DNA of 64,000 nucleotides from Arthrobacter tumbae (lineage in GTDB: Bacteria; Actinomycetota; Actinomycetes; Actinomycetales; Micrococcaceae). The DNA lies in contig NZ_JAFBCC010000001.1 of NCBI RefSeq assembly GCF_016907495.1, forward strand, positions 2,170,001-2,234,000, read 5' to 3'. Below, piece after piece: positions 1-64,000 of this stretch (within the stretch, counting starts at the first letter, position 1; each line of letters begins with the position of its first letter). Under the pieces are notes generated by a model. The model saw only the letters and a list, made by a program, of their open reading frames with translations. It was not told where the DNA came from and made no database searches. A program made the position numbers and the translations under genes.

Positions 1-1
1 G

Positions 2-763
2 CGAATCGTCCTGGCGCTTGGCGGCAGCGCCACCACCGACGGTGGTGCCGGTATGCTCAGCGGGCTCGGCGCGCAATTCTTCAATGGCTCGGGAGAGGTG
101 TTCGTGCCCTGCGGAGGAAACCTGAAGGACATCACCAGAATCGACCTTGTCGGGCTTTGTGACCTCTCCGGGGTGGATCTCATTGCAGCAAACGACGTCC
201 AGAACCCATTGCTCGGCCCAACGGGGACGGCGGCAGTGTACGGGCCACAAAAGGGAGCTGCTCCCTCAGATGTGGTGATACTGGAGGAGGGATTGGCCAA
301 TCTGGTCAACCGCTTGGATGAAGCTGGCCTTCCGGGTACGTCTTGTGCGCTTTCTCCGGGCGCGGGCAGTGCAGGAGGGCTGGGATACGCCGCACTGCTG
401 CTCGGAGCGCGGATGGTGTCCGGTGCCGATTTCTTCATGGATCTGCTTGGTTTCGAGCAAGCCTTGAAAGACTGTGACCTGGTTATCACTGGTGAGGGGA
501 AAATGGATGATCAAACCCTCTCGGGGAAGCTACCGCTTGTGGTGGCACGGCGCTCCATGCCTGTGCCGGTCATCGCAGTTGTCGGGCACAATGCACTTGA
601 GAAGGACCGGATGCCCGAATACAACATTCAACAGATCTACTCACTGAGCAACATGACTGACCAGGACAGTGCCATTGACTCGGCGCTCTCAGCACGGCTC
701 TTAACAGCCGTTGGACGGCAGATCTCCCAGACGCTCGAGCGCGCTCGAGGTGTTCGAAGGTAA
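2..763 (+). CDS. Glycerate kinase, C-terminal part (5' end outside window)
   Basis: The frame is open from base 2, so the gene begins upstream of the window; about 253 C-terminal residues are present. It should phosphorylate glycerate with ATP in the cytosol, feeding glyoxylate- or glycerate-derived carbon into glycolysis. Visible GarK/GlxK-family motifs are GGSATTDGG at the very start, the glycine-rich SPGAGSAGGLGYA segment and the VITGEGKMDDQTLSGK block near residue 160. The C-terminus looks intact. No partner gene follows; the sequence downstream is decayed. Family assignment is firm; whether the product is 2- or 3-phosphoglycerate cannot be seen. Confidence 0.9.
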   Translation, partial: RIVLALGGSATTDGGAGMLSGLGAQFFNGSGEVFVPCGGNLKDITRIDLVGLCDLSGVDLIAANDVQNPLLGPTGTAAVYGPQKGAAPSDVVILEEGLANLVNRLDEAGLPGTSCALSPGAGSAGGLGYAALLLGARMVSGADFFMDLLGFEQALKDCDLVITGEGKMDDQTLSGKLPLVVARRSMPVPVIAVVGHNALEKDRMPEYNIQQIYSLSNMTDQDSAIDSALSARLLTAVGRQISQTLERARGVRR

Positions 764-1227
764 TGGCACAAGGAGGGCGGTCACAACAAGATTCTTCCTT
801 ATTTCCGCAGTCCATCCCGCTAGCCCCGTCGCCGCCCTGGGGCACACGCCGTAGGGAAACCGGATCGCCTGTCGTGCCGACGACTCCAAGCACTCGCTCT
901 TTACACCATCGCTCCCATCTCGCTTCCGCAAATAGGGCCTGTGATGCAGGGTGGATCACGTCGGGGTGCTAAACAGACACCAGATGCGATCCCCTCGCTT
1001 GCGGCTGTGGCAGGTGTTGGCGAGGCTGCTGGCGGCGGCCCCGGAATCGCCGTCTGCCAACTCCATGCGGCGGCGGGCATCTTCACTTGAGGAATGACAG
1101 CAAGAAGTTCTCCCGAGTCCTTCGACGCCTGAGTCAGCGTTTTCGGGCTGATTTCCGCCTGAGCTTCCGCCGCGAGCGCGACAGTTATGCCCGACCTAAT
1201 AACCGCCAGAAAGAAGGATTTCCCCTC
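764..1227. other. Stretch without a recognisable gene
   Basis: This follows the glycerate kinase stop directly. Open frames exist on both strands but none has a convincing ribosome binding site, third-position GC bias or a familiar motif. No hairpin terminator with a T-run was seen. It reads like decayed or non-coding island DNA. Confidence 0.5.
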
Positions 1228-1602
1228 ATGAGCACCAATCCCATCTCTGGTCAGGTGATGTTTACCAACCCCGCTACCGCCCACCTCGGTTCCGCGTATC
1301 GCGTCACCGAGGAGGAGTGGGTAGTACTGGACGATTATGGGATGGGGGTAGGAACGATTTGGACCCCCTATCTGTGGCAACCGGGAGTTTATCGATGTGA
1401 TCCGCTCCCCGGCGCTCCGGCTGTAGCCGGACACCAGAGTCGCCACTTCGGGCAGGTGCTGGATCACGCCCTGCGGCAGTTCAGAGGGTCGCATGAGAAT
1501 TCGAACAATGAGGATCGTCCCCAAGCCTTACCACCCCGATGTAACAGTCCTCGTCGAGGGCTTGCGGGCCGAGTGCTTGCAAATCTACGGATCTCGCGAT
1601 GA
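1228..1602 (+). CDS. Small hypothetical ORF, doubtful
   Basis: An ATG at 1228 lies about ten bases after a purine-rich AAGAAGGA stretch and opens a 124-codon frame. The first 60 residues look protein-like (VTEEEWVVLDDYG, then a Trp/Tyr-rich stretch). The second half becomes Arg/Pro-rich and runs into the frame of the decayed acetyltransferase that starts at 1493, so only the first part could be a genuine or remnant gene. I recognise no family and see no membrane segment or signal peptide. It may itself be a truncated remnant. Confidence 0.2.
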   Translation: MSTNPISGQVMFTNPATAHLGSAYRVTEEEWVVLDDYGMGVGTIWTPYLWQPGVYRCDPLPGAPAVAGHQSRHFGQVLDHALRQFRGSHENSNNEDRPQALPPRCNSPRRGLAGRVLANLRISR

Positions 1603-1965
1603 CAGTCCGATTGGAGCTGCTCAGTTTTCGTCGCCCTGCGGCGACTTCGCAGTTGGCTACGACGGAGATTTTCCCATAGCCATTGACGGTTGGAGGCTCC
1701 GCGACGACGGACGTGCCGAGCTGAAGCGGATGTACATCGTTGATGCTCATGAAGGAAATGGGCACCCTCGATCGATTCTTCAGTGGTCTGGGAGCCTCGG
1801 CCGTTGACGCTGTTGGATGGTTACTGCTGCGTAGGCCTCTGGCGAGTTACGGTCGGCTTGCACGAGACGGGCTCGGGTTCTGATGCGTGTCTTTCGTATG
1901 GATTCATCGGCGGTTACGCGCACGATCACGAGGGGGCTCCCACCCACTGCTTCCTTGTACCGGGA
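1493..1965 (+). pseudogene. GNAT-family N-acetyltransferase remnant with two frameshifts
   Basis: The ATG at 1493 opens a frame resembling the start of small GNAT acetyltransferases: a VGYDGDFPIAIDGWR block, then DGRAELKRMYIV and a degraded acetyl-CoA loop (EGNGHPR). The frame ends at a stop after LGR near 1806. The expected continuation LGASAVDAVGW lies in a second frame from about 1788, and the final strand (RVTVGLHETGSGSDACLSYGF) lies in the third frame from about 1840. The downstream frame stays open to 2166 but no longer looks like GNAT. The gene is therefore broken by at least two indels and should give no active enzyme. Its decay fits a deteriorating island end. Confidence 0.7.
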
Positions 1966-2223
1966 CGACTCGAATTCCTCTCCCTCGTCGAAAAGATCTC
2001 AAGAGCTGCTCCAAGCGGACACAGCCACACGACTGGTGACCTTGGCCGGGCTCTCCACGACCTGAGTTGGCTCTACACAGAGTCAGTCGTACGGTTTCAT
2101 CAGCGTTACCACCTGCCTGAAAAACTCGTGCTCCTTGAGCCACATGAAGCCCGAGTCTCTCGCTAACTCGCCGCAGCAATAAGTTCCAGTGGTTCTGCAA
2201 TGGAGCTGCTGCTCCCTGACTGA

Positions 2224-2697
2224 CTATGCCGCGAACTCTGCACCACAAATCAAACAAAATGCGCGTTCTGTGGACGCTTCAGGAACCTTAAGTGGTTCAT
2301 TCGGGTGGCAGGGTGGCTCGACGATGACCATGTCGTCGGGCTCGACGAGTGGTTCGGGCGTCTCAATATCCAGGCTGAATGATGCGTTTGGCTTGAATTT
2401 CATGCCTTTGATGCCCTTGAAGGCGTCCGCTACGGCGTCCTGCATTGCCTGATCAATCGCTCCGCCAGCACTCCCAAAACCATATTCGAGTTGTGCCGGG
2501 GTCCACCACTCACCTAGACCCGCTGCGACACCACACAGAGGACAGAAGTATTGGGAGACCGGTTCGGCTTCATCATCGCCTTCGGCGCGGCTAAACCACT
2601 TGAACTCCTGTTCGCAGGTCGGGCACTCGCGGCGCAAGAAGCCGTCACTGTCGAGTGGCAGGCTCACTGGAACTTGAATCTCATCATCCATCGTCAT
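2224..2697 (-). CDS. Small zinc-ribbon protein coupled to the TIR-like gene
   Basis: A 157-residue soluble protein of unknown function. Two cysteine pairs near the N-terminus (CPTC at 25-28, CPLC at 52-55) can form one zinc ribbon. A second possible site combines a Cys-His near residue 130 with CLIC at about 148-151. Between them lies a stretch with small and hydrophobic residues (GSAGGAIDQAMQDAVADAF). Its ATG overlaps the stop of the upstream TIR-like gene by one base (TAATG), so the two are almost certainly co-transcribed and translationally coupled, which suggests a shared pathway or complex. No signal peptide or membrane segment is seen. I cannot name its role: adaptor, nucleic-acid sensor or regulator are all possible. 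Confidence 0.8.
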   Translation of the reverse strand: MTMDDEIQVPVSLPLDSDGFLRRECPTCEQEFKWFSRAEGDDEAEPVSQYFCPLCGVAAGLGEWWTPAQLEYGFGSAGGAIDQAMQDAVADAFKGIKGMKFKPNASFSLDIETPEPLVEPDDMVIVEPPCHPNEPLKVPEASTERAFCLICGAEFAA

Positions 2698-3608
2698 TAT
2701 CCGTTCAGATCGAGGAACACGTCTTGGCTTACCTGATCGCCGCTCTCGGTACGCGCCGTGATTGTGACGTCGAAGGCATCTCCTCCTTGCGCGCCACCAA
2801 ATGTCATGCGCCCTTCATTGAGGACGTCCACGGTGACTGAGCGACCGCCACCTGGGATCTTCGCGATCGCAGTGGCATTGGTTGATCGAAGATCGAGGGC
2901 TACGTCCTCAGGTATCGACAGGGCAACGTCGTAGGCGGTTTCTGTTCCTCTGTTGATCACTTGGAGCTTGTCGATGCGATTGCCGCCCTTGTTGAAGTAC
3001 TTGAGATCGAACTCGATCGCCTTCCTCGTTGGTGCGCCGCCAGATAGTCGACGCCCGAGTGGGAGACCGTCGCCCGGTGGAGGAGGTGCTGTGAAGTCAC
3101 CAGACGTGTGCCAGTCCGTGCCATTGAGGTTGACGGCGCATCCTGCCGTTCGGAGCCGGGTCGCCAATGCCTGGCGACTCGCCGGGTTGTTGGACAGTCG
3201 GATTGCATGGCGTCCAGCAACATCACTGAACGGTCGCACCTCACCCACTTCCACGAGCACCGTTCGCTTGGCGTCACGGCCTAACGCCATGCCAGCTTCG
3301 AACAGCACGTTGGGACGAGCTTGTGGCGCGGGCCGCGTTTCATGATCATTCTCGCCATGGCCGTAGCGGGGCTGTAGATACGCCACCTCATCGGGTGTCA
3401 TCAGGACGACTACAGCAGTTGCATGCTCGAAGGCGGCATCGAGCACCTGCCCGATGTAGGGAGAGCCCTCGCCTGTGAGTTCAACAGCGCTTGTCCACTC
3501 CATTGGTGACAAGTTGATACTCCGTAGGAAATCGAATATCGATCTACGGAGCGCCTCATTGCGACCATGCACGACGAACACGGAGCGATTATTACTCGGA
3601 CTGTTCAA
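2697..3608 (-). CDS. TIR-like nucleotide-binding protein with C-terminal beta domain
   Basis: A 303-residue protein. Residues about 8-125 match the TIR-like 'predicted nucleotide-binding' family (PF10137 type): first strand VFVVHGRN, central strand AVVVLMTPDEV, and NVLFEAGMALGRD, where Glu104 sits at the position of the conserved TIR acidic residue. Proteins of this family act as NAD-degrading effectors in some antiphage systems (family knowledge). Residues about 195-303 are beta-rich (LQVINRGTETAYDVALSIP) and look like an Ig-like or CARDB-like module, possibly a sensor or assembly domain. Translation appears to start at TTG (3608), six bases after a strong GGAGGAG site. It is directly coupled to a zinc-ribbon gene; no cyclase, STING or SAVED gene is visible nearby. 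A defence role is inference. Confidence 0.75.
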   Translation of the reverse strand: MNSPSNNRSVFVVHGRNEALRRSIFDFLRSINLSPMEWTSAVELTGEGSPYIGQVLDAAFEHATAVVVLMTPDEVAYLQPRYGHGENDHETRPAPQARPNVLFEAGMALGRDAKRTVLVEVGEVRPFSDVAGRHAIRLSNNPASRQALATRLRTAGCAVNLNGTDWHTSGDFTAPPPPGDGLPLGRRLSGGAPTRKAIEFDLKYFNKGGNRIDKLQVINRGTETAYDVALSIPEDVALDLRSTNATAIAKIPGGGRSVTVDVLNEGRMTFGGAQGGDAFDVTITARTESGDQVSQDVFLDLNG

Positions 3609-3804
3609 GTGGGTCTCCTCCTAGAGAATCAGGCTCATCTTCGGTGGACAAGCTTCACCCGCCACGATAGATGGTGCTCCTGACAAACGCTGGGCATCTG
3701 GTCGTCGGTGCTGCATAAGCCGAACCCTCTGCGCGCGATGGGCGCGCCGCCGGCTAGCTAACTGGCCGAAAGCCGGTCCTTCTGGCTGTGAGGTTGACCG
3801 TCGC

Positions 3805-4476
3805 CTACTTTGGGAAGTACCGCCAAGTGCCCTCTGTGAAGATGTCCACAGCGTCGTCGGTCACGCTGATGGCCGTCTGATCATCGATGGCGTAGGACGG
3901 GTGGCCTATACCGGCCGCCCATCTTTCTGCTGCCGCAAGCGAATTGCCGGGTCCCCCATCCGGCGCGAGGTGCGGACAGATTGAAAAGTGAACTACTCCC
4001 AATGCGCTGTCGTCACCCGTTGCCGGCTTCCAGCCGACGAACTCTCGACCGATCTGCGGAGTCATCACCATGCTGCCAGCGCTCATCCCAACCCACACAG
4101 TTTTCGTCAGGGACAGGAACATGTCGGCCAGACCCGAGTGCTGCAGCCAGTGGTTGAGGTATAGCGCGTCACCGCCAGCCGCCAGTAACACGTCGGTCTC
4201 AAGAACGAGTGGCTTCCACCGCTCTTCATCGATGCTCGGCAGCGCAGTCAATTCCAGCACGCCGACCGATCTCCATCCCAAGTTGACCATGGGATTCTCG
4301 GATCTCCCGCTGATAAATTCCCAGGCCTTGACGCCGGGGCCGACCCACGGGTGACCATATTGGGCGGTGGGAATGCACAGTGCGCTGGACTCGCTGATGG
4401 GCTTGCCGAGAAGTTGTTCGAGCGCAGTGAGGATCGTTGGATTGGTGACGCCCGCCGAAGTGAGAAGAAGCTTCAC
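3805..4476 (-). CDS. Peptidase E-like protein, family S51
   Basis: A 223-residue cytosolic protein of the S51 (alpha-aspartyl dipeptidase / peptidase E) superfamily. The nucleophile elbow is visible as VWVGMSAGSMVMTP near residue 130, with the serine in GMSAGS. DVLLAAGGDALYLNHW and the C-terminal AIDDQTAI resemble the family's other conserved blocks. Length fits the family. The start is GTG at 4476 with only a weak upstream purine stretch. It stands alone between the TIR-like pair and the serine recombinase. The substrate is unknown; members cleave Asp-X dipeptides or have other peptidase roles. Confidence 0.8.
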   Translation of the reverse strand: MKLLLTSAGVTNPTILTALEQLLGKPISESSALCIPTAQYGHPWVGPGVKAWEFISGRSENPMVNLGWRSVGVLELTALPSIDEERWKPLVLETDVLLAAGGDALYLNHWLQHSGLADMFLSLTKTVWVGMSAGSMVMTPQIGREFVGWKPATGDDSALGVVHFSICPHLAPDGGPGNSLAAAERWAAGIGHPSYAIDDQTAISVTDDAVDIFTEGTWRYFPK

Positions 4477-4586
4477 GGCGCCATCTTAGTGGCTGCGGCT
4501 GCCGCTGCCACTCGAACGGCCATCAGATGCACGTAAACCCGGCACGATGAAAAGCCCCGTGAAGGCCCGATAAGTGCAACACTGAA

Positions 4587-5168
4587 ATGGTGAAGATCGG
4601 CTACGCGCGAGTCTCTACACACGAACAAGACCTAACCATTCAAAGGGAAGGCCTGGCCGCTCTCGGAGTAGAGGCGGACAACACTTACGTCGACCACGGG
4701 CTGACCGGCACCAACCGCGCTCGCCCCGGACTCCTTCAGGCAATGGCGGCCGTGAGAACAGGTGACACCCTCGTCGTCACCAAACTTGACCGGCTTGCGC
4801 GGTCGCTGCCGGACGCGCGGGACATCGCCGATGAACTCACCCGAAAAGGTGTGTCGCTAAGCCTGGGTAACAGCGTCTACGATCCGACTGACCCGGTGGG
4901 CCGTCTCATGTTCAACGTGCTCGGCATGGTCGCCGAGTTCGAGTCAGACCTGATTCGAGCCCGCACGCGCGAAGGCATGGCCGTTGCGAAAGCCAAAGGC
5001 CGGCTGCGGGGCAAGCCACCCAAACTGTCTCTCACTCGCCGCCGTCACCTATACGAGCTGGTCGACGAAGACAAGTACACACAGATGGAATTGGCCGAGA
5101 TATTCTCAGTCTCCCGGACGACTATCTATCGTGAGATCAAAAGACGCGCTGCGACGACGAGATCCTGA
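4587..5168 (+). CDS. Serine recombinase (resolvase/invertase family)
   Basis: A 193-residue small serine recombinase. The catalytic domain opens with IGYARVSTHEQD, putting the nucleophile at Ser10, and carries VVTKLDRLARS plus the LMFNVLGMVAEFESDLIRART region typical of the dimer interface and E-helix. The C-terminal YTQMELAEIFSVSRTTIYREIK is the helix-turn-helix that binds the crossover site. It faces away from the TIR-like and S51 genes and ends 5 bp before the siderophore permease stop, so it marks the right edge of the lower-GC accessory region. No transposase, matching inverted repeats or obvious res site were found next to it, so it may be an orphan resolvase or a relic of a mobile element. 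Confidence 0.9.
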   Translation: MVKIGYARVSTHEQDLTIQREGLAALGVEADNTYVDHGLTGTNRARPGLLQAMAAVRTGDTLVVTKLDRLARSLPDARDIADELTRKGVSLSLGNSVYDPTDPVGRLMFNVLGMVAEFESDLIRARTREGMAVAKAKGRLRGKPPKLSLTRRRHLYELVDEDKYTQMELAEIFSVSRTTIYREIKRRAATTRS

Positions 5169-5173
5169 ACCCG

Positions 5174-7267
5174 CTACCGCGTAAGCCTGCTGCGGAACAG
5201 CAGATACACAAAGTATGGCGCACCGAGCAATGCGGTCAGCAGACCCGCCGGAAGCTGCGCCGGAGCGATCATCGTCCGGCCGATCATGTCGCCCACACAC
5301 ACCAGCAACGCGCCCAGCAGCATCGCCGTCGGGATCGCGAGCTTATGCCTCGAACCCACCAGCGCACGGGCGGCATGCGGCGCCACCAGCCCCACGAACC
5401 CAATGACACCGATCCCGGCCACCGAAGACCCCGTCAGCACCACTGCACAGACCAACAGGATCAGCCGCGACCGCGGAACCGCAATCCCGAGCAGCTTGGG
5501 AGTGTCCTCATCGAGGGCCAGCAGGTCCTGAGCCCGGTGCAGCGACCCAATGATCGGTACAGTCAACAACAAAGCAACCGCCATCGGAATCAGATGGTCC
5601 ATCGATCGGCCGTAGGTGGACCCGGACAGCCAGGTCAGCGCCTTCGCCTCGTTCCACGGGTCCGTAAGCACAATGAGCAGAGTGATCGCGGCCATGGCAG
5701 CAGCCGAAACCCCGATCCCCACCAGCACAAACCGGTCAGTCTGGAGCCCGCCACGGAAAGCCAGACCGAAGACGACGGCGGCAGCCACCGCCGCTCCCAC
5801 ACCGGCCGCCCCAGCGATCAGCCAGAACCCGGCCAGCGGGACGAAGGTGATGACAGCGATCGCGCCAATCCCGGCACCCCCGGACACTCCGATGATCGAC
5901 GGCTCCGCCAACGGGTTCCGGCTCACCGCCTGGATCGCCGTCCCGGCCAGCGCCAGCGATGCACCGGCGAGCAGCGCCGCCCCAACACGCGGGAAGCGCG
6001 CGTCCATCACACTCGACACCACCGGTCCGGCCTGACCCGAAATCCAATTGGCAACGTCCCCCAGCAGCAGCTTCGCGTCACCGAGGAGGAGCCCGGCAAC
6101 GGTGCCCGCAACGAGCAGAAGGGCAAGCAACACCACGACGACGGCGCCCGCACCCGGGCGCGTTCCCCCCAGGGACACTGAGCGCGCCTCCCGCGTGGGC
6201 CCCGAGGTCCGCATCCGATGCGCAAGGATCACAAGGAAGACCGCACCGAACATGGTGGTCACCACACCCGTCGGTACTTCCACAGCGCTCTGCGCCCCGA
6301 CCAGCGCGCGCAGCAGGACGTCCGCGCCGAGGACGAGGAAGATGCCCATAAGGGCTGACGCGAGGATGAGTGCAACGTGCCGGTGAAGTCCCGGAATCTT
6401 CGCGGCGGCGAGCCGGACAATGGCGGGCGCGGCGAGGCCGACAAAACCGATCGGGCCCGAAATGGTGACCGCCGCGGCCGCGAGCAGGACGGCGAGCACA
6501 ATCGCCAGCACCTGCGTCCCACGGACGTTGATCCCCAGCACCCGCGCCTGGTCATCCCCGAGGGTGAGCAGATCCAGTGAGCGCGATTTCAGGAGCAGGA
6601 TGACCAGCACCACGCCGATCAGCGGGGCGAGGACCACGAACTTGTCCATCCCGCTCTGCCCGAGGGAACCTGCGCCCCACGCGAACAGTCCGCGCGTCTC
6701 CTGGGCGAAGAGGATGAGGAGGGTCTGGGTCAGGGCGGCAAACGCCAGCGCGATGGCTGATCCCGCGAGGACCAGCCGCACGCTGCCGGACTGGCCGGAG
6801 CCCGCCAGTGCCAGCACCAGGGCTGCCGCGCCAATCCCGCCGAGGAAAGCCACGCCGACGGCGCCGAGCAGCGGAACCTGCAAGCCAACCGCCGCGACAG
6901 CCACGATGGCCAGGTGCGCACCGGCATTGACGGCAAGTGTGTCGGGTGAGGCCAGTGCGTTGCGGGAGACGGACTGCATGATTACACCCGCCACCCCGAG
7001 TGCTACACCGACCAGAACTCCGGCTACGAGCCGCGGCACCCGGCTGGCGCCGACGATGGCGGCCGTCTCGGCGTCGTCGTTCCCTAGCAAGAGGCCCAGA
7101 ATGTCCGCCGCATTGACCGTAGAGGTGCCCTGAGTGATGTGCACCAGCGCGAGGAGCGCGGTGGCCGTGCCGATGAGCAGGCCAAACACCGCAAGCCGGA
7201 ACCCTGGCCTCGCGTCAGCAACCCGTTCAGCTGAGGAGGCGGCGCGGGTCAGAGTTTCCGGCGGCAT
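5174..7267 (-). CDS. Double-length ferric-siderophore ABC permease (FecCD-FecCD fusion)
   Basis: A 697-residue integral membrane protein made of two FecCD permease units in one chain (about 1-350 and 375-697), each with around ten transmembrane segments. Each half carries the family's ATPase-coupling block: LTLGDDQARVLGI in the first, LALDEDTPKLLGI in the second. It also has paired SGPIGFVGLAAP / GIGVIGFVGLVAP blocks. This is the FhuB arrangement rather than the usual two-gene BtuC/FecC-FecD form. It forms the inner channel for siderophore-iron uptake and works with the lipoprotein at 7276-8274 and the ATPase at 8320-9174, which precede it in the operon. The start lies 8 bp after the lipoprotein stop. 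Confidence 0.92.
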   Translation of the reverse strand: MPPETLTRAASSAERVADARPGFRLAVFGLLIGTATALLALVHITQGTSTVNAADILGLLLGNDDAETAAIVGASRVPRLVAGVLVGVALGVAGVIMQSVSRNALASPDTLAVNAGAHLAIVAVAAVGLQVPLLGAVGVAFLGGIGAAALVLALAGSGQSGSVRLVLAGSAIALAFAALTQTLLILFAQETRGLFAWGAGSLGQSGMDKFVVLAPLIGVVLVILLLKSRSLDLLTLGDDQARVLGINVRGTQVLAIVLAVLLAAAAVTISGPIGFVGLAAPAIVRLAAAKIPGLHRHVALILASALMGIFLVLGADVLLRALVGAQSAVEVPTGVVTTMFGAVFLVILAHRMRTSGPTREARSVSLGGTRPGAGAVVVVLLALLLVAGTVAGLLLGDAKLLLGDVANWISGQAGPVVSSVMDARFPRVGAALLAGASLALAGTAIQAVSRNPLAEPSIIGVSGGAGIGAIAVITFVPLAGFWLIAGAAGVGAAVAAAVVFGLAFRGGLQTDRFVLVGIGVSAAAMAAITLLIVLTDPWNEAKALTWLSGSTYGRSMDHLIPMAVALLLTVPIIGSLHRAQDLLALDEDTPKLLGIAVPRSRLILLVCAVVLTGSSVAGIGVIGFVGLVAPHAARALVGSRHKLAIPTAMLLGALLVCVGDMIGRTMIAPAQLPAGLLTALLGAPYFVYLLFRSRLTR

Positions 7268-7275
7268 AGTGCGTT

Positions 7276-8274
7276 TTACTTCTCGGTTACAGCGGAGACG
7301 GCCGCGTCGATAACCTGCTCCATCGACGTCGGTCCACCGAACATCCAGATCGAGTCGGGGAAGCGCTGCACGTTGCCGGCTTCCACGAACGGCAGGGACT
7401 TCCAGATAGCGTTGTCCGCGAGCTCGTCCTGGTAGGGGTCGCCGAAGGTGTCATTGGCGATGTACCAGAAGCGGGTGTCCTCGGGGAGCGCGGTGAGGCC
7501 CTCGACATCGGTCTGTGCGAGGCCGTACACCGGATCACCTTCCTGCTCCCACGCGTTCTCGAAACCGATCTCGGCGAGCACATCGGACACCAGTGACCCG
7601 GTGGCAAACGGGCGGATGGAGACGCTGCCCGCGTCAACGTACGCGTCCGAGAAGGCAACCGGAGCGCCTGCTGCACCGGCTTCCCCGACGGCCGCGTTTC
7701 CCTCTGCAACCTTGGCCTCAAAGTTCGCCTTGAGCTCTGCTGCCTGATCCCCGGTTCCGGTGGCCTTCGCGATGAGGTCCAGGTTCTCGAACATCTGGCC
7801 GATATTGTCGGCAGCGTCTCCGCCCGGAACCACGATCACCGGAATGGTCTTCTCAATCTGCTCGATGGCGCCTTCAACCAGCTGGTCGGTGACCAGTACC
7901 AGATCGGGTTCAAGGGCAACGAGGGAGTCGATGCTCGGTTCTCCGCGGAGGCCGATGTCCGTCACGGTGTCATCCAGCGGAGCGGAGCTCACCCACGTGT
8001 TGTAGCCCTCGATGTCCGAGACGCCCACCGGCATGACGCCGAGGGATACGAGGTTTTCAACGACGTTCCACTCGGTGCCGGCGACACGCTGGGCGGGTCC
8101 GTCGAGGACAACTTCCTTGCCTCGGGCGTCGGTGATGGTGATGGACTCACCCGATGCTGCAGCAGATTCTTCCGTGCTGCCCGCTGCGTCTTCGGTGGTG
8201 CCGCAGGCGGAGAGCGCGAGCATGGCAACTGCCGCGAGGGCAGCGAGGATCTTCGGTTGTTTCATGGGGGTCAT
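7276..8274 (-). CDS. Siderophore-binding lipoprotein of the iron ABC transporter
   Basis: A 332-residue exported lipoprotein. The N-terminus has a basic start, a hydrophobic core and the lipobox LSAC, so it should be anchored outside the membrane at that cysteine. After an acidic Ser/Ala/Glu linker comes a periplasmic-binding-protein fold of the FecB/BtuF type: VAGTEWNVVENLVSLGVMP, PDLVLVTDQL and IPVIVVPGG in the first lobe, and an iron-ligand-style C-lobe ending in FPDSIWMFGG. It captures the ferric siderophore and delivers it to the fused permease encoded just downstream. The GTC/ATG-rich start region offers a second ATG three codons in. Confidence 0.92.
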   Translation of the reverse strand: MTPMKQPKILAALAAVAMLALSACGTTEDAAGSTEESAAASGESITITDARGKEVVLDGPAQRVAGTEWNVVENLVSLGVMPVGVSDIEGYNTWVSSAPLDDTVTDIGLRGEPSIDSLVALEPDLVLVTDQLVEGAIEQIEKTIPVIVVPGGDAADNIGQMFENLDLIAKATGTGDQAAELKANFEAKVAEGNAAVGEAGAAGAPVAFSDAYVDAGSVSIRPFATGSLVSDVLAEIGFENAWEQEGDPVYGLAQTDVEGLTALPEDTRFWYIANDTFGDPYQDELADNAIWKSLPFVEAGNVQRFPDSIWMFGGPTSMEQVIDAAVSAVTEK

Positions 8275-8319
8275 TTCTCTGCGGGCGCGATAGGCGCGTT
8301 CGATGGGTTGAACGGGAAA

Positions 8320-9174
8320 TTAGGAAGCTTGCAGGACAGTGGCCGAATGATTGCCGACGGCGTTATGGCGCCCCACGGCGCGGGTATGGACAGTGCCGCC
8401 GGAGATGGTGACATCCACCCGCACGCCGTAGGCGGCCGAGAGGTTCTCCGCCGTGAGCACCTCAAGCGGAGTTCCCTGGGCGAGCACGGCGCCGCTCTCG
8501 AGAAGCACCACGTGGTCAGCGATCGCCGCCGCCTGGTCCAGATCATGGAGCACGACGCCGACAGTCACCCCGTGATGGCTCGCCAGGTCCCGGACGACGT
8601 CGAGAATTTCCACCTGGTAGCGGAGGTCGAGGTACGTGGTGGGCTCATCGAGGAGCAGCACCCCGGTGTCCTGGGCAAGACAACTGGCGAGCCAGACGCG
8701 CTGCAATTGCCCGCCGGACAGGGCGGCCACCGGCCGGTCGGCGAGCTCCGCGGTACGGCTGAGCTCCATCGCATGGGCGACGAAGGCGGCGCCCCGCGCA
8801 TCCGTGCCGGACCAGCGGGCACGGTGCGGGTGACGGCCGAAGTCCACCACTTCGCGCACAGTGATGCCCGCAGGTACGGGCCGGCTCTGGGCCAGGAGGG
8901 TGATCTTCCGGGCGAATTCCTTCGGTGACAGCGCAAACACGTCGGCGCCGTCGGAAGTGGTGACGCTGCCAGCGTCTGCGGTGTGCAGGCGGGCAATGGT
9001 GCGCAGCAGGGTCGATTTCCCGCTGCCATTCGGCCCGATCAACGCCGTGACCGCCCCTGGCTTGAGCGCAAACGAGACGTCCTGCACCGCGGGCTGGCGG
9101 CCATAGGAGATGCTGACGCCATCGATATCGAGGCCGCCGGGCGCGGTGCGGAACACAGGTTCAGTAAGGGTCAC
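8320..9174 (-). CDS. Siderophore ABC transporter ATPase (FepC/FhuC type)
   Basis: A 284-residue cytosolic ATPase, first gene of the iron-uptake operon. Walker A is GPNGSGKST near residue 47, the signature is LSGGQLQRVWLA, and Walker B is VLLLDEPTTYLD followed by the HDLDQAAAIAD switch histidine; this arrangement is diagnostic for the FepC/FhuC/BtuD class. The start is GTG at 9174. The iron box at 9180-9198 lies only five bases upstream of that codon, so the transcript either has almost no leader or starts further inside. It energises uptake through the fused permease. Confidence 0.93.
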   Translation of the reverse strand: MTLTEPVFRTAPGGLDIDGVSISYGRQPAVQDVSFALKPGAVTALIGPNGSGKSTLLRTIARLHTADAGSVTTSDGADVFALSPKEFARKITLLAQSRPVPAGITVREVVDFGRHPHRARWSGTDARGAAFVAHAMELSRTAELADRPVAALSGGQLQRVWLASCLAQDTGVLLLDEPTTYLDLRYQVEILDVVRDLASHHGVTVGVVLHDLDQAAAIADHVVLLESGAVLAQGTPLEVLTAENLSAAYGVRVDVTISGGTVHTRAVGRHNAVGNHSATVLQAS

Positions 9175-9179
9175 CCCAT

Positions 9180-9198
9180 TAAGGTAAGGCGATCCTTA
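9180..9198. promoter_or_regulatory. DtxR/IdeR-type iron box
   Basis: TAAGGTAAGGCGATCCTTA is a 19-bp imperfect palindrome with TAAGG/CCTTA arms and a GGC core. It resembles the actinobacterial iron-regulator consensus (TTAGGTTAGGCTCACCTAA). It lies immediately upstream of the siderophore transporter operon, so Fe(II)-loaded DtxR/IdeR should repress it. The crt operon ends on the other side at 9246, so only the transporter is likely affected. Confidence 0.75.
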
Positions 9199-9245
9199 GT
9201 GATCTGACAAACATTACGCAACAGAAGCGTTGCGTAATTGCGGCA

Positions 9246-10109
9246 TCAGCGGATTACCGCGTACCAGATCAACAGCATGGTCACGAAGAACCCGGTCACA
9301 TAGTTCAGCCACAGGAACCGTTCCCAACCGCGGTGGGCGAGCTCGGCGTCGTCGTCCTCCAATGAACCAAAGGGGACGATATTGACCACGTACAGCAGAA
9401 CCAGGAAGGAGGCCAACGGCCCCGGCCACGGAGTGAAGAGCAGGAGAGCACCGCTGACCAGATAGGAGGCGATGGCAAACCTCACGGTCGCCCGGCCACC
9501 GGTCACCGTCGCAATGGAGGCGATACCGCCGGCCCGGTCAGCCACGACGTCCTGCACCGCGCCGAACGCCTGGCTCGCCACGCCCCACAGGAAAAACGAG
9601 GCCAGCAGTGCCCACAGCGCCGGCGTGAACTCGGCCTGCGCCAGCACCAGCCCATAGACTGCCGGGCTGACAAAGTGCGTGCTTGAGGTGAGTGAGTCCA
9701 GGAAGGGGCGTTCCTTGAAACGGAGTTTCGGAGCGCTGTACGCAATCACCGCGAAGACACTGATGGCCAGCACCAGCCAGGACAACGGCCCGCCCAGCAA
9801 AACCAATGCCACGAGGAACGGCACATTCGTGGCGATCGCCGCGCGGAGGGTGGTCGCGTGCATGGTGCGGTCGAGCACGGCCCCTTCCACGCCGCCCTTG
9901 CGCGGATTCCGGAGGTCCGACTCGTAGTCGAACACGTCATTGATCCCGTACATCGCCAGGTTGTAGGGGATCAGGAAGTAGAGCGTTCCAAGAATCCAGG
10001 CGAGGTCGATCTGCCCGGCGGTCAGCACGTAAGCGGCCGCGAACGGAAACGCCGTGTTCACCCAGGACAGCGGGCGCGAGGACACCAGCAGGGTGGAAAG
10101 GGTCTTCAT
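9246..10109 (-). CDS. crtEb: Lycopene elongase, UbiA-type prenyltransferase
   Basis: A 287-residue membrane prenyltransferase that adds C5 units from dimethylallyl diphosphate to both ends of lycopene, making the C50 skeleton (flavuxanthin in Corynebacterium). The first Asp-rich motif is NDVFDYESD and the second is DVVADRAGG, both on cytosolic loops of the UbiA fold; eight to nine hydrophobic segments follow. I use the ATG at 10109 (MKTLSTLL) because it overlaps the crtYf stop (ATGA); an in-frame start 13 codons upstream lacks support. It is the last gene of the crt operon. A bacterioruberin-like product would need the same step, but the CrtYe/Yf pair points to decaprenoxanthin. Confidence 0.9.
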   Translation of the reverse strand: MKTLSTLLVSSRPLSWVNTAFPFAAAYVLTAGQIDLAWILGTLYFLIPYNLAMYGINDVFDYESDLRNPRKGGVEGAVLDRTMHATTLRAAIATNVPFLVALVLLGGPLSWLVLAISVFAVIAYSAPKLRFKERPFLDSLTSSTHFVSPAVYGLVLAQAEFTPALWALLASFFLWGVASQAFGAVQDVVADRAGGIASIATVTGGRATVRFAIASYLVSGALLLFTPWPGPLASFLVLLYVVNIVPFGSLEDDDAELAHRGWERFLWLNYVTGFFVTMLLIWYAVIR

Positions 10110-10429
10110 GGCTGCCGCTTCCCCGCGCGTTTGCCGAGCAGGATCCACAGCGCGGGCAGTAGAAGCACCGCGGCCACGGGGTAGGCGAAGTCCTCAATCG
10201 GAGCGAACCCGATGTAGACGCCGGAGATCAGCTCCCGGTCATAACTGAAGAGCCCGAACGCGATCATCATGCTGTCAAACACAGCGGTGAGAATCAGGAC
10301 GACGACGGCAGCGGCACCTGCCGCAACGAGTGCAGTCCCGCGTCTGCCGTCCTTCAACGCAGCCGCTGCGAGGCCGCCGACAAGAAGCGCCGGAAGGAGG
10401 AACACCGCATTGAGGGCCCAGTAGGTCAC
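10106..10429 (-). CDS. crtYf: C50 carotenoid epsilon-cyclase subunit CrtYf
   Basis: A 107-residue membrane protein with three hydrophobic segments, one half of the heterodimeric cyclase that closes epsilon-rings on the C50 chain to give decaprenoxanthin. It contains FDSMMIAFGLFSYDRELISG and the PIEDFAYP motif, the acidic block characteristic of lycopene cyclase small subunits. The GTG start at 10429 overlaps the crtYe stop (GTGA), and its own stop overlaps the crtEb start, so all are translationally coupled. The small size is normal for these split subunits. Confidence 0.88.
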   Translation of the reverse strand: MTYWALNAVFLLPALLVGGLAAAALKDGRRGTALVAAGAAAVVVLILTAVFDSMMIAFGLFSYDRELISGVYIGFAPIEDFAYPVAAVLLLPALWILLGKRAGKRQP

Positions 10430-10791
10430 GGCTGCCCTCCCGGCTCGTCCGACAGTTGCCGTGCGCCCCGGGGACTGCTGTTGCGCTCCGCGATGATCCG
10501 CCGGAACCACAGGAACAGGTTCATGACCAGATAACACAGGAAGGCGAGAAAGATCGGTTCCTCCAACGGCAACTCCGGCGCGAGCATCACCCCCGTCATC
10601 GCGGTGGCGCCCCGGTAGAAGATTCCGAGCCCTATTCCCGCGAGGTCCCACACGAGGAAGAACAGCACTCCGGTGACAAGAACGACGGCGGCCCGGCGGG
10701 GATCGTCCCAGAAGAAAAGGCGGAGGCGCTGGTCGAGAAGCATCATGCAGCCCAGCGAGACCAGCAGGAACAGCAGATAGGCAGCGCCCAT
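10426..10791 (-). CDS. crtYe: C50 carotenoid epsilon-cyclase subunit CrtYe
   Basis: A 121-residue membrane protein, partner of CrtYf. It shows three hydrophobic segments and the paired motif LPLEEPIFLAFLCY, equivalent to the PxE(E/D) motif of lycopene cyclases; the WDLAGIGLGIFYRG stretch is also typical. The ATG at 10791 overlaps the crtI stop (ATGA), which fixes the start; the frame stays open far upstream inside crtI but that part is out-of-frame crtI sequence. Confidence 0.88.
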   Translation of the reverse strand: MGAAYLLFLLVSLGCMMLLDQRLRLFFWDDPRRAAVVLVTGVLFFLVWDLAGIGLGIFYRGATAMTGVMLAPELPLEEPIFLAFLCYLVMNLFLWFRRIIAERNSSPRGARQLSDEPGGQP

Positions 10792-12398
10792 CACGTGACC
10801 GTGTTTTCGCGGACCCTGCCGGCCCGCAGCGGCACGGGAAGCGGGCCGGTACTCAGGTCCCTGCGCAGCCGCTTGATCACCAGTTCGGCACTGATCAGGC
10901 ACATCGGGATCCCGATGCCGGGGATGGTGGAGCCGCCCGCGTAGTACAGGCCCTGGACCTTGCGGCTGACATTGCCCGCGCGGAAGAACGCGCTCTGCTG
11001 CAGCGTGTGGGCCGGGCCAAGCGAGGTCCCCTTCCACGAGTGGTAGTCCCGCTCGAAGTCCGCCGGACCGTAGCTGCGCCGGAGCACTATGCGGTCCGCG
11101 AGGTCCGGGATGCCGGCCCATTCGCCGAGCTGTTCGATGACGGCATCCGCGACGCGCTCGATGCGCTCGCCGCCCGCACCTCCCAGGCTGGGATCCGCCG
11201 GAATCGGGACCAGGACAAAGACGTTCTCGTGTCCGTCCGGTGCCACCGTGGGATCCGTGGCACTCGGTTTGCACACATACATGGACGCGGGCGTGGGAAT
11301 GAAGGGAGTCCGTCCGAAGATCGCGCGGAAGTTTTCCTCCCAGTCACCGGTGAACAGCAGTGTGTGGTGCTGCAGTTCAGGCAGCTCTCCGCGGACGCCC
11401 AGGTAGAGCAGCAGGGCGCTGGGTCCGGCTGTGCTGCGGTTCCAGTAACGCTGGGGGTAGGTCTGCAGCTCGCGGGGGAGCAGCGTGGTTTCGGTATGGT
11501 GAAGGTCCGCTGCGGAGACGACGACGTCGGCGGCGATGGTTCGCTCCGCCCCGTCAGCCGAGCGGTAGCTCACCCCGCGTACGGCTGCGGGACGCTTGCG
11601 GGATGCCGTGGCGGTGGTGTCGATCCCGGTGACCTCGGCACCCGTGGTGATGGTGACGCCGGCTTTTCGGGCCAGGCCCTCCAGTGCGTCCACCAGCCGG
11701 GTGAACCCGCCCATGGGATAGAGCACGCCGTCGTCGAGGTCCAGGTGGCTCATCAGGTGGTACATGCTCGGCGCCGTGAACGGCGAGGTCCCGAGGAACA
11801 CCGCAGGGTATTCGAGGATCTGCTGCAGCCGCGGGTCGCTCACATAACGGCGCGCGTAGTTGTGGAGCGGTTCCAGCAGCAGGCGGCCGAGCCGCGGCAG
11901 GCGCCCGAGCACGTCCGGCGTCAGCAGCGAAGTGAACGATTCGAAGGTCGAGTAGAGGAACCGGCGGGTGGCCATGGTGTAGGTGTCCGCAGCGGAATCA
12001 AGGTACTGCTCCAGCTTCGCGCCGGCACCCGGTTCCAGCCGCTCGAAGAGCTCCACCACCCGGTGCCGCTCGGCGGGAACATCAACGGGTTCGGGGTACC
12101 CCTCGGACAGGAGCCGGTAGCCCGGATCGAGCTTCACGAGGTCCAGCTGCTCATCGGCCGAGGTGCCCAGCAGCCGGAAATAGTGGTCGATCACCTCCGG
12201 CATGAGGTACCAGGAGGGGCCCGCGTCGAACCGGAAGCCGTCCTCGCTCCAGGAGCCGGCCCTGCCGCCCACGGCGTCCTGCTTTTCCAGCACCGTGACG
12301 GAATGGCCCTCCGTGGCCAACAGCGCCGCGGTTGCCAGTCCGCTGATACCGCCACCGATGACGACGACGGCGCGTCCGGACGGTGTGCGTGCCTTCAC
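10791..12398 (-). CDS. crtI: Phytoene desaturase
   Basis: A 535-residue FAD enzyme that desaturates phytoene to lycopene. The N-terminal Rossmann motif is VVIGGGISGLATAALLA, followed by VTVLEK and the FDAGPSWYLMP substrate-entry block typical of bacterial CrtI. The C-terminal FAD signature YYAGGSTIPGIGIPMCLISAE is clear. Length is within the family range. Its start overlaps the crtB stop and its stop overlaps the crtYe start. It probably acts at the membrane surface and supplies lycopene to CrtEb. Confidence 0.95.
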   Translation of the reverse strand: MKARTPSGRAVVVIGGGISGLATAALLATEGHSVTVLEKQDAVGGRAGSWSEDGFRFDAGPSWYLMPEVIDHYFRLLGTSADEQLDLVKLDPGYRLLSEGYPEPVDVPAERHRVVELFERLEPGAGAKLEQYLDSAADTYTMATRRFLYSTFESFTSLLTPDVLGRLPRLGRLLLEPLHNYARRYVSDPRLQQILEYPAVFLGTSPFTAPSMYHLMSHLDLDDGVLYPMGGFTRLVDALEGLARKAGVTITTGAEVTGIDTTATASRKRPAAVRGVSYRSADGAERTIAADVVVSAADLHHTETTLLPRELQTYPQRYWNRSTAGPSALLLYLGVRGELPELQHHTLLFTGDWEENFRAIFGRTPFIPTPASMYVCKPSATDPTVAPDGHENVFVLVPIPADPSLGGAGGERIERVADAVIEQLGEWAGIPDLADRIVLRRSYGPADFERDYHSWKGTSLGPAHTLQQSAFFRAGNVSRKVQGLYYAGGSTIPGIGIPMCLISAELVIKRLRRDLSTGPLPVPLRAGRVRENTVT

Positions 12399-13309
12399 TG
12401 TGCCTCCACGCGGGACGGATCCGGGCTGGAGGGTTCCAGCCCGCGCTTGCCGGTGAGGACAGCGGCCGCGATCCGCAGCTTCACCGTGTTGGGCACGCTG
12501 ATCCGTGTGCGCATCAGTTCCGAGGCAGGGGTTGCGCGGATGCGTCCGGCCAGTTCGGCGAAGAGTTCCTGCGCCAGCGCCACGGCTCTGCGGCTGGACG
12601 GCGGCAATCCGCGAAGCACGGCGCGGGATTCGCGCAGATCGTGCTCGATATCCGCAAGCAGCCGTTCCTTGTGCGCCTCGTCGAAGTTGGCGGGGGAGAC
12701 GTCCGGAAAGTAGCTGCGGCCAAGCGACTCGAAGTCTTCGGCGAGGTCCCGGAGGAAGTTGACCTTCTGGAAGGCAGCACCGAGGTGCCGGGCGCCGCGC
12801 TCAAGCCTCGCGGTTTCCTCCGCGCTCACGGCGTGCCCGTCGAGGAAGCACTTCAGGCACATCAGCCCGACTACCTCCGCGGATCCGTAGACGTACACGG
12901 CGAAGGACTCGGGTGTGTGTTCCGCCTGCTCGAGGTCCGCACGCATGGAGGCAAAGAACGGGCAGGTCAGGTCAGTGCCGATCCCGGTGCGGCGGGCAGT
13001 GTGGGCAAAGGCGTGAACTACCAGGTTGGTGCTGTACCCGCTGCTCAGTGCGCGTTCGGTCTCGCGTTCAAACTCGTCAAGCTGGCGCCGGGTCTCCTCA
13101 GGAGTCAGTCCCGCGGCGGAGGTGACGCCGTCGACAATCTCATCAGCAACCCGCACCAGCGCGTACACGGACTCCACCTGGCGCCGCACGCTGCCCTCGA
13201 ACAACCGGGAAGCCAACCCGAAGGAGGTCGAGTAGGAGCGCAGCACCACCGCGGAGGACTTCAGGGCCGCGGCCGTGTAATCAGCGAGCGCATCGCGGTC
13301 CCGGCTCAC
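12395..13309 (-). CDS. crtB: Phytoene synthase
   Basis: A 304-residue squalene/phytoene synthase that condenses two geranylgeranyl diphosphates into phytoene. Both Asp-rich sites are present: VRVADEIVDG in the N-terminal part and FLRDLAEDFESLGRSYFP in the second half. STSFGLASRLF near the start matches the family. The gene overlaps crtE (upstream) and crtI (downstream) by 4 nt each. Cytosolic, peripheral to the membrane. Confidence 0.94.
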   Translation of the reverse strand: MSRDRDALADYTAAALKSSAVVLRSYSTSFGLASRLFEGSVRRQVESVYALVRVADEIVDGVTSAAGLTPEETRRQLDEFERETERALSSGYSTNLVVHAFAHTARRTGIGTDLTCPFFASMRADLEQAEHTPESFAVYVYGSAEVVGLMCLKCFLDGHAVSAEETARLERGARHLGAAFQKVNFLRDLAEDFESLGRSYFPDVSPANFDEAHKERLLADIEHDLRESRAVLRGLPPSSRRAVALAQELFAELAGRIRATPASELMRTRISVPNTVKLRIAAAVLTGKRGLEPSSPDPSRVEAQ

Positions 13310-14391
13310 GCCCGGACCCTTTCGCTGACGACGTCGGTGATGGGCGCCAGACCATCGCGGAGGGCCTGCGGTACATACGGTTCCACGAGGGCCTGCAGCG
13401 CCCGCTCGGTCAGATCGGCGGCAAGACGGGTGGCCTGGTCACGCGCACCGGATTCAATCAGCAGCTCGCGGACCTCCGCCGCACCGGAGGCGGTCAGGTC
13501 CGCATCCGCCAGCAGCGCAGCGATCCGGGGCCACTGCGGCTGGTCCGCGGCGTAGGAGATCAGCGCCGTGCGTTTGCCCTCGCGCAGGTCACTCCAGCCC
13601 ACTTTGCCCGTGCGGCTCTCGTCGCCGAAGACGCCGATCAGGTCATCGGCCACCTGGTACGCAATCCCGATGCACCGGCCGAACTCTCCCAGCGCGTTCA
13701 CCAGCAGGTGATCGCCGCCGGCAAGCACAGCGCCGGCCTGCAGCGGCGCTTCGAAGGAATAGACAGCCGTTTTCAGCCGGGCCATGTCGAGCACTTCCTC
13801 GACGGGCTGCGGTGTTGGATCAAAAGGAGCTAGCACATCAAGTAGTTCGCCGGCCGCGGACGCAAAGATGGCTTCATCGAGAAGATCTCCCAACCGCTGC
13901 CGGGTAGCGAGGTCTGTGTCCACCTCGCCGAGCAGCCGGTAGGCGTTGGAGAGCGCCAGATCACCGGCGATCACTCCGACGGACAGCCCGGCGTGCTCGG
14001 CCCGCGAGGGACTGCTTCCCTGCGCGGCGGCGAGGTTGCGGTACGTCCCTGAGACGTTGGGTACTCCGCGGCGGGCGAAGTCCCGGTCCACGACGTCGTC
14101 GTGCACGATCAGCGAGGTGTGGAGGAGTTCGAAGGACGCGGCGACGGTTGCCGCCGTGGTCCTTTCAGTTCCGCCCAGCAGGCTGTAGACGGTCATCACG
14201 AGGCGGGGGCGGAATCGCTTGCCTCCCACGGTGCACGTTTCGAGGTGCTCCCACATGGTGCGGTAATCGGGGTGCATCGCTTCGGCGCGGGATTTGGACC
14301 GGGCGAAGAAGGACGTCAGGACGTCATCCACCAGCTGGCTGTCGGTGGATCCAGCCAGTGTGATCTCCTTGTCCATAGGTAAAGTAAACAC
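13306..14391 (-). CDS. crtE: Geranylgeranyl diphosphate synthase
   Basis: A polyprenyl synthase of about 356-361 residues that makes GGPP from IPP and allylic diphosphates; it is the entry step of the carotenoid operon. The first Asp-rich motif reads IVHDDVVDRDFARRG and the second AYQVADDLIGVFGDE; GGKRFRPRL matches the substrate-binding block. Translation could start at GTG 14391 or ATG 14376 (MDKEITL); neither has a good ribosome site and a leaderless start is possible. Only 20-35 bp separate it from idi, so the divergent promoters must overlap the two gene starts. Confidence 0.92.
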   Translation of the reverse strand: MFTLPMDKEITLAGSTDSQLVDDVLTSFFARSKSRAEAMHPDYRTMWEHLETCTVGGKRFRPRLVMTVYSLLGGTERTTAATVAASFELLHTSLIVHDDVVDRDFARRGVPNVSGTYRNLAAAQGSSPSRAEHAGLSVGVIAGDLALSNAYRLLGEVDTDLATRQRLGDLLDEAIFASAAGELLDVLAPFDPTPQPVEEVLDMARLKTAVYSFEAPLQAGAVLAGGDHLLVNALGEFGRCIGIAYQVADDLIGVFGDESRTGKVGWSDLREGKRTALISYAADQPQWPRIAALLADADLTASGAAEVRELLIESGARDQATRLAADLTERALQALVEPYVPQALRDGLAPITDVVSERVRA

Positions 14392-14411
14392 GCGTCACCC
14401 ATTGGAGGGAA

Positions 14412-14954
14412 ATGAACCGCACCGCAGAGCTCGTTGTCCTGGCGGCCGACGACGGAACGCCCGTCGGCACGGCGGACAAGGCGACGGTCCATTCCACCTC
14501 CACGCCGCTGCATCTGGCCTTCTCCACGCATGTGTATGACGACGACGGCCGCATCCTGATCACGCGCCGCGCGCTATCCAAGCGCACCTGGCCGGGCGTG
14601 TGGACCAACTCGTTCTGCGGCCACCCGAGCCCGGGTGAGGCAACTGAAGATGCCGTGGCGCGCCGCGCGGACCACGAGCTGGGGTTGCGGCTGGATCTGG
14701 TGGAACTGCGGCTTCCGGACTTTCGGTACCGGGCCGTGGATGCGTCGGGCGTGGTGGAAAACGAAATCTGCCCGGTCTACAGCGCACGCGCCGTTTCCCC
14801 GGTAAACCCCCGCGCGGATGAGGTGATGCAGGTGCAGTGGGCGGACCCCCTGCAGCTAACGGCCGCCGTCGCCGCCGCGCCCTGGGCCTTCAGCCCGTGG
14901 CTGACCCTGCAGCTTCCGCTGCTCTATCCCGAACGGTTCCCTGCCTCCGCCTGA
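14412..14954 (+). CDS. idi: Isopentenyl-diphosphate delta-isomerase, type I
   Basis: A 180-residue Nudix-fold isomerase interconverting IPP and DMAPP. Active-site blocks are WTNSFCGHPSPGE with the catalytic cysteine, the Nudix-like GEATEDAVARRADHELGL helix, and ENEICPVYSA with the catalytic glutamate. RBS GGAGGGA lies just before the ATG. It is divergent from crtE and supplies the allylic primer both for CrtE and for the elongase CrtEb, which explains its place beside the C50 cluster. Confidence 0.93.
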   Translation: MNRTAELVVLAADDGTPVGTADKATVHSTSTPLHLAFSTHVYDDDGRILITRRALSKRTWPGVWTNSFCGHPSPGEATEDAVARRADHELGLRLDLVELRLPDFRYRAVDASGVVENEICPVYSARAVSPVNPRADEVMQVQWADPLQLTAAVAAAPWAFSPWLTLQLPLLYPERFPASA

Positions 14955-14997
14955 TCCCCTGCCCCAGTCCGATGCCCGGTCACGAGCCTGACTCCGG

Positions 14998-15756
14998 TCA
15001 CGAGCTCGGTGCCCGACGACGGCGCTCCCGGTTCTCGTGCAGTGTCCAGCTCCAGCGTTCCCATGGCGGTGCCTGCCGCCAGTGCAGGGCCAGCGTGTGA
15101 ACGGCCCGCGTGAAACGCAGCCGGGCCTTCCGGCCGCCCTCGAGTGCACGCGCGGAAATCCCCACCTTGAGTGACCGGTCGTACGCCGTGCGTTGGGTGG
15201 GGTACAGCGCGAAGCCGAAGTCGACGTCGTCGTGCACTTCCGCGTCATCGCGGTGGATCCGGGAACGCACGCTCTCCCAATCCGTGCGCCGGAAGGCGCA
15301 GTTGGAACCGAAGGGCGGCCAATGGCCGATGGCCAGCCCCATCGACAGGAAATAGCCCTGCATATAGGCGACGGCGGCGATGCGGGCGCGGAGGGGAGTG
15401 GTGCCGTAGAACACGCCGGGACCGGTGAGGACCGCGAGGTCCGGTTCCGCGTCGAAGCGGTCTGCGATGCGTTGGAGCCAGTCAGCGGGCGGGATGGTGT
15501 CGGCGTCGCAGCGGACAATGATGCTGCCGAGCGCGGCGTCGTAGCCGGTGGAGGCAGCAGCAGCGATCCCGGGCACCGGCTCCGTCAGCACACGGGCACC
15601 GAAGCGGACAGCCACCTCCGCGCTGTCGTCGGTGGAATTGTTGTCCACCACGATGACCTCGAGCGGGGCCGTTGTCTGCGCGGCGAGTGCTTCAAGGCAG
15701 CGAGTCAGGGGACCGGCGTCGTCCTTGCAGGGAATCACCACGGACAGGGACGGCAT
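14998..15756 (-). CDS. Glycosyltransferase, family 2
   Basis: A 252-residue GT-A-fold glycosyltransferase: MPSLSVVIPCKDDA at the N-terminus, VIVVDNNSTDDS, and the metal-binding DxD in IIVRCDADTIP. The later DDAEVHDDVDFGF region supplies the usual catalytic acidic cluster. It has no clear signal peptide; one weakly hydrophobic stretch near the middle may associate with the membrane. It sits convergent to idi. Decaprenoxanthin is often glucosylated, so a carotenoid substrate is conceivable, but the sequence does not establish it. Confidence 0.82.
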   Translation of the reverse strand: MPSLSVVIPCKDDAGPLTRCLEALAAQTTAPLEVIVVDNNSTDDSAEVAVRFGARVLTEPVPGIAAAASTGYDAALGSIIVRCDADTIPPADWLQRIADRFDAEPDLAVLTGPGVFYGTTPLRARIAAVAYMQGYFLSMGLAIGHWPPFGSNCAFRRTDWESVRSRIHRDDAEVHDDVDFGFALYPTQRTAYDRSLKVGISARALEGGRKARLRFTRAVHTLALHWRQAPPWERWSWTLHENRERRRRAPSS

Positions 15757-15786
15757 GTGCTGATCCTAATGGCTAGGCTTGGATTC

Positions 15787-16374
15787 ATGATCGCCGACCT
15801 CATCCGCCGGCCGGCTACGCACGCCGAAGTCGCAGCGGACGGCGTGCGGGCCGCAGCCGTACTCAGCACCATTGTGATGGTGTTCTGGTGGGGGCCGGTG
15901 GATGTCGCGGTGTTCTTCCTCGCGCTCGGGGGGCTCACCCTCTCCCGCTATGCGCGTCCGCATCCGGTGTTCGATGCCGTCTACGGGTGCGCGCTGATGT
16001 TCGCCTGCTGGAGCAGCGTGCTGAATGTGTATGAGCTGATTTCCTGGTGGGACCTGCTGGTGCACTGCGTCTGCACCGGGCCCGTGGCCGGCATGGCGTA
16101 TGTGCTTGCATCGCACGTGGGGGTGTTGCCTGCCGCCGGACACACGCGCCGGGACCGGGTGGGCGTGGTGCTGCAGGTGGTGCTTCTCGGCATTGCGCTC
16201 AGCGTCCTCTGGGAGTTCGCCGAGTGGGCCGGTGATGCCTGGGTGACTGAGGATATCTATGTCACCTATGCGGACACCATGGGTGACCTCGCCGTTGCCA
16301 CCCTCGGGTCACTCGCGGCCGGAATCTTCCTCGCCGCGCTCACCCGGGAGCGGCAGCCCACCCTGCATAATTAG
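15787..16374 (+). CDS. Multi-pass membrane protein of unknown function
   Basis: A 195-residue protein (201 from an upstream in-frame ATG at 15769) with about five hydrophobic segments, first around residues 15-50 and last near the C-terminus. Distinctive conserved-looking blocks lie on the loops: WWDLLVHCVCTGP and LWEFAEWAGDAW followed by YADTMGDL. The paired E and D residues in a membrane setting recall YjdF/DUF2238-type membrane proteins, but this is a pattern impression. It is divergent from the glycosyltransferase, with only a short shared promoter region. Confidence 0.7.
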   Translation: MIADLIRRPATHAEVAADGVRAAAVLSTIVMVFWWGPVDVAVFFLALGGLTLSRYARPHPVFDAVYGCALMFACWSSVLNVYELISWWDLLVHCVCTGPVAGMAYVLASHVGVLPAAGHTRRDRVGVVLQVVLLGIALSVLWEFAEWAGDAWVTEDIYVTYADTMGDLAVATLGSLAAGIFLAALTRERQPTLHN

Positions 16375-16404
16375 CGCACCGTTGCGCCGGTGATACGCCG
16401 GTGC

Positions 16405-16770
16405 TCATTGCTGATCCTCTTCCTCGGCGCGGTCGATGGCCTTTCCGAGCCGATCGCGCTCCTTGCGGATCCAGCTTCCGCCCCCATAGTTCTGCATGAA
16501 GGACTCGGCGAACTCGGTTGGATCCGTGCCCACCACGTTCCGGATGGGCGTGCCGGCAGCCACGCTCTGTTCGAGCAGGTCCGCGAGGTCCTCCAGCATC
16601 GCGAGCAGGCTTTCGCCGTTGTCGCTGGGGCCGAGATTCAGCAGGTACCGCTCCAGCGCACCGCCTGCCTGCCGGTACCCCTCCGGCAGCTGCCGGATCC
16701 GCTTCTTGTACTCCAGATAGCGCTTCTTGCCGCTGAGGTCTCCGATGATCTTTTCCAGCCACATGGTCAT
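16405..16770 (-). CDS. DUF1048-family protein coupled to PadR
   Basis: A 121-residue, mostly helical soluble protein: KKRYLEYKKRIRQLPEGYRQA, LLAMLEDLADLLEQSV and FAESFMQNYGGGSWI. This matches DUF1048, a family nearly always found next to PadR-type repressors. Its ATG overlaps the PadR stop (ATGA), so it is translated from the same message and likely works with the regulator. The molecular role is unknown; the GSWIRKERDRL block is the most conserved-looking part. Confidence 0.8.
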   Translation of the reverse strand: MTMWLEKIIGDLSGKKRYLEYKKRIRQLPEGYRQAGGALERYLLNLGPSDNGESLLAMLEDLADLLEQSVAAGTPIRNVVGTDPTEFAESFMQNYGGGSWIRKERDRLGKAIDRAEEEDQQ

Positions 16771-17096
16771 TTCCCTCCATCGCGGAGCTCTTCGAGTCGT
16801 TCGGTGAGGAAGCTCCAGGTCCTCCAGAACTCGTCCAGGTATTCCTGACCCTGGGCGTTGAGGGTGTACACCTTGCGCGGCGGTCCCTTCTCTGAGGGCA
16901 CCTTCTCCACATCCACGAGGTGCCGCTGTTCAATGCGGACCAGTAACGCGTAGATGGTGCCCTCGGCGATTTCGCTGAAGCCCTGACCGCGCAACCCGGC
17001 CGTAATCTCGTAGCCGTAGGCCGGCCTCACGGACAGCATCGCGAGCACGATGCCCTCAAGGACCCCCTTGAGCATTTCGGTTGCCTGCTTGCCCAC
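16767..17096 (-). CDS. PadR-family transcriptional repressor
   Basis: A 109-residue winged-helix regulator. The N-terminal helix-turn-helix covers VLEGIVLAMLSVRPAYGYEI to EGTIYALLVRIEQ, and the wing is the GPPRKVYTL hairpin, followed by a short dimerisation helix. Length fits the short PadR class. A 20-bp palindrome 24 bp upstream (17121-17140) is the probable autoregulatory operator, and the downstream DUF1048 gene is in the same unit. No transporter lies in this locus, unlike the PadR at 62493. Confidence 0.9.
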   Translation of the reverse strand: MGKQATEMLKGVLEGIVLAMLSVRPAYGYEITAGLRGQGFSEIAEGTIYALLVRIEQRHLVDVEKVPSEKGPPRKVYTLNAQGQEYLDEFWRTWSFLTERLEELRDGGK

Positions 17097-17120
17097 CGGA
17101 ACCTCCAGCTAATCATCATC

Positions 17121-17140
17121 ACTAGGTACCAGTACATAGT
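17121..17140. promoter_or_regulatory. Probable PadR operator
   Basis: ACTAGGTACCAGTACATAGT is an imperfect palindrome in which 16 of 20 positions are symmetric (ACTA-GTAC / GTAC-TAGT). It is placed 24 bp before the padR-DUF1048 start, where autorepressor sites of this family normally lie. A further GAGTACC just downstream may be a half site. Confidence 0.6.
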
Positions 17141-17206
17141 AACACCGAGTACCGACGTTGCAAGGGCCAGTGGCTGAGCGTTTCAACGGCGCTGCTGCGC
17201 TCGCTG

Positions 17207-18346
17207 CTATGCGGCGTTCAGAGGGTCCTGGGCGGTGGCTTTAACTGAGGCTCCACCAGCGACATGCGCGGCTTCGAAAATCATCCACGCCTGCAGTTGC
17301 GTTGACAGCTCCACCGCGCCCTTCCCGGCCGAATCTCCCGGCGCGGCAGGAAAAACCAGGACAGTACGACGACGGCGCACGCCGGCTTCCCGCTCACCGC
17401 GCCCCGTCCAGAGGGCGCGTGCCGTCGTCGTAATCAGGGTCCGGGCGGTTGTGCGGGTTTCCTCCGGAAGGGCGGGAGACGCGGCAGCAAGTGCGAGGTA
17501 GCGGGCGAGGATTCCTGTGAACAGCCCACCGTCGCCGCCGCCGTGGGTGCGCAGGGCGCCGTCCGGCAGGACGAGGTGGGTTGCTATCGCGGTGATGAGG
17601 TCTTCGGCGCGCTGCAGGCTCTGCTCATCGCCGAGGGCCAGAAGTGCGCCGAGGACCGGGCCCTGGTTGTAGGTATAGAGGTCGGTGACGACACGCTCCC
17701 CGGGGATGCGGATACCGTCGAAGAGGAGCCCGGTTGCCGGGTCCAGCAGCCGGGTGAAGAGCCAGTCGATCAGGCTCGCGGCCTTATCCGCCCGTCCGAT
17801 GCGTGCGAAGTACAGCGCCGCCGGTGCGGTGGCCGGCGTGTTCTTGAAATCGCGGGAGGTGTTCCAAAAGAGGCCGCCGCCGAGGTCCGGAGTATGCGCC
17901 GAGGCCAGGGCGGCGGTCAGCGTGGGAAGGGGACGGGTGCCGGCAACATCGGCTGAGCGCAGGGCGGCGAGGGCAAGCCAGGCCATGTCGTCGTAGTAGC
18001 TGTTTCTCCAGCGCCCACCGTTTCGCAGGCGGATGGTGCGCAGGAGGCGGCGTGCGCTGGTGCGGTGAGCGGCGCCGTCGTCGTGCTTGCTGGCATGGGC
18101 GTGTTCGCGTTCCGCCGCGTCGAGGAGGCAGTCGAGATAGTGCGCCTGCCACCAGTAGTGCCATGGAGCTGTGCTCCGCTTGAGAAAACTGGGGTTGGGG
18201 AGACTGGTGTGCGCGAGGTGCGTTCCGGGGAGGCCGAGCAGCCGGTGGCCGAAGGCCGCGGGGACCGACGCGGCGGCTGCTGCGGCGTGCAGCTGTGCTT
18301 CCCGACGTTCCGCAGGGAGCTTCCCGGTGGGCTTCTCGGTGGGCAT
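17207..18346 (-). CDS. GH76-like glycoside hydrolase
   Basis: A 379-residue alpha/alpha-barrel protein resembling family GH76 (endo-alpha-1,6-mannanase and relatives). Visible blocks are the WHYWWQAHYLDCLLDA opening, SYYDDMAWLALA with the paired aspartates expected in the active site, GGGLFWN, and YTYNQGPVLGALL. There is no signal peptide, so if it is an enzyme it may act inside the cell. The C-terminus keeps AVELSTQLQAWMIFEAA. Its start is uncertain; the ATG at 18346 is the first possible. Substrates could be cell-wall or storage mannans. Confidence 0.72.
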   Translation of the reverse strand: MPTEKPTGKLPAERREAQLHAAAAAASVPAAFGHRLLGLPGTHLAHTSLPNPSFLKRSTAPWHYWWQAHYLDCLLDAAEREHAHASKHDDGAAHRTSARRLLRTIRLRNGGRWRNSYYDDMAWLALAALRSADVAGTRPLPTLTAALASAHTPDLGGGLFWNTSRDFKNTPATAPAALYFARIGRADKAASLIDWLFTRLLDPATGLLFDGIRIPGERVVTDLYTYNQGPVLGALLALGDEQSLQRAEDLITAIATHLVLPDGALRTHGGGDGGLFTGILARYLALAAASPALPEETRTTARTLITTTARALWTGRGEREAGVRRRRTVLVFPAAPGDSAGKGAVELSTQLQAWMIFEAAHVAGGASVKATAQDPLNAA

Positions 18347-18510
18347 AGAGCCACCCTAGACCGCGCCGTCGTCGTTGTGTTTGAGCACTATGCACAGTAC
18401 GGGGGCCGGTGGATGCTGCGGTGTGCTGCATCACAGTAGGCTCGAAGGAGTGTTCGTAGCCGAGTCTTGGACTCAATCCCCAAATCAACCCCCGACGCAA
18501 TGGAGATGTC

Positions 18511-19287
18511 ATGGAGTGTGCAGGAACGGTAGCCCTGGTAACCGGCGGAGCGTCCGGACTCGGCCGGGCAACGGCGCAGCGGCTGCATGACGACGGCGCG
18601 GCGGTGGTGATTCTGGACCTTCCGCAGTCGGACGGGGCGGGTTTTGCCGAGTCGCTGGGGGAGCGGGCACGCTTTGTTCCGGCTGACGTCACCAGCGAGG
18701 AACAGGTTCAGGCCGCGGTGGATGCTGCGGCTGAGCTTGGCCCGCTGCGGATCGTTGTGAATTGTGCAGGAGTGGCGACGCCAGGGAAGGTGCTGGGCAG
18801 GGACGGCGTGCTGCCGCTGGAGCAGTTCAACAAGGTCATCGGCATCAACCTGATCGGTACCTTCAACGTGCTGCGGCTCGCGGCGGCCGCCATGGTCGCC
18901 ACCGAGCCGGTGCAGACTTCGACCGGCACGAACGAACGCGGCGTCATCATCAACACGGCCTCCGTCGCGGCGTTCGACGGGCAGATCGGGCAGCCTGCAT
19001 ACTCCGCGTCCAAGGGTGCCGTGGCGGCGATGACCCTGCCCGTTGCGCGTGAACTTGCGCGGTCATACATCCGGGTCATGACCATCGCCCCTGGCATCTT
19101 CGAAACCCCCATGATGGCCGGCTTGCCGCAGGAGGCTCAGGACTCCCTCGGGAAGCAGGTGCCGCACCCATCCAGGCTCGGCAAGGCCACCGAATACGCT
19201 TCGCTGGTTGCGCACATCGTTGAGAACCAGATGCTCAATGGCGAGACAATCCGGCTTGACGGCGCCATCCGCATGGCGCCGAAGTAG
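18511..19287 (+). CDS. SDR-family 3-hydroxyacyl-CoA dehydrogenase-like enzyme
   Basis: A 258-residue NAD(P)-dependent short-chain dehydrogenase. The cofactor site is VTGGASGLG, followed by DLPQS (Asp after beta2 suggests NAD preference), [10 protein letters not shown], and the catalytic NTASVAAF...YSASK with Ser, Tyr and Lys in place. The C-terminal [10 protein letters not shown] is typical of the HSD17B10/type-2 3-hydroxyacyl-CoA dehydrogenase group. The acyl-CoA dehydrogenase gene begins about 40 bp later, so both likely belong to beta-oxidation or branched-chain amino acid breakdown. Confidence 0.88.
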
Positions 19288-19326
19288 ATCCTCTTGATTT
19301 CTGAGACCACCCGAAAGGACAGCTCA

Positions 19327-20532
19327 ATGGAGAGCAGCCTCCCATCCGCAGACTTCTACGGATTCGAGTCCCTGCTCAGCGACGCCGAACGGGCGAAGCT
19401 GCAGGACGTGCGGGATTTCCTCGCGAAGGACGTGGCGCCGTACGCCACTGACTGGTGGAACCGGGCAGAATTCCCGTTGGAGGTGCTGCCCAAACTTGCC
19501 GCCCTGAACCTGAGCACGCCCGTCCAGCAGGGGTACAGCTACCTGTTCAGCGGCATGGTCATCGCTGAACTCACCCGCGCCGATACGTCGCTGGCAACGT
19601 TCTTCATGGTGCATCACGATCTGTTCGTTGAGGCGTTGCACGAGTTCGGCACAGAGGACCAGAAGGCACGGCTGCTGAACGATGCCATGGACCTCACGAT
19701 CACCGGTGCCTTTGCCCTCACGGAACCCCAGCACGGGTCCGATGTGGCGGGCGGCATGGCAACCACCGCAACCCGGGACGGTGATACCTGGATCCTGAAC
19801 GGCGCGAAGCGGTGGATCGGAAACGGAACGTTCTGCGACTACATGCTGCTGTGGGCGCGGGACACCGCGGACGGCGCTGTGCGGGGCTTCATCCTGGACG
19901 CAACGCTGCCGGGGGTCACCCGGACGGCCATCGAAAACAAGATTGCACTGCGGACAGTGCAGAACGCGGACATCCTTTTGGACAACGTGCGGGTGTCAGA
20001 GGCGGACCGCTTCGCCGGCATCAACAGCTTCACTGACACCAAGCGCCTGCTGCGCGGCTCCCGCATCCTGGTCGGCTGGCAGGCCGTCGGGCAGCAGCTC
20101 GCGGCGTTCGACGCGGCGCGGGCGTACGCCGTCGAGCGCCACCAGTTCGGGCGCCCGCTGGCCGGGTTCCAGCTCATCCAGCAACAGCTGGTGCGCATGT
20201 TGGGCAATACCACCGCGAGCCTTGGCATGATGGCGCGGGTTGCGCAGCTGCAGCAGGACGAGCACCGCGGATTGCACGAAGTGCAGCCGCAGATACCGCA
20301 TCGCGGAGCCGACATGGCGCAGGCCGCGCTCGCAAAGTCCTATACGTCGTCGCTGATGCGGGAGACGGTGGCAATGGGCAGGTCCATCTTCGGCGGCAAC
20401 GGGATCGTGACGGACTACCAGATGGCGAAGATCTTCGCGGACGCCGAGGCGATCTACACCTACGAGGGTTCCTTCGAGATCAACACGCTCATTGTTGGGC
20501 GCGCGGTCACTGGAGTATCTGCGATCCTCTGA
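19327..20532 (+). CDS. Acyl-CoA dehydrogenase
   Basis: A 401-residue flavoprotein oxidising acyl-CoA to enoyl-CoA. The FAD and acyl-CoA loops are visible as GAFALTEPQHGSDVAGG and LNGAKRWIGNGTF, with FGRPLAGFQLIQQQL in the C-terminal domain. The catalytic region YTYEGSFEINTLIVGR resembles glutaryl-CoA dehydrogenase, which carries its catalytic Glu there. I place the start at ATG 19327, after GAAAGGA; an upstream ATG at 19294 would add 11 unlikely residues. It forms an operon with the SDR gene. The exact acyl substrate is not evident. Confidence 0.9.
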   Translation: MESSLPSADFYGFESLLSDAERAKLQDVRDFLAKDVAPYATDWWNRAEFPLEVLPKLAALNLSTPVQQGYSYLFSGMVIAELTRADTSLATFFMVHHDLFVEALHEFGTEDQKARLLNDAMDLTITGAFALTEPQHGSDVAGGMATTATRDGDTWILNGAKRWIGNGTFCDYMLLWARDTADGAVRGFILDATLPGVTRTAIENKIALRTVQNADILLDNVRVSEADRFAGINSFTDTKRLLRGSRILVGWQAVGQQLAAFDAARAYAVERHQFGRPLAGFQLIQQQLVRMLGNTTASLGMMARVAQLQQDEHRGLHEVQPQIPHRGADMAQAALAKSYTSSLMRETVAMGRSIFGGNGIVTDYQMAKIFADAEAIYTYEGSFEINTLIVGRAVTGVSAIL

Positions 20533-20657
20533 TTTCCCTATCCACCGGGCGGTTATGACGGTATTCCACCCCGGAAACGTTATATCTGCCCGCTCGATGA
20601 AGGTGCCGCAGGACCGGGCACGGTTGCCGGGCCCGCGGCAGCCCTGCAGAGTGGAGT

Positions 20658-21992
20658 ATGAGCTCCGCTGGATCGCTGCCGCAGCTAACCGTCCGGGAAA
20701 CCGCGACCTTCCTGTCGAAGGTACTGGTACCGACCCTCGCCAAGGGGCCGATCATCAGACGGCCACAGCTGGTGGCGCTCGCAGAGAAGTTGCACCTCGA
20801 TGAGCGCGCAGTCGCCATACTCGCTCAGCTGGCGGCGAAGTATCCGGCTTCGCCTGTGCTCCTCCGCTTGCCGCTGCGCCGCCAGGCGATAGTCCTGGAG
20901 CCCAATGACGTTCACCGGATCCTGGCCGAAACTCCTGAGCCTTTCACCGCTGCCAGTAGCGAGAAGAAGGCAGCCCTCTCGCACTTCCAGCCCCGGAACT
21001 CCCTCATCTCATCCGGCAGCCAGAGGAGCGCACGCCGGGCTTTACAGGATCAGGTCCTGGATTCCGGAAGCCCTGTGCACCACCTGGCGGAGTCGTTCCT
21101 TCCGGTCGTCGCCGAGGAGGCGGAGGAGCTATTGCGCATGGTGGGCAGGTCCGGCGCGCTGACCTGGGACGAGTTCATCCGTTCCTGGTACCGGCTGGTC
21201 CGGCGGGTTGTCTTCGGGGATGCGGCCGCGGACGACGAGGAACTCACCGACATGCTCGCCCAGCTCCGCGCTGATGGAAACTGGGCATTTCTGAAGCCGC
21301 GCAAACGGCATCTGCGCTCGCAGTTTCTCGCCGCCGTCGAGCATCGGATGCACGCAGCACCGCCGGGCAGCCTCGCTGCGGTGATGTCGGGAATGAATCC
21401 GCAGGACGACGCCGCACCGGTTGAGCAGGTCCCGCAGTGGCTGTTCGCCTTCGATCCGGCGGGCATGGCAACGTTCCGAACCCTCGCTGCCGTGGCGGCG
21501 CATCCGGAGGTTCGCGCCAGGGCGCTTCGGGAAGTCACCGAGAACCGCACCCGCCGCGAGTACCTGCCATGGCTCCGGGCGTGTGTCCTGGAGTCCCTGC
21601 GGCTGTGGCCGACCACCCCGATGGTGCTGAGGCAGGCCACCCGGGACGTGGCATGGGATGCGGGGACCATGTCAGCCAAGTGCGGCGTTCTGATTTACGC
21701 TCCGTTCTTCCACCGCGATGAGCGGACCGTGCCCCACCCGGATGCGTACACTCCGGAACGCTGGCTGAACGACGACGACGGCGATTGGGCACTCATCCCC
21801 TTCAGCGAGGGCCCTGCCGCGTGCCCCGGACGCCACCTCGTGTTGATGCTGACCAGCGCTTTCCTCTCCCATCTTCTGGAAGGACCAACGCTGCAGCTGG
21901 AGTCGGCGGAGCGGCTGAACGTCGGAGGGCCTCTCCCCGGAGCGCTGGACAACTATTCGCTGCGTTTCACGGCGGCGGCGGCCGACCGCTGA
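20658..21992 (+). CDS. Cytochrome P450 with altered I-helix
   Basis: A 444-residue soluble P450. The haem-thiolate loop is PFSEGPAACPGRH with the axial cysteine, the K-helix carries ESLR, and PDAYTPERWL is the usual meander region. The I-helix reads FDPAGMATFRT: the Ala-Gly and Thr are present but the acidic residue normally before Thr is alanine. That residue helps oxygen activation in ordinary monooxygenases, so this enzyme may use peroxide or substrate-assisted chemistry. No ferredoxin or reductase gene is adjacent. It starts 125 bp after the acyl-CoA dehydrogenase. Confidence 0.87.
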   Translation: MSSAGSLPQLTVRETATFLSKVLVPTLAKGPIIRRPQLVALAEKLHLDERAVAILAQLAAKYPASPVLLRLPLRRQAIVLEPNDVHRILAETPEPFTAASSEKKAALSHFQPRNSLISSGSQRSARRALQDQVLDSGSPVHHLAESFLPVVAEEAEELLRMVGRSGALTWDEFIRSWYRLVRRVVFGDAAADDEELTDMLAQLRADGNWAFLKPRKRHLRSQFLAAVEHRMHAAPPGSLAAVMSGMNPQDDAAPVEQVPQWLFAFDPAGMATFRTLAAVAAHPEVRARALREVTENRTRREYLPWLRACVLESLRLWPTTPMVLRQATRDVAWDAGTMSAKCGVLIYAPFFHRDERTVPHPDAYTPERWLNDDDGDWALIPFSEGPAACPGRHLVLMLTSAFLSHLLEGPTLQLESAERLNVGGPLPGALDNYSLRFTAAAADR

Positions 21993-22105
21993 GTGAGCTC
22001 CGCCCGGCGTACTGTGACCCGATGCACGGCTGGGGTACGGAATGACGCACGGGTGTCCGGAGTTCCACCGAGTGAAGCGTCAGTACCCGATGGAAGGAAT
22101 CAGCA

Positions 22106-23029
22106 GTGAAAGCAGTATTTTATTCAACGTATGGTGACCCGGGCGTTCTTGAGTACGGCGACCAGCCGGAACCCAAGGTAGGGCCGGACACCGTGCTCAT
22201 CGAGGTGAAAGCGGCATCGGTCAACCCGGTGGACTGGAAAGTCATGGCGGGCTACCTCGACGGCGCGATCACGGCACACTTCCCGGCGATCCCGGGATGG
22301 GATGTTTCCGGCGTCGTTCTTCAGCCGGGTCCCGCCGTCCCTGAATTCTCTGCTGGCGACGAGGTGATGGGCTACGTCCGGATGGACACCGTTGGCCAGG
22401 GAACCTTCGCGGAGCGTGTCGCCGCGCCTGTCCGCACCCTCTCGCGCAAACCCGCGAACCTCTCCTGGGCAGAGGCCGCCACTGTCCCGCTGACCGGTCT
22501 CACCGCACTTCAGACGCTGGACGCGCTGGATGTCTCCAGCGGCGACACCGTGCTCATCCACAACGGTGCCGGTGGCGTGGGCACCTTCGCCATCCAGATT
22601 GCACGGGCCCGTGGAGCCCGCGTCATCGCCTCCGCGTCCGAGCGGAACCACGACTTCCTCCGGGAACTGGGCGCGGAACCGGTCACCTACGGAGACGGTA
22701 TTGCAGGCCGTGTCCGTGAGATCGCCCCGGACGGTGTCAGCGCCGTCGTCGACTTCGTGGGAGGCGACGACTGGCGGGCATCGCTGGACGTCCTGACCCG
22801 GCAGGGGCGCGTTGCGTCCATTGCCGACGCCGACGCGAAGGAGCGCGGGGGACGGTACGTGTTTGTGCGCCCGGTGGCCGCAGATCTCGCCACGCTCGCT
22901 GACCTGATCGAAGCCGGAGAGGTGAAGCCGGTGCTAGCCGAGACATATCCGTTGGAGCGCGCGGCGGATGCCTTTGCAGCCAACATGGAGGGTCACACGC
23001 GCGGGAAGATCGCGATTACGGTCGGCTAA
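22106..23029 (+). CDS. NADPH:quinone oxidoreductase-like MDR enzyme
   Basis: A 307-residue zinc-free medium-chain dehydrogenase/reductase. It opens MKAVFYSTYGDPGVLEY, contains ASVNPVDWKVMAGY and IPGWDVSGVV, and the NADPH-binding motif VLIHNGAGGVGTFAIQIARARG. Structural-zinc cysteines are absent, as expected for quinone oxidoreductases. The GAAGGAATCAGCAGTG start region gives a fair ribosome site. The last four bases overlap the end of the convergent membrane-protein gene. Confidence 0.88.
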   Translation: MKAVFYSTYGDPGVLEYGDQPEPKVGPDTVLIEVKAASVNPVDWKVMAGYLDGAITAHFPAIPGWDVSGVVLQPGPAVPEFSAGDEVMGYVRMDTVGQGTFAERVAAPVRTLSRKPANLSWAEAATVPLTGLTALQTLDALDVSSGDTVLIHNGAGGVGTFAIQIARARGARVIASASERNHDFLRELGAEPVTYGDGIAGRVREIAPDGVSAVVDFVGGDDWRASLDVLTRQGRVASIADADAKERGGRYVFVRPVAADLATLADLIEAGEVKPVLAETYPLERAADAFAANMEGHTRGKIAITVG

Positions 23030-24363
23030 GCCCGGGTGGGGCCGCCGTGCACTTCCTCATCGTCGTAGTACTCGTCGTCGTCCTCATCGGCGAGGTCGAT
23101 CGGCGGGAGGTTGGCCGTCTGGTGACGGCGCAGGGCCCGGCGATAGGAATGATCCACGCGGTGACGGCGTGATCCGGCGGTGATGAGGACGAGGAATACC
23201 GCGAGCGCCGTCGCAGCGGCTGTCGACAGCGATCCGGGTTCCCCGAGGAGCCGCTCCACAATGATCCAGCCCATGCCCCACACCAGCGCAAGGGCAACCG
23301 CAATACGGCCGCGGTCCATCGAGCACACCGCGCTTCCAATGACGACGACGAGGCCCAGGCCCGCGAGCGCCCAGGCGAACTCGTTCTCGGTAAGCCAGGA
23401 GAACCCTTCCAGGGACAGGAACGCGGCGGTATGGCTGAGCGCGGTGAAGCCCGTCCAGCCCAGGAGAAGGCCGAGCGGAACGTCGACCAGCGTTCCTTCC
23501 AGCCACGTGGCGGCCGACCACCGGTTGAGCCAGCGCAACGACACCATGAGCAGGACCAGCAGTACGCCGTGCACCACCAGGCTCGGGGCGTAGAGCTCCG
23601 CCTGGATGGTGAGGGCCAACGCCAGGTTGAGCAGCAGGGCAGCAATGACCACCCAGCCCAGCCGGCGGTGCCGCGGGCTGTCTGCCTGGCCGGGCAGCCA
23701 CTGGTGCACGGTGTAGGCGACCATGCCGAGGCCGATCAGCGCCCAGATATACAACGAGTTGAGACTGGGAGAGACGAGGGAAAGGTCAGGGCGCAGCAGC
23801 TCAGTGGTCCAGATCTGAGGTCCGCCGAAGAACCCGGCCGCCGCCGCGGTTCCCACCAGCGCTCCGATCACGGTCAGGGTGACGAGGTTGCGCCGCACCT
23901 GATCGGCGCGCCAGGATCGGACGTTCGCGGCGGCGCTCCGGGAGGTTGTCGCGGTCCAGGCCGCGGTCTGCCTGCCTGACTTGGCGGCCCAGGTGGAGGC
24001 AGCAGTCGACGCCGCTTTAAGCTTCTCCGCACGCGCCGCCCTGAGGTCCGCAGCGCGGGCGGCCTTCTCGCGTGCGTCCGCGTCAGCCTGCGTTTGATCG
24101 GCTTGCGTCTGTTCAGCCTGCGCTTGGTCAGGGTTGCGGGTTGGGCTGGGGGTAGTACCAGCGGGACCAGCGCTCGGGGGCGCCGCCGTCGTCGTTCCCG
24201 GCTTTTCGTCGCCGGGAGAGACCGGTGCCTTCGGTTGCGCGGCTTTCAGCCGCTCAAGGACGGTGCTCGTCTCGGTCTGCGGAGGGGACGCTTCGGCGTT
24301 CTTCCGGGGCGGGACGGGCGGGGCCTGGGGCAGCCGGTGGTTGGACGGAGTCGGCATGCTCAT
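23026..24363 (-). CDS. Large membrane protein with repetitive cytosolic N-terminus
   Basis: A 445-residue protein. Residues 1-150 are hydrophilic, rich in Pro, Ala, Gln and Asp, with a short repeat (QAEQTQADQTQADADA) and an Ala/Lys/Arg helical stretch. Residues about 155-395 contain eight to ten hydrophobic segments. The C-terminus is acidic (ADEDDDEYYDDEE). The TM region with LYIWALIGLGMVAYTVHQWLP and paired Trp residues recalls TspO/tryptophan-rich sensory proteins, but I cannot confirm it. Its start overlaps the end of the DedA gene by 110 bases on the same strand. Confidence 0.65.
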   Translation of the reverse strand: MSMPTPSNHRLPQAPPVPPRKNAEASPPQTETSTVLERLKAAQPKAPVSPGDEKPGTTTAAPPSAGPAGTTPSPTRNPDQAQAEQTQADQTQADADAREKAARAADLRAARAEKLKAASTAASTWAAKSGRQTAAWTATTSRSAAANVRSWRADQVRRNLVTLTVIGALVGTAAAAGFFGGPQIWTTELLRPDLSLVSPSLNSLYIWALIGLGMVAYTVHQWLPGQADSPRHRRLGWVVIAALLLNLALALTIQAELYAPSLVVHGVLLVLLMVSLRWLNRWSAATWLEGTLVDVPLGLLLGWTGFTALSHTAAFLSLEGFSWLTENEFAWALAGLGLVVVIGSAVCSMDRGRIAVALALVWGMGWIIVERLLGEPGSLSTAAATALAVFLVLITAGSRRHRVDHSYRRALRRHQTANLPPIDLADEDDDEYYDDEEVHGGPTRA

Positions 24364-24961
24364 GTGTCTTTCGGACCTCCCGGCGCTGCTTCAGCGCGAA
24401 GAACGCTGCAATGATCAGTCCCACCAGAGTACCCACCCCCATTCCCAGAAGTGCACTGGCCCACATGGGGAAACCGGTTGTGACGTCCGAAACGAAGCCA
24501 AGTCCCACCAGCCAGATCGACCAGAGCACCCCGCCCAGGGCAGCAAAACCGAGGAAGGGCCGGAGGGGCAGTTCGGCGATTCCGGCGGCTGCGATCCCTG
24601 CGGTCCGCCCGCCCGGAAGGAACCGGAGCGCCACCAGGCCGGCGTAGGTCGGGGACTTACCCGCCTTCTCGACAGCGTTGCGGATCCCGCGGTGGACGGC
24701 ACGCCCCCAACGGAAGCGGTCCAGCCAATGGGTGAGTCTTTTCCGGAAGAGCAGGTACAGCGCGAGGTCACCCAGCAGGCTGCCGGTTGCCGCCGTCAGG
24801 AGGGCCACGGGAAGGAGCACTGAGCCTTCGGAGGCCAGCGAGCCGGACGCGATGACCAGGAATTCGGACGGCATGATGGGCGCAAAGACATCAGCGATGA
24901 CCACCAGAAGCGTGACCGGATGGATCATGAGGGACCACTCGGCAAGGGTTGACAGGTCCAC
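24254..24961 (-). CDS. DedA-family membrane protein
   Basis: A protein of about 235 residues with four or five hydrophobic segments and the DedA/VTT pattern: FAPIMPSEFLVIASGSLASEG, GDLALYLLFRKRLTHWLDRFRWG and ALRFLPGGRTAGIAAAGIAELPLRPF. The Arg and Gly-rich turn after the TM pair is characteristic. DedA proteins act in membrane homeostasis and lipid-carrier recycling (family knowledge). I start it at GTG 24961; an ATG at 24928 would lose part of the first helix. Its hydrophilic Pro/Arg-rich tail overlaps the next gene's start by 110 bases. Confidence 0.82.
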   Translation of the reverse strand: MDLSTLAEWSLMIHPVTLLVVIADVFAPIMPSEFLVIASGSLASEGSVLLPVALLTAATGSLLGDLALYLLFRKRLTHWLDRFRWGRAVHRGIRNAVEKAGKSPTYAGLVALRFLPGGRTAGIAAAGIAELPLRPFLGFAALGGVLWSIWLVGLGFVSDVTTGFPMWASALLGMGVGTLVGLIIAAFFALKQRREVRKTHEHADSVQPPAAPGPARPAPEERRSVPSADRDEHRP

Positions 24962-25022
24962 CCATACCAATTTACAGCGCGACGCCAAGGCGTGACCGGC
25001 TGCCGGCGCAGATTCTGGGATC

Positions 25023-25934
25023 TCAGGTGAGCGACGACAATTCCAGCCCGCTCGTGAATGACGCCGGCCGGGAGGACAGCGGATCGGTGAACTCGATGTG
25101 CCGGGCAAGGAGTTGCAGGGGTTTCGAGTAGTCGTCCTCCTGCTGGGGTTGCAGGACGGGGTAGAACGGGTCGTTGACGATTCCGAGGCCCAGGCCCGCC
25201 ATGTGAAGCCGCAGCTGGTGCGTCTTGCCGGTGTGCGGTTGCAGCCGGTAGCGGCCCACGCCGTTGTGTTCCCCGATTAGCTGCACCCGCGTCTCCGCGT
25301 TCGGTTCGCCGGGGACCTCCTGCGCGAGGAGGTAGTCGCGGGACTTCACAATGCGGCTATGGACGGTGCGCGGGTGCGCGTCGAGCTCCAACGAGGCGTC
25401 GATACTGGCAGCGGCCTCATACTCCTTGCGGATGCGGCGATTCTCGAACAGGAGCTGGTACGCGCCGCGCGTCGCCGGGTTGGTCGAGAACATCAGGATT
25501 CCGGCGGTCATCCGGTCGAGGCGGTGCATGGGAATCAGGTCTGGCAAATTCAGCTGCACCCGCAACCGCACCAGCGCCGACTCCGCCACGTACATGCCGC
25601 CCGGCGTGGTGGGCAGGAAGTGCGGTTTGTCCACGACCAGCAGGTTCTCGTCCTGGTGCAGGATGCTCAGTTCCACCGGCAGGCGCTTCTCCACCGGCAG
25701 TTCCCGGTAGTACCAGATGAACGTGTGCTCGCTGAGGGGAGTCGCCCGGGTGAGCCGCTCGCCTCCCAGGGCAACCACTTCACCGCGGTCGAAGCGCTCG
25801 GCAATTCCGTCCGGATCCACATGGTTCCAACGGTCCAGAATGTACTCCAGCGCGGTGTCCCACGGCCCCTCCGAGGGAAGTCGAAGCCGCGTGGCGTTCA
25901 CGCCGTTGCGCACGGGCAGAGGGGATTGCATCAC
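25023..25934 (-). CDS. RluA-family pseudouridine synthase
   Basis: A 303-residue RNA pseudouridine synthase. The catalytic block is IPMHRLDRMTAGILMFS with the essential aspartate; LVVDKPHFLPTTPGGMYV and PHTGKTHQLRLHMAGLGL follow the family pattern. It isomerises a uridine in rRNA or tRNA; the exact site cannot be predicted. There is no obvious S4 domain, only a short N-terminal extension. It stands 37 bp after the start side of the DUF6541 gene and before DedA, in the same direction. Confidence 0.92.
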   Translation of the reverse strand: MMQSPLPVRNGVNATRLRLPSEGPWDTALEYILDRWNHVDPDGIAERFDRGEVVALGGERLTRATPLSEHTFIWYYRELPVEKRLPVELSILHQDENLLVVDKPHFLPTTPGGMYVAESALVRLRVQLNLPDLIPMHRLDRMTAGILMFSTNPATRGAYQLLFENRRIRKEYEAAASIDASLELDAHPRTVHSRIVKSRDYLLAQEVPGEPNAETRVQLIGEHNGVGRYRLQPHTGKTHQLRLHMAGLGLGIVNDPFYPVLQPQQEDDYSKPLQLLARHIEFTDPLSSRPASFTSGLELSSLT

Positions 25935-25970
25935 CTGTCAAGGGTAGCGGGAGCCGGTGACAACACGCTC

Positions 25971-27893
25971 TCAGCAACCCACGATCCGGTAGAGGGCGGC
26001 TTCCCCCTCGCTGTCCACGCGTTCAAACCCGTTCTCCGGGATCAGATTCTGCAGCCCCGGCACAACCTCCGTTTCCCCTGGGTGCACGGAGTTGATCCCG
26101 AAATCAAGGACGTATCCCACCCCCATTTCGTCCACAGCAGGGCAGACCTCCTGGTTGGTGGTGAGCTCATCCAGGGACTCGTAGATGATCTTGCCGGCAG
26201 CCGATGCGGGAAGGGTTCCGTACGGCAGCAGCGTGGGGATGCCCGTGTAGGAGTAGGACAGCGACGCACCGGTCAGCGGCACCCCGACGATGCCTTCTCC
26301 CTCCTCCACAGTCTCCGGCAGGCGCTCGATGAGCGCGAGCTCATCCTCAGTCAGCAGTTGCGAATCCCCGGTGAACCGGTACTTCGCGGCGGCTTCCGTC
26401 ACTCCGCGCTGCACCGCTCCCAGCGGCGCCAGCAGCACACCCACAACAACCAGCACGACGACGACGGCGGCGCCCCGCTTCCTGCTTTCCTCACGGAGGA
26501 GGGAGCGCACCTTCGGCCGGCGCTTGGCGGTGTCGACGAGGGCCACGGCTCCGAGGGACGCGATGATGATCCCGGCCACGGGCAGCATGGCGCTGATCCG
26601 GAAGTAGTCGTTGTACCAGACGCCGGCCACTATCCACCGGAGGTCCGGGGCTTCCTTCCAGTTGGCGACCACGAACAGCATCGCTGCGAAACCGTACAGG
26701 GCCAGCGTCCAGCGGTGCCGTTTGCGGCGGAGCACGACCACGGCTCCGAGCAGTGTCAGCGCCGCGACGAGGAAGGCTGGGGGCCGGAACAGCGGGGAAT
26801 GCAGGACCACCTCGAGCAGGGCGAAGCCGACGTTACCGAGTTCGTCCCAGTTGTCCGAACTGCCGCGCGCGGGGCGAAGCCGCATCCAGGCAACACTGAG
26901 GACCAGCAGGAAAACCGCCGTCGGCAGGAGGGTGCGCCAGGCCGGCTCGCCGCTCCGGCGGAGTCTGCTGTACGCGGCTGCGAGCACCATGGGCAGGCTG
27001 AGGCCGAGTGCGCCGACGACCGACGACGGGTGGGCCAGTGCCAGCCCCGGCAGAACTCCGAGCAGCAGCAGGAGGTTGGCCGCCGTCGTCGTACGCAGGG
27101 GCGCGCCGACACGCATCAGCTGCACCACCAGCCCGAGCACTCCAGGCAGCAGGGCGATGGACAGCATGAACGGGTAGACGACGCCGAATTCGTACAGAAG
27201 GTAGGGGAAGCCGCTGTAGGCGCCGGACAGCACGGCGGCGCTGAGTAGGGCCGCGCGGCGCTCGCCGGTCACGCGGGTCACGAGGAAAAGGCACCCGATG
27301 CACCAGATGGCCAGGACAATGGCGAGATTCACCACGTTGATGGCTGCCGGTATGGACAGACCGGAGGACATCAGGACCACCGATACGATGGCATGCCATC
27401 CCGCCGGGTAGAACGTGGCCGCCCGTGTTCCGAGGTACCCGAGGTCCAGGGAGGATGCGTTGCCGGTTTCCGCGATATAGCGGATGGCATTGAGGTGGAA
27501 GATGTTGTCGTGTGATTGGGCGATGTTTTCCGGGTCGCCGAAAATCCACAGCGTAATCAGGCCGACCGGGATTGCTGCAACGGTCCACGCAGCAAGGGTT
27601 CGCCGCAGCGGCCCGCCGGGGTCCGAGGCGACCGCATCCCCGAAGCGTCGCCGGATGAGCCAGAGCAGCAGTGCCACGGCGGCCGTGACTCCGAGCAGCG
27701 GCACCAGCGACCAGCGGACGCCCACCAGCGCCGCCGACTCGGAAGCGATGACCACGGCACTGACGCTCAGCGGACCGGCCAGGGCAAGCAGGGTAAGGCG
27801 GCGGAGGCCGAAGATCGCACCCCACAGCAGGCCGGGGCCAAGGAGGACCAGCAGCGCAACGAGGAAGCCGGGCAGCGTGCTGAGCCAGCTCAT
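25971..27893 (-). CDS. DUF6541-type multi-pass membrane protein
   Basis: A 640-residue membrane protein with around 14 hydrophobic segments, first at residues 5-25, and a soluble C-terminal domain of about 150 residues with an acidic Glu-rich region. A large extracellular loop early on contains NIAQSHDNIFHLNAIRYI, resembling acceptor/carrier loops of GT-C glycosyltransferases. The architecture matches the actinobacterial DUF6541 family, which may contribute to cell-envelope glycan building; that is inference. It is followed at 25934 by the pseudouridine synthase and preceded by nei2. Confidence 0.7.
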   Translation of the reverse strand: MSWLSTLPGFLVALLVLLGPGLLWGAIFGLRRLTLLALAGPLSVSAVVIASESAALVGVRWSLVPLLGVTAAVALLLWLIRRRFGDAVASDPGGPLRRTLAAWTVAAIPVGLITLWIFGDPENIAQSHDNIFHLNAIRYIAETGNASSLDLGYLGTRAATFYPAGWHAIVSVVLMSSGLSIPAAINVVNLAIVLAIWCIGCLFLVTRVTGERRAALLSAAVLSGAYSGFPYLLYEFGVVYPFMLSIALLPGVLGLVVQLMRVGAPLRTTTAANLLLLLGVLPGLALAHPSSVVGALGLSLPMVLAAAYSRLRRSGEPAWRTLLPTAVFLLVLSVAWMRLRPARGSSDNWDELGNVGFALLEVVLHSPLFRPPAFLVAALTLLGAVVVLRRKRHRWTLALYGFAAMLFVVANWKEAPDLRWIVAGVWYNDYFRISAMLPVAGIIIASLGAVALVDTAKRRPKVRSLLREESRKRGAAVVVVLVVVGVLLAPLGAVQRGVTEAAAKYRFTGDSQLLTEDELALIERLPETVEEGEGIVGVPLTGASLSYSYTGIPTLLPYGTLPASAAGKIIYESLDELTTNQEVCPAVDEMGVGYVLDFGINSVHPGETEVVPGLQNLIPENGFERVDSEGEAALYRIVGC

Positions 27894-27951
27894 GGTCTCC
27901 CCCGGTAGTTAGTGCGGATGGTGCCGATGATCATGTGGGCGCGGATCGAGC

Positions 27952-28746
27952 TCACGCCGTCTCCCGCGCTGGCTGGCAGTGCGGGCAGTGGTAGAGCACC
28001 CGCTGTTCCAGCTCGTTGTCGCCGAGCTCGCTGCGCACCACCCGGGTTCCGCAGCGCAGACACCCCCGGTCCGTCCGCCCGTACACCCACAGCGGATCAC
28101 GCAGCAGGGACCCCGTGGTGACGCGCGTGGACCGGTCCTTGTTCACCTCGAGCAGACGGTGCGCGAGTTCCACCATCCGCGGCAGGTTCCTGACTTCGCC
28201 CACCGGGGTGAGCGGATGCTCCCCGGCGAGGAAACACAACTCGCATCGGTAAACGTTACCGATGCCGGCGAGGTTCCGCTGGTCAAGCAGCGCCAGGCCC
28301 ACAGGGCGGCCGGGGTCAGCACGCAAGCGACGCAACGCCTCCTCTGCGTCCCAGTCAGGTCCCAGGAGGTCCGGGCCGAGGTAGCCGACGGCGTCCTCCT
28401 CCTGCCGCTGCGGGATGATGCGGAGGAATCCGAGTTCAAAGCCCACGATTGTGGAGGTTTTGGTTTCCAGGATGCAGCGCGCCTTGAAGGCCGGTCGCCG
28501 CCACTTGCCGCCCTTCGGATAGACGTGCCAGAGGCCCTCCATCTTCAGGTGGGAGTGAATGCTCCACTCGTCCTCCACATGGATGAGCAGGTGCTTGCCG
28601 CGCGCAACCACGTCGCGCACCGTCCGCCCGGTGAAGTCCACCGTGGCGAACTTCGGCACGCGGATGTCGCAGCGGGTGAGCTCCTTGTCGTGAAGTGCGC
28701 GGTCGAGGTCCCGGGCAGCGCGCCAGACCGTATCTCCCTCAGGCAC
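27952..28746 (-). CDS. Fpg/Nei-family DNA glycosylase (Nei2-type)
   Basis: A 264-residue base-excision repair enzyme that removes oxidised pyrimidines and nicks the abasic site. The N-terminus MPEGDTVWRAA gives Pro2 nucleophile (after Met removal) and catalytic Glu3. The helix-two-turn-helix is in DQRNLAGIGNVYRCELCF, and the C-terminal zinc finger is CLRCGTRVV...HCPHCQ. Val/Trp after the GDT motif is typical of the endonuclease VIII group rather than Fpg. Its first 8 bases overlap the end of lhr, so the two are coupled repair genes. Confidence 0.92.
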   Translation of the reverse strand: MPEGDTVWRAARDLDRALHDKELTRCDIRVPKFATVDFTGRTVRDVVARGKHLLIHVEDEWSIHSHLKMEGLWHVYPKGGKWRRPAFKARCILETKTSTIVGFELGFLRIIPQRQEEDAVGYLGPDLLGPDWDAEEALRRLRADPGRPVGLALLDQRNLAGIGNVYRCELCFLAGEHPLTPVGEVRNLPRMVELAHRLLEVNKDRSTRVTTGSLLRDPLWVYGRTDRGCLRCGTRVVRSELGDNELEQRVLYHCPHCQPARETA

Positions 28747-31700
28747 GGATCCTCAGCCCCCGGGGCGTGCTGTAGAAGCCGGCGTCGGCAAGTGCGCGCC
28801 CGCCGGGGGAGTCGAGGACCGATTCACCGTTGATTTTTTCGACAGCCATCTTGTCCGCCGCCCCGTGGCGGATCGCGGCGACCAGCGCCTCCGCTGCGGC
28901 GGCGAGTGAGCCGGTGTCTTCGGTGTAGGTCAGCATCGTCTTTCCGCCGCGCTCAACATAGAGCGCCAGTTGCCCGTCGACGAGTACCACCAAGGCGCCG
29001 GCTTTGCGGCCGGGCCGGTGCCCGCCCTCGTGCGGGGGCCATCCCAGCGCCGCGCCGAAGGGGTTCGCCGGGTCCGTGGCAGCAAGCGCAACGGTGACCG
29101 GCTTCGTCGCGAGGGCGGCGTCCGGGCGGGCGTCCGCGCTTAAGGAGCGCAGTCGGTCCACGGTGGCCGGCACCGCGAACTGCGCCGCACCGAGGTGCTC
29201 GATGAAGTAGCCGCGCCGGCAGCGACCCATCTCCTCCAGGCGGGACAGCATCTTGTACATGAGCCCAAACCCACCCGGTATACCTTCACTCGCAACCGAA
29301 CCGCGGGTGAGTACGCCGTAGCGGTCCATGAGCAGTTCCGCGGTGGCGTGTGCCCGGATGGTGGTGTCACTCTCCATGGCCGGCAGCAGCGACCACCGCC
29401 CGGCCACCTGTGGAGGGGTGCTGCGCTGGTAGCCTGTGCCGCCGTCGTTCCCGGCTGACAATGAGGCCGTCCGCAGGCTGCCGCCGGTCAGGGACGGCGC
29501 CCTGCCCAGCCGTCCCATCCGGGCGGTCCGCGCTCGCGGAGTGGGGGTGCGCTGCTTGTGCGCGGTTTTCCCCCCGGCCAGCAGGGAACGCACCGGAGTA
29601 AACGTGTCATTGCCGATCCGGCCGGCCCACACGAGGTCCCACAGGGCCGCGGTCACCGCGCCGTCTGCGGGCTGGTCCCCGTTGGTCAGCCCCTGAACAA
29701 GCTGCCGGAAGAAGTAGGCACCGCCGCCGGAAAGCAGGTCAAGGAGCTCCTGCTGCAGAGGGCTGGGCTCAAACTCCGGGTCGGGGCGCAGGGTAAGCGG
29801 AGCGTTCTCTGCGAGGTGAAGCGAGATCCAGCCGTCGTTGCCGGGCAGGGAGCCGGCGCCGGACCAGACAACCTCACCCGTCGCGGCCAGCTCGTCCAGC
29901 ATTGCCGGGCTGTAGTTCGAAACCCGCGTGCGCAGGATCAGCGGCTCCCACGCAGACGCCGGAATCGGCACCCCGGAGAGCTGGTCGATGACCGTGGCCA
30001 CGCCGTCGAGACCGCGCAGCCCGGAACCGACGTACTGCCACGCGGGCAGGAACCGGCCGTAGGCGGCAGGGTCCACCGGCTCGACTTCGTGGCGCAGGGC
30101 AGCCAGCGACCGGCGGCGGAGCCGGCGAAGGACCTCGGCGTCGCACCACTCGCTCGATGCCGCCTCATGGCCGGGGGCCGAAGCCGTAGGCCGAAACTCG
30201 CCCTCCACCACCCGGCCATCCGCGACAAGCCGCTGCAGGGCGGTGATGACGACGGCGACACCCAGTCCCAGCCGCGCGGCGGCTTCCGCTGCGGTGAAGG
30301 GACCGTGCGTGCGGGCGTAGCGGCCGACGAGGTCGCCGAGCGGGTCCGGAACCGGTTCGATGAACGCCAGCGGAACACCCATGGGCAGCGGCACTCCGAG
30401 GGCATCGCGCAGCCGCGCGGCGTCCTCGATGGCTGCGATGCGTTCTTCCCCGGCGACGTTCACCCGCAGTGCCCGGTTGGCCTTGACGAGGGCATCCGCT
30501 GACGTGGCGGCTTCCGCGGGTTCCTCGGACCGTTCGGCGATCTCGGCGGGCGTCAGGGGGCCGAGCAGCCGCAGCAGGTCCGCCACGCCCTCGAGGCCCC
30601 GCGCTTTCCGGTCGGGAGCGAGGCGCTGAAGTTCCTGTTCGGTGTCAGCGATGACGCCGGCATCGAGGAGTTCACGCAGTTCCGCCCGGCCGAGCAGCTC
30701 GTTGAGGAGAGTGGGGTCGAGCGAGAGCGCAGCGGCGCGGCGCTCGGCGAGCGGTGAATCGCCCTCGTAGAGGAAGGACGCGACGTACCCGAACAGCATG
30801 GTGCGCGCGAATGGCGAGGGTTGGGAGGTGGTGGTCTCGACAATCCGCAGTTCACGGCGGTCGATCTGCGCGGCGATGTCCTTGAGCGCCGGAAGATCAT
30901 AGACGTCCTGGAGGCACTCGCGGACTGTCTCAAGGATGATCGGGAAGGTGGGGAACTTGCGGGCCACGTCCAGCAACTGGGCGGAGCGTTGCCGCTGCTG
31001 CCACAGCGGGCTGCGCTTGGACGGATTGTTCCGGGGCAGCAGCAGCGCCCGTGCAGCACATTCACGGAACCGGGAGGCAAAGAGCGCGGACCCGCCCACC
31101 TGCGCCGTGACGATGCCGTCCAGTTCCTCCGCATCGAAGAGGAACAGGTCAGCGCCGGGAGGCTCGTCCTCCATGAGGGGCACGCGCAGCACGATGCCGT
31201 CATCCGAGGCCATGGCCGAGCCGTCCATCCCGTACCGCTGCTCAAGGCGGGCGCCGACCGCGAGCGCCCACGGCGCATGTACCGGCATGCCGAACGGGCT
31301 GTGGAGGACTACACGCCAGTCGCCCAGCTCATCATGGAAGCGCTCAACCACCAGCGTGCGGTCACTCGGCACCACTTCGGTGGACTGCTGCTGCTCACGC
31401 AGATACGCGAGCAGGTTGCCGGCCGCCCACTCGTCCAGGCCGCTCGCGCGGCACCGGGCCGCGGCGTCGTCCTCTGATGCATTGGAAAGTTCGCGGACAA
31501 ACTTCCCGAGTGCCCGGCCGAGTTCCACGGGTCGGCCCAGGGAATCGCCCTTCCAGAAGGGAAGCTTGCCCGGCTGCCCGAACGCGGGCGAAACCAGCAC
31601 GCGGTCATGGGTGATGTCCTCGATGCGCCAGCTGGTTGCACCGAGGGCGAAGACATCACCGACACGCGACTCGTAGACCATCTCCTCGTCCAGCTCACCC

Positions 31701-33448
31701 ACCCGCCGGCCGCCGCGGTTCGATCCGGCGTCCTCCGATCCCACGAGGTAGACGCCGAACAACCCGCGGTCCGGGATGGTGCCGCCGGAGGTGACAGCCA
31801 GGCGCTGGGCGCCGGGCCTGCCGGTGATGGTCCCTTCCACCCGGTCCCAGATGATGCGCGGCCGCAGTTCGGCGAATTCATCCGACGGATACCGGCCGGC
31901 CAGGAGATCGAGGGTTGCCTCAAAGGCGGAGCGGGGGAGCGTGGCGAAGGGTGCGGATGCGCGGACCACATCGAACCATTCCTCCACATCGATGGTCTCG
32001 AGGGCGGTGGCCGCGACGGTCTGCTGGGCAAGGATATCCAGCGGGTTGGTGGGAATGTAGAGCGGTTCGATCTGGCCGGCCAGCATCCGCTCGACGGTGA
32101 CGGCGGTGTTCACGAGGTCCCCGCGGTGCTTGGGAAACAGCACGCCCTCGGAGACCTCGCCCACCTGGTGCCCAGCGCGGCCCACCCGCTGGAGACCGCT
32201 GGCCACGGAGTGCGGCGACTCGACCTGGATGACCAGGTCAACCGCGCCCATGTCGATGCCCAATTCCAACGACGACGTCGCCACCACGCAGCGCAGCCGG
32301 CCGGACTTCAGGTCATCCTCGATGAGCGCCCGCTGGTCTTTCGACACCGATCCGTGGTGGGCCCGGGCGAGCAACGGCTCGGCACCCTCGGTCTGACCAG
32401 CCTGCGCCATCAGTTCGGCGGGCGTGCGCTTCGGTTCGGTTTTTGCCACCGCGGGCGAGTTCACCGCCGCATCTGCCGGCGGATTCTGAGGAGAATCTGC
32501 AGGCGAATCCCAGAAGGATGCGGCCTCCAGTCGGTCAGCATGAATCTCGTTCAACCGCGCGGTGAGCCGCTCGGCCAGCCGGCGGGAGTTGGCGAAGACG
32601 ATCGTTGACCGCTTGGTCTGGATCAGGTCGACGATCTTCTCTTCCACATGAGGCCAGATGCTCGGCGAGGCAGTGGGGCCGCCGTCGTCGTCGTCGTTGG
32701 TGGGTGCGCCGCCCAGCTCGGTCATGTCTTCCACGGGAACGGTGACCGTGAGGTCCCACGATTTCTTGGAGGGCGGCGCCACGATCTCCACCGGAGCATT
32801 CCCTGCGAGGAAGCGGGCAACCGTTTCCTTGGGCTCGACCGTTGCCGAGAGGCCGATCCGCTGCACCGGCTTCTCCAGCATCGCATCGAGCCGCGCGAGG
32901 GAAACTGCGAGGTGCGCGCCCCGCTTGGTCCCCGCGACGGCATGGACCTCGTCGACGATGACCGTGTCCAGATCCATCAGGGTTTCCCGCGCCCGGGACG
33001 TGAGCATGAGGAAGAGCGACTCCGGCGTGGTGATCAGGATGTCCGGCGGCCGGGTGAGCAGGGTGCGCCGCTCGGCCTGGGGCGTGTCGCCGGAGCGCAC
33101 GCCTACGGAGACGGACGGTGCCGGCAGGTCAAGCCGTTTGGCGGTTTGGGTGATGCCGATCAGCGGCGCGCGCAGGTTGCGCTCCACATCGACGCCGAGC
33201 GCCTTCAACGGAGAGATATACAGGACCCGGGTGGACCGCTTGCCCTCAACCGGCCGTGCAATGAAGCTGTCCAGCGCCCAGAGGAACGCCGCGAGGGTCT
33301 TACCGGAGCCGGTTGGCGCGACGACCAGCGCGTGCGAGCCCGCGGAGACGGCGTTCCAGGCGCCCTCCTGAGCCGGGGTGGGTGCGGAGAAGGCGCCCTC
33401 GAACCACTGGCGTGTGGCGGGCGTGAATTTCTCAAGCACCGATGTCAT
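28739..33448 (-). CDS. lhr: Lhr-type large ATP-dependent helicase
   Basis: A 1,569-residue superfamily 2 helicase. Walker A VAPTGSGKTLAAF lies near residue 44, the DEVH box (IVDEVHAVAGTKRG) near 166, SAT near 195 and the RecA2 motif GLQRVGRAGH near 421, with SSLELGIDMGAVDL before it. An Asp/Ser-rich insert (residues about 255-360) precedes the second RecA domain. The long C-terminal half contains the Lhr-specific winged-helix, beta-barrel and tail domains. It unwinds DNA or RNA:DNA hybrids 3'-5' and is coupled to a Nei glycosylase downstream, which suggests use during repair of oxidative damage. Confidence 0.95.
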   Translation of the reverse strand: MTSVLEKFTPATRQWFEGAFSAPTPAQEGAWNAVSAGSHALVVAPTGSGKTLAAFLWALDSFIARPVEGKRSTRVLYISPLKALGVDVERNLRAPLIGITQTAKRLDLPAPSVSVGVRSGDTPQAERRTLLTRPPDILITTPESLFLMLTSRARETLMDLDTVIVDEVHAVAGTKRGAHLAVSLARLDAMLEKPVQRIGLSATVEPKETVARFLAGNAPVEIVAPPSKKSWDLTVTVPVEDMTELGGAPTNDDDDGGPTASPSIWPHVEEKIVDLIQTKRSTIVFANSRRLAERLTARLNEIHADRLEAASFWDSPADSPQNPPADAAVNSPAVAKTEPKRTPAELMAQAGQTEGAEPLLARAHHGSVSKDQRALIEDDLKSGRLRCVVATSSLELGIDMGAVDLVIQVESPHSVASGLQRVGRAGHQVGEVSEGVLFPKHRGDLVNTAVTVERMLAGQIEPLYIPTNPLDILAQQTVAATALETIDVEEWFDVVRASAPFATLPRSAFEATLDLLAGRYPSDEFAELRPRIIWDRVEGTITGRPGAQRLAVTSGGTIPDRGLFGVYLVGSEDAGSNRGGRRVGELDEEMVYESRVGDVFALGATSWRIEDITHDRVLVSPAFGQPGKLPFWKGDSLGRPVELGRALGKFVRELSNASEDDAAARCRASGLDEWAAGNLLAYLREQQQSTEVVPSDRTLVVERFHDELGDWRVVLHSPFGMPVHAPWALAVGARLEQRYGMDGSAMASDDGIVLRVPLMEDEPPGADLFLFDAEELDGIVTAQVGGSALFASRFRECAARALLLPRNNPSKRSPLWQQRQRSAQLLDVARKFPTFPIILETVRECLQDVYDLPALKDIAAQIDRRELRIVETTTSQPSPFARTMLFGYVASFLYEGDSPLAERRAAALSLDPTLLNELLGRAELRELLDAGVIADTEQELQRLAPDRKARGLEGVADLLRLLGPLTPAEIAERSEEPAEAATSADALVKANRALRVNVAGEERIAAIEDAARLRDALGVPLPMGVPLAFIEPVPDPLGDLVGRYARTHGPFTAAEAAARLGLGVAVVITALQRLVADGRVVEGEFRPTASAPGHEAASSEWCDAEVLRRLRRRSLAALRHEVEPVDPAAYGRFLPAWQYVGSGLRGLDGVATVIDQLSGVPIPASAWEPLILRTRVSNYSPAMLDELAATGEVVWSGAGSLPGNDGWISLHLAENAPLTLRPDPEFEPSPLQQELLDLLSGGGAYFFRQLVQGLTNGDQPADGAVTAALWDLVWAGRIGNDTFTPVRSLLAGGKTAHKQRTPTPRARTARMGRLGRAPSLTGGSLRTASLSAGNDGGTGYQRSTPPQVAGRWSLLPAMESDTTIRAHATAELLMDRYGVLTRGSVASEGIPGGFGLMYKMLSRLEEMGRCRRGYFIEHLGAAQFAVPATVDRLRSLSADARPDAALATKPVTVALAATDPANPFGAALGWPPHEGGHRPGRKAGALVVLVDGQLALYVERGGKTMLTYTEDTGSLAAAAEALVAAIRHGAADKMAVEKINGESVLDSPGGRALADAGFYSTPRGLRIRA

Positions 33449-33521
33449 CGATTCATCATCTCCTACCCCTCCGACATTCTGTCAGCTGCGGTGGGAGCCC
33501 GTGATGCGGGAGAGTCCGCTG

Positions 33522-34235
33522 TTAGGGGGACAGCGGTTTCGTGGGAGCGACCGTCATGAGCACGATGTCCTCAGCCGCGCACGCCGAGCCTGCCTGATCC
33601 ACGACCAGCGACTCGGTGTCATTCGGCGGGTATACACGCAGGCCCGCAACGTCCGTCAGCTGGCAGTCCGCGCCGTAGTTCTGTGCGTTTGTCTGCTTGA
33701 CGGGTGCAAGAGCGGATTCGCCCGGCGCCAGGATCACCTCGGCGGATTCCGCAGACTCGCGTTCGGCGGGCGCGCCCACCTGGTTGCCGGCAGCATCCAC
33801 GTAGGAGACGCCCGGATAGCCGGTGATTTCGCATTCTTCTTCCGCCGTGTTGGTAAAGATGATCTGGCGATAGACGCTGCCCGCGGCGCCGCCGCCCATT
33901 TCGGTTTCGAGGACGGCGCTGAGCATGTCGGCAGTGCAGACGCCGTCCGCAGGGGAAGCCGTCGGGCTCGCATCCGGCGAGGCGGATGGAGTGGGCTCGC
34001 CGCTCTCTGAGGGCTCTGCGGAGGCGGACCCCGAGGCCGATTCCGAGGTCGATTCCGAAGGCGTCGGCTCAGCTCCCGCCGTCGGCTCAGCTCCCGCCGT
34101 CGGCTCCGCGCTCGCCGACGACGCCGGACTGGTCTCCTCTGCTGCCGGCCCACCCGAGGCGCAACCCGTCAGGGCGAGCGTGCCAAGAGCGACGGCGGCG
34201 GCGAGCAGACGGGGAGCGTGGACGCGGGTAGTCAT
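33522..34235 (-). CDS. DUF4232 domain lipoprotein
   Basis: A 237-residue exported lipoprotein. The signal region ends in the lipobox LTGC, followed by an 80-residue linker rich in Ser, Glu, Pro and Thr with a PTAGAEPTAGAEPT repeat. Residues about 100-237 form the DUF4232 domain with four cysteines, giving two likely disulfides (VCTAD, CEITGYPG, DCQLT, SACAAED). It should sit outside the membrane; the function of this domain is unknown. The operator-like palindrome at 34251-34262 lies just upstream. Confidence 0.82.
   Translation of the reverse strand: MTTRVHAPRLLAAAVALGTLALTGCASGGPAAEETSPASSASAEPTAGAEPTAGAEPTPSESTSESASGSASAEPSESGEPTPSASPDASPTASPADGVCTADMLSAVLETEMGGGAAGSVYRQIIFTNTAEEECEITGYPGVSYVDAAGNQVGAPAERESAESAEVILAPGESALAPVKQTNAQNYGADCQLTDVAGLRVYPPNDTESLVVDQAGSACAAEDIVLMTVAPTKPLSP
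34063..34106. repeat. 18-bp tandem repeat in the lipoprotein linker
   Basis: GTCGGCTCAGCTCCCGCC occurs twice in tandem and begins a third time (GTCGGCTC). Being 18 bp, changes in copy number would keep the DUF4232 lipoprotein in frame and alter only the length of its Ser/Pro/Glu linker. Confidence 0.8.
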
Positions 34236-34250
34236 GGAACCACCCTTATG

Positions 34251-34262
34251 GGGAACGTTCCC
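34251..34262. promoter_or_regulatory. Perfect palindrome upstream of the DUF4232 gene
   Basis: GGGAACGTTCCC is a perfect 12-bp palindrome 15 bp before the lipoprotein start, with a second partial copy GGGAACGTTA at 34303-34312. On the minus strand it falls between a TTGACG (34266-34271) and an ATAAGG-like hexamer near 34244. This makes an operator in a promoter spacer plausible; which regulator binds is unknown. Confidence 0.45.
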
Positions 34263-34317
34263 TGCGTCAATCAGCCCCGACGGTGCGTGGCCAATTGATT
34301 CAGGGAACGTTATGTCC

Positions 34318-35046
34318 TTACGCCTTGGCGTTGCGCGTCCGCAGAAGGGCGATAACGCCGGCAGTCAGCCCGAGCAGGCCGGCTCCGAGTCCCACGTAGC
34401 CCACGGTGGAGGCGCCGGAAGAGTCATTGCTGGCAGATGCACTTTCCAAATCAGCTTCTTCCGTAGTTGCCGCCGTGTCGGTTGCAGCCTCCTCCGCGTG
34501 GCCGTCCTCCTCCGCGCCAGTCAGCGTAATCGTGGGCGCGGGAGCTTCGAGGCTGTGCGGGTCCTCGCCCTCGGCGGGAATCTCGGCCCAGTCGGTCTCG
34601 CCCTCCACACAGCCCTGCAGCACGGGGAACGCGAGCGTCTCACCCTCGCTCTCCGGCAGCTGAACAGACATGTCGAACTGCTGCAGGTAGCCGTCCTCCA
34701 CAGGGGTCTCGGCTGTGTATACGATCTGCCCGACGCGCTCGGTCACGCTGCTTCCGTTATCCAGGGTCAGCGGCTCATCGAGCGTCTCCGTCACCTTCTC
34801 CACCGTCCAGCCGGGAACGATCTCCGGCTTGGCGTCCACCAGGGGTTCCGGCAGGGAGATGGTGAGCTTGTTGGTGGGCGAACCCTCGCAGTCGTGCGAG
34901 AAAGACACAGTCAGCAGGGCGTGTGCGCCCGCCGCCGTGGTGTCAGGGGTGATGTTGACGTGCGCTGCCGCTCCTGCGAGGCCGAGGCCCATCAGGCCAG
35001 TGGTTGCGGCGGCTGCGGTCAGGGTACGGCGAACTGAAGTTTTCAT
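34318..35046 (-). CDS. YcnI/DUF1775 copper-binding membrane protein
   Basis: A 242-residue exported protein. A signal peptide with a Met/Ala/Gly core is followed by AHVNITPD, so the mature N-terminal His can form the mono-histidine copper brace known for YcnI, together with the Trp in VPGWTVEK. Residues about 40-175 form the DUF1775 beta-sandwich. A Thr/Ala/Glu linker and a C-terminal TM segment (VGLGAGLLGLTAGVIALL) with a basic tail anchor it to the membrane. The ATG at 35046 follows GAGAGG; an upstream in-frame codon at 35082 lacks a ribosome site. It is transcribed with the membrane gene at 35123. Confidence 0.85.
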   Translation of the reverse strand: MKTSVRRTLTAAAATTGLMGLGLAGAAAHVNITPDTTAAGAHALLTVSFSHDCEGSPTNKLTISLPEPLVDAKPEIVPGWTVEKVTETLDEPLTLDNGSSVTERVGQIVYTAETPVEDGYLQQFDMSVQLPESEGETLAFPVLQGCVEGETDWAEIPAEGEDPHSLEAPAPTITLTGAEEDGHAEEAATDTAATTEEADLESASASNDSSGASTVGYVGLGAGLLGLTAGVIALLRTRNAKA

Positions 35047-35122
35047 GGTCTTACCTCTCAAAGGTGCTTGTCTGCACGACAAGCTGAAGTGTGGAAGGGC
35101 GCTGGTGCGGCGCCGGTGTTGG

Positions 35123-35722
35123 CTAGTGAGAGGTGGACAGGGGCGGACCGCGCAGCGGTCTCGTGCTCAGCAGCGGCGCGAGGTAGTCGTGTACGGGAGC
35201 TGCGGGAATGACCGGGAGATCTGCCAGCGGCGGAAAAGTCACCAGCCGTGGCAGTGCGGTAAGCGGCCGCAGCCACTGCGCAGCCAGTTCCAGTGCCGTT
35301 TCCCCGTGATAGAGCATCAGCGCGGTGACGATGACAGCGCCCGCGTGCGCCGCGAGCATGAGCGGGCTGTCGAACATGGAAAAGGCATGGGCGTGCTCCA
35401 TGCCGCCGGTGGCCGCGCAGGAAACCTGTTGCGGACCGAAGTGGACGCTGGAGGCAGGGACGCAGGCCGCCGTCGTCGTTAGCGTTGTAAACGCCTGGTG
35501 AAGCAGTAGTTGACCGGCGCCGAGGATGCCGAGCACGGCGGGAAGTGCCAGTTTCTTCCGCGAGAGGACGGTCACGGCCAGCAGGGTGGTAACCGCGAGT
35601 GTTCCGAGGATGAGCGGGCTGGGAAGCGCCGCTCCACCGGCAAGGTGGGCGCCTGCGGCAAGAAAGAAGACAACGACGGCGGTGGCAACCGCGCGTACTA
35701 AGCGCGCGTGTGTGCTGGCCAT
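35123..35722 (-). CDS. Membrane protein upstream of ycnI
   Basis: A 199-residue protein with four or five hydrophobic segments and a conserved-looking extracellular loop containing His and Cys residues (QVSCAATGGMEHAHAFSMFD). The His/Met/Cys content and position before a YcnI gene suggest a copper-handling role, possibly as the membrane partner; this is inference. A perfect 7-bp inverted repeat 28 bp upstream (35750-35768) may be its metal-responsive operator. It ends 76 bp before the ycnI start. Confidence 0.75.
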   Translation of the reverse strand: MASTHARLVRAVATAVVVFFLAAGAHLAGGAALPSPLILGTLAVTTLLAVTVLSRKKLALPAVLGILGAGQLLLHQAFTTLTTTAACVPASSVHFGPQQVSCAATGGMEHAHAFSMFDSPLMLAAHAGAVIVTALMLYHGETALELAAQWLRPLTALPRLVTFPPLADLPVIPAAPVHDYLAPLLSTRPLRGPPLSTSH

Positions 35723-35749
35723 TAGTCTCCTCCTCCCGCAATTGCTGTT

Positions 35750-35768
35750 CTACTTCACGTAGAAGTAG
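35750..35768. promoter_or_regulatory. Inverted repeat, candidate metal-responsive operator
   Basis: CTACTTC-ACGTA-GAAGTAG has perfect 7-bp arms around a 5-bp spacer, directly upstream of the membrane protein/ycnI unit. The pattern resembles BlaI/CopY-type operators (TACTACA-TGTAGTA) more than DtxR or CsoR sites. Confidence 0.55.
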
Positions 35769-35842
35769 TGGGCTCTTCCTACTCTATTCGCTGCCGCCGA
35801 CGGTTTGGCTCGGTCCTGTACTGCTTGTGATGGTACGAACGG

Positions 35843-36310
35843 TTACTCGTGATGGTACGGGCGGCGCCCTGCAATTTCCTGGGACCGGTAGAGCTGCTCG
35901 GCCAGGATGAGTCGGACCAGCTGGTGCGGGAAGACGAGCGGTGAGAGAGACCAGACAAAGTCGGCGCGCTGGTGCACCTCAGGATTGACGCCGTAGGCTC
36001 CGCCGATGATCAGCGTGACGTTACGGGAGTTGTCGAGAGGCTGCTGGAGGCGGGCAGCGAGTGTGGGGGAGTCCACGGCCTTGCCCCGCTCATCGAGGAG
36101 GAAGACGTAATCGGTAGCGTTCTTCCCGCCAAGCCGCTCGAGGAGGCGTGCCGACTCCTCGTCCCGAGCGGTGTCGCCTTCGCGGGCGGAATGCGGGATG
36201 AGCTGCCAGGAGAGGTCAAAGGGCTTCTTCAAACGCTTCTCGTAGCGGGCAATGCCTTCGGCGACCCAGGGTTCGTGTTTCCGGCCGACGGCCAGCGCGC
36301 GTAATGCCAT
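35843..36310 (-). CDS. rlmH: 23S rRNA pseudouridine-1915 N3-methyltransferase
   Basis: A 155-residue SPOUT methyltransferase that modifies helix 69 of 23S rRNA using SAM. The knotted SAM site is the C-terminal LIIGGAYGVNP...LVFPHQLVRLILAEQLYRS...YHHE, which is nearly invariant in the family; VFLLDERGKAVDSP precedes it. Length is typical. The ester-cyclase gene lies upstream and a 13-bp-stem hairpin separates them. Confidence 0.95.
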   Translation of the reverse strand: MALRALAVGRKHEPWVAEGIARYEKRLKKPFDLSWQLIPHSAREGDTARDEESARLLERLGGKNATDYVFLLDERGKAVDSPTLAARLQQPLDNSRNVTLIIGGAYGVNPEVHQRADFVWSLSPLVFPHQLVRLILAEQLYRSQEIAGRRPYHHE

Positions 36311-36336
36311 GCCCCAACGCTAGCGCCGTCACGCAA

Positions 36337-36384
36337 CGAGTCAGCAGCCGTAGTGCCGCAAAGGACACGATGGCTGCTGACTCG
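36337..36384. terminator. Hairpin with 13-bp perfect stem between two minus-strand genes
   Basis: CGAGTCAGCAGCC pairs perfectly with GGCTGCTGACTCG across a 22-nt loop. It lies 15 bp past the ester-cyclase stop, so it is well placed to end that transcript before rlmH. There is no T-run in either direction, which is common for high-GC actinobacterial terminators. Confidence 0.6.
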
Positions 36385-36399
36385 ATGTGGGCGATCGCG

Positions 36400-36807
36400 T
36401 TAAGCAGCGCCGAGCTGCTTGAGGATGCCTGCCTCATCAGAGGAGCCCCAGCGTTCCACGATCAGCCCTTCCTCGAAGCGGGCCACCTGGATCCCGCGGA
36501 TGCGGATGCTGCGTCCGGTTGGTTCGATACCTTGAAACGGACCCTGGTGTGTGCCGGCGAGAGTCAGTACTACGGTGACCTTGTCCTCGTCGGCCATCAA
36601 CACTTCAGGATTGAGCTCGAGGTCCGGGAAAGCGGTCAGGAATTCAACCCAGAAGTCGATGATGCCGCGAACACCCCGAGCTGCGTCGGGCGCGGGATCG
36701 TGGTCCACGACGTCCTGCGCGAACACTTCATCCAGCCGGTCGACCTGCCGGTCCGCGATGATGGATCCGAGCTTTTCCTGTGCCTTGAGATTGATTTCGC
36801 TTGACAT
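36400..36807 (-). CDS. SnoaL-like ester cyclase-family protein
   Basis: A 135-residue small alpha+beta-barrel protein of the SnoaL/ester cyclase superfamily: VDRLDEVFAQDVVDHDP, GVRGIIDFWVEFLTAFPDLELNPEVLMADEDKV in part, and the WGSSDEAGILKQLGA end. The Asp-His pair in VVDHDP is the usual catalytic or binding position. It starts at ATG 36807 after AAGGAGGA; a longer frame reaching 36855 is not needed. Function ranges from polyketide ring closure to detoxification, so the substrate is unknown. A palindrome lies upstream. Confidence 0.82.
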   Translation of the reverse strand: MSSEINLKAQEKLGSIIADRQVDRLDEVFAQDVVDHDPAPDAARGVRGIIDFWVEFLTAFPDLELNPEVLMADEDKVTVVLTLAGTHQGPFQGIEPTGRSIRIRGIQVARFEEGLIVERWGSSDEAGILKQLGAA

Positions 36808-36823
36808 GTGGTCCTCCTTGATA

Positions 36824-36841
36824 GTCAGTAGACTTACTAAC
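36824..36841. promoter_or_regulatory. Imperfect inverted repeat upstream of the ester cyclase gene
   Basis: GTCAGTAGACTTACTAAC has the form GT-AGTA-N4-TACT-AC, about 17 bp before the start codon. Such TACT/AGTA repeats are common for MarR/HxlR-type repressors; no regulator gene is adjacent. Confidence 0.35.
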
Positions 36842-36942
36842 CACCCTTGCGGCAAAGCTCACTTCACGCAACCCGTGGGGTCGATTCCACGGCCATGAAG
36901 TGGGCTGAGCGTAGGGTTCAAGTCGGACGATAGGAGCACTTC

Positions 36943-37710
36943 ATGAAGAAAATTCTCATGGTACTGACCAGCGTTTCCGAGATCGGCGATACGGGAGAGA
37001 AGACCGGCTACAACGTCGCGGAGGCTGCGCATCCCTGGAAAGTCTTCAAGGATTCCGGGCATTTCGTCGACTTTGCGTCCATCAAGGGCGGCCAGCCCCC
37101 GCGTGATGAGGTGGATTCCGAGGACCCTATCCAGGTTGCCTTCACCGAGGACGAGGTCACGCGTGCCGGTCTCTACAACACTGCCCGCGTCGACGTCGTT
37201 GATCCTGACCAGTACGACGCCGTCTACCTCGTGGGCGGCCACGGCACCATGTGGGACTTCCCGGACAGCGAAGGGTTGCAGAACCTGGTGGCCAGCATCT
37301 ACAACGCCGGCGGCGTGGTGGGCGCGGTCTGCCATGGACCGGCCGGCCTGCTGAACGTGGAACTGGAGAACGGGTTCCGCCTCGTCGAGGGCCGGGAGGT
37401 GGCCGCCTTCACCAACGACGAGGAGGTCGCCGCAGGGAAAGATAAGGTCATCCCGTTCTTTTTGGCGGACCGGCTTGAGGAACAGGGCGCCACCCACGTC
37501 TCTGCGGACGTCTTCGCGGAAAAGGTCATGGTCGATGGCCGGTTGGTGACCGGCCAGAATCCGGCCTCAGCTGCTGGAGTGGCCAAGGAAATGGAGAAGC
37601 TTTTGGCCGAGGTCATCCACCAGGAAAAGGCCGAGGAACAGCACGACGCGGAGGCTCTGCGCGCTGAGAAGGATGCCAGGAAGACCGCTTCGGCGGACAC
37701 CGAGCACTGA
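36943..37710 (+). CDS. DJ-1/PfpI-family glutamine amidotransferase-like protein
   Basis: A 255-residue protein of the class I glutamine amidotransferase-like/DJ-1 family. The nucleophile elbow is VGAVCHGPAGLLNV, with Cys in AVCHGP and a Glu-containing SIKGG region; DAVYLVGGHGTMWDF is the second conserved block. This set matches the Hsp31/chaperone and glyoxalase III-like branch. A charged Lys/Glu-rich C-terminal tail of about 40 residues is extra. A hairpin terminator follows at 37742. Likely role: protein or metabolite damage repair under stress. Confidence 0.87.
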   Translation: MKKILMVLTSVSEIGDTGEKTGYNVAEAAHPWKVFKDSGHFVDFASIKGGQPPRDEVDSEDPIQVAFTEDEVTRAGLYNTARVDVVDPDQYDAVYLVGGHGTMWDFPDSEGLQNLVASIYNAGGVVGAVCHGPAGLLNVELENGFRLVEGREVAAFTNDEEVAAGKDKVIPFFLADRLEEQGATHVSADVFAEKVMVDGRLVTGQNPASAAGVAKEMEKLLAEVIHQEKAEEQHDAEALRAEKDARKTASADTEH

Positions 37711-37741
37711 GCGGTTGGCCTGGCCCGCTCTTGGGCAAAAC

Positions 37742-37786
37742 AAAACCCCTGCCTCCCGTCTAACAAAAACGGGAAGCAGGGGTTTT
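37742..37786. terminator. Bidirectional terminator
   Basis: AAAACCCCTGC...GCAGGGGTTTT with an inner TCCCGT/ACGGGA stem, one internal mismatch and a 9-nt A-rich loop. T-runs exist on both strands, so it can end both the PfpI-type gene from the left and the tRNA-Ser transcript from the right. Confidence 0.85.
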
Positions 37787-37790
37787 CAGG

Positions 37791-37880
37791 TGGCGGTGAC
37801 GGTGGGATTTGAACCCACGTTGGCTTTTACACCAAACAACATTTCGAGTGTTGCACCTTCGGCCGCTCGGACACGTCACC
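37791..37880 (-). tRNA. tRNA-Ser (CGA)
   Basis: A 90-nt class II tRNA. The acceptor GGTGACG pairs with CGTCACC, followed by G73 and an encoded CCA. The anticodon arm CAACA-CTCGAAA-TGTTG gives CGA. A long variable arm and the T-arm GTGGGTTCAAATCCCAC are present. It is immediately followed by the terminator at 37742-37786. Confidence 0.96.
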
Positions 37881-37930
37881 AACGCCAACACTTTACCGGC
37901 TGAGGGACTCTCCGCCCAAAACGGAGGGCG

Positions 37931-38413
37931 TTAGAGGTCGACGACGTCGTTCTTCCCCGGATCAGGGCGCTCGCCGGTGACCATGCCCTTGGCAATCTCG
38001 AAAGCAGCCACTACCCGCGGAGTATCAAGGGACCAGTATTCAGCGGTATGGGCGTCCACCTTGATGAGGGCAACAGACGGATCATCCTTGCCGTCGAACC
38101 ACGGCTTGACCGAAGAGCTCCACAGCTCATCAATCTTCGCGCGATCCTTCGTCAGCGTGGCCGTCCCCGCTACCGACAGGTAGCCCTTGCCGCTGCTGAT
38201 TGAGACGTTGACCTGCGGGTTGGCGCGGATCTCGTCCGCCTTCGGGGAAGGGTCATCCGTGAAGAACCACAGATCGCCGTCGAACTCCGCCTCCTGCACC
38301 GCCAGCGGCCGGCTGACCAGCTGACCCTGCGCGTTCACAGTGGTAAGGATCGCGATATCAGCGTCCTTCACGATCTTGGCGATCTCCTTCAGGCCGTTCT
38401 GCTGCTCATTCAT
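37931..38413 (-). CDS. Pyridoxamine-phosphate-oxidase-like flavoprotein
   Basis: A 160-residue split-barrel protein of the PNPOx-like general stress family: IAILTTVNAQGQLVSRPLAVQ, DLWFFTDDPSPKADEIRANPQVNVSIS and a VAGTATLTKDRAKIDELW block. These small proteins bind FMN or F420 and are often stress-induced; most lack PNP oxidase activity. A 26-bp palindrome 28 bp upstream suggests repressor control. It ends a short unit before the tRNA-Ser gene. Confidence 0.85.
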   Translation of the reverse strand: MNEQQNGLKEIAKIVKDADIAILTTVNAQGQLVSRPLAVQEAEFDGDLWFFTDDPSPKADEIRANPQVNVSISSGKGYLSVAGTATLTKDRAKIDELWSSSVKPWFDGKDDPSVALIKVDAHTAEYWSLDTPRVVAAFEIAKGMVTGERPDPGKNDVVDL

Positions 38414-38440
38414 TGCTGCTCCCTATCTGCCGCGGTGGCG

Positions 38441-38466
38441 TGATTGATAAGTACACTTAGCAATCA
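38441..38466. promoter_or_regulatory. 26-bp palindromic operator upstream of the PPOX gene
   Basis: The sequence from 38441 is symmetric at 22 of 26 positions: TGATTG and TAAGT on one side, ACTTA and CAATCA on the other. It lies between the tadA stop and the PPOX start, about 28 bp before the start codon, a typical MarR-family position. Confidence 0.6.
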
Positions 38467-38473
38467 CACTACG

Positions 38474-38953
38474 TCAGCGCCTGCGAATAGCGAAGAACTC
38501 CTTCAACAGGGCGCCGCACTCGTCCTCACGGACGCCGGGAAAAACCTCGGTCCAGTGGTTCAGCCGGCGCTCTCGCAGCACATCAAACACTGACCCGGCG
38601 GCGCCCGCCTTCTCATCCCAGGCGCCGAAGACCACCCGTGGAATCCGCGCCAGTACGCTCGCTCCCGCGCACATAGAACACGGCTCGAGCGTCACCACCA
38701 GCGTGCAGCCCTCCAGCCGCCAGGCGCCCAGTGCTGCAGCCGCCCGCCGGATAGCCAATACTTCCGCGTGGGCGGTGGGATCGCCGGTTGCCTCACGCTC
38801 ATTCCAGCCGGTGCCCAGCACCGTTCCGTCAGAACCGACGACGACGGCGCCAATCGGCACGTCCGCCGTCTCGCCTGCCTGCCGGGCCGCCTGCAGTGCC
38901 AGCTCCATCCACGCGGCATGGTCCCGCTGTACGGGGGCGGGGTGAGCGGACAT
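38474..38953 (-). CDS. tadA: tRNA-specific adenosine deaminase
   Basis: A 159-residue cytidine-deaminase-fold enzyme that converts A34 of tRNA-Arg(ACG) to inosine. Zinc ligands and catalytic Glu are in DPTAHAEVLAIRRA and LEPCSMCAGA; the family end ECGALLKEFFAIRRR is present. I start it at ATG 38953 (MSAHPAPV); the frame continues upstream without a ribosome site. Its substrate tRNA gene lies at 42966-43041. Divergent from upp with only 22 bp between starts. Confidence 0.93.
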   Translation of the reverse strand: MSAHPAPVQRDHAAWMELALQAARQAGETADVPIGAVVVGSDGTVLGTGWNEREATGDPTAHAEVLAIRRAAAALGAWRLEGCTLVVTLEPCSMCAGASVLARIPRVVFGAWDEKAGAAGSVFDVLRERRLNHWTEVFPGVREDECGALLKEFFAIRRR

Positions 38954-38975
38954 GTGCCAATGATACTTTTGAGCA

Positions 38976-39611
38976 ATGCGCGTTCTGGTTGTCGACCATC
39001 CCCTGGTGTCCCATAAATTGACGGTCCTGAGGGACAAGAACACTCCGTCGCCGGTCTTCCGGCTGCTCACGGAGGAACTGGTGACGCTGCTCGCCTATGA
39101 GGCCACCCGGGATGTGCGCGTTGAGCCCGTGCAGATCGAGACCCCGGTCACCACCACGGTCGGGACCGGGCTGGTCAAGCCGACGCCGCTCGTCGTTCCC
39201 ATTCTTCGCGCAGGTCTGGGCATGCTCGAGGGAATGACCCGCCTGGTGCCTACCGCGGAAGTCGGTTTCCTGGGGATGGCCCGGAATGAAGAGACCCTTG
39301 AGGCGATTACCTACGCTGAACGACTCCCTGATGACCTCACCGGCCGCCAGGTGTTCGTCCTGGATCCCATGCTGGCGACCGGAGGAACCCTTCGCGAGGC
39401 CATCAAGTTCCTGTTCCGCCGCGGCGCAGCTGATGTCACCTGCATCTGCCTGCTTGCGGCACCCGAGGGACTCGAGATCCTCAAGCAGGAGCTGGAAGGC
39501 AAAAACGTCACCATCGTCCTTGCTTCCATCGACGAGAAGTTGAACGAGAACGCGTACATCGTGCCCGGCCTCGGCGACGCGGGAGACCGCCTCTACGGCG
39601 TCGTCGGCTAG
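38976..39611 (+). CDS. upp: Uracil phosphoribosyltransferase
   Basis: A 211-residue enzyme making UMP from uracil and PRPP. The N-terminus is [20 protein letters not shown], and the PRPP-binding motif is [29 protein letters not shown] and the C-terminal [18 protein letters not shown] are diagnostic. Full length. It salvages uracil in the cytosol. Two hairpins lie in the 450 bp after its stop. Confidence 0.96.
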
Positions 39612-39704
39612 CTGGGCCGGTCGTCCATTATTCGGGCCGGCGTTTCTCGAGCCCTCGCAGCATTTCACGGATTTTTAGACGATATGTCACCTGCCGTGTC
39701 TTTT

Positions 39705-39722
39705 GAGGACCCTTTCGTCCTC
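39705..39722. terminator. Short hairpin downstream of upp
   Basis: GAGGAC-CCTTTC-GTCCTC has a 6-bp stem, about 95 bp after the upp stop, preceded by TTTT. It could be a weak terminator or part of a leader structure. Confidence 0.35.
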
Positions 39723-39768
39723 ACCTCCCACGCCTTCATTCGGGGAGTTTGACATTCCGTCTTCGTTC

Positions 39769-39793
39769 AAGGCGTCCAGCATGCGGACGCCTT
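39769..39793. terminator. 9-bp-stem hairpin before the winged-helix leader
   Basis: AAGGCGTCC-AGCATGC-GGACGCCTT is a perfect 9-bp stem with a 7-nt loop. It ends 12 bp before the probable promoter of the downstream leader, so it may insulate it from upp transcription. No T-run follows. Confidence 0.5.
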
Positions 39794-39804
39794 ATCATTG
39801 TTAC

Positions 39805-39835
39805 TTGTGCGTAGCTGATTGTTACGTGCAATAAT
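39805..39835 (+). promoter_or_regulatory. Probable promoter of the leader/winged-helix unit
   Basis: TTGTGC at 39805-39810 and AATAAT at 39830-39835 are spaced 18-19 bp and look like -35 and -10 elements. Transcription would begin around 39842, almost exactly at the GTG of the short leader ORF, i.e. a leaderless message. Confidence 0.45.
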
Positions 39836-39842
39836 TCGGATT

Positions 39843-39935
39843 GTGAACACCAACTCAGCAGCATCTGCAGCCGCAGCTTATTCCCCGGGCATTATGTCCG
39901 CGCAGGGATTTCGCTGTTGTCGAATGTGCGCGTAA
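39843..39935 (+). CDS. Possible cysteine-rich leader peptide (uORF)
   Basis: GTG at 39843 opens a 30-codon frame ending in FRCCRMCA and TAA; an inner ATG at 39894 would give 13 codons. Three cysteines clustered at the end, right before the stop, are the arrangement of cysteine-responsive leaderless leader peptides known in mycobacteria. The predicted transcription start coincides with the GTG. The main winged-helix gene begins 126 bp further on. Translation of this peptide could couple gene expression to cysteine supply; this is inference. It could also be chance, as Cys clusters are rare but possible in short frames. Confidence 0.4.
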   Translation: MNTNSAASAAAAYSPGIMSAQGFRCCRMCA

Positions 39936-40061
39936 CGGTTTACCCCACCCTCTTACGCATTCCCTAGCCCAACGGCGGGCTCCACAGAAGCTCCATCTCG
40001 ACCGGGCACACCCCTGCATTCGAGCCGTGATGACGGCGATTCACCATGAGGTTGTTTAAAC

Positions 40062-40904
40062 ATGACCGTTTCTTCCGGATACGTCCACATTTCCCTTCGC
40101 AACGCACAGGACCGCGCCAGTCTTCAGCGCCAGACTTACGGGCAGCGCCCGGGGTTTCCGAGCTACAGCCAACCGGCCGCACCGTCTTATGCGCCGGCCT
40201 ACGGACAGTTGAAGCCAGTGCCCACACCTGCTGACTCTGCCAACCCCATTACTGCTCCGGTCCCGGTGGTCACTCCCAACGGGATTCCCGGACCGCAGGC
40301 GGTTACGGCGGACACCACCGCGCGGGGTTTCGTCCTCTACGTCGCGTTGGACGAGGACACCGCTGCTGAGCATGACACCACGCTGAGCAAGCTGGCACAG
40401 GACGTCCGCGCCTACGTCCGCACCCTTGTTCCCGGCGCTCAAAGCCACGCCGCCGTCGCGCTTGCTCCGGCTGACGCCGTCGGCACTGATATCGATGTTG
40501 TCCGACAGGCACTGGGTGATCCGACGGTGAACCGCCGTCCGCGCAGCGAACAGCAGCCCACCCCGCCGCCGGCCCCGCGCCCTACCGGCGTGCTGATCGA
40601 CCTGTCCCGGCGCGAGGTGCACCTCGACGGTGACATCCTGAATCTGACGTTCAAGGAATTCGAACTCCTCAACTACCTGGTTGAGAATGCTTCCCGGACA
40701 GTTGGCCGTGAGGAGCTGCTCAGCGGGTTGTGGCGCAACGCCGACGAGGTTCCGAATGAGCGCACCATCGACGTGCACATCCGTCGCCTGCGCTCGAAGC
40801 TCGGCCGCCTGGCCAACACCGTGCGCACGGTTCGCGGGCAGGGTTACCGCTTCTACGAGCACCCTGAAGTTGTTGTGTGGGCCGCTCCGGAGTACTCCAT
40901 CTAG
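40062..40904 (+). CDS. OmpR/PhoB-type winged-helix protein without receiver domain
   Basis: A 280-residue protein. Residues 1-85 are disordered (Gln/Pro/Tyr/Ser-rich). Residues 88-155 form a small alpha/beta module (GFVLYVALDEDTAAEHDTT...IDVVRQALGD) lacking the phosphoacceptor Asp layout. A Pro-rich hinge (QQPTPPPAPRP) leads to a clear Trans_reg_C winged helix at 177-266: FKEFELLNYLVENASR, ERTIDVHIRRLRSKLG and TVRGQGYRFYE. So it binds DNA like a response regulator but is not phosphorylated in the normal way. A 450-bp upstream region with hairpins and a putative leader peptide suggests strong regulation. Target genes are unknown. Confidence 0.87.
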   Translation: MTVSSGYVHISLRNAQDRASLQRQTYGQRPGFPSYSQPAAPSYAPAYGQLKPVPTPADSANPITAPVPVVTPNGIPGPQAVTADTTARGFVLYVALDEDTAAEHDTTLSKLAQDVRAYVRTLVPGAQSHAAVALAPADAVGTDIDVVRQALGDPTVNRRPRSEQQPTPPPAPRPTGVLIDLSRREVHLDGDILNLTFKEFELLNYLVENASRTVGREELLSGLWRNADEVPNERTIDVHIRRLRSKLGRLANTVRTVRGQGYRFYEHPEVVVWAAPEYSI

Positions 40905-40935
40905 GGTGCCGCTTTCCACAAAGTAGGGTGAGGGA

Positions 40936-41460
40936 ATGTCCTCCCACCATCTGAAGCGCCTCATGCTCTTGCGGCACGCCAAGTCGGACTGGCATTCGGA
41001 TGTGCCAGACCACGAGCGGCCACTCAGCGGACGGGGTCATCGGGACGCGCCCCTGATTGGGCGCTGGATGGTGGAGCACGACGCCCTTCCGGACCTCATT
41101 CTCACGTCCACCGCGCTGCGCGCGCGGCAGACCTGCATCTGGGTATGCCAGGAACTGGGGGAGAAGGCCCCCACTCCACGGCTCGAGCCGAAGCTCTATG
41201 CGGCAACCGCCACGGAGATGCTCACGGTGATCAACCAGGTGCCTGAGACTGCGACGAGCGTCCTGGTGATCGGGCACCTGCCCGGGATCCAGAACCTGGC
41301 CATGCGGCTCGCGTCGGTGGACTCCGAAGAGGACGCTGTGGTTGATCTTGCCACCCATTATCCGTCGGCGGGACTCACCGTCCTCAGCCATGCCGGCGAG
41401 TGGGGGGAGCTGGATGGGCGCGACGCCGAGGTCAAGAACTTCGTGGTCCGACGCGCCTAG
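40936..41460 (+). CDS. SixA-type phosphohistidine phosphatase
   Basis: A 174-residue histidine-phosphatase-superfamily protein: LMLLRHAKSDW carries the catalytic RHA(K) motif with the nucleophilic histidine, PLSGRGHRDAPLIG and VLVIGHLPGIQNLAM give the second His and arginine sites. Length matches SixA rather than phosphoglycerate mutases. SixA removes phosphate from histidine phosphotransfer domains or similar. It starts 31 bp after the winged-helix gene and may be co-transcribed. Its end overlaps the oxidoreductase end by 4 bp. Confidence 0.88.
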   Translation: MSSHHLKRLMLLRHAKSDWHSDVPDHERPLSGRGHRDAPLIGRWMVEHDALPDLILTSTALRARQTCIWVCQELGEKAPTPRLEPKLYAATATEMLTVINQVPETATSVLVIGHLPGIQNLAMRLASVDSEEDAVVDLATHYPSAGLTVLSHAGEWGELDGRDAEVKNFVVRRA

Positions 41461-42869
41461 AGTCCGTACTTCTCAAGCAACCGGAGCCACACTTCGCTGA
41501 TTGTGGGGTACGCGGGTACGGCATGCCAGAGGCGGTGCAGCGGAACCTCGCCGGCAATGGCGATGGTCGCAGCGTGCAGGAGTTCGGCGACGTCCGGTCC
41601 GGCGAAGGTTACGCCCACCAGGACCAACCGGTCCTCGTCCACCACCATCTGCGCCCAGCCCGCGTAGCCGTCGGCGTGGAGGGAAGATCCGGCAACAGAC
41701 AGTTCCAGCGACGTCTCGCTGACGTTCAGCCCGTCCTTGCGGGCAGCCTCGAGTGTTCGGCCCGCCATGGCGATTTCCGGATCGGTGAAGACAACCTGGG
41801 GGACGGCATAGGTATCGGCGGTGGCTGCAAACGGCCCCCACCTCTCCGGCGGCCCCTGAAGCTCGCCCTTGGCGCGGGCAACGATCGCATCGCCGGCCAT
41901 CCGTGCTTCGTATTTCCCCTGGTGGGTGAGAAGCACCTTGCCGGCGGCGTCGCCCACGGCATAGAGCCACGGGTGGCCACTGACCTGGCCGGAGTCATCG
42001 GTGTCAAGGTGCTTTGGCTCAAGCCCGAGTTCCTCGACGCCGAGGCCCGTCAGTGCAGGGTGGCGCCCGGTGGAGACGAGCAGTTTCTCTGACTCCACGA
42101 CGGTTCCGCCGGCGAGGCTCACGCGGAAGCGGCCGCCGTCGTAAGCGACCGATTCCGTACCGGTGTTCAGGTGGAGGGTGACGCCGTCGTGCTCCAGTCC
42201 CTTCTGTACCAGCCGCGCTGCGGGCTCCGGGTAGCTGCCTAGCAGTGCGCTCCGGGCGACCAGAGTGACCGCTGAACCCAGCCGGGCGTAGGCCTGTGCC
42301 AGTTCGGTGCCCGATACGCCCCCGCCCAGTACGGTCAGCGATTCCGGCACTTCCTTGGCGGACGTCGCTTCCCGCGTACCCCAGAAGTCGAGACCGTCAA
42401 GACCGTCGATGGGAGGCACCGTCGGCGTGGATCCGGTAGCGAGAACCACGGCGTGGCGCGCACTCAAGGTGGTCGCGCCGTCGTCAGTGGTCACCTCGAC
42501 GCGCCGCTCACCGGTGAGGCGGGCATGGCCGCGGACCAGCGCGATGCCCGTGTTTTCCACCCACTCGACCTGCGAGGAATCATCCCAGTGCGATGTGAAT
42601 TCGTCGCGGCGGGCGAGTACCTCCTGTGCATCAAGAGTGCCGGTGACTGCTTCACGCGAGCCGGCGACCGCGCGTGCGGCGTGCAAGGCGGAACCGGGAC
42701 GCAGCAGTGCCTTCGACGGCATGCAGGCCCAGTAGGAACACTCGCCGCCCACCAGCTCCGACTCCACGAGTATGGCGGAAAGTCCTCCCTGAATCACGCG
42801 CGCGGCAGCGTTTTCGCCCACCGCGCCGGCTCCGATAACAATGACGTCGGTGGTCTGCTCAGCACTCAT
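41457..42869 (-). CDS. Class I disulfide oxidoreductase-like flavoprotein
   Basis: A 470-residue FAD enzyme of the dihydrolipoamide dehydrogenase/mercuric reductase family. The FAD motif is IVIGAGAVGENAAARV, the redox pair is GGECSYWACMPSKALL (CxxxxC), the NAD site is VLGGGVSGTELAQAYARLG, and the C-terminal HAVPAYPTISEVW matches the His-Pro-Thr-Glu catalytic motif. The start at 42869 (MSAEQTTD) is chosen; the long upstream frame runs into the tRNA-Arg region. The substrate could be a low-molecular-weight thiol or a general disulfide; it is not next to any lipoyl enzyme. Confidence 0.9.
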   Translation of the reverse strand: MSAEQTTDVIVIGAGAVGENAAARVIQGGLSAILVESELVGGECSYWACMPSKALLRPGSALHAARAVAGSREAVTGTLDAQEVLARRDEFTSHWDDSSQVEWVENTGIALVRGHARLTGERRVEVTTDDGATTLSARHAVVLATGSTPTVPPIDGLDGLDFWGTREATSAKEVPESLTVLGGGVSGTELAQAYARLGSAVTLVARSALLGSYPEPAARLVQKGLEHDGVTLHLNTGTESVAYDGGRFRVSLAGGTVVESEKLLVSTGRHPALTGLGVEELGLEPKHLDTDDSGQVSGHPWLYAVGDAAGKVLLTHQGKYEARMAGDAIVARAKGELQGPPERWGPFAATADTYAVPQVVFTDPEIAMAGRTLEAARKDGLNVSETSLELSVAGSSLHADGYAGWAQMVVDEDRLVLVGVTFAGPDVAELLHAATIAIAGEVPLHRLWHAVPAYPTISEVWLRLLEKYGL

Positions 42870-42934
42870 GGTCCTGAGCTTTGCACTGGACCGACGGCGG
42901 GGCAAGCTCTTGAGTGGGGCAGCGGTTAAACGCG

Positions 42935-42962
42935 AAACCGCCCCGGCTGCCCGGGGCGGTTT
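42935..42962. terminator. Terminator downstream of tRNA-Arg
   Basis: AAACCGCCCCGG-CTG-CCCGGGGCGGTTT: strong GC stem with A/T flanks on both sides. It lies directly after the 3' end of the minus-strand tRNA-Arg gene. Confidence 0.8.
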
Positions 42963-42965
42963 GTC

Positions 42966-43041
42966 TGGTGCGCGCGAAGGGATTCGAACCCCCAACCTTC
43001 TGATCCGTAGTCAGATGCTCTATCCGTTGAGCTACGCACGC
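42966..43041 (-). tRNA. tRNA-Arg (ACG)
   Basis: 76 nt. Acceptor GCGTGCG pairs with CGCGCGC (one wobble); the anticodon arm TCTGA-CTACGGA-TCAGA gives ACG. T-arm has GGTTCGAATCC. CCA is encoded. Its A34 should become inosine through the TadA encoded at 38474-38953. Confidence 0.95.
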
Positions 43042-43157
43042 AGTTCAAAAGCCCTTTGAAGTGACTTTTCCATGGCCGTTTGGCCGTAGACAACTTTACA
43101 GCCATTCGGAACCTAATGCTAATTGGCGCCGGCCTCCGACTTCTACCACCGAGTAGG

Positions 43158-43171
43158 GTAGACCGGTCTAC
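43158..43171. promoter_or_regulatory. Perfect palindrome upstream of pckG
   Basis: GTAGACCGGTCTAC is a perfect 14-bp palindrome abutting the CRP-like site. It resembles GntR/FadR-type operators and probably binds a carbon-source repressor of pckG. Confidence 0.5.
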
Positions 43172-43186
43172 GTGACCTTTATCACA
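43171..43186. promoter_or_regulatory. CRP/GlxR-like site upstream of pckG
   Basis: CGTGA-CCTTTA-TCACA matches the CRP/GlxR consensus TGTGA-N6-TCACA at nine of ten arm bases. It lies about 150 bp before the pckG start. The 292-bp region from 43042 to 43334 holds this, the palindrome beside it and no gene. Confidence 0.65.
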
Positions 43187-43334
43187 TGACACGGAATCGT
43201 TCGTGTTGGAAAACCGCGGAATCACGCGGATTGCCGCTGACGCAGCATCAACAGTACGCGTCCACCGGCGGAAATTCGCGCCGATACCGCCCCTAGCATC
43301 AATACACACCACCCACCCAACGAAGGGACGAGAC

Positions 43335-45194
43335 ATGGGCGATTCTGTGCGGCAGCCGTTGCTTGCTGACCGAGCGACTGACCACGATGCAGCAACAGCT
43401 GCACCAACAACTCACCAGGGACTGCTGGCCTGGGTCGAGGAGACTGCCGCGCTGACGCAGCCGGACCGGGTGTATTGGGTCAACGGATCTGTGGAGGAGA
43501 ACACGCAGCTCACCGACGAGCTGGTCTCCGCAGGCACCTTCAAACGACTCAACCCCGAGCTCTTCCCCAACTCTTTCGCAGCGTTCTCGGACCCGGCCGA
43601 TGTTGCCCGGGTCGAGGAGCAGACCTTCATCTGCTCGCAGAACGAGCGGGACGCCGGGTTCACCAACAACTGGATGGACCCGGACCAGATGAAGGAGAAG
43701 CTGCGCGGCCTGTTTGCCGGCTCCATGCGCGGCAGGACCATGTACGTGATCCCCTTTGTCATGGGCCACCTCGATGCGCAGAGCCCGAAGTTCGGCGTCG
43801 AGATCACGGACAGCGCCTACGTGGTTACTTCCATGCGAATCATGGCGACCATCGGGACCAAGGTTCTGGACCGGCTGACCGAACTCGATGCCGAGTTCGT
43901 TCCGGCCCTTCATTCAGTGGGTGCGCCGCTGGAGCCCGGGCAGCAGGACGTCGCGTGGCCGTGCAACGAGGAGAAGTGGATTGTGCACTTCCCGGAGGAG
44001 CGCTCAATCTGGTCATTCGGATCGGGCTACGGCGGAAACGCGCTGCTCGGCAAGAAGTGCTACGCCCTGCGCATTGCCTCGGTGATGGCGCGCGATGAGG
44101 GCTGGCTCGCTGAGCACATGCTCATCCTGAAGCTCACGTCGCCGCAGAACAGGACCTACTACATCTCCGCAGCGTTCCCGTCCGCCTGCGGCAAGACGAA
44201 CCTCGCACTCCTCGACCCGACCATCGAGGGGTGGAAGGTCGAAACACTCGGGGACGACATCACGTGGATGCGTTTCGGGAAAGAGGGCGAGCTCCGTGCC
44301 GTGAATCCGGAGGCAGGGCTGTTCGGTGTGGCACCGGGCACAGGTTGGCACACCAACCCCAATGCCATGCGCGCGATCGCCAAGGGCAATTCCATCTTCA
44401 CCAATGTGGCGCTGACCGACGACGGCGGTGTCTGGTGGGAGGGCATGACCGAGGAGGTGCCCGCACACCTGACGGACTGGCAGGGCAACGACTGGGCACC
44501 CTCATCGGATGACCCGGCTGCCCATCCCAATGCCCGGTTCTGCACGCCGATCGACCAGATCGACATGCTCGCCGAGGAGTTCAACGATCCCGAGGGTGTT
44601 GAGCTGTCGGCGATCCTTTTCGGCGGTCGGCGCAAGACCACTGTTCCCCTCGTGACCCAGTCACGCGATTGGACCAACGGCATCTTCATGGGCTCCACCC
44701 TGTCGTCGGAGACCACGGCCGCCGCTGCCGGAGCGGTTGGCAGGGTGCGCCGCGATCCGATGGCGATGCTGCCCTTCATTGGGTACGACGCCGGTGATTA
44801 CCTGAGCCATTGGCTGAGAGTCAGCGGGCAGGCAGATCAGGCGCGGTTGCCGAAGATCTTCCTGGTCAACTGGTTCCGCCGCACAGCGGACGGTGGCTTT
44901 GCCTGGCCGGGCTTCGGTGACAATTCCCGGGTGCTCAAGTGGATCATCGAACGGCTCGAGGGCCGGGCCGATGCCGTTGAGACGCCGATCGGGTACGTGC
45001 CGGCGCCGGACTCCCTCGATGTGAGCGGGCTGGATCTCACTCCTGAAGACGTTGAGCAGGCGGTCCGGGTGGATGCCGACGAGTGGGCTGCCGAGCTGGA
45101 GGGCATCGAGCAGTGGTACCAGCAGTTCGGGGAGTCACTGCCCGCGGAGCTTTCCGGTGAACTGCAGCGGTTGAAGGAGCGGTTCGCGCTCTAG
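43335..45194 (+). CDS. pckG: Phosphoenolpyruvate carboxykinase (GTP)
   Basis: A 619-residue GTP-dependent PEPCK that converts oxaloacetate to PEP for gluconeogenesis. [13 protein letters not shown] is the kinase-1a P-loop with the reactive cysteine; [22 protein letters not shown] and [15 protein letters not shown] follow. The chosen ATG lies after GAAGGGACGAGAC; the open frame extends upstream into the regulatory region without a start signal. A GlxR/CRP-like site and a palindrome upstream suggest control by carbon source. Confidence 0.96.
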
Positions 45195-45231
45195 CGGCGG
45201 GTAGTGCGTCAGGCGCCGTGTAGCGCGTAAC

Positions 45232-45270
45232 AGCGTGGCCGGTTCTGCCCAAGGCGGAGCCGGCCACGCT
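45232..45270. terminator. Bidirectional terminator between pckG and the hexomutase
   Basis: AGCGTGGCCGG...CCGGCCACGCT is an 11-bp stem with a 17-nt loop, lying between convergent gene ends. GCTTTAAG follows on the plus strand. Confidence 0.75.
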
Positions 45271-45286
45271 GCTTTAAGAAATGGCT

Positions 45287-46693
45287 TTACTGGCGGATCT
45301 GCTCGAGAACCGCAGTGGTGAGGCTTTCGAGGGTCTCAGGCTTCTCGGCTTCCGCATTGAGCCTCAGGAACGGCTCCGTATTGGATGCCCGGAGGTTGAA
45401 CCACCAGGAACCGTCGTCGGCCGTGAAGGTGAGGCCATCAACCTCATCCACAGTGACGCCGTCGTTCTCGAATTCCTGCCGCACCCGCGCGGTGGCCGCA
45501 TCGACGTCGTCGAGTCGGGTGTTGATCTCACCGGAGGCGAAGTAGGGCTCGTATTCACGGCCGAGCTCGGACAGCGGCTGGTCCTGCTCGCCGAGCGCGG
45601 CGAGTACATGCATGGCTGCGAGCATTCCCGTGTCAGCGTTCCAGAACTCACGGAAGTAGTAGTGAGCCGAGTGTTCGCCGCCGAAGACTGCACCCTCCTC
45701 GGCCATCACGGCCTTGATGAAGGAGTGGCCCACGCGCGTGCGCACCGGCCGGCCGCCCTCTGCGCGAACGAGTTCCGGCACGGCCCGTGAGGTGATCAGG
45801 TTATGGATGATCACGGGTTCCTGCTCACCCGCAGCCTGCGCCCGGTGTATCTCCCTGCGGGCCACCATACCCGTGACTGCGCTCGGCGACACGGGGTTGC
45901 CCTGCTCGTCGATGACAAAGCACCGGTCGGCATCGCCGTCGAAAGCGAGCCCGATGTCCGCGCCGTTACTGACCACGGCACGCTGGAGGTCACGGAGATT
46001 TTCCGGTTCCAGGGGATTGGCGGGATGGTTGGGGAACGTGCCGTCCAGCTCGAAGTAGAGCGGGATGATGTCGAACGGCAAAGCGTCAAGGTACTCGGCC
46101 CCCAGCACTGCCGGAGTGGTCAGTCCTGCCATGCCGTTGCCGGCATCCACGACAACCTTCAATGGGCGACTGCCCGAGAGGTCCACCAGCAAACGCAGGT
46201 ACTCGGCGTAGTCCTTCAGGACATCCCGCGAGGACGTGGAGCCACGCCGCTCACCCTCCGGAATGGTGCCTTGGGAAAGGTACTTCTCCGCCAGCTCCCG
46301 GATCTCGACAAGACCCGTCTCGGAAGACACCGGGACGGCGTTGGGGCGTGACATCTTCATGCCGTTGTACTGGGCGGGGTTGTGACTGGCTGTAAAGGTG
46401 ACGCCCGCGGCCTTGTACCTGCCGCTGGCGTAGTAGAGCTCATCGGTGGAAATCAGGCCGAGGAACACCACATCTGCGCCGCGGGTGGTAGCCCCTTCCG
46501 CGAAGGCTTCAGAGAACTCGGGGGAGGAAGGGCGCATGTCCCCACCGACCAGCACGGTTTCCCCGGCCAGGTTGAGCACATCAACGAAGGCGGCGCCCAC
46601 TGCCCGGACGGACTCGGGGGTGATGGTCTCACCGACGATCCCTCGTACGTCGTAGGCCTTGAACGATGCGGACAGATCGATGGTTGTGTTCAC
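45287..46693 (-). CDS. Phosphomannomutase/phosphoglucomutase
   Basis: A 468-residue alpha-D-phosphohexomutase. Active-site serine loop TFTASHNPAQYNGMK, metal loop LAFDGDADRCF, sugar-specificity loop FGGEHSAHYYFR and phosphate-binding RASNTEPFLRLN are all intact. It interconverts hexose 6- and 1-phosphates, supplying GDP-mannose or other precursors for the cell envelope. ManB-type is likely but dual specificity is possible. Confidence 0.93.
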   Translation of the reverse strand: MNTTIDLSASFKAYDVRGIVGETITPESVRAVGAAFVDVLNLAGETVLVGGDMRPSSPEFSEAFAEGATTRGADVVFLGLISTDELYYASGRYKAAGVTFTASHNPAQYNGMKMSRPNAVPVSSETGLVEIRELAEKYLSQGTIPEGERRGSTSSRDVLKDYAEYLRLLVDLSGSRPLKVVVDAGNGMAGLTTPAVLGAEYLDALPFDIIPLYFELDGTFPNHPANPLEPENLRDLQRAVVSNGADIGLAFDGDADRCFVIDEQGNPVSPSAVTGMVARREIHRAQAAGEQEPVIIHNLITSRAVPELVRAEGGRPVRTRVGHSFIKAVMAEEGAVFGGEHSAHYYFREFWNADTGMLAAMHVLAALGEQDQPLSELGREYEPYFASGEINTRLDDVDAATARVRQEFENDGVTVDEVDGLTFTADDGSWWFNLRASNTEPFLRLNAEAEKPETLESLTTAVLEQIRQ

Positions 46694-46816
46694 GCTGGAA
46701 AGTCTAACCGCTTGGCTCCGGCCGTCCGGAGGCTGGGGAGTAGTGGACGACGACGGTTGTCCACATTGCGCCGAAGCCCGCCGGATGCGTCAGTACCAAC
46801 TGCCATACTGAGGCGC

Positions 46817-48931
46817 ATGGCTGAAACAACCACCCTTCACCAGCAGGCACTCTCCATTCTTCAAACACTCGTGGGGCGTGATGACGCCGCTTTTCATGAG
46901 GGCCAGTTCGAGGCGATCGAGGCGCTGGTCAGTGGCGGTCGTCGGGCGCTGGTGGTGCAGCGCACCGGGTGGGGAAAATCCGCCGTGTACTTCGTTGCGA
47001 GCCTGCTCCTGCGAGCCAGAGGCGCAGGCCCAACCCTCATTGTGTCGCCGCTGCTCGCGCTGATGCGGGATCAGGTGGCTGCCGCCGAGCGCGCAGGTGT
47101 CCGGGCCGCTGCCATCAACTCGGCAAATCAGACAGAGTGGCAGGAGATCACCGCCCGGCTCGACGCGGACCAGCTGGACGTGCTCCTGGTGTCCCCCGAG
47201 CGGCTGAACAATCCGGCCTTCCGGGAGAACCAGCTGCCCGAACTCATCCGGCGCACCGGGCTGCTGGTGATCGACGAGGCACACTGCATCTCTGACTGGG
47301 GTCATGATTTCCGGCCGGACTACCGGCGCCTCCGCGATCTCATCACCACGCTGCAGCAGGGAGTGCCCGTGCTCGCAACCACGGCCACCGCAAACTCCCG
47401 CGTGGTCAAGGACGTCGAAGATCAACTCGGCACCGATGGGACCGCTGTCTACACCCTGCGCGGAGAACTTGCCCGCAAATCGCTGCGGCTCGGGGTGCTG
47501 CGCCTTCCCAGCCCCCGCTCGCGGCTCGCGTGGCTCCTGACCCACCTGAACGATCTGCCCGGAAGCGGCATCATCTACACCCTCACCGTCTCCGCAGCTG
47601 AAGATACCGCCCGTCTGCTGCGGGAGAGCGGACATTCCGTGCTGGCCTATACCGGCCGAACGGACCCGGCGGATCGGGAAGCGGCGGAGAAAGCGCTCAA
47701 GAACAACGAGGTGAAGGCACTGATCGCCACGAGCGCGCTCGGCATGGGCTTCGACAAACCCGATCTCGGGTTCGTGGTACACCTCGGCGCGCCGTCCTCT
47801 CCAGTCGCCTATTACCAGCAGGTGGGCAGGGCCGGTCGAGGAACCCCCAACGCGGATGTGCTGCTGCTGCCGGGGAACGAGGACCGCGAGATCTGGGAGT
47901 ACTTCGCCACTTCGTCCATGCCCGCTGAAGACAAGGCGCAGCGGATCCTGGAGGAACTGGCCGGAGGAACGGTGCTCTCCACCCCGGCACTCGAGGCCCG
48001 GGTCGACGTCCGGCGCTCGCCGCTTGAGCTGCTCCTGAAGGTGCTTGATGTGGACGGGGCGGTGCAGAAGGTGACCGGCGGCTGGCAGGCCACCGGGAGG
48101 CCCTGGGAGTATGACCGCGAGCGGTACGCCCGCATCTCCGCAGCCCGGGTGCAGGAGCAGAACTCAATGCTCGACTACGAAAATACCGGCGGCTGCCGCA
48201 TGGAATTCCTCGCCGCTGCACTCGATGATCCGCTGGCTGCGCCATGTGGGCGCTGTGACAACTGTGCCGGGTCCTGGTACTCGGACGAGGTGTCGCATGA
48301 CGCGTCGGAGAGCGCCGGCAGCGCGCTCGGCAGGGTCGGTGTTCTCCTGGAGCCCAGAGGTCAATGGCCTTCCGGGATGGACAAGCTCAGCGTCCCCGTG
48401 AAGGGGCGCATTCCGGCGGAGCAGCAGGTCTCTGCCGGTCGCGCCCTCGCCCGCATGACTGACCTGGGCTGGGGAAACCGGGTACGGGAACTCCTTGCGG
48501 ACTCCAACGAGGACGCCGCCCTGGACCCGGCAGCCGTGCAGGCCTGTGTGCGTGTGCTCGCAGAATGGCAGTGGGACACCCGGCCCGTGGCGGTAGTCAG
48601 CATGCCGTCACGACGGCGGCCTCTGCTGATCCATTCGCTCGCCGAAAGCCTGGCCGGCGTTGGCCGGATCCCCTATCTCGGCGCACTCCAACTGCCGCAG
48701 GGATGGCCGAGCGGGAGCTCAGGCGGAAACAGTGCGTTCCGACTCGCATCGGTCTGGGACCGGTTTGCGGTGCCGGACGAAGGCCGTGCCTGGTTCGCGG
48801 CGAATCCCGGCCCCGTGCTGCTGGTCGATGATCTGGCGGACAGCCGGTGGAGCCTCACCGTTGCCGGAAGGGCGCTACGGCAGGCGGGAGCCCAGGAGGT
48901 GCTTCCCTTTGCCCTCGCGATGAAAGCCTGA
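46817..48931 (+). CDS. RecQ-type helicase with phosphoribosyltransferase-like C-terminus
   Basis: A 704-residue SF2 helicase. QRTGWGKSAVYF is Walker A (Gly-Trp in place of Gly-Ser), DEAHCISDWGHDFRPDY is motif II, and QQVGRAGRG is motif VI. The RecQ zinc site is CGRCDNCAGSW. After about residue 540 comes AVVSMPSRRRPLLIHSLAE and PGPVLLVDDLADSRWSLTVAGRALRQAGA, which looks like a ComF/PRPP-binding phosphoribosyltransferase fold instead of the usual HRDC domain. The ATG at 46817 fits the conserved start. No promoter-linked partner; a terminator follows. Confidence 0.88.
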   Translation: MAETTTLHQQALSILQTLVGRDDAAFHEGQFEAIEALVSGGRRALVVQRTGWGKSAVYFVASLLLRARGAGPTLIVSPLLALMRDQVAAAERAGVRAAAINSANQTEWQEITARLDADQLDVLLVSPERLNNPAFRENQLPELIRRTGLLVIDEAHCISDWGHDFRPDYRRLRDLITTLQQGVPVLATTATANSRVVKDVEDQLGTDGTAVYTLRGELARKSLRLGVLRLPSPRSRLAWLLTHLNDLPGSGIIYTLTVSAAEDTARLLRESGHSVLAYTGRTDPADREAAEKALKNNEVKALIATSALGMGFDKPDLGFVVHLGAPSSPVAYYQQVGRAGRGTPNADVLLLPGNEDREIWEYFATSSMPAEDKAQRILEELAGGTVLSTPALEARVDVRRSPLELLLKVLDVDGAVQKVTGGWQATGRPWEYDRERYARISAARVQEQNSMLDYENTGGCRMEFLAAALDDPLAAPCGRCDNCAGSWYSDEVSHDASESAGSALGRVGVLLEPRGQWPSGMDKLSVPVKGRIPAEQQVSAGRALARMTDLGWGNRVRELLADSNEDAALDPAAVQACVRVLAEWQWDTRPVAVVSMPSRRRPLLIHSLAESLAGVGRIPYLGALQLPQGWPSGSSGGNSAFRLASVWDRFAVPDEGRAWFAANPGPVLLVDDLADSRWSLTVAGRALRQAGAQEVLPFALAMKA

Positions 48932-48960
48932 CAGATCCTGCCAACCCTCCAGGCAAGCGA

Positions 48961-48994
48961 AAAGGCGCCCCGGTCCTGGACCGGGGCGCCTTTT
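48961..48994. terminator. Bidirectional terminator after recQ-like gene
   Basis: AAAGGCGCCCCGGT-CCTG-GACCGGGGCGCCTTTT has a perfect 14-bp, GC-rich stem with a T-run. It serves the helicase gene from the left and tRNA-Ser(GCT) from the right. Confidence 0.9.
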
Positions 48995-49001
48995 CGGAAC
49001 G

Positions 49002-49089
49002 CGGAGACGGGGGGATTTGAACCCCCGGTAGGCTTTAGGCCCACACTTCATTAGCAGTGAAGCCCATTCGGCCGCTCTGGCACGTCTCC
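49002..49089 (-). tRNA. tRNA-Ser (GCT)
   Basis: 88 nt without encoded CCA. Acceptor GGAGACG pairs with CGTCTCC; anticodon arm CTTCA-CTGCTAA-TGAAG gives GCT; a long variable arm follows, and the T-arm is GGGGGTTCAAATCCCCC. Confidence 0.95.
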
Positions 49090-49153
49090 AGCAGCTATTA
49101 CTAGCCACCCAAGACTACCCAGAACCTCCGGGCAAGAGCAAAATAACGCAGAC

Positions 49154-51244
49154 CTACAGCTGGCCGGTCAATGCTTTCCACACGAACTCGTGGGACATGG
49201 CGTGCATGCGCGCCGCCTGGCGGTTGTCCGAAGCCCCGGCATGCCCGCCCTCGAGCGCCTCGTGGAACCACAAATTCTTCACGCCGAGCGACTTCATCCG
49301 CGCCGCCATCTTCCGTGCCTGCACTGGACCCACCCGGTCATCGCTCGTGGCGGTCCAGATCAAGGTCTTCGGGTACGTCGTCCCCTCCTGCAGCCGGTGG
49401 TACGGCGAGAACGTCTGAACGTACTCCCACTGCTCCGGCTTGTCCGGATCGCCGTACTCGGCAATCCACGAGTAACCGGCGGAAAGCTTGGTGTACCGCT
49501 TCATGTCCAGCAGGGGTACACCGCACGAGATCGCGCCGAAGAGGTGCGGATACTGGGTGAGCATGTTGCCCACCAGCAGCCCGCCGTTACTCCTGCCCGT
49601 GCAGCCAAGCAGTTCCGGCCGGGTGACCCCGCGGTCCACCAAATCCTGGGCGATCGCGGCGAAATCCTCGTACGCCCGGTGGCGGTTGGCGTGCAGTGCC
49701 GCCTGGTGCCAGGCGGGACCATACTCGCCGCCTCCACGGATATTGGCCAGCACGTACACGCCGGATCGGCCATCCTTTGTCCGGCGTTCCAGCCACCCGC
49801 GCCCGGTCACGCCGCTGTAGGCGGGCGTCATGGCATGTTCGAATCCTCCGTAGCCGGAGAGCAGCGTTGGGTTGCCTCCGTCGAGCACCAGGTCCCTGGA
49901 TGCCACCTGGAAGTAGGGGACCCGGGTGCCGTCACTGGATTGCGCGAAGTGCTGCGACACGGCAAAAGAGGACTCATCAAAGTACGACGGCGACTCCTTC
50001 ACTTCCGCGTGCGCTCCACCGATGGTGCCGCGCACCACCGTGGTGGGGGTGAGGAAGCCGGTGGCAACAAGCCAGTAGTCGTTACCGGCGTCGTCGTCCT
50101 CGTCATCGACCGCATACGCATCCACGGAGTGAAGGGGCGGGCAGGCGTCCAGCAGTTCGGTCGACCAGGAGTCGGCGGGATTGAGCACGCGGATCTCCGA
50201 AGAAACGTCCCTCAGCAGGTTGAGCAGAAGGTAGTCCCGCGTCCAACTCCAGGACTGCAAGGCAGTGTGCGCATCCGGCTCGAATACGGTCGTCAGCGCG
50301 CGGCGTCCGGCGAGGAAGTCCTCGAGAAGGACCGACTGGAGGGAACCACCGCGGTAGGTGGCGCCGTCGAGCTCGAAATCGGTCCGCGGCCGCAGCAGCA
50401 GCCACTGGCGGTGCAGTGACACGTTGACGTCATCGGGGACGTCGATGTGTACCCACTCATCCTCGCGGCGCAGGTAGGTACGGCTCGAGTAGAAGTCGAC
50501 AATATGGGCGGCGATGTCGCGTTCGAAGCCCGGTGTCTGATCGTGGGCCACGGCGGCCATCATGGAGTTCTCGGGGATCTCGAAGTACAGCTGCGCACTT
50601 TCCAGCGGCTCCCCGCGGCGGAGCGTCCGCACGGTTCGTGGGTAGGAGCTCGTGGTCATCGATCCGGGTCCAAAGTCCGTCCCGACGTGCAGCGCATCCG
50701 GTCCCGCCCAGCTGATCCGGCTCTTCGCCACCGGGATATCGAAGCCGCCCGCCACGAAGGAGCGGTCTGCGAGGTCGTACTCGCGGTACCGCTGCGCGTC
50801 CCCGCCGTCGGGCGAGAGCGCGATCAGGGCCCTCCGGTAGGGCTCGCCGTCGGCCGGACGCAGGAACAGCGCGCCGCCCCAGACCCACTCCTGACCCTCC
50901 GCTGCCGCCAGCGCATCGACGTCGAGAAGGGTATCCCAGTCCGGAGCATCGGTCAGGTAACTGTCCCAGCTGGTCCGCCGCCACAGCCCCTTCGGGTTTT
51001 CCTTGTCCCGCCAGAAGTTGTAGTAGTGCTCACCACGCTTCACGACCATCGGAATCCGGTCGGTGGAGTCGAGCACCTCGAGCAGGCGTTGTTCGTCTGC
51101 GAGGAAGGTCTCGTTGACGAGAACCTCCTCAGTCTGCGCATTCTGGCCGCGCACCCACTGGAGGGGTTTCTCCCCGTAGATATCTTCAAGCCAAAGAAAT
51201 TCGTCGTCACTTGTAGGGATGGGGGCAGGCACGGTGGACGTCAT
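49154..51244 (-). CDS. Prolyl oligopeptidase-family serine peptidase (S9)
   Basis: A 696-residue cytosolic oligopeptidase. Residues 1-410 form the beta-propeller (DDEFLWLEDIYGEKPLQWV at the N-terminus), and 411-696 form the alpha/beta-hydrolase domain. The catalytic serine is in TGRSNGGLLVGNM, the aspartate in TSDDRVGPVQARK, and the histidine in EALEGGHAGASD. This fits the oligopeptidase B/POP group. It hydrolyses short peptides; no signal peptide. A GTC-type leader separates it from the tRNA gene. Confidence 0.92.
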   Translation of the reverse strand: MTSTVPAPIPTSDDEFLWLEDIYGEKPLQWVRGQNAQTEEVLVNETFLADEQRLLEVLDSTDRIPMVVKRGEHYYNFWRDKENPKGLWRRTSWDSYLTDAPDWDTLLDVDALAAAEGQEWVWGGALFLRPADGEPYRRALIALSPDGGDAQRYREYDLADRSFVAGGFDIPVAKSRISWAGPDALHVGTDFGPGSMTTSSYPRTVRTLRRGEPLESAQLYFEIPENSMMAAVAHDQTPGFERDIAAHIVDFYSSRTYLRREDEWVHIDVPDDVNVSLHRQWLLLRPRTDFELDGATYRGGSLQSVLLEDFLAGRRALTTVFEPDAHTALQSWSWTRDYLLLNLLRDVSSEIRVLNPADSWSTELLDACPPLHSVDAYAVDDEDDDAGNDYWLVATGFLTPTTVVRGTIGGAHAEVKESPSYFDESSFAVSQHFAQSSDGTRVPYFQVASRDLVLDGGNPTLLSGYGGFEHAMTPAYSGVTGRGWLERRTKDGRSGVYVLANIRGGGEYGPAWHQAALHANRHRAYEDFAAIAQDLVDRGVTRPELLGCTGRSNGGLLVGNMLTQYPHLFGAISCGVPLLDMKRYTKLSAGYSWIAEYGDPDKPEQWEYVQTFSPYHRLQEGTTYPKTLIWTATSDDRVGPVQARKMAARMKSLGVKNLWFHEALEGGHAGASDNRQAARMHAMSHEFVWKALTGQL

Positions 51245-51335
51245 ACCGTTATCTTAGGCAACCTGCCACGTGGGTGTCCGGCGGCAGAGTGCGCAGGGTC
51301 TGCCCATTGCGTGCGCCACCTGATTGGATAGAGCC

Positions 51336-53693
<2,358 letters not shown>

Positions 53694-53754
53694 CCCGGTT
53701 CGCCGGACAACTGCGCTGAACGGGCCGATGTTGCCCGGCCGATAACCTAGGTGA

Positions 53755-55671
53755 ATGGACATGACGCGGACGGTGACGGTAGCCATCATTGGCGCCGGTC
53801 CGCGTGGTACCTCCGTGCTCGAACGCCTGACGGCGAACTGGGCCGCCCTGCCCGTGGGAAATCGGCCGCGAATCACGGTCCACCTGATTGAGCCCTACGA
53901 GCCCGGGCCCGGCCATGTGTGGCGTACTGACCAGTCACGGCACTTCCTCATGAACACTCCGGCGCTGTTTCCCACGGTGGTGCCGGTGGGCGAGGCTGCA
54001 GCGGAACGGGCGCCATCGCTTGTTCCGCTGTCCTTCGACGACTGGCGGCAGCTGATGGTCGACTCCCCGGATGACCGTCTCAGCGACGATGACCGGAAGG
54101 AGCTCCAGTCACTTACCTCCGCTGATTTCCCCAGCCGGGCCCTGTACGGCCGCTACCTGGAATGGATCTACAGCTCGCTGACCGGGACGCTTGGCGCCGG
54201 CTTCGAGGTTGTGGTTCACCGGTCCGAGGCACAGCATGTGAAGGCGCTGAATGCGGGCTTCCGGGTGAGGCTCAGCGAGGGCGGCACGGTTGCGAGTGAC
54301 GCCGTCGTGCTTGCGCTGGGCCACCTACCCGCTCAGCTCAACCCTGAGCAGGAGGCACTGCGCGACGGTGCGGCCCGGCTGGGCCTGCAGTACTGGCCGC
54401 CGAACGTGCCCGCTGACGTTGACTGGAACCGGCTGCCGGCGCGCAAGCCGGTGCTGGTGCGCGGGCTCGGCCTGAATTTCTTCGACATCATCACCCACCT
54501 CACGGAGGGCAGGGGCGGAACATTCGTTTCCAACGGTCTACCGGCCGGGCGGGCGCTGGACTATCATCCTTCCGGCCGTGAACCACTGGTGGTCGCCGCG
54601 TCCCGTCGGGGCACCCCCTACCGCGCCAAGGCAAAGCTGGACAGCTATGTGCCGCGCGGCATCCAGCTCCGCTACTGCACGCCCGCCCGCGCAGGAAGCT
54701 TCGCAGCTGACGGAATCCAGCCCGGCTTTGACCACGACCTTTGGCCGCTGGTGCACCGGGATGCTGTTTGGGCCTACTACAGCACCCTGGCGCGCACCGC
54801 CGGCTTGCCGGACGCTTTTCTTTCCTCACTCCAGGACGTCCTGGACGGCGCAGATCATGTCTGGCGCCGGAGGCTGGAGGAACTTCTCGATGGGGCAGTG
54901 GCTCCCGTTGACCGGCTGGACCTGGAGTCGCTCGCCCGGCCCTTCTGGCGGCACCGGTTCGCGTCCGAAGAGGAATACAACCGTGCCGTGCTCAACTACC
55001 TGGAAGAAGATGCCGCCGGTTCCGACCGCGGCGAGGCTGATCCCCTGAAAATGGCGATCGGAGCCATGAACGCCGGACGGTCCGTCATCAAGGAGGTCGT
55101 GGCCGACGGTGGGCTGACTGAGGGGTCGTGGACTGCGGAGCTGCGCGGTTGGTTCGAACCACTCGTCGAGGGCCTTGCCAGCGGGCCACCCGCCCTGCGT
55201 ATCGAGCAGCTGGCAGCACTGGCTCGGGCCGGCATTGTGCACTTTGCCGGCCCCGCACCACGGTTCGAGCTGAACGCTGAGCTCGGCCGGTTCACTGTTT
55301 CCTCGCCCTGGGTGGAGGGCCGGAAGTACGACGCCGGCGTCCTCGTCGAGGCGATGATGCCGGCTAACCGCGTGGCCCAGAATCGGTCGGTCCTGCTTCG
55401 CAGGCTGCTGGAGGACGGCCTGGTCCGGGCGCGCACCATGATGTCGGAAGATGGCGTGCCGGAAGTATCTCCCGGGATCGACGTCAGCAGGCCGCCGTAC
55501 CGGGCAATCGGCGCCAATGGCCTGGCGAGGGAGAACCTCTACGTCCTGGGCCTGCAGCTCAGCTCCGTGCAGTGGGGAACGTCGATTGCCGCAGAGGCCG
55601 GCGCCTCCCTGGACGCTGGGGGCCGTACGCTGCGGGATGCCGACGACATCGCACGCGCACTCCTCGCCTGA
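53755..55671 (+). CDS. FAD/NAD(P)-binding protein (large, unclassified)
   Basis: A 638-residue protein starting VTVAIIGAGPRGTSVLERL, a Rossmann dinucleotide motif, and containing PGPGHVWRTDQSRHFLMNTPA, DAVVLALGHLPAQ and PVLVRGLGLNFFDI. This matches the PF13454 type FAD-NAD(P)-binding family. The C-terminal half is largely alpha-helical with GANGLARENLYVLGLQL at the end. Two in-frame ATGs (53755, 53761) are possible starts. The substrate is unknown; related proteins occur near siderophore and secondary metabolism genes. A perfect hairpin follows. Confidence 0.8.
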   Translation: MDMTRTVTVAIIGAGPRGTSVLERLTANWAALPVGNRPRITVHLIEPYEPGPGHVWRTDQSRHFLMNTPALFPTVVPVGEAAAERAPSLVPLSFDDWRQLMVDSPDDRLSDDDRKELQSLTSADFPSRALYGRYLEWIYSSLTGTLGAGFEVVVHRSEAQHVKALNAGFRVRLSEGGTVASDAVVLALGHLPAQLNPEQEALRDGAARLGLQYWPPNVPADVDWNRLPARKPVLVRGLGLNFFDIITHLTEGRGGTFVSNGLPAGRALDYHPSGREPLVVAASRRGTPYRAKAKLDSYVPRGIQLRYCTPARAGSFAADGIQPGFDHDLWPLVHRDAVWAYYSTLARTAGLPDAFLSSLQDVLDGADHVWRRRLEELLDGAVAPVDRLDLESLARPFWRHRFASEEEYNRAVLNYLEEDAAGSDRGEADPLKMAIGAMNAGRSVIKEVVADGGLTEGSWTAELRGWFEPLVEGLASGPPALRIEQLAALARAGIVHFAGPAPRFELNAELGRFTVSSPWVEGRKYDAGVLVEAMMPANRVAQNRSVLLRRLLEDGLVRARTMMSEDGVPEVSPGIDVSRPPYRAIGANGLARENLYVLGLQLSSVQWGTSIAAEAGASLDAGGRTLRDADDIARALLA

Positions 55672-55714
55672 ATGGTGCCGCTATCGCGGTGAGTCTTCGG
55701 ACAACATCGCGATG

Positions 55715-55759
55715 AACGAAGAAGCGCTCCTCCGTGTTGCGGAGGAGCGCTTCTTCGTT
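55715..55759. terminator. Perfect 20-bp-stem hairpin
   Basis: AACGAAGAAGCGCTCCTCCG and its exact complement flank TGTTG. It lies between the end of the FAD-protein gene and the end of the secreted nuclease gene, both running towards it, so it is a strong bidirectional terminator candidate. Stem length with no mismatch is unusual. Confidence 0.75.
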
Positions 55760-55795
55760 AGTTCACCAAGGCCTTACACCGGCCGCGACGCATGT

Positions 55796-58700
55796 CTAGC
55801 CGCGACGCGCAGCCGCAAGGCACTTGCGGTACTCGGCCATGGCCTTGCCGTAGCTGTTCGGTTTCTCGGCGCCTGGGCCCCGCTCCGGCTTGACCGGGGC
55901 GACGCACTCCGCTCCGGCGACCGACTCGACGGTGACCGGCAGGGTCACCGTCGTTCCGGATTCCTTGGCGACCAGAACGATGCTGCCCGCTCCCGGTGTT
56001 GCTTTCGGAACAGTGACCGTGACCTGCGCCGCGCCATCCGTGACGGGCGTGGTACCCAGCTCGGTAACCTTGCCGGCGCCGTCGACGAAGCTCGCCGACA
56101 GGCTGGTGTTGGTGGGGCTGCCCAGCGACGTCAGGTTCAGCTTTGCAACGTCGAAGGTGACGGTGTCACCAGCCGTGACGGTGCCCGGTGCATCCTTCAC
56201 GATCACTGAGCGACGGTCGAAGCTCGGTATGAGCGGGCTGTTCGCCTCGATGTAGCTGACCCAGGCATCGCGGTCCACAAGTCCCGAGTCACGGACATCG
56301 GTTCCCTGCTGGAAGACGGTGAAGTTGTCACCGCCCTGGGCCAGGAAGCTGACTGTTCCGATCCTGTACTCTGCGGCCGGATCCAACGGGGCCCCGTCAA
56401 TCGTGACCGACGTGATGCGGGAGCCGGCAGCGAGATCCGGGTTGTAAGTGTAGGACACGTTGTCTGACAGCCCGAGCGCCAGGAAGGACCGGGAGGCGCC
56501 TTCCGGCTGCCACTGCTGCTCGAGCATCGTAATGAACTGCTCGCCGGTCAGAGTGACTGTCCACAGGTTGTTGACGAATGGCAGCACCGCATTCGCTTCC
56601 GCGTAGGTGATCACGCCATCCTCGCCGTAGTACAGCTCGTTGCGCATGCCGCCGGGATTGATGACGCCGATCTCGGCTCCGCCGCGTTCGGCGGATGAAA
56701 GCGACTCCCGCAGGGAATCTGCGACCAGATTGCCGAGCGTCGATTCGGAGAGACGGTCATCGCGCACACCGTTGATAAAGGCGGTGGTGATGTCCGCTGT
56801 CACGGAGCCGACGGGCTGGTTGCCGATGACTGCTGCTTCGGCCAGCGCCGCGTCAACGATTGTCTTGACCTCGGCGACCCGCGGATAGGTTGCTACCAGG
56901 GCCGCCGAATCAGTGGCCGTGCGTGCAACATTCTGCACCGTGTACGACTCGACCTCTCCGGTGGCGTTATCCACGGTGAGCGTGATGTGACCGATGAACT
57001 CACCGTAGGAACCGGTCTGGACAATGGGGCGGGTTTCGCCCTCAGCGCCCGGTACCGGTGCATCCCATGCGTACTGCTTGTGCGTGTGGCCGGTGTAGAT
57101 GGCGTCCACGAGCGGCGAGGTAGCGGTAACGATGTCAGCGAACGCGCCTCCCGCGGCAACCTCACCCTCAATGGTGGAGCCCTCGACGGCGCCGTCTCCG
57201 GCTCCCTCGTGATACTCGGCAATGATGACGTCGGCCAGATCCTGGTCCTCGATCTGCTGCGCCACCCGGTTCACGGCCTCGACGGGATCGCCGAAGTCGA
57301 GGTCGGCGATGCCGTCCGGGCTCACCAGTGACGGTGTCTCCTCGGTGACTGCGCCGATGATGGCGACGTCAATCCCGCCCATGTCCACAATCTCGTACTC
57401 CTGCAGGGCCGGTGTGGTGGTTCCCTTCTGGTACACGTTGGCGCCCAGGTACGGGAACTCCGCGGCGTCGGCCACGCGGCCGCTCAGGTCAGCGAAACCG
57501 GCGTCGAACTCGTGGTTCCCGACAGCCGAAGCGCGGAGGTCCAGAGCGTTGAGGACGTCGATGGTGGGCTGGTCCTGTGCAACCGAGGAGGCGAAGAGTG
57601 ATGCTCCGATGTTGTCCCCGGCGGAGAGGAACAGCGAGTTCTCCTCGCCGTACTGGGCGCGCAGTTCCTCGACGGTTCCAGCAAACTTCACGGTGTTCGA
57701 GTCGATACGCCCGTGGAAGTCGTTGATGCCCATGAGGTTCAGCTCGGTCGTGGTGTCCGTCTGTGCCAGGTTCAGGCCGACGATCACCGGATCGTGGTCA
57801 CTTGCCCTGAACTGGTTCGGCGCGTAGAAGTCGGTGGCGTTGTAGTTGTAGCGGCTGTACTCGAAAGCTACGGATTCCACCGCGTTGATGTTCCAGACGT
57901 CCACGCCGGACACCGTCGCGTCTGCCGCGGGGGAGGCGAGGATATGGTCAAGGGAACCAACGAGTCCGGAGAAGACGTAGGAGTATCCGTCGGTCTTGGC
58001 GCCCTGGTTGATGTAGCCGGCGTCGTAGAGAACCTGCATGGGATCCTCGGCCGAATAGGAGTTGAAGTCACCGGCAAGGAAGACCTTGTCGGTCCCGGCG
58101 TCAGCCTTCAGCTGTTCAGCGAAGGCGACGAGAGCGTTTGCCTGCTCAATGCGGTCGGCGTTGGATGCACCCTGTCCATCACCTTGGTCCGCGTTCTCGC
58201 CGCTGCCCGATCCCTTGGACTTGAAGTGGTTTGCGATGGTGAGGAACTTGGTGGATTCATCACCGCCGACGATGTTGAAGGACTGCGCCAGGGGCTTGCG
58301 CGCATTGGAGAATGCCACGTTGTCATCGAGGATGACGGACTGGCCAACTGGCTCCACGACCGCCTTCTTGTAGATAAACGCCGTGCGGATGAAGTCCTCG
58401 TTCTCAATGGCGGGCAGCGCATCCGGTGAACGGACGTAGTCCCAGACACCCGGCGCAGCCTCATTGAGGGCGGCCGTCAGCGTGGCGAGGGCAACGTCCC
58501 GGTCCTTGCCGAACTTGGCCGAGTTCTCAATCTCTTCGAGGGACACGACGTCGGCGTCAAGCGCGTTGATTGCCGCAACGATCTTCGCTTCCTGGCGCTC
58601 CAGGTTCTCCGCATTCGCGGCGCCGCGGGCATCGCAACCGCCGCGGACGGTGACGGGATTGCCGTCGCGGTCCTCGTAGTATGTGCACCCGGTCAGCTGG

Positions 58701-60277
58701 TCGCCGGTGGTGGTGAAGTAGTTCAGTACGTTGAAGGACGCGATCTTGACGTCGCCGCCAACGTTCTCCGGCGCGTCTGGACGTGAGCCCTCGAACGCGA
58801 CGGGCTGCACCTCGGCGGCGTTCGCTGCGGTGAGTGCGGTCAGCGGCTGGAACTTCCAGGAGCTGTTGCGGAAATCGAACACAACGGGCGAGGTGAAGGT
58901 TGCCGATGAATTGACCCGCACCGGCTGCTCCGGCGTGAGGTAGGGCAGCGGCTGGTCCATGTTGGCGCTGCTGAGGAAATTTGTGGTGGCGCCGTCGTCG
59001 AGCTTGACGCGGCGGGCCGCGTTGTCAGCTGCGACAGCAGCATTCTCAGCAGTGCCCGGCGGCGCGATTTCCGTTGGCTGGACCAGGAGAGCGTCCCCTA
59101 CGGCAAGGGTGAGTTCGCCGTACTGGTTCAGAGCGTAGTTGTCCGAGACCGTGAAGCCGTTGGTCGGCTGGACGAGCATTCCCTCGAGTGCCTCCCGTGC
59201 GGCGTCATCGGCCGGGTATGCGACGGAGGCGGTCTTGACTGCCTCTGCAGCCTCAACCGGCTTGGTCATTCCGCCGGCCAGGACGGTGATCTGTGAGAGG
59301 CCGAAGAATTCGCCGGCGGTGCCCGTTACCTCGACGAGTTCGCCGACAGCGACGTCCGCAACCGTCGCAGTCGAGTAGATGAAGATGCCGTCGGATGCTG
59401 AGTGATCCGCACCCAGATCACCGCCGGTCCCGGCAGTCTGGATGTAGTAGCCGTCGAATCCGCCGGTGGGGTAGGTGGCAGTCACTACGCCGCGGGTGGT
59501 GACAACCTGCCCTTCGTACGGCGTTGCTCCGCCGGTGCCCTGAATCTGGTCGATTGGGATCACTTCGCCGGGAGTGGGCGGTTCCGGTTCGGGCTCGGGT
59601 TCGGGTTCGGTTCCAGCGGTCTCACCGGCAGCGTTGGTGGGAGTGACGGCGTCGAGCGCGGTGAAGTCCGCGATGTTGTTGTCAGTGTCCACGCCTTCGG
59701 CGCGGTTCATCGACAGTGGGTTGCGGGTGCTGCCAGGGCCTTCCTCGCCTGCGGTCTCGAAGGTGTTGGAGTCTCCGTATCCCAGCAGGTCAACTACGCC
59801 GGGCACACCCACGACCGTGCCGACAGGCAGCGAGCCGACCGCCGTAGCTTGATCAGACAGGACGATGGTCCCCCTGCTCCCGCTGAAATTCAGCGAGCTC
59901 GTGACATCAGCCGCCGGCAGCGCTTCGCCGACGGCGCCATTGCTGGACGCCTGGATGAGGAAGTTTCCGTTTGCCGGAATGCTTCCCTTCAGAGGCGCAA
60001 CGCCGGTCGGGGCAACAACCCCCGTCGCTGACCGGTACTGAAGCGACCAGCCATCGAGGCTTACTGCGACGTCAGTGGTGTTGACCAGTTCTACGAACTT
60101 GTGCGTGAACGGCGCGTTGGCACTGCCCCCGTTAACGTACGCCTCATTGATAACGACGCCGACGGCCGCTTGGGCGTCGACGGTTTCATCTGCGCTGGCT
60201 GGCGAGAACGCCATCGGTGAGGCAATCAGCCCGACCGAAAGCGCTGAGCACAGCGCGCCCCTCCACGAATTTTTCAT
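55796..60277 (-). CDS. Secreted nuclease (ExeM/NucH type) fused to 5'-nucleotidase
   Basis: A 1,493-residue secreted protein. Residues 1-30 are a signal peptide ending in ASA; 38-215 resemble a lamin-tail domain (GVVINEAYVNGGS, HKFVELVN, SLDGWSLQY). An EPEPEPEPE linker at about 220 leads to an OB-like region and then the endonuclease domain at 509-830 (KIASFNVLNYF, SLEEIENS, RASDHDPVI). A metallophosphatase lobe starts near 852 (GINDFHGRID, SAGDNIGASLF, VGNHEFDAGF, GHTHKQYAW) and the 5'-nucleotidase C-domain runs to 1330, followed by an Ig-like domain. It should degrade extracellular DNA to nucleosides and phosphate. There is no LPXTG. Confidence 0.93.
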   Translation of the reverse strand: MKNSWRGALCSALSVGLIASPMAFSPASADETVDAQAAVGVVINEAYVNGGSANAPFTHKFVELVNTTDVAVSLDGWSLQYRSATGVVAPTGVAPLKGSIPANGNFLIQASSNGAVGEALPAADVTSSLNFSGSRGTIVLSDQATAVGSLPVGTVVGVPGVVDLLGYGDSNTFETAGEEGPGSTRNPLSMNRAEGVDTDNNIADFTALDAVTPTNAAGETAGTEPEPEPEPEPPTPGEVIPIDQIQGTGGATPYEGQVVTTRGVVTATYPTGGFDGYYIQTAGTGGDLGADHSASDGIFIYSTATVADVAVGELVEVTGTAGEFFGLSQITVLAGGMTKPVEAAEAVKTASVAYPADDAAREALEGMLVQPTNGFTVSDNYALNQYGELTLAVGDALLVQPTEIAPPGTAENAAVAADNAARRVKLDDGATTNFLSSANMDQPLPYLTPEQPVRVNSSATFTSPVVFDFRNSSWKFQPLTALTAANAAEVQPVAFEGSRPDAPENVGGDVKIASFNVLNYFTTTGDQLTGCTYYEDRDGNPVTVRGGCDARGAANAENLERQEAKIVAAINALDADVVSLEEIENSAKFGKDRDVALATLTAALNEAAPGVWDYVRSPDALPAIENEDFIRTAFIYKKAVVEPVGQSVILDDNVAFSNARKPLAQSFNIVGGDESTKFLTIANHFKSKGSGSGENADQGDGQGASNADRIEQANALVAFAEQLKADAGTDKVFLAGDFNSYSAEDPMQVLYDAGYINQGAKTDGYSYVFSGLVGSLDHILASPAADATVSGVDVWNINAVESVAFEYSRYNYNATDFYAPNQFRASDHDPVIVGLNLAQTDTTTELNLMGINDFHGRIDSNTVKFAGTVEELRAQYGEENSLFLSAGDNIGASLFASSVAQDQPTIDVLNALDLRASAVGNHEFDAGFADLSGRVADAAEFPYLGANVYQKGTTTPALQEYEIVDMGGIDVAIIGAVTEETPSLVSPDGIADLDFGDPVEAVNRVAQQIEDQDLADVIIAEYHEGAGDGAVEGSTIEGEVAAGGAFADIVTATSPLVDAIYTGHTHKQYAWDAPVPGAEGETRPIVQTGSYGEFIGHITLTVDNATGEVESYTVQNVARTATDSAALVATYPRVAEVKTIVDAALAEAAVIGNQPVGSVTADITTAFINGVRDDRLSESTLGNLVADSLRESLSSAERGGAEIGVINPGGMRNELYYGEDGVITYAEANAVLPFVNNLWTVTLTGEQFITMLEQQWQPEGASRSFLALGLSDNVSYTYNPDLAAGSRITSVTIDGAPLDPAAEYRIGTVSFLAQGGDNFTVFQQGTDVRDSGLVDRDAWVSYIEANSPLIPSFDRRSVIVKDAPGTVTAGDTVTFDVAKLNLTSLGSPTNTSLSASFVDGAGKVTELGTTPVTDGAAQVTVTVPKATPGAGSIVLVAKESGTTVTLPVTVESVAGAECVAPVKPERGPGAEKPNSYGKAMAEYRKCLAAARRG

Positions 60278-60595
60278 TCGTCCTGTTTCTCCTTGCTTTT
60301 GGCCGGATTACGGCCGCGAGTGATGCCCGCTTCGGCACTGTGCCTCGGCGGAACTGGCCACGAAAGTGACAATAGGATCTGCCGGTGACAATCCGGTCGC
60401 GGCAAGCCAACCACGCCGCAGTGAACGGGTGGTTACCTCGCGGAGAACAGAGCAGCCGGGTTGAGACCATCAACGGCGTTTCCCATCATCGGCCCGGTGA
60501 TGTGCCGGACGTCGGCGTACGGAGCATCACCTTTTAGTGATGTAGACCACACCGAACGCCTTGCATATTCAAGCACGACTACTTGCTGTTGGGAA
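60278..60595. other. Intergenic region before the nuclease gene
   Basis: 318 bp with no convincing gene. It holds the inverted repeat CATCAC-CTTTTA-GTGATG (60525-60542) and further GTGATG-type half sites, which could be a phosphate- or nutrient-responsive operator for the nuclease/5'-nucleotidase gene. No ribosome site other than that of the nuclease was found. Confidence 0.4.
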
Positions 60596-61117
60596 CTATT
60601 CGTTGGAGCCGCGGAGTGTTCCCGTCGAAGGTGCGCCGCCGGCGCTGCCGACGAGGCAGACCACCGACCGCCCGCCGTCGTCAGTCCATTCCGACTCGAC
60701 GGGATAGAAATACTGGAGGTCAAGGGCTGACGCGTCGTAGTCCAGGCCGATGAACGCAGCGAATTCGCTGCGGCAGAATTCCTGCGCCTGAGCGTCCGCC
60801 TCGCCGAGCCCGGGGTACTCGCCGGCGGGCAGTTCCGTCGTAGCGAACACCTCAAACGGATGGGGCTCCCCGCAGGGCAGCACCTGGAGGTTGGGATCCG
60901 CAGCAGTGCCCGAGTCAGCCATGCACTGGCCCTCCTGCAGGTCCCTGGGAGCCACCTCGGAGGCCGCCTGTCTCTCAACCGCCTGAGCGCTTTCCGCCGC
61001 CGATGGTTCAGAAGGCTGCGCGCCGTCGTCGTTCCCGGAAGTGCAGCCACCCAACACCGCTGCCGTGCACAAAAGGGCAGCGGGCAGGAAGTATCGCTTC
61101 GGGGCAGCGATCATCAT
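60596..61117 (-). CDS. Septum-formation-like lipoprotein
   Basis: A 173-residue lipoprotein. The basic-hydrophobic leader ends in LGGC (lipobox), then an acidic Ser/Ala/Glu linker. The domain at 55-173 has six cysteines after the lipid-linked one (EGQCMADS, LPCGEPHPFEVFA, EFCRSEFAAF, VVCLVGS) and resembles the actinobacterial septum formation family (PF13845): the HPFEVFATTELP block is characteristic. Start is ATG 61117, seven bases after GAGGAG. Function at the cell surface is unproven. Confidence 0.78.
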   Translation of the reverse strand: MMIAAPKRYFLPAALLCTAAVLGGCTSGNDDGAQPSEPSAAESAQAVERQAASEVAPRDLQEGQCMADSGTAADPNLQVLPCGEPHPFEVFATTELPAGEYPGLGEADAQAQEFCRSEFAAFIGLDYDASALDLQYFYPVESEWTDDGGRSVVCLVGSAGGAPSTGTLRGSNE

Positions 61118-61226
61118 TGAAAGGCTCCTCGTCGTTGTCGGCACTTTGGGAGCCTACCCGATGGGATGGGGAGGCCGGGGTGTATGCGAATCGCGCAGGA
61201 TCCACGGCGGAACCGGCTCCGAAAAC

Positions 61227-61260
61227 AGTTGCACCCCGCCCATCAGGACGGGGTGCAACT
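61227..61260. terminator. Hairpin terminator after tRNA-Ser (TGA)
   Basis: AGTTGCACCCCG...CGGGGTGCAACT is a perfect 12-bp stem with a 10-nt loop, just downstream (minus strand) of the tRNA-Ser gene. Confidence 0.8.
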
Positions 61261-61282
61261 GGTGAGCCGGCTCAGCTCGATG

Positions 61283-61370
61283 CGGAAGGTAAGGGATTCG
61301 AACCCTTGAGACGGGGTTACCGTCCACTGGTTTTCAAGACCAGCTCCTTCGGCCGCTCGGACAACCTTCC
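61283..61370 (-). tRNA. tRNA-Ser (TGA)
   Basis: 88 nt, no encoded CCA. Acceptor GGAAGGT/ACCTTCC; anticodon arm CTGGT-CTTGAAA-ACCAG gives TGA; long variable arm; T-arm AGGGTTCGAATCCCT. Confidence 0.95.
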
Positions 61371-61437
61371 ATACGGGGAATAGTGTTTCATGCAGAGCAG
61401 GTTGCACAAAACTCCAGCCAGCAGATTGAGGTCCGGA

Positions 61438-62418
61438 ATGGAAACGATGAAAGCAGTAGTGCTTCGCGACTTCGGCGAGCCGGACGTTCTACAGGTGGCC
61501 GACGTCGAACCCCCCAGTCTCCAGGCCGGGGAGGTACTGATCGATGTCGTCGCGGCCGGACTGAACCGGGCCGACGCGCAGCAACGCCGGGGCGTGTACC
61601 CGCCGCCTCCCGGTGCTTCTGAATATCCGGGCCTTGAGGTGTCGGGAAGAATAGCCGACGGCGGTGGGTCGGCCTTCCTGCGCGGCGACGCCGTCGTTGC
61701 GCTCCTTTCGGGCGGCGGCTACGCCGGGCAGGTCGCTGTGCTTGCCGGTCAGGTGCTGCCCGTACCTGCCGGTGTGGATCTGGTGGCGGCCGCTGCGCTG
61801 CCCGAAGTGGCTGCGACGGTGTACTCGAACCTGGTTCTGGTTGCAGGGCTGCGCAGCGGTGAAACGCTTCTCATCCACGGTGCTTCCGGCGGTATCGGCA
61901 CGATGGCTATCCAGTTTGCGAGGGCACTCGGGGCGCGGACGATCGTGACGGCTGGAACGCCGGAGAAGCTGGACTACGCCCGTTCGCTCGGCGCGGAGGT
62001 CTGCGTGAACTACCGGGAGCAGGACTTCGTTGCGGAGGTGGGCGCAGCCACCGAGGGAAGGGGCGCGGACGTGATTCTCGACGTCGTGGGCGCCAAGTAC
62101 CTCGGACGCAACGTTGAAGCCCTGGCGATGGGAGGCCGCCTCGTGGTCATCGGACTGCAGGGTGGAGTGAAGGCCGAGGTTAACCTCGGTTCCCTCATGG
62201 GCAAGCGCGCGTCCGTCACCGGCACCACGCTGCGCTCGCGGCCTGTGGAGGAGAAGTCGGCCATTATGGCGGGGGTGCGTGAGCACGTCTGGCCGCTCAT
62301 CTCCAACGGGTCCATTTCCGTGCCCGTTGACCGCACGTTCCCTCTTTCGGAAGTTGTGCAGGCGCATCAGTATTTCGACTCCGGGCAGCACACAGGAAAA
62401 GTACTCCTGACGCTTTAG
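61438..62418 (+). CDS. NAD(P)H:quinone oxidoreductase (PIG3-like)
   Basis: A 326-residue zinc-free MDR enzyme: MKAVVLRDFGEPDVLQVADVE in two parts, GLNRADAQQRRGVYPPPPGA, and the NADPH motif LIHGASGGIGTMAIQFARALG. VDRTFPLSEVVQAHQYFDSGQHTGKVLL is the family C-terminus. The RGVYPPPPGAS block is typical of PIG3/TP53I3-type quinone reductases. The ATG at 61438 follows GAGG at the right distance; an upstream ATG at 61390 is not supported. It precedes a PadR operator region. Confidence 0.9.
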   Translation: METMKAVVLRDFGEPDVLQVADVEPPSLQAGEVLIDVVAAGLNRADAQQRRGVYPPPPGASEYPGLEVSGRIADGGGSAFLRGDAVVALLSGGGYAGQVAVLAGQVLPVPAGVDLVAAAALPEVAATVYSNLVLVAGLRSGETLLIHGASGGIGTMAIQFARALGARTIVTAGTPEKLDYARSLGAEVCVNYREQDFVAEVGAATEGRGADVILDVVGAKYLGRNVEALAMGGRLVVIGLQGGVKAEVNLGSLMGKRASVTGTTLRSRPVEEKSAIMAGVREHVWPLISNGSISVPVDRTFPLSEVVQAHQYFDSGQHTGKVLLTL

Positions 62419-62435
62419 TGCCGGTTGTGGAAGCT

Positions 62436-62450
62436 GCATACTCAGTATGC
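62436..62450. promoter_or_regulatory. PadR operator, copy 1
   Basis: GCATACTCAGTATGC is a perfect 15-bp palindrome about the central base, directly upstream of the padR-ABC operon. Confidence 0.65.
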
Positions 62451-62465
62451 AATACTGATCCCGTT

Positions 62466-62480
62466 AGATACTGAGTATGC
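62466..62480. promoter_or_regulatory. PadR operator, copy 2
   Basis: AGATACTGAGTATGC matches copy 1 at 13 of 15 positions (as its complement). It ends 12 bp before the padR start codon, so bound repressor would block the promoter and start region. Confidence 0.6.
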
Positions 62481-62492
62481 AAAGGGGGTCCC

Positions 62493-63113
62493 GTGTCCGT
62501 ACGCCACAGCTTGCTGGCGCTCCTGCAGGAGCAGCCGCGGTACGGTTACCAGCTCCGCGCTGAGTTCGAGCAGCGAACGGGCTCAACCTGGCCGCTGAAC
62601 ATCGGGCAGGTGTACACAACGCTGGACCGGCTCGAACGCGACGGCCTGGTGACCAACGACGGCGACGACGGCGACGGTCACGTGATCTATCGACTTACCG
62701 ACAGCGGGGAGGATGAGGTGCGGAACTGGTTCGCGAAGCCGGTCGCCGCCACGAATCCGCCGCGTAACGAGCTGGCCATCAAACTGGCGCTCGCAGTGAC
62801 CCTTCCTGGGGTCGATGTGCGGGCAGTCATCCAGGCGCAGCGATCCGCATCGATGCGGTCGCTGCAGGATTACACGAAGGTGCGCCGCACAACCGCAGCG
62901 CACGATCGGCCGGAGGACACAGCCTGGCTGCTGGTGCTGGATTCCCTGATCTACAGCACCGAAGCCGAGGTCCGGTGGCTGGACCACTGCGAGTCCCGGA
63001 TGCTTCAACTCAGTAAGCACCATGCCGCCCGGTCCCGTACTCGGGATGTGGGGGAACCCGCGTCCGGGGCCGTGGCGGAGGACAAATCACACATCCATGG
63101 GGGAAGAAAATGA
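62493..63113 (+). CDS. PadR-family repressor of an ABC exporter
   Basis: A 206-residue PadR s2-type regulator. The N-terminal winged helix is SLLALLQEQPRYGYQL to IGQVYTTLDRLERDGLV with wing GHVIYRLT, and the C-terminal half is the coiled-coil dimer domain (ELAIKLALAVTLPG). GTG start after AAAGGGGG. The two TACTCAGTATG-type palindromes upstream are its likely operators. Its stop overlaps the ABC ATPase start (ATGA), so it controls the exporter it is co-transcribed with, as is common for multidrug or peptide-antibiotic sensors. Confidence 0.92.
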   Translation: MSVRHSLLALLQEQPRYGYQLRAEFEQRTGSTWPLNIGQVYTTLDRLERDGLVTNDGDDGDGHVIYRLTDSGEDEVRNWFAKPVAATNPPRNELAIKLALAVTLPGVDVRAVIQAQRSASMRSLQDYTKVRRTTAAHDRPEDTAWLLVLDSLIYSTEAEVRWLDHCESRMLQLSKHHAARSRTRDVGEPASGAVAEDKSHIHGGRK

Positions 63114-63832
63114 GCCAGGTTCTGCAACTTGCCGCGGTTGGGCGGACATACGGAGAGGGTGCCACGTCCGTCGCAGCCCTTCGAAACGTGAATCTCACCA
63201 TTAGCAAGGGCGAATTCGTGGCGGTAATGGGGCCGTCCGGCTCCGGCAAATCTTCACTGTTGGCGCTCGCCGGAGGACTGGACCGTCCGACGTCGGGCGA
63301 GATCTATGTTGAAGGCACGCCGCTGAGCGGTCTGACACTGAATGAGTTGGCGAGACTCCGGCGTCGTGCAGTGGGTTACGTCTTTCAGGATTTCAACCTG
63401 GTGCCCACGCTGACAGCCTTGGAAAATGTCTCCCTGCCGCGCGAGCTCGACGGCGTTCCCACCCGAAAGGCACGCAGGCAGGCCAAGGACGCCCTGCGCC
63501 TCGTGGGCATCGAGAATCTCGCCGACCGCTTCATGGATGAGATGTCCGGCGGCCAGCAGCAGCGTGTTGCGATCGCACGGGCAATCGTGGGGGACCGGCA
63601 CCTGATCCTCGCCGACGAACCAACCGGAGCGCTGGACTCTTCAACCGGGGACGAAATCATGGGCGTACTCCGGCACCGGGCTGATGAAGGTTCAGCCGTC
63701 ATGCTCGTCACACACGAAGCGCGGCACGCTGCATGGGCCGACCGCGTGATCTTCATCCGTGACGGGCGGATTGTCGACGAGTCGCAGGCGGCCAATGACC
63801 CGGCAGCCTTATTGGCGCAGAGCGGCCTCTAG
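63110..63832 (+). CDS. MacB-type ABC transporter ATPase
   Basis: A 240-residue ATPase of the MacB/LolD/FtsE-like class. Walker A GPSGSGKSSL, Q-loop YVFQDFNLVPTLTA, signature MSGGQQQRVAIARA and Walker B LILADEPTGALDS, then H-loop VTHEARHAAWAD. It works with the FtsX-like permease that starts at 63835. Likely exports an antibiotic or lipid-like compound, under PadR control. Confidence 0.94.
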   Translation: MSQVLQLAAVGRTYGEGATSVAALRNVNLTISKGEFVAVMGPSGSGKSSLLALAGGLDRPTSGEIYVEGTPLSGLTLNELARLRRRAVGYVFQDFNLVPTLTALENVSLPRELDGVPTRKARRQAKDALRLVGIENLADRFMDEMSGGQQQRVAIARAIVGDRHLILADEPTGALDSSTGDEIMGVLRHRADEGSAVMLVTHEARHAAWADRVIFIRDGRIVDESQAANDPAALLAQSGL

Positions 63833-63834
63833 CC

Positions 63835-64000
63835 ATGGGTGTTGAAGTCGGCGCCTACAAGGGCGCCCGGAAGCAGGCGTTTCTCATGGCTCTACGGCTG
63901 GCCTGGCGGGATGCGAGGAAGCACAAGGGACGCAGTGCCCTGATCGTGGCGCTGATAGCTTTGCCGGTTGCAGGAATGACCATGGTTGCGCTGTTGATCA
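63835..64000 (+). CDS. ABC exporter permease, N-terminal part (cut by window)
   Basis: ATG at 63835, two bases after the ATPase stop, opens a frame still open at 64000 (55 codons). It begins with a soluble stretch (ALRLAWRDARKHKGRS) and the first TM segment (ALIVALIALPVAGMTMVALL), the start of a FtsX/MacB-type permease. The remainder is outside the window. Confidence 0.8.
   Translation, partial: MGVEVGAYKGARKQAFLMALRLAWRDARKHKGRSALIVALIALPVAGMTMVALLI

Follow-up and report, generated by a model that had tools for sequence, protein, structure and literature searches.

TIR-domain NADases are widespread in bacterial immunity, and the central question about each is how it is switched on. TIR families, with PF10137 as one clade, are described in the accessible portion of one article (PMC13142454). 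In the available text on the Swarozyc system, DUF4062 is described as a TIR-like NADase that acts in antiphage defence and forms assemblies with the phage portal, binding of the portal to the C-terminal part activating the NADase (PMC13174449). Accessory domains that are shared among effectors are described in the accessible sections on HEPN systems, with one such domain (AbiJ-NTD and others) joined to HEPN, TIR, PLD-fold or kinase effectors (PMC3710099). The PADLOC collection further holds the candidates PDC-M14, composed of M14A and M14B, and PDC-S35, names that are absent from the literature searched.

The locus considered here lies near the beginning of a 64,000-nucleotide stretch of DNA (the window), which comprises positions 2170001-2234000 of the 3.70-Mb single-contig genome of Arthrobacter tumbae. 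A preliminary description of this DNA had placed two coupled genes on the minus strand, and both open reading frames were found there. The first (2697..3608, minus strand) encodes a protein of 303 aa, here called TIR-Ig, from a TTG start; the strong ribosome site ascribed to this start is an AGGAGG Shine-Dalgarno sequence 8 nt before the TTG (3617..3622, minus strand), read from the sequence, whereas the tuned expression that the TTG had been taken to suggest is not supported by the analysis. The second (2224..2697, minus strand) encodes the zinc protein, of 157 aa from an ATG at 2697 or 155 aa from an ATG at 2691. The coupling through a TAATG overlap that had been proposed stands in part: the overlap is real, with an ATG at 2697, and the genes adjoin tightly, but because an overlapping ATG occurs in only two of the six nearest kin (L016 and L018, among L016-L021), the exact overlap is not a conserved coupling device. 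A start codon lies 5 nt past the TIR stop in all six of these kin, as does the in-frame ATG at 2691 in the window, and the kin point to this ATG as the start in preference to that at 2697. The gap between the TIR and zinc genes falls between -4 and +31 nt in 63 of 65 rows with TIR upstream (rows that include duplicates and the window's own copies), so that the two genes form a tight unit; the two larger gaps belong to loci with an interrupted TIR frame.

The TIR assignment is borne out by Pfam, in which PF10137 (CAP12-PCTIR_TIR) matches residues 10-139 (3192..3581, minus strand) with 90.8 bits against a cut-off of 24.7 (E 8e-26); at E<=0.001 TIR-Ig is the sole match to this family in the host genome. 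Glu104, within NVLFEAGM (3297-3299, minus strand), is the residue found in all 47 sequences of the alignment, that of the window among them. It is a candidate catalytic residue, a role that we assume from TIR NADases at large and not from alignment to a solved relative, and TIR-domain NADase activity is predicted from the PF10137 match together with this conserved Glu. Searches by sequence returned no real solved relative of the TIR protein, only haloacid dehalogenase matches at E 0.33.

The C-terminal half of TIR-Ig has no Pfam match above threshold. Its earlier characterization as a beta-rich, Ig-like domain is a fair reading of the AlphaFold model and of Foldseek matches to Ig-like ear domains. 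The model, built with 47 sequences, has a mean pLDDT of 89.7 and a pTM of 0.64, with a loose linker at 188-191, and DSSP assigns residues 199-300 (2709..3014, minus strand) nearly all to beta structure, with one short helix. The ear domains resembled by this part include those of GGA, adaptin and TRAP, with modest scores (E about 1e-3, TMt 0.37-0.46). Because the 50 Foldseek matches listed are dominated by the Ig part, they give no independent fold match for the TIR domain. The four top-ranked of them (glycosidase/OgpA) were discarded as meaningless, with an rmsd near 25 A. Ear domains bind short peptides, and the likeness, which proves nothing, would fit a docking role for the Ig tail. Mean pairwise identity is 0.66 for the TIR domain, 0.50 for the zinc protein and 0.35 for the Ig domain, the fastest evolving part of the pair, as would be expected of a part facing a changing target.

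In the zinc protein, a two-site zinc ribbon had been recognized, and the alignment agrees: two sets of four putative ligands, from which we infer two zinc sites, are C25, C28, C52 and C55 (2533..2625, minus strand; 64-65 of 65 sequences) and C130, H131, C148 and C151 (2245..2310, minus strand; 63-65 of 65). No curated Pfam or NCBIfam family covers the protein, and its Pfam zinc-ribbon matches are all sub-threshold. It does correspond to the PADLOC candidate PDC-M14A (PDLC04447) with an E value of 2.2e-17, residues 3-153 aligning to positions 1-149 of the 152 in the profile. This identity had escaped the preliminary description, as had the many other partners of the family. The AlphaFold model (65 sequences; mean pLDDT 81.8, pTM 0.71) consists of two beta-ribbon parts around a helical middle, and Foldseek finds no match to it at E below 3.6. 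Solved relatives by sequence are mainly C2H2 zinc fingers (best E 4.8e-8); these were rejected as repeats of Cys pairs.

The distribution of the pair was followed in a scan of 84,980 species, one genome each, with an alignment of nine actinobacterial zinc proteins as query. The 74 loci recovered were all classified by profiles and reading frames; drawn as they are by similarity to the window's kin, their counts describe those kin and not the zinc family at large. In 54 of the 74 the gene immediately upstream of the zinc gene is the TIR gene, and in four of the 54 (L030, L053, L060 and L066) the TIR-Ig frame is interrupted. The others comprise seven loci with a converging kinase gene whose end abuts or overlaps the zinc gene (L069, L075, L077 and L081-L084), two with a Ymh HEPN gene downstream (L064, L074), and one each with a DUF4062-like protein bearing the same Ig tail (L063), a zinc-TIR_2 fusion (L080), a Fic gene upstream (L061) and a GGDEF gene downstream (L072), as well as two zinc genes with no recognized partner (L076, L078) and five fragments (L085-L089). 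In the plasmid collection the zinc protein occurs in ten records, seven of which, all actinobacterial, have TIR-Ig directly upstream. Of the other plasmids, one from Natrinema encodes, upstream of the zinc gene, a PDC-S05-like protein (E 2.1e-15), one from Lysinibacillus has PDC-M14B downstream (E 3.7e-91) of a zinc relative that is itself PDC-M14A (E 1.3e-52), and one from Phaeobacter carries the zinc domain in a fusion. Within the window's class the family is found in four of 394 genomes, the window's included, and full-length TIR-Ig in three of the four; the fourth, G047 (L005, listed with L076), has the zinc gene without TIR-Ig. Some pairs are chromosomal, on contigs that are complete or span several megabases (L050, L051, L053 and the window among them). 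No record in the phage collection matches TIR-Ig or the zinc protein, and none was found among viral contigs scanned with the zinc protein as query. Two-gene co-inheritance, as first proposed, thus holds for 54 of the 74 loci from genomes and for seven of the ten plasmid records, and a distribution as patchy as that within the window's class, with the pair on seven plasmids, is not that of a housekeeping context. The pair is an old unit, spread across plasmids and chromosomes of many actinobacteria.

Several individual loci deserve mention. Mycobacterium sp. MBM (JAKJHY010000041.1) has two TIR-Ig/zinc pairs (L059, L070) about 5.5 kb apart on the same contig, and in Nocardioides alcanivorans an intact pair is followed immediately downstream by a second TIR-Ig copy, which is split over two frames (L029:4410-5392). 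The pair is also present on a contig with a GC content of 0.61 (L026, WNZI01000057.1) whose label is Vibrio cholerae 35D; the usual GC of V. cholerae is lower, and because of this value and its close actinobacterial kin the contig is suspected to be a contaminant.

Presence of the Ig domain and presence of the zinc gene go together. With a profile built for the Ig domain and matches counted at E<1e-5, the domain is found in 71 loci (63 distinct) and the zinc gene in 71 of 71, a count biased because most of these loci were found through the zinc protein; the same TIR without any Ig match is found at nine loci, with the zinc gene at none of them. Searches seeded with the TIR are free of this bias. 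On plasmids they place the zinc gene in 7/7 records with full-length TIR-Ig and a zinc match at 1e-5 in 0/14 TIR-only records, and in the 394 genomes the zinc gene is found in 3/3 with full-length TIR-Ig and in 0/5 with TIR only. Two loci are borderline against a strict rule: L073 has TIR and the zinc gene with a weak Ig match (E 0.011), and L111 has a weak Ig match (E 0.0017) beside a zinc match that contains a stop. The Ig domain thus tracks the zinc protein, with borderline exceptions. Pairwise distances of the zinc protein and the Ig domain are correlated (r 0.89, 47 pairs; 0 of 2000 permutations as high), but the zinc-TIR correlation is also 0.89, and common descent alone could produce such values.

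Exchange of the effector with retention of the Ig tail is seen at L063, where TIR is replaced by a DUF4062-like domain, itself a sub-threshold match (18.5 against a cut-off of 24.7 bits, E 0.0023), beside which the Ig tail (E 3.7e-8) and the zinc gene are retained. The Ig tail being found on two different NADase families, the idea that it serves for docking is testable. The DUF4062 proteins of an Amycolatopsis and a Curtobacterium plasmid, long matches to the L063 protein, have neither the Ig domain nor the zinc gene in the stretch fetched. On the Amycolatopsis plasmid a YfbU-family gene lies 3 nt upstream of the DUF4062 gene (L144:1727-3352), perhaps another two-gene form.

Beyond the TIR-Ig pair, relatives of the zinc protein accompany quite different enzymes, which suggests a reusable regulator of antivirus defence. 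Pfam supports the partners as Fic (2.8e-14), Ymh (4.7e-20 and 4.1e-21), GGDEF (5.4e-13), kinase (9.9e-18 and 6.2e-18) and TIR_2 (2e-25). A Ser/Thr kinase with a conserved C-terminal extension stands tail to tail with the zinc gene, gene ends abutting or overlapping, in eight distinct loci identified with a kinase profile (L104 in addition to the seven given above); the same profile weakly links the kinase downstream of the L080 zinc-TIR_2 fusion. Twelve proteins, six from named plasmids of six genera and six from other genomes, combine the zinc domain in one chain with a tail in which RHxxxH precedes (G/R)(V/I/L)(V/I/A)D. A motif resembling RHxxxH is carried by HEPN ribonucleases of the Ymh and Rx4-6H families, and it is by this resemblance that the tails are termed HEPN-like; Pfam did not confirm HEPN in the fusions L014, L128, L116, L117, L119 and L126. 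One such fusion adjoins a type I specificity subunit gene (L106, 1.2e-13) and another a type ISP protein gene (L110, 1.3e-108), and at L115 a zinc ORF follows a sub-threshold specificity subunit, with a separate ORF containing RHLVAH next. Some guard ribonucleases adjoin type I or type ISP restriction genes. The archaeal partner (Natrinema, Haloplanus) belongs to no Pfam family; its PDC-S05 match rests on the Natrinema protein, which the PADLOC scan covered, and by eye it may be PLD-like. Around other centres, each counted in, the family occurs in 4 of 251 genomes (Chloroflexota-like centre), 6 of 349 (Hyphomicrobiales-labelled centre; three with E<1e-5) and 9 of 188 (Enhygromyxa centre; six with E<1e-5). 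Weak matches with E above 1e-5 (L112-L114, L120-L122) were dropped as probable chance.

These associations amount to nine effector contexts, namely TIR-Ig, DUF4062-Ig, TIR_2, Ymh HEPN, RHxxxH HEPN-like, M14B, Fic, GGDEF and PDC-S05-like, with the convergent kinase in addition; five of the nine (Fic, GGDEF, the TIR_2 fusion, DUF4062-like and M14B) are represented by a single locus each. We tentatively suggest that the zinc family could serve bacteria and archaea as an immune trigger module of general use, with at least nine effector contexts and the Ig domain as the docking tail on two NADases; it is conceivable that one small sensor or gate has been plugged in again and again, as a partner gene or by fusion. 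With a single small zinc protein beside or inside many effectors, one biochemical answer could explain many uncharacterized systems.

The window's pair is bordered on one side by glycerate kinase and tripartite transporter genes and on the other by a peptidase S51 gene upstream of the pair (3805..4476, minus strand; PF03575, E 3.8e-17), a serine recombinase or resolvase gene (4587..5168, plus strand; PF00239, E 5e-41) and a FecCD transporter gene. GC content is 0.564 at 2001-3000 and 0.56-0.61 over the first 5 kb, against 0.651 for the window; the 20 kb upstream of the window are also low (0.58-0.64), and therefore no sharp island border is seen. Farther along, at 9246-12398, ORFs resemble prenyltransferase and phytoene desaturase by eye, perhaps a carotenoid cluster. 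A PADLOC scan at 1e-6 of 29 ORFs, the pair included, found no other clear defence gene among the 27 others, the only matches besides the pair being mad3, mad8, AriA, ATPase-Toprim_I-B and PtuA; all of these except PtuA were also matched by control ORFs at 1e-10, and mad3, mad8 and AriA look generic.

Neighbours at the related loci were sampled from L016-L088 (73 of the 74), where 291 ORFs of 180-900 aa not overlapping the pair were eligible; 148 were drawn at random and 145 scanned, the L061 Fic, the L072 GGDEF and one L080 ORF having been taken out by hand. At 1e-10 these 145 ORFs matched 129 PADLOC families, including RmrA (3 ORFs), capP (3) and type I restriction (1 each), and 90 control ORFs, from 13 of 20 requested stretches of same-order genomes, matched 9; since what is counted is PADLOC families, many of them redundant models, and not ORFs or systems, the difference is a trend and no measured enrichment.

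Taken together, these results lead us to regard TIR-Ig and the zinc protein as probably a two-gene NAD-depleting abortive-infection module, in which the zinc protein would be a dedicated, portable regulator working via the Ig tail. TIR-Ig would be the effector, a poised NADase, and the zinc protein would dock on its Ig tail and bind or gate it. The Ig tail and zinc protein together might be a trigger that feels a phage product, or a brake that a phage product releases; in either case the action of the phage product on the pair would cause the TIR domains to assemble and destroy NAD+, and as NAD+ falls the cell would die before phage release. More broadly, the zinc protein would be one member of a large family of portable regulators that are joined to a variety of enzymes. 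The original suggestion that the Ig-like or zinc-ribbon part does the sensing is plausible. For the zinc protein itself the role of sensor or activator is somewhat favoured because of its fusions and many partners, and that of inhibitor keeps a substantial though smaller share because TIR-Ig was not met without the zinc gene.

The same observation is what a toxin-antitoxin pair would produce, with TIR-Ig as a poison neutralized by the zinc protein and the two kept for plasmid or island stability and not for defence. Such a pair would also account for the small protein adjoining an effector, for the seven plasmids that carry both genes, for zinc genes met without TIR-Ig (L076, L078) and for those next to a TIR frame that is interrupted (four of the 54 loci), although the use of the zinc protein as seed biases the co-occurrence count and errors of assembly may explain the interrupted frames. 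Fusion of the zinc domain to TIR_2 (L080) and to the RHxxxH tail in 12 proteins is odd for an antitoxin, and plasmid upkeep does not arise for pairs on the complete or multi-megabase contigs of chromosomes; we consider this explanation unlikely. Rather improbable, in our estimation, is that the two genes form a regulatory pair of the cell, such as a switch for NAD or stress responses, that takes no part in defence against phages. The Fic, kinase and GGDEF partners also serve in signalling, and zinc ribbons are a common feature of transcription and translation factors, but a regulator of this kind sits poorly with carriage by 4 of 394 genomes and by plasmids, with a neighbourhood where models of restriction and other defence are matched more than they are among control ORFs, and with the interruption of the TIR frame in 4 of 54 loci.

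A relic of a CBASS or Pycsar effector, with a TIR that responds to a cyclic nucleotide whose synthesis is encoded elsewhere in the genome, is brought to mind by PF10137, named after CBASS Cap12 and Pycsar TIR effectors, and by the one PF00211 cyclase that the genome encodes. This cyclase lies about 738 kb from the pair and is the nearest and only PF00211 match, which led us to reject Pycsar membership; CBASS membership was rejected because no CD-NTase is adjacent (the neighbours are the S51 peptidase and the recombinase) and no SMODS nucleotidyltransferase is matched in the genome. Against the NCBIfam Cap12 equivalog TIR-Ig scores 10.7 bits with a cut-off of 450, and the gene table for the seven plasmid regions, which is incomplete, lists no cyclase. 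A relic is therefore highly improbable. The preliminary description was right that no cyclase is nearby, and the link it drew to CBASS and Pycsar is not supported beyond the shared TIR family.

With CBASS Cap12 and the Pycsar TIR effectors the window's TIR domain has PF10137 in common, but the pair has an Ig-like tail and a zinc partner in place of an adjoining cyclase. In PDC-M14 the likeness lies in the match of the zinc protein to the M14A profile; the partner there is M14B and here TIR-Ig, in reversed gene order relative to the one M14A-M14B locus seen, and filing under PDC-M14 was rejected with M14B missing (the TIR protein has no M14B match at E<=1). For PDC-S35 the likeness is between the window's TIR domain and the C-terminal part of the models (best E 7.3e-19), but in five S35 models the match starts only at position 78-130, with the TIR part, leaving the first 77-129 positions unmatched, and here the TIR is N-terminal, followed by Ig, with a second gene; this filing was rejected as well. 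Among the named domains in the accessible text on the AbiJ-NTD HEPN systems the zinc family is not recognizable, zinc ribbons being mentioned in passing (PMC3710099). Swarozyc is, as far as the available text describes it, a one-gene parallel to the proposed two-gene mechanism, alike in outline in its TIR-like NADase and C-terminal sensing part; a further likeness is the DUF4062-like protein of L063, which has the Ig tail and zinc partner of the pair. The auxiliary domain of Swarozyc, by contrast, is an HTH/winged fold that binds the phage portal, and the word zinc does not occur in the main text of the article (PMC13174449). No description of the TIR-Ig/zinc pair, of the Ig-zinc rule or of partner exchange was found in the literature searched, which includes few subscription papers. 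Each gene alone falls near a PADLOC candidate, PDC-M14A or PDC-S35; the pair, the Ig-zinc rule and the exchange of partners are the apparently new part. The pair itself would be a form of abortive infection through a TIR effector, a known kind of system, and the zinc family may offer a wider discovery.
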